Below, one piece after another: positions 1 through 10,574 of a stretch of 10,574 nucleotides of DNA. Below the pieces are notes generated by a model. The model searched no databases. It was given only the letters and a program-made list of their open reading frames with translations, and had not been told where the DNA came from. The stretch is taken from assembly GCA_003696125.1 (NCBI GenBank), contig RFHZ01000195.1, positions 1 through 10,574 of the forward strand. The letters run 5' to 3'. The translations under genes and the position numbers were made by a program. Each line of letters begins with the position of its first letter. Position 1 is the first letter of the stretch. The stretch is from Nitrospinota bacterium (lineage in GTDB: Bacteria > Tectomicrobia > Entotheonellia > J063).

Positions 1-643
1 GCCAGAGGTAATCGACGATCTTCTCGAGCAGGGTGAACTGGGCAAACCCCTCTGAGGTCAGGCCGCGTAGAGGAAAGAAGGGCCAGAAGGAGGAGCCCTT
101 GCCGAACAGGACCAGCAGAAAGATGCCCAGCACAAAGCCGGGGATGCTGTACCCGACCAGGATGATGACACTGGTGAGCGCATCGAACCGGGAGCCGTGG
201 CGCACCGCTTTCAGTATGCCGAGCGGGATGCAGGTGAGGTAGACCAGGAAGAAGCTCCAGACCCCCAGGGACATGGAGACGGGCAGCTTTTCCAGCACCA
301 GATCGACTACTTTCTTATGGTGGTAATATGACTCTCCAAAGTTGAAGGTAAAGAGCCGCACCAGCCATCGATAAAACTGCACCGGCAAGGGTTGATCAAA
401 TCCGTAGAGCTTCTTGAGGTACTCCACCTGCTCCTGCTCCAGCTCGGCGCGCCGGAGCTGGAACATCCCTGGCGTAGGGCTGGCTGCCCCGCCTTCCCCT
501 CCCCGCTGGTGGGCTCGTAACTGCGCCATCATTCGCTCCACCGGTCCGCCGGGAACCAGTTGCAACACCAGGAAGGTGATGAGGACGATCCCGAAGAGGG
601 TGGGGAGCATCAGGAGGATGCGTTTGGTGATGTACGGCCACAT
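1..643 (-). CDS. yejB: Peptide ABC transporter permease, YejB type (partial, C-terminus beyond window)
   Basis: Inner-membrane permease of the Yej peptide importer, which in E. coli takes up peptides and microcin C with YejA, YejE and YejF. The visible 214 residues start at ATG 643-641 (MWPYITKRILLMLPTLFGIV) and run off the window at base 1; the family is about 360 residues long. Visible landmarks are the first membrane helix (residues about 9-31) followed by PGGPVE (31-36), a polar periplasmic loop (about 37-120) with YGFDQPLP (80-87) and FGES (102-105), then helices around 122-145 and 158-181 and the stretch FPLRGL (190-195) to KIVDYLW (208-214). These match E. coli YejB in order and spacing. 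The start lies 6 nt after the yejA stop, and the GGTGAG that includes that stop codon can act as its Shine-Dalgarno, so the two are probably translationally coupled. yejE and yejF would be expected beyond base 1. Confidence 0.93.
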   Translation of the reverse strand, partial: MWPYITKRILLMLPTLFGIVLITFLVLQLVPGGPVERMMAQLRAHQRGGEGGAASPTPGMFQLRRAELEQEQVEYLKKLYGFDQPLPVQFYRWLVRLFTFNFGESYYHHKKVVDLVLEKLPVSMSLGVWSFFLVYLTCIPLGILKAVRHGSRFDALTSVIILVGYSIPGFVLGIFLLVLFGKGSSFWPFFPLRGLTSEGFAQFTLLEKIVDYLW

Positions 644-649
644 GGTGAC

Positions 650-2542
650 TCACCGGTTGAGGCGTAGAGGACGGTTTTGCGCCATGGCTGCGGCCAGGGC
701 ACGTTCTTTTTCCGGATCGACCCACCAGAACATCAGATGGGAGAGTGGGGTATAGTAGAGGGGGAGGGTTTGGGGATAGGAGAACTTGTTCCAATAGGTG
801 ATGCGATGCCGGTCGATGTACCAGTGGGGCACCACGTAGTGTTCATGCCAGAGGACCCGATCCAGGGCATGGGTTGCGGTGAGCAGTTCGCGACGGGTGG
901 GTGCGGTGATGATGGCTTCCACCAGCGCATCAACGGCCAGGTTTTTGATCCCGATGATGTTGCGACTCCCTTCGATATCGGCAGCATCGCTGTGCCAGTA
1001 GTCCCGCTGCTCGTTGCCCGGGGATTGACTCTGCGGGAAGACCTCCACCACCATGTCGAAGTCCCGTGTCCGGATGATCCGCTCGTAGATCGATTCATCC
1101 ACCAGCTTCATGGTCGCCTGCACCCCGAGTTTGCGCAGGTTGGCGATATAGGGCTCTACGATCCGCTGCCAGGCCGGTGAGACCAGGGTGATGGTGAAGC
1201 GCATCTGCCGGCCGGTCTTCGTTTCGGTAAGCACCCCGTTCTGGATCTTCCATCCCGCTTTGCGTAGCAGACGCTTTGCCGCCCGCAGTCGCTGACGGAT
1301 GGAGCGGTACTGCTCCGGCTTACCCATCGGTTCGGTAAAGACCGCTGGTGGGAGGTAGGGACGGAGCGGTTCCAGGAGCTTCAACTCTTCCGGAGAAGGG
1401 AGACCTTCCGCGGCCAGCTCCGAGTTATCGAAAAAGCTGTCGTTCCGGGTATACTGGCCGTAAAAGAGGGTACGATTGCTCCACTCAAAGTCGAAGGCCA
1501 GGGAGAGGGCATGACGGACGTCGCGATTCTGGAAGATCGGCCGGCGCAGGTTAAAGACAAACCCCTGCATGCCGGCCGTGTTGTGGTGTCTCAGGGTCTC
1601 TTTGACCAGGTATCCCTTCTCCCACTTATCCCCGGCCACGTCGAGTGCCCACTGCTTGCTGTTGTTCACCCAGAGGAAATCAAATTCCCCGGCCTTGAGC
1701 CCTTCCAGCCGTACCGTATCGTCTCGATAGTACTTCACCACGATCTCATCGAAATTGTACTTCCCGACATTGACGTTCAGGTCGCGTCCCCAGTACTCCG
1801 GGTTTCGCCGGTACCGGATGTATTTGCCAAAGGCGAAATCCTTGACCACATAGGGACCGGAGCCGAGCACGCTGGAGATGAAATCGCGCTCAAAATCCTT
1901 GCCGGCAAAGAAGTGCTTGGGGAGGATCGGGACCTGACCGGCGATCAGGGGTAACTCCGGGTTACGTCGGGCAAAACGGAGTCGAACCGTGTGTTGATCC
2001 AGGGCCTCAACCTCCTGTATGTCCCGGTAATAGTAGCGGTAGAAGGGAGAGGCGGCTTCGGAGCGGAGGATCTGGAAGGAGAAGACCACATCGGCAGCCG
2101 TTACCGGGGTTCCATCGGCAAAACGGGCACGCGGGTTGAGACGATAGGTGATGGAGAGTTGATCGTCTGCCACCGCCATCGATTCTGCCAGCAGTCCGTA
2201 GACGGCAAAGGGTTCATCGAGGGACGACTCGGTGAGGGACTCGAAGACCAGTCCTCCCAGCAGGAGGGGGGATATCCCCTTGAGGCTGAAAGGGTTGAGT
2301 TTATCAAAGGTGCCCAGGCTGGAGAGGGTCAGCACCCCCCCTTTAAGCGCCTGGGGATCGGCATAGTCGAAGTGGGCAAAGCCGGGAGGGTACTTGGGTT
2401 CGGTCCCCAGAGCGAGAGCGTGGCGAAACGTTTCTGCCTGGGTAGAGTTCCCCATGAGCAGACAGGGGATGAGTAGAGCGATGGTGAGGGTATAGTAGAG
2501 TAAAGGGGTGAAGACCCGGGGACAACGTTGAGTTCCTGACAC
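650..2542 (-). CDS. yejA: Periplasmic peptide-binding protein, YejA type (SBP family 5)
   Basis: Solute-binding protein of the Yej ABC importer; it captures peptides in the periplasm and delivers them to YejB/YejE. I place the start at GTG 2542 (630 aa) because GGAGG lies at 2555-2551, 8 nt upstream. The longer frame from GTG 2557 (635 aa) has no Shine-Dalgarno, and its first codons would contain this one. Residues 1-36 form a signal peptide: basic start, hydrophobic core LLYYTLTIALLIPCLL (14-29), cleavage after TQA (34-36). Cys27 is not in a lipobox. The mature protein opens with HALALGTEPKYPPGF and FDYADPQALKGG, typical of the YejA branch of the DppA/OppA superfamily. Later RNPEYWGRD, GFVFNLRRPIF and DVRHALSLAFDFEW are further family landmarks. 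E. coli YejA is about 604 aa, so this is full length. It is the first gene of the operon and has its own promoter at 2590-2617. Confidence 0.95.
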   Translation of the reverse strand: MSGTQRCPRVFTPLLYYTLTIALLIPCLLMGNSTQAETFRHALALGTEPKYPPGFAHFDYADPQALKGGVLTLSSLGTFDKLNPFSLKGISPLLLGGLVFESLTESSLDEPFAVYGLLAESMAVADDQLSITYRLNPRARFADGTPVTAADVVFSFQILRSEAASPFYRYYYRDIQEVEALDQHTVRLRFARRNPELPLIAGQVPILPKHFFAGKDFERDFISSVLGSGPYVVKDFAFGKYIRYRRNPEYWGRDLNVNVGKYNFDEIVVKYYRDDTVRLEGLKAGEFDFLWVNNSKQWALDVAGDKWEKGYLVKETLRHHNTAGMQGFVFNLRRPIFQNRDVRHALSLAFDFEWSNRTLFYGQYTRNDSFFDNSELAAEGLPSPEELKLLEPLRPYLPPAVFTEPMGKPEQYRSIRQRLRAAKRLLRKAGWKIQNGVLTETKTGRQMRFTITLVSPAWQRIVEPYIANLRKLGVQATMKLVDESIYERIIRTRDFDMVVEVFPQSQSPGNEQRDYWHSDAADIEGSRNIIGIKNLAVDALVEAIITAPTRRELLTATHALDRVLWHEHYVVPHWYIDRHRITYWNKFSYPQTLPLYYTPLSHLMFWWVDPEKERALAAAMAQNRPLRLNR

Positions 2543-2589
2543 GCAGACATCCTCCACGCTTGGTCGAAGTTAAGGGGTTGTTACTTATC

Positions 2590-2617
2590 AGCATAAAGCA
2601 AATCAGATCGATGTCAA
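2590..2617 (-). promoter_or_regulatory. Sigma70-type promoter for yejAB
   Basis: Read on the minus strand: -35 TTGACA (2617-2612, all six consensus bases), a 16-nt spacer, and -10 TATGCT (2595-2590, four of six). The predicted start of transcription is near 2583, giving a short leader of about 40 nt before the GTG at 2542. Confidence 0.75.
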
Positions 2618-2655
2618 GAGAGAAGTCGCGCTTTTCCCTGCATGAGGGTGAGAGG

Positions 2656-2673
2656 AGCCTTCCGGAAAAGGCT
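2656..2673. repeat. Inverted repeat between the yejA and emrA promoters
   Basis: AGCCTT (2656-2661) is the exact reverse complement of AAGGCT (2668-2673), separated by CCGGAA. An offset 8-bp palindrome TTCCGGAA (2660-2667) sits inside it. It abuts the emrA -35 box and lies 38 bp upstream of the yejA -35 box, where an activator or repressor could act on either promoter. There is no T-run, so it is not a terminator. Six-bp arms can occur by chance. Confidence 0.35.
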
Positions 2674-2701
2674 TGACCTCCTTGGGCGAGCAGACTAATA
2701 T
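2673..2701 (+). promoter_or_regulatory. Sigma70-type promoter for emrA-emrB-methyltransferase
   Basis: -35 TTGACC (2673-2678), a 17-nt spacer and -10 TAATAT (2696-2701), each one base from consensus (TTGACA, TATAAT). The predicted start is near 2708, which leaves a leader of about 250 nt before the emrA ATG at 2959. I saw no good promoter nearer to emrA. Confidence 0.75.
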
Positions 2702-2712
2702 TTTTATTAGTC
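2693..2712. promoter_or_regulatory. Perfect AT-rich palindrome over the emrA -10 box (candidate operator)
   Basis: GACTAATA (2693-2700) and TATTAGTC (2705-2712) are exact reverse complements separated by TTTT. The left arm covers the -10 box and the right arm reaches past the predicted start of transcription, the classic position for a repressor. The size and AT-rich dyad would suit a MarR- or TetR-family regulator, families that commonly control EmrAB-type pumps. No regulator gene is in the window, so the identity is inference. Confidence 0.5.
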
Positions 2713-2958
2713 GCAGGTCATTTCGGAGATCTGAGTAGCTATTACCAACCCTTTTGCCCTCCGAGTCATCCTAAGGCCATGCGTGACCGGAAGAACTTTT
2801 TACCGCCGGGCACGCGGAGAACGCCGGGAGGCATAAGCCAAAAACGCTCTGCTTCCTGGGCGGTGTAGACCTGCAGACAGCACGGAGTTCTGGGGATAGA
2901 AAAGTGCTCAAAATGCTCGTCATAGCTACTTGTTGCTGTCTAGAGGATAGAAGCTCTC
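2702..2958 (+). other. Long 5' leader of emrA, no gene recognised
   Basis: About 250 nt of predicted untranslated leader. I recognise no known riboswitch or terminator. An 8-bp exact inverted repeat, AGACAGCA (2875-2882) with TGCTGTCT (2934-2941), could close a 51-nt loop ending just before the GAGG at 2943-2946 that probably serves as the emrA ribosome binding site. A pair of this length in a leader this size is not far from chance. A 29-codon frame starting at ATG 2779 has poorly spaced Shine-Dalgarno bases (AAGG, 2 nt away) and no recognisable product, so it is not called. Confidence 0.4.
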
Positions 2959-4320
2959 ATGTCGCATAACGATCAACCACTTGAAACGCAGAGTATGGAA
3001 GCAAAACCCCGGTCTTCTGCAGGGGAAGGGGGGGAGGAGGAACACCGTATCACCCCTCCCCTGGTCGAGAAGCCGGGGAAGGGACGGCGGCGATGGATGG
3101 TGCTGGTCCTCCTCCTGCTGTTGTTTCTGGTAGGGGGAGTGATGGGGTATGAGTGGTGGCAGTACAGCCTGGTACACGAGTCGACCGATAATGCTTACGT
3201 CCAGGGACCCATGACCCTGGTCAGTGCCCGTGTTCCCGGTACGGTCATCGACGTCCTGGTCGAGGAGAATCAGCCGGTGCGGGAAGGGGACCTCCTGGTC
3301 CGGCTGGATCCTGCTGACTACCAGGTGGCGGTGGAGCAGGCAGAGGCAGCCGCGGCCGTGATACGATCCCGCCTGGAAGCGACCAGGCTTTCGGTACCGT
3401 ATAGCCGGGATCAGACCAGCGCCCTGATCCGGGAAGCTAATGCCCGTCTTGCCCGACTGCAAAAGACATTGGAGGCTACCCGGGCCGGACTGCTGCGCCA
3501 GGAGAAGGAAGTGGAGGCGGCTGCCGCCAATCTGGAAAAGGCAGACAAGGATCTGCGTCGGGCCCAGACCCTGTATAGGCAGCATCTCATCCCCCGGGCC
3601 GAGCTGGATAACGCCCTTACGGCCAAAAAGGTGGCCGAGGCCAACTATGCTGCGGCCGAGGCGGCACGCCAGATGGAAGAGGAGAAGGTGGCTGCCCTTG
3701 AACGGCAGCGGCGAGAGGTACAGGCGCAGATCGCCCTGGCCAGGACCGGGAACCTGTCGACCCAGATGCGGGTATTTGACTCTGAATCGGTGCAGGCCGA
3801 TCTCAAGCAGGCGCAGGCCAACCTTAAACGGGCTCGCCTGCTCCTCTCCTATACCGAGATACGGGCCCCCATTGCCGGGTACGTGAGCCAGAAGAATGTC
3901 GAGATAGGCAACTATGTGGAGCCGGGACGCCCCCTGCTGGCGATTATTCCCCTGGACGAGGTCTGGGTTGAGGCTAACTTCAAGGAGGTGCAACTGGAGG
4001 AGATCCGGATCGGCCAGCCGGCGATTATCGAGGCCGATGCCTATCCCGGGTATCGCTATCGTGGACATGTGGAGAGTATCAGTGCCGGTACCGGTGACGC
4101 CTTTTCCCTGCTCCCCCCGGAGAATGCTACCGGCAACTGGGTCAAGGTAACCCGACGCGTACCGGTGAAGATCGTTCTCGATCAGCCACCACCCCCTGAG
4201 TACCCGCTACGTATAGGGATGTCTACCACCGTTACCATCGACACGAGTGACCGGAGCGGACCCCGGCTCCTCGCCTATCCTTCCCTGCCTCCCCGTACCG
4301 GCAAAACGGTATGGCGATGA
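2959..4320 (+). CDS. emrA: EmrA-like membrane fusion protein (HlyD family)
   Basis: Periplasmic adaptor that links the EmrB inner-membrane pump to an outer-membrane channel. The 453 residues comprise a polar cytosolic N-terminus (1-45), one membrane helix (about 46-65, VLVLLLLLFLVGGVMG), the signature TDNAYV (76-81) opening the first half of the lipoyl/barrel domain, a long alpha-helical coiled-coil hairpin rich in Ala, Glu and Gln (about 124-295), and the returning lipoyl half SYTEIRAPIAGYVS (297-310). The C-terminal barrel includes FSLLPPENATGNW (382-394), an EmrA/FarA hallmark. E. coli EmrA is about 390 aa; the extra length is mainly in the N-terminal tail and hairpin. The ATG at 2959 is chosen as the longest start, with GAGG at 2943-2946 (spacing somewhat long at 12 nt); Met13 is a weaker alternative. 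The stop overlaps the first possible emrB starts, indicating one transcript. Confidence 0.93.
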   Translation: MSHNDQPLETQSMEAKPRSSAGEGGEEEHRITPPLVEKPGKGRRRWMVLVLLLLLFLVGGVMGYEWWQYSLVHESTDNAYVQGPMTLVSARVPGTVIDVLVEENQPVREGDLLVRLDPADYQVAVEQAEAAAAVIRSRLEATRLSVPYSRDQTSALIREANARLARLQKTLEATRAGLLRQEKEVEAAAANLEKADKDLRRAQTLYRQHLIPRAELDNALTAKKVAEANYAAAEAARQMEEEKVAALERQRREVQAQIALARTGNLSTQMRVFDSESVQADLKQAQANLKRARLLLSYTEIRAPIAGYVSQKNVEIGNYVEPGRPLLAIIPLDEVWVEANFKEVQLEEIRIGQPAIIEADAYPGYRYRGHVESISAGTGDAFSLLPPENATGNWVKVTRRVPVKIVLDQPPPPEYPLRIGMSTTVTIDTSDRSGPRLLAYPSLPPRTGKTVWR

Positions 4321-4334
4321 CAGGAAAAGAGCGT

Positions 4335-5912
4335 ATGAGTCCGTCCAGACCCGACCGTCCGGTAGTCCAGGCTCCCCCCGCCAATAAGTGGCTGGTGACA
4401 CTTGCCGTGATGTTCGGGGCCTTTCTCGCCGTGATGGATGTGAGCGTGGTGAACGTGGCCCTGCCCCACATGATGGGCACCTTTGGAGAGACCCTCTCCG
4501 CCATCACCTGGGTGGCCACCAGCTACAGCATCGCCGAGATCATCATGATCACCATGGCCGGCTGGTGGAGCACGCTGCTGGGACGAAAGCGCTTTTTCCT
4601 GGCCTCTTTTGCCCTCTTTACCCTGAGTTCTGTCCTTGCCGGTACCGCGCAGACCTTTGCCCAGATGATCATCTACCGTATCATCCAGGGCTTCGGAGGC
4701 GGGAGTCTCATCCCCGTCTCCCAGGCCATCCTCCGGGAGACCTTCCCTCCCGAGGAACAGGGGATGGCGATGGCGGTTTACGGGATGGGGGTGGTGTTGG
4801 CTCCGGCCATCGGGCCGGTCTTTGGGGGATGGTTGACCGATCATTACGGGTGGCCATGGATCTTCTATATCAACGTTCCGTTTAGCATAGTCGGCATGCT
4901 GATGGTCAGTGCCTTTGTGGAGGATCCCCCCTATCTGCGGCGTGGCATTCAGCGGATCGACTGGTTCGGTATCCTGCTGCTCACCATCGGCCTGACCGTC
5001 ATGCAGATCGTGCTGGAGCGGGGGGAGGAGGAAAACTGGTTTGATTCGACCTGGATCGTTGTGGGAGCTGTCCTTACGGTGGTGGTCTTGCTCGGCCTTA
5101 TTGTATGGGAGTTCCGGGTCCCGGAACCGGTGGTGAATTTCCGTATCCTCCGTAACCTGCCGCTCAGTGTGGGTTCTGGTATCGGCCTCCTCTTTGGCAT
5201 CGCCCTCTTCGGTACCACCTTCATCCTGCCCCAGTTCTTGCAGCACCTGCTCGGTTACACCGCCTATCATGCCGGACTCGTCCTGCTCCCGCGGGCCATC
5301 ACCCTCTTTCTGGCCATGCCCCTGGCCGGCCGGCTGTACAACTACATTGATCCCCGCCTCCTGGTCGCCACCGGTATAGGGATCATCTACTGGTCGTATC
5401 AGGACCTGGCTCACCTCTCCCTGCAGGTCGGCTTCTGGAATCTCATCCCTCCCCTCTTCCTGATGGGGATCGGGATGCCCTTCATGTTTGTCACCCTGAC
5501 TGCTGTGGCCTTGAGCACCGTGCGGCGAGAGGATATGACCGCTGCCTCGAGCTTTTATACCCTGGCACGTCGTATCGGGGGAAACATCGGTTATGCCCTG
5601 GTAGCCACTCTGGTCGATCGGCGCTCCCTCTTCCACCGGGTGCGCCTGATCGGCCGCATCTCCCCCTTAAACAGCGTTTATCTTGCCTCTCAGGCCGGTC
5701 TCATGACTCGCCTGCTTCGACAACAGGTCGATCCGGTGGCCGCACAGCAGAAGGCCCTGGCCCTTGCCGATACCCTGGTCAATCGCCAGGCCACCATGCT
5801 GGCTTACAATGACATCTCCTGGCTGATGGGGGTCATGTTTCTCGTGATCCTGCCTTTTCTCTTGCTATTGCCGGGGAAGACAGGGCGGCAGCAGGCAGGG
5901 AAAGGAGGATGA
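4335..5912 (+). CDS. emrB: EmrB/QacA-type MFS drug-proton antiporter (DHA2, 14 TM)
   Basis: Inner-membrane antiporter that exports hydrophobic toxicants using the proton gradient and partners with EmrA. Residues below are numbered from ATG 4311. Helix 1 carries motif D1 MDVSVVNVALP (42-52), with Asp43 the likely proton-binding acid. A motif A variant is GWWSTLLGRKRFF (84-96), motif B is RIIQGFGGG (123-131) and motif C is LAPAIGPVFGGWL (163-175). The remaining sequence alternates hydrophobic helices to a total of about 14, as in the DHA2 family. The C-terminus is short, polar and Gly/Gln/Lys-rich. Start choice: ATG 4311 and ATG 4317 overlap the emrA stop but lack a Shine-Dalgarno; ATG 4335 has AGGA at 4322-4325 with 9-nt spacing and is preferred (525 aa against 533). 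Translation is probably coupled to emrA. No outer-membrane channel gene follows, so a TolC-like partner must be elsewhere. Confidence 0.93.
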   Translation: MSPSRPDRPVVQAPPANKWLVTLAVMFGAFLAVMDVSVVNVALPHMMGTFGETLSAITWVATSYSIAEIIMITMAGWWSTLLGRKRFFLASFALFTLSSVLAGTAQTFAQMIIYRIIQGFGGGSLIPVSQAILRETFPPEEQGMAMAVYGMGVVLAPAIGPVFGGWLTDHYGWPWIFYINVPFSIVGMLMVSAFVEDPPYLRRGIQRIDWFGILLLTIGLTVMQIVLERGEEENWFDSTWIVVGAVLTVVVLLGLIVWEFRVPEPVVNFRILRNLPLSVGSGIGLLFGIALFGTTFILPQFLQHLLGYTAYHAGLVLLPRAITLFLAMPLAGRLYNYIDPRLLVATGIGIIYWSYQDLAHLSLQVGFWNLIPPLFLMGIGMPFMFVTLTAVALSTVRREDMTAASSFYTLARRIGGNIGYALVATLVDRRSLFHRVRLIGRISPLNSVYLASQAGLMTRLLRQQVDPVAAQQKALALADTLVNRQATMLAYNDISWLMGVMFLVILPFLLLLPGKTGRQQAGKGG

Positions 5913-5954
5913 GGAAAACCGGACCTTAGCAGCAACGACAGGAAAGGAAAAGCG

Positions 5955-6647
5955 GTGCAATTTGATGTCATAGCCCAGAAGATCGGTCATCTCCCCCATA
6001 TGGCTCCCAAACAGGGGAGGGTACTCTATGAGTTTATCCTCCAGCATGATATCACCCAATGCCTGGAGCTCGGCTTTGCCCATGGGACCTCGAGCTGCTA
6101 TATTGCCGCTGCCCTGGATGAAAAAGGGGAGGGACATCTGACCACCATTGACCTGGCCGAGGGGGCTCATCCCTACTTCCCCCCGGCCAGGAGCCGAACA
6201 CCCAACATCTATGAACTGCTGGAGATGACCGGTCTGGGACGGTACGTGGAGCCGGTGCTGACCGGGATCTCCTATAACTGGGAGTTGATGAAGATCATCG
6301 AGGCGCAGACCCGACATGGGGTGTGTGAACCGCTCTACGATTTCTGCTATATCGATGGCGCCCATACCTGGGAGACGGATGGCTTTGCCTTCTTTTTGGT
6401 AGCCAAGCTGCTCAAACCGGGGGGATGGATCCTCTTTGATGACCTGAAATGGAGTTATGCGCAGAGCCCGGGACTGAAAGAGGAGGAGTGGGTCAAACGG
6501 ATGCCGGAAGAGGAACGCTGCACCCCGCAGATCGAGAAGGTCTTTAACCTGCTGGTGCGTCAACACCCGGAGTTCGAGGATTTCCAGGTGATGGATCAGT
6601 GGTGGGGGTGGGGATGGGCGCGGAAGAAGAGAAAAACGCTGCTCTAA
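5955..6647 (+). CDS. Class I SAM-dependent methyltransferase (Methyltransf_24-like)
   Basis: A 230-residue soluble enzyme with a Rossmann-type SAM-binding fold. Motif I is ELGFAHGTS (38-46), the acidic end of strand 2 is TTID (63-66, Asp66 expected to bind the SAM ribose), YIDGAH (132-137) is the post-strand-4 motif typical of the Methyltransf_24/O-methyltransferase group, and LLKPGGWILFDDL (152-164) is the strand-5 segment. The acceptor cannot be told; small molecules and sugars are the usual substrates of such enzymes. The start is GTG 5955 with AGGA at 5945-5948. It follows emrB by 42 nt on the same strand with no terminator between, so it is probably in the efflux operon. That suggests, without proving, that it modifies the exported compound or a target of it. 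The C-terminus WWGWGWARKKRK is unusually Trp- and Lys-rich, and its last 104 bases overlap the opposite-strand glycosylase gene. Confidence 0.85.
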   Translation: MQFDVIAQKIGHLPHMAPKQGRVLYEFILQHDITQCLELGFAHGTSSCYIAAALDEKGEGHLTTIDLAEGAHPYFPPARSRTPNIYELLEMTGLGRYVEPVLTGISYNWELMKIIEAQTRHGVCEPLYDFCYIDGAHTWETDGFAFFLVAKLLKPGGWILFDDLKWSYAQSPGLKEEEWVKRMPEEERCTPQIEKVFNLLVRQHPEFEDFQVMDQWWGWGWARKKRKTLL

Positions 6648-7470
6648 AGGCCTCCCAGCGCCTGGAGATGCCCAGCTCGACGATGCCGGCATGGAACTGT
6701 TGGTAGAGGAGGACCAGGGGGATGGTGGAGGGAGGAGGGGTGTTGCAGAGGGCATGGCGGAGCTCCTCTGGTCTGTATTCCCTGACCACGGCGGCCAGAT
6801 CTTCTGCGGTAAAGTCCCGCTGGATCCCCTCCTGGAAGAGTTGCTGGCAGCGGTCGTAATCGTCCCGGTCTGGAACACCCAAAGAGTGCAGGAGCCTTCG
6901 GGCATAGGCGTCGGCGATGAAGACAGGGCGATTCACCGCATAGAGGAGAATGCAGTCCCGCGTTTCAGGTCCAAAGCCGATCTTGAGCTCCTGCAACTCC
7001 TTTTCCACCGCCTGGTGTTTCCACAGGGAAAAGACGTGCTCCACGCCCCCCTTTTCCTGGAGAAAGCGACAGAAACGGAGCAGGCGCCGGCTCTTCTGCC
7101 TGGGAAAGCGACTCGGCCTGAGTAAGGTCTCCAGATGGGGGAGGGGTATGCTGAGGAGGGCATCGATATCAAATCCTTTCCCGCTGGCCTGGAGGAACTG
7201 CTGGAGGTTATAGAGGCAGGTCCGCACCTGCCTCCAGGAGACCTGGTGGACCAGCAGCGCCCCCACGCATATCTCCAGCCGGAAATCGCCTGTGGTATAC
7301 CTGGGCCACCAGGTCTTGAGAGAGAGGGATGGACCTGGAAGAGGACCTGCAGGGGTTGGGGGAGCAAACCACTGCCGCAGGAGAGTGAAGAGGTGGTAAA
7401 AGTTGAGGGAATCACCTTTTGCTATTGGCATCGCTGAGGATCGTTTCTCTTCCCCGGTACGGTATGCCAT
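6544..7470 (-). CDS. HhH-GPD DNA glycosylase, MagIII-like (endonuclease III superfamily, no Fe-S cluster)
   Basis: Predicted base-excision repair glycosylase of 308 residues. The HhH-GPD core runs about 65-268: ALLVHQVSW (71-79), where the family usually has LLxQxxxW, the hairpin KIGFGPET (163-170), and the catalytic Asp187 in FIADAYARR (184-192). The lyase lysine of endonuclease III is replaced by Glu169, and the four C-terminal Fe-S cysteines are absent. Both traits, together with the segments YDRCQQLFQEGIQ (205-217) and LYQQFHAGIVELG (255-267), resemble what I recall of Helicobacter pylori MagIII, a monofunctional 3-methyladenine glycosylase, so alkylated-base removal is likely. Other Fe-S-free endonuclease III relatives remain possible. 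The start at ATG 7470 lacks a clear Shine-Dalgarno, and ATG 7431 (Met14) is equally possible. It lies 16 nt after the DUF445 gene. Residues from about 275 on are a Ser/Pro/Thr-rich tail encoded wholly antisense to the methyltransferase gene. Confidence 0.8.
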   Translation of the reverse strand: MAYRTGEEKRSSAMPIAKGDSLNFYHLFTLLRQWFAPPTPAGPLPGPSLSLKTWWPRYTTGDFRLEICVGALLVHQVSWRQVRTCLYNLQQFLQASGKGFDIDALLSIPLPHLETLLRPSRFPRQKSRRLLRFCRFLQEKGGVEHVFSLWKHQAVEKELQELKIGFGPETRDCILLYAVNRPVFIADAYARRLLHSLGVPDRDDYDRCQQLFQEGIQRDFTAEDLAAVVREYRPEELRHALCNTPPPSTIPLVLLYQQFHAGIVELGISRRWEAFRAAFFSSSAPIPTPTTDPSPGNPRTPGVDAPAG

Positions 7471-7486
7471 CGAGCCAGGATCAGGC

Positions 7487-8089
7487 TTACAGGAAGACCA
7501 GGAGCACCACCTGCACCACCCCGATCAGGAAACCGAGTACCCCTCCCAGCAGTTCGATCGCCTGCAGTTCCCGCCGGGCGATCTGGAGGATCAGGGTTTC
7601 CAGCTTTTCCATGTCGAACTGCTCGATCCGGTCCACAACGATCTGTTTGAAGTCGATGCTCTCTTCGATCTGGGCGATGACACGTTCGGTGACGTCGGGT
7701 AACATGGCCACCACTTCGGTGATGATGGCCCGCTTCATCTTCTGGAGGATCTCTAAGCCGTTCAGGGTCGAATAGAGGGCTGCAATGCGCAGGACCTTGG
7801 TCTGCAGGAAATGATCGATCTTCTTCTCCAGGTTTTGCCGGAGTTGTTGCTGCGATTCCGGGGTGCGCATGGAATTGGCGATGTCCTGGGGGAAAACGAG
7901 TTCGCGCTGCACGATGTTGCCGATACTCTCGGCCAGTTCCCTCTGCCGCTTGGGGATCAACCCCTGGAAGGAGAGTCCCCTCCACCTGATCGGTTGGCGG
8001 GGATAGAAGATCATGCGAATGGCCAGGTAATTGGTAAACCAACCGATGCCGGCGCTGATCAGCGGAATAAACCAGTACAGAGTCTGCAT
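7487..8089 (-). CDS. DUF445 family membrane protein
   Basis: A 200-residue protein of unknown biochemical function from the DUF445 (YheB/YjiN-related) family. Visible hallmarks are the N-terminal membrane helix running into GWFTNYLAIRMIFYP (16-30), GLIPKRQRELAESIG (43-57), a long charged helical middle (about 60-165) that may form a coiled coil, and the C-terminal ELQAIELLGGVLGFLIGVVQ (174-193) that ends in a second membrane helix. The two-helix hairpin-like layout and length match the short form of the family. The ATG at 8089 has AGGAAGG at 8100-8094 upstream. It is the first gene of a two-gene unit with the glycosylase (16-nt gap) and has a strong promoter at 8138-8166. Nothing in the sequence links its function to DNA repair beyond co-transcription. 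Confidence 0.9.
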   Translation of the reverse strand: MQTLYWFIPLISAGIGWFTNYLAIRMIFYPRQPIRWRGLSFQGLIPKRQRELAESIGNIVQRELVFPQDIANSMRTPESQQQLRQNLEKKIDHFLQTKVLRIAALYSTLNGLEILQKMKRAIITEVVAMLPDVTERVIAQIEESIDFKQIVVDRIEQFDMEKLETLILQIARRELQAIELLGGVLGFLIGVVQVVLLVFL

Positions 8090-8129
8090 ACCACCTTCCT
8101 TTTCCCAGGCAAAGCATCAAGATATCACC

Positions 8130-8156
8130 CCTCTGGGATTATAGTCGGTCCAGAGG
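8130..8156. repeat. Inverted repeat bracketing the DUF445 -10 box
   Basis: CCTCTGG (8130-8136) is the exact reverse complement of CCAGAGG (8150-8156), with 13 nt between them. The -10 hexamer (8138-8143) lies in the gap, and the predicted transcription start lies in the left arm. This suits a repressor or autoregulatory site, but 7-bp arms could be chance. Confidence 0.35.
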
Positions 8157-8166
8157 CCGGGTGCAA
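8138..8166 (-). promoter_or_regulatory. Sigma70-type promoter for DUF445-glycosylase
   Basis: On the minus strand: -35 TTGCAC (8166-8161), a 17-nt spacer and a perfect -10 TATAAT (8143-8138). The predicted start is near 8131, giving a leader of about 42 nt before ATG 8089. Confidence 0.8.
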
Positions 8167-8189
8167 GAATTTTCCCCGGAAAGTTCTTG
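8164..8189. promoter_or_regulatory. 26-bp imperfect palindrome between two divergent promoters (candidate shared operator)
   Basis: Reading inward, CAAGAA (8164-8169) pairs with TTCTTG (8184-8189) and TTTCC (8171-8175) pairs with GGAAA (8178-8182). Only T8170/G8183 and the central CC fail, so 11 of 13 base pairs match. The outer arms enter both -35 boxes: 8161-8166 for the DUF445 promoter and 8187-8192 for the nuoJ promoter. A dimeric regulator bound here would contact both promoters. Its identity is unknown. Confidence 0.55.
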
Positions 8190-8215
8190 ACATGCTCGTC
8201 CTCATCTGTTAATAT
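8187..8215 (+). promoter_or_regulatory. Sigma70-type promoter for nuoJKL
   Basis: A perfect -35 TTGACA (8187-8192), a 17-nt spacer and -10 TAATAT (8210-8215, five of six). The predicted start is near 8222. A small palindrome ATGCGCAT (8214-8221) overlaps the end of the -10 box. The leader to nuoJ is about 144 nt and contains an 11-codon ORF. Confidence 0.8.
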
Positions 8216-8328
8216 GCGCATGTTGTTCCCGCCATTTTCCTCTTCTTTGAGATACGATAATCCACATCAGGAATAGGTAGAGCCCTGCGAGTGGAGTGAA
8301 GCGAAAAGACCAGGAGGGAGTGGATCGA

Positions 8329-8364
8329 ATGGAAACAGTGTGTCAAAAGGGGAGTGCAAGCTGA
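8329..8364 (+). CDS. Eleven-codon upstream ORF (METVCQKGSAS), possible nuoJ leader peptide
   Basis: ATG at 8329 is preceded by AGGAGGGAG (8312-8320) at 8-nt spacing, a stronger ribosome binding site than any at nuoJ itself. It ends with TGA at 8362-8364, one base before the likely nuoJ GTG at 8366, an arrangement that allows a terminating ribosome to restart on nuoJ. The peptide has no recognisable family. The alternatives are that the site is fortuitous, or that a one-base shift relative to an ancestral longer NuoJ start has occurred, since the two frames differ by one. Confidence 0.4.
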   Translation: METVCQKGSAS

Positions 8365-8365
8365 A

Positions 8366-8872
8366 GTGGAGTTTCTTCTCTTTTCGATTCTGGCCGTACT
8401 GATATTGATTACCTCCATGCTGGTAATCCTGCACCGCAACCCTATCTATAGCGCCCTCTTTTTGATCGTCAGCTTCCTGCTGATGGCCGGACTCTTCCTC
8501 CTGCTCAATGCCCAGTTTCTCGCCGTGGTGCAGGTGATCATCTATGCCGGGGCGATCATGGTTCTCTTCCTCTTTGTCCTCATGTTACTCGATGTCCGCC
8601 AACTGGAACGGGCCATCCATCGGGTGCGTTACCAACGCTCCTTAGGACTCATCTTAGGGCTTCTCTTTTTCCTGGAGATCGGCCTGTTGATCCGTTCGGC
8701 AACGTTACAGGGAGAGCCGGGCGCTTTTTCTCCGGAAAAGGTCCAGGAGCTGGGGAATATCCAGATCCTGGGGAAGTTACTCTTTACCGACTACCTGTAT
8801 CCCTTTGAGATGACTTCCCTGCTCTTACTGGTAGCCATTATCGGGGCGGTGCTTTTGGCCAGAAGGGAATAA
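8366..8872 (+). CDS. nuoJ: NADH-quinone oxidoreductase subunit J
   Basis: Membrane-arm subunit of complex I that helps couple quinone reduction to the antiporter-like subunits. The protein has 168 residues from GTG 8366, opening [12 protein letters not shown], which matches the MEF opening of E. coli NuoJ. The upstream in-frame GTG at 8354 would add four residues but sits directly against its purine run with no spacing. Visible landmarks (numbered from GTG 8354) are [11 protein letters not shown] (27-37) after helix 1, and [27 protein letters not shown] (53-79), the most conserved stretch of the family, with the mobile third helix. A short loop, a fourth helix and a last helix near the C-terminus follow. 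Length agrees with the family (about 165-185). It is the first gene of a nuoJ-nuoK-nuoL unit, which is unusual because nuoJ normally follows nuoI. Confidence 0.95.
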
Positions 8873-8897
8873 CGGTCCCTGTGATGGAAGGAGAGGT

Positions 8898-9200
8898 ATG
8901 GTTCCCACAACGCATTATCTCCTGTTGAGTGCGGCGATCTTTGTGATCGGGGTGATGGGGGTCCTTATCCGCCGCAATGCCCTCGTCATCTTTATGGCCA
9001 TCGAGTTGATGCTCAACGCGGTGAACCTCTCCTTTGTGGCCTTTGCGCGTGAGCTGCAATCGATGCATGGACAGTTGTTCGTGCTCTTTGTACTGACCGT
9101 GGCCGCGGCCGAGGCCACGGTGGGGCTGGCCATTATTATTGCTATCTTCCGCAACAAAGAGAGTGTGGACATCGACGATATCAACCTGATGAAGGGCTGA
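8898..9200 (+). CDS. nuoK: NADH-quinone oxidoreductase subunit K
   Basis: Small antiporter-like membrane subunit (100 aa, the usual length) of the complex I proton path. There are three helices, about 7-24, 28-48 and 60-83. The two buried acids essential in E. coli are at the same positions: Glu36 in [13 protein letters not shown] and Glu72 in [12 protein letters not shown]. The C-terminus [10 protein letters not shown] is also typical. ATG 8898 has AAGGAG at 8888-8893 upstream. The gene starts 25 nt after nuoJ and ends 19 nt before nuoL. Confidence 0.97.
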
Positions 9201-9219
9201 GGAAAGGAAGCGAGAGGTC

Positions 9220-10574
9220 ATGTTGCAGACGATCTGGCTTGTGCTGGTCTTCCCTCTGTTAGGGGCCCTGATCAACGGCCTCTGGAGGCGTACGCTTTCC
9301 GAAAAACAGATCGGATACATCGGCTGTGGAGCGGTCTTCCTCTCCTTCCTCTGGGCCCTCGAGGCCTTCCTCTCCCTGCTCAGCCTCCCGGCAGGGGCCC
9401 GCTCCCTGGAGGTGGTGCTCTATCGCTGGATGGGGGTGGGAGATTTCGTGGTAGAGGTCGGCTTCCTGGTCGATCCCCTCTCTGTCCTGATGACCCTGGT
9501 GGTGACCGGCGTGGGATTCGTGATCCACTGGTACTCGATGGGGTACATGCACGACGATCCAGGGTTCCAACGCTATTTTGCCTTCCTCAATCTCTTCGTC
9601 TTCTCCATGTTGCTCCTGGTCTTGGCCAACAACTTCTTGCTCTTCTTCGTCGGCTGGGAGGCGGTGGGGCTCTGTTCCTATCTCCTGATCGGCTTCTGGT
9701 ATGAGAGAAAATCGGCAGCCGATGCCGGAAAAAAGGCGTTTGTGGTCAACCGGGTTGGGGATTTTGCTTTCCTGGTGGGGATCTTCCTCCTCTTCCGCAC
9801 CTTTGGCACTCTCGATTTTGAGGAGGTTTTTGCGGCAGCACCACAGGTCTTGACCGCCGGGGGAGCGCTTGCCACCTGGATCACCCTCCTCCTCTTTATC
9901 GGTGCTACGGGAAAATCGGCCCAGATCCCGCTCTACGTCTGGTTGCCGGATGCCATGGAAGGTCCAACCCCGGTCAGTGCCCTGATCCATGCGGCAACCA
10001 TGGTCACGGCCGGGGTCTACATGATTGCCCGGACCCATGTCCTCTACCTGCTGGCGCCCGGTATCATGACCCTGGTGGCGCTGATCGGTGTCATAACCGC
10101 CTTCTATGCCGCCTCCATCGGCCTGGTGCAAAACGATATCAAGCGGGTGCTGGCCTACTCGACGATCAGCCAGCTCGGCTACATGTTCCTGGCCACCGGG
10201 GTGGGGGCTTTTACCGCCGGGATGTTCCATCTGGTGACCCACGCCTTTTTCAAAGCCCTCCTCTTTTTAGGGGCAGGAAGTGTCATTCACGCCCTGGCCG
10301 GAGAGCAGGATCTCCGGAAGATGGGGGGACTGCGATCCCGGCTTCCCCTGACCTATTTCACCTTCCTGGCCGGGGCCCTGGCCCTTGCCGGTATCGTCCC
10401 CTTTGCCGGGTTCTTTAGCAAGGATGCCATCCTCTGGGCCGCCTGGAGCCAGGGGAATCTCTTCTACTGGTTTTTGGGAACGATTACCGCTTTTATGACC
10501 GCCTTTTATATCTTCCGTCTCTTCTTCCTCACCTTTCATGGCGAGTCGCGCGTGGAGGAGGCGGTGGAAGAGCA
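9220..10574 (+). CDS. nuoL: NADH-quinone oxidoreductase subunit L (partial, 3' end beyond window)
   Basis: Distal antiporter-like subunit of complex I that pumps protons and carries the long lateral helix. ATG 9220 begins MLQTIWLVLVFPLLGALING. Only the first 451 codons of a family of about 610-660 are present, so the lateral helix is outside the window. The proton-path residues are intact: Glu147 in GWEAVGLCSYLLIGFWY, Asp181 in NRVGDF, Lys232 in GATGKSAQIPLYVWLPDAM, and Lys401-Asp402 in GFFSKDAILWAAW (equivalent to E. coli Glu144, Asp178, Lys229 and Lys399-Asp400). The stretch GPTPVSALIHAATMVTAGVY and the broken-helix regions are also conserved. GAGG at 9214-9217 is very close to the ATG, and AGGAAG further upstream may serve instead. 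nuoM and nuoN probably follow. Confidence 0.96.
   Translation, partial: MLQTIWLVLVFPLLGALINGLWRRTLSEKQIGYIGCGAVFLSFLWALEAFLSLLSLPAGARSLEVVLYRWMGVGDFVVEVGFLVDPLSVLMTLVVTGVGFVIHWYSMGYMHDDPGFQRYFAFLNLFVFSMLLLVLANNFLLFFVGWEAVGLCSYLLIGFWYERKSAADAGKKAFVVNRVGDFAFLVGIFLLFRTFGTLDFEEVFAAAPQVLTAGGALATWITLLLFIGATGKSAQIPLYVWLPDAMEGPTPVSALIHAATMVTAGVYMIARTHVLYLLAPGIMTLVALIGVITAFYAASIGLVQNDIKRVLAYSTISQLGYMFLATGVGAFTAGMFHLVTHAFFKALLFLGAGSVIHALAGEQDLRKMGGLRSRLPLTYFTFLAGALALAGIVPFAGFFSKDAILWAAWSQGNLFYWFLGTITAFMTAFYIFRLFFLTFHGESRVEEAVEE

Follow-up and report, generated by a model that had tools for sequence, protein, structure and literature searches.

We propose, with a probability of roughly 0.6, that the gap between a DUF445 gene and nuoJ in the window (the whole 10,574-nucleotide stretch of Nitrospinota DNA analysed here) contains an ordinary sigma70-type pair of back-to-back promoters, whose upstream flanks are mirror images and which would have in common a 20-bp UP-element/alpha-CTD region. 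Judged by its sequence, the imperfect palindrome lying between and within the two promoters looks more like two mirrored copies of this genome's promoter flank than like the site of a dedicated regulator. It may therefore be an example of a palindrome between divergent promoters that consists largely of two opposed promoter flanks.

Divergent genes and their neighbourhood

The genes on either side of the gap diverge, that for DUF445 running from 8089 on the minus strand and nuoJ from 8354 or 8366 on the plus strand. The minus-strand operon encodes a 200-aa DUF445 protein (7487-8089; Pfam PF04286, E 1.7e-27) and an HhH-GPD DNA glycosylase (6544-7470; PF00730, E 5.1e-9), the gene for the latter starting 16 bp past the end of the former. 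On the plus strand lie nuoJ (8354-8872; PF00499, E 1.7e-45), for which GTG 8366 is a more likely start than GTG 8354, nuoK (8898-9200; PF00420, E 1.6e-30) and nuoL (9220-10572; PF00361, E 7.6e-89), which is truncated by the contig end. Between 8312 and 8366 there is also a possible leader open reading frame, with ATG at 8329 (METVCQKGSAS), AGGAGG before it and a TGA at 8362-8364 that stops one base short of the likelier nuoJ start, an arrangement that would suit translational coupling. An RNA element was rejected, as a search of the whole window against Rfam returned no match at E <= 1, and the predicted nuoJ leader folded no better than shuffled sequences (z +1.55).

Elsewhere in this genome (contig C290, 4370-14441) there is another complex I membrane-arm cluster, whose nuoL is 66% identical to that of the window and whose order is L/M-like, L/M-like, J, K, L and then two further antiporter-type subunits; DUF445 does not adjoin this nuoJKL-containing cluster. 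No DUF445 match was found in the four class-level relatives examined, and nuoJ, present in three of the four, lies within longer nuo clusters, next to other nuo genes rather than DUF445, so that the DUF445-nuoJ intergenic region has no counterpart there. Likewise, DUF445 relatives in unrelated phyla (25-45% identity) had no nuo genes, nuoJKL included, within the flanks examined, and the gene pair was thus not kept in any relative examined. One distant genome (G026, 7169-10582) has HlyD, MFS and DUF445 genes adjacent on one strand; in the window HlyD-MFS and DUF445 are less than 2 kb apart, in an order and orientation unlike those of G026.

A predicted back-to-back promoter pair

The promoter scan placed the nuoJKL promoter on the plus strand, with a -35 box TTGACA at 8187-8192 and a -10 box TAATAT at 8210-8215 that is preceded by a TGn extension (8207-8209). 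Facing the other way, the DUF445 promoter, recognised by direct reading and by a promoter-pair scan, combines a -35 box TTGCAC (8161-8166, minus strand; 3/6) with a perfect -10 box TATAAT (8138-8143; 6/6). Both spacers are 17 bp, and the two promoters match the consensus at 10/12 (plus) and 9/12 (minus) positions. The minus promoter does not appear in the standard scan listing because its -35 box matches at only three of six positions. The sequence-only reading had described two near-consensus divergent promoters: the pair itself is well supported, with 20 bp between the -35 hexamers, but 'near-consensus' is generous for the minus promoter given its -35 box. Indeed, a back-to-back pair within 40 bp arose in only 0.04% of shuffled gaps, which makes the promoter pair better supported than the palindrome. 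From these boxes, transcription would be expected to start near 8222 on the plus strand and near 8131 on the minus strand.

It is highly implausible that the minus side is instead a sigma54 promoter. On direct reading, GGGGAAAATTCTTGCA does show the GG-N10-GC spacing on the minus strand, with a -24 GG and a -12 GC correctly placed, but the remainder of the -24 element is unlike TGGCAC, such short matches are frequent by chance, and a perfect TATAAT stands at a spacing of 17.

Promoters of the same kind, and pairs of them, recur in this genome. Exact TTGACA-N16-18-TATAAT was found 18 times against 1 in controls, and the back-to-back arrangement TGTCAA-N8-38-TTGACA at 17 places against 1, with 6 of these 17 exact pairs separated by 20-22 bp, as compared with 20 bp in the window. 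With looser boxes, 10 back-to-back pairs were counted against 0.33 expected in a 565-kb sample, which covers about 13% of the 4.18-Mb genome and in which contigs bearing strong promoters are to some extent over-represented; five of the ten, besides the window's own, lay on contigs that had not been picked for strong promoters. Four class-level relatives together had 31 back-to-back pairs against 7 in controls, and a good many of the other bacteria searched, but not every one, also showed an excess. These excesses indicate that the back-to-back layout is a normal arrangement of predicted promoters in this genome and nothing out of the ordinary in the window. A second divergent pair is in fact found in the window itself (2590-2702), between SBP5 (minus) and HlyD (plus), with TTGACA at 2617 on the minus strand and TTGACC at 2673 on the plus strand; an 8/10 palindrome centred at 2702.5 in that gap adjoins the plus -10 box.

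Symmetry, promoter flanks and the search for a regulator

Direct reading and a script both bore out the 26-bp palindrome reported earlier, which occupies 8164-8189 (CAAGAATTTTCCC followed by CGGAAAGTTCTTG), is centred at 8176.5 and pairs at 11 of 13 positions. The earlier judgement that it is improbable by chance holds for the gap taken alone, in which a palindrome of at least 11/13 appeared anywhere in 0.3% of dinucleotide-shuffled versions (p about 0.003), and one scoring as well at any arm length in 0.8%; overall, however, the symmetry is only modestly above chance. We consider it unusual yet not compelling. An intrinsic terminator was rejected as an explanation, since neither arm is followed by a T-tract and the two operons point away from the palindrome.

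The whole window contains three palindromes of at least 11/13 against 0.14 expected per shuffled window. The other two fall in coding DNA, one of 12/13 at 9108.5 in nuoK and one of 11/13 at 7223.5 in the glycosylase gene, and equal or beat the intergenic one in pair match. A 352-kb genome sample yielded eight intergenic positions of 11/13 grade. A dispersed repeat accounted for four of them, and a single AT-stem hairpin with an A-tract after it for two that overlap; the others were a GC-stem hairpin and the site at 8176.5. Among 53 divergent gaps in the 565-kb sample there were four palindromes of at least 11/13, against 0.1 in shuffles, two of them copies of that repeat and one the 8176.5 site. 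A perfect 26-bp palindrome, TAGGGGCGCAGCGCGCTGCGCCCCTA, occurs with its variants at 45 places in the genome (0 in controls) and is intergenic in the sampled contigs (C30, C32, C48, C50, C118 and others); we regard it as a REP-like dispersed repeat.

Could the symmetry then be mere coincidence, with independent promoters and a common region of no importance? The two further palindromes in the window's coding DNA speak for this, as do the approximately 0.05 palindromes of this grade per kb in the coding DNA of the genome sample and the fact that the search covered the whole window and every feature. Yet we think it decidedly unlikely, in that the arms fit the flank profile described below, so that the A-tract halves, if nothing else, probably matter for promoter strength.

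UP elements are A+T-rich sites for alpha-CTD located directly upstream of the -35 box. In 66 TTGACA promoters of this genome, A+T reaches 67-76% at positions -7 to -5 before the -35 box (background 42%), and C is preferred at -1. Moreover, the 14 bp upstream of TTGACA contain GGAAA in 58 cases across the genome, against 16 in controls, and the intervening gap, which is 4 bp in the window, peaks at 4-6 bp. The plus flank GGAAAGTTC (8178-8186), a UP-like proximal region of the GGAAA-N4-TTGACA class, scored 3.38 bits, and the minus flank GGAAAATTC (8167-8175, minus strand), which mirrors it, 3.31 bits. In the column profile, GGAAAGTTC-TTG outscored 54 of the 66 real flanks and GGAAAATTC-TTG 51 of 66. 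Because the arms match the profile with such high scores, each has the look of a strong promoter flank in this genome. Read outwards from the centre, each arm is GGAAA-n-TTC-TTG, and both carry an A+T-rich tract of the kind that characterises UP elements, located roughly from -40 to -46 and favoured in the genome's promoters. The sequence-only reading had allowed that the -35 boxes themselves contribute to the symmetry; this was right and goes further, as GGAAA and TTC of both arms also match the genome's usual -35 flank.

On the promoter-pair reading, each promoter would use a separate -35 box and a separate half of the 20-bp region (GGAAA-n-TTC), the half serving as a UP-like contact for the alpha subunit of RNA polymerase. 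The palindrome would then arise because the halves are near-copies of one promoter flank that face in opposite directions. Since both putative start sites lie 45.5 bp from its centre, two polymerases would be expected to meet or compete over the common region, where their upstream footprints presumably overlap, and the two operons may be coupled in their basal expression.

The same evidence also sets a limit to this explanation. For a single pair, the column model of flanks puts the probability of an inner symmetry of at least 8/10 at about 0.0014; correction for 17 pairs raises this to 2%, and for 60 pairs to 8%. In the other exact pairs the spacer is not palindromic (a mean of 0.27 of positions symmetric, against a null of 0.23 +/- 0.03), and promoter architecture alone therefore does not yield the symmetry at 8176.5. 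This portion of the symmetry, for which the general back-to-back layout does not account, favours an operator, on which a homodimeric regulator would sit over both -35 boxes and either repress both operons or activate from -45.5 in either direction. We hold this reading as tentative, a possibility clearly weaker than the promoter pair. The 11/13 match, at p 0.003 for the gap, is consistent with it, and the palindrome is an inverted repeat that spans both -35 boxes, an overlap with promoter elements that fits repression. There is also a precedent for a dimer on inverted repeats centred at -43.5, at the Pm promoter of phage Mu (PMC4390567).

Against an operator, the full motif was unique in the 4.18-Mb genome even when up to three mismatches were allowed, and was absent from the four class-level relatives. 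Its parts were no commoner than their reversed controls in a genome-wide scan: TTTCCNNGGAAA occurred 13 times against 11, the outer arms CAAGAA-N14-TTCTTG with one mismatch 3 times against 4, and the 20-bp core, when three mismatches were allowed, 9 times against 9. Of the core matches, that on contig C549 is in its turn a promoter flank, GGGAAATTTC standing before TTGACA. Thus neither further copies of the motif in the genome, as a regulon would have, nor a neighbouring regulator gene, among the ten genes scanned on the contig, were found, and the DUF445/glycosylase and nuoJKL operons have no obvious common role. The suggestion that one dimeric regulator joins complex I to the DUF445/glycosylase operon consequently found no support, given a unique motif, a core and arms at control frequency and a contig lacking a regulator gene. 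A regulator with this single target may be encoded elsewhere in the genome. That a new dimeric regulator switches the window's complex I membrane-arm genes, a second such set in this genome, and the DUF445/DNA-glycosylase operon, together or oppositely, from this one site seems to us improbable. Limited literature searches found no paper linking a complex I/nuo operon with a DUF445/DNA-glycosylase operon through divergent promoters, and no useful functional paper on DUF445. If the operator were real, it would tie respiration genes to a DNA-repair operon.

Comparison with known systems

Dimeric regulators that bind near -41 to -45 offer one parallel. At phage Mu Pm, where Mor binds (PMC4390567), the inverted repeat is similarly placed, that of the window lying at about -45 from the inferred start; the window's repeat differs in being equidistant from two promoters and in having no second site in the genome.

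The bidirectional promoters described in E. coli by Warman, Grainger and colleagues share one -10 element and have start sites 10-23 bp apart, and polymerase competition has been demonstrated at them (PMC12825309). Divergent transcription rests on sequence symmetry there as well, and in both cases polymerases may be able to compete. The window site is nonetheless not of that kind: its -10 boxes are separate (8138-8143 and 8210-8215) and its inferred starts about 91 bp apart.

As with UP elements, an A-tract abuts each -35 box in the window, just as in the genome's other promoters. The window tracts differ in being short (GGAAA, with only AAA or AAAA) and are UP-like by sequence.

The site also resembles back-to-back divergent sigma70 promoters; in E. 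coli, roughly one gene in four belongs to a divergent pair (PMC4469952). The window shares with such pairs the outward-facing promoters, the adjacent -35 boxes and the common upstream region; it differs in that its promoters are predicted and that its common 20 bp are nearly palindromic. In a lineage that has been little studied, the analysis points to a recurring promoter layout in which about 20 bp separate back-to-back -35 boxes.
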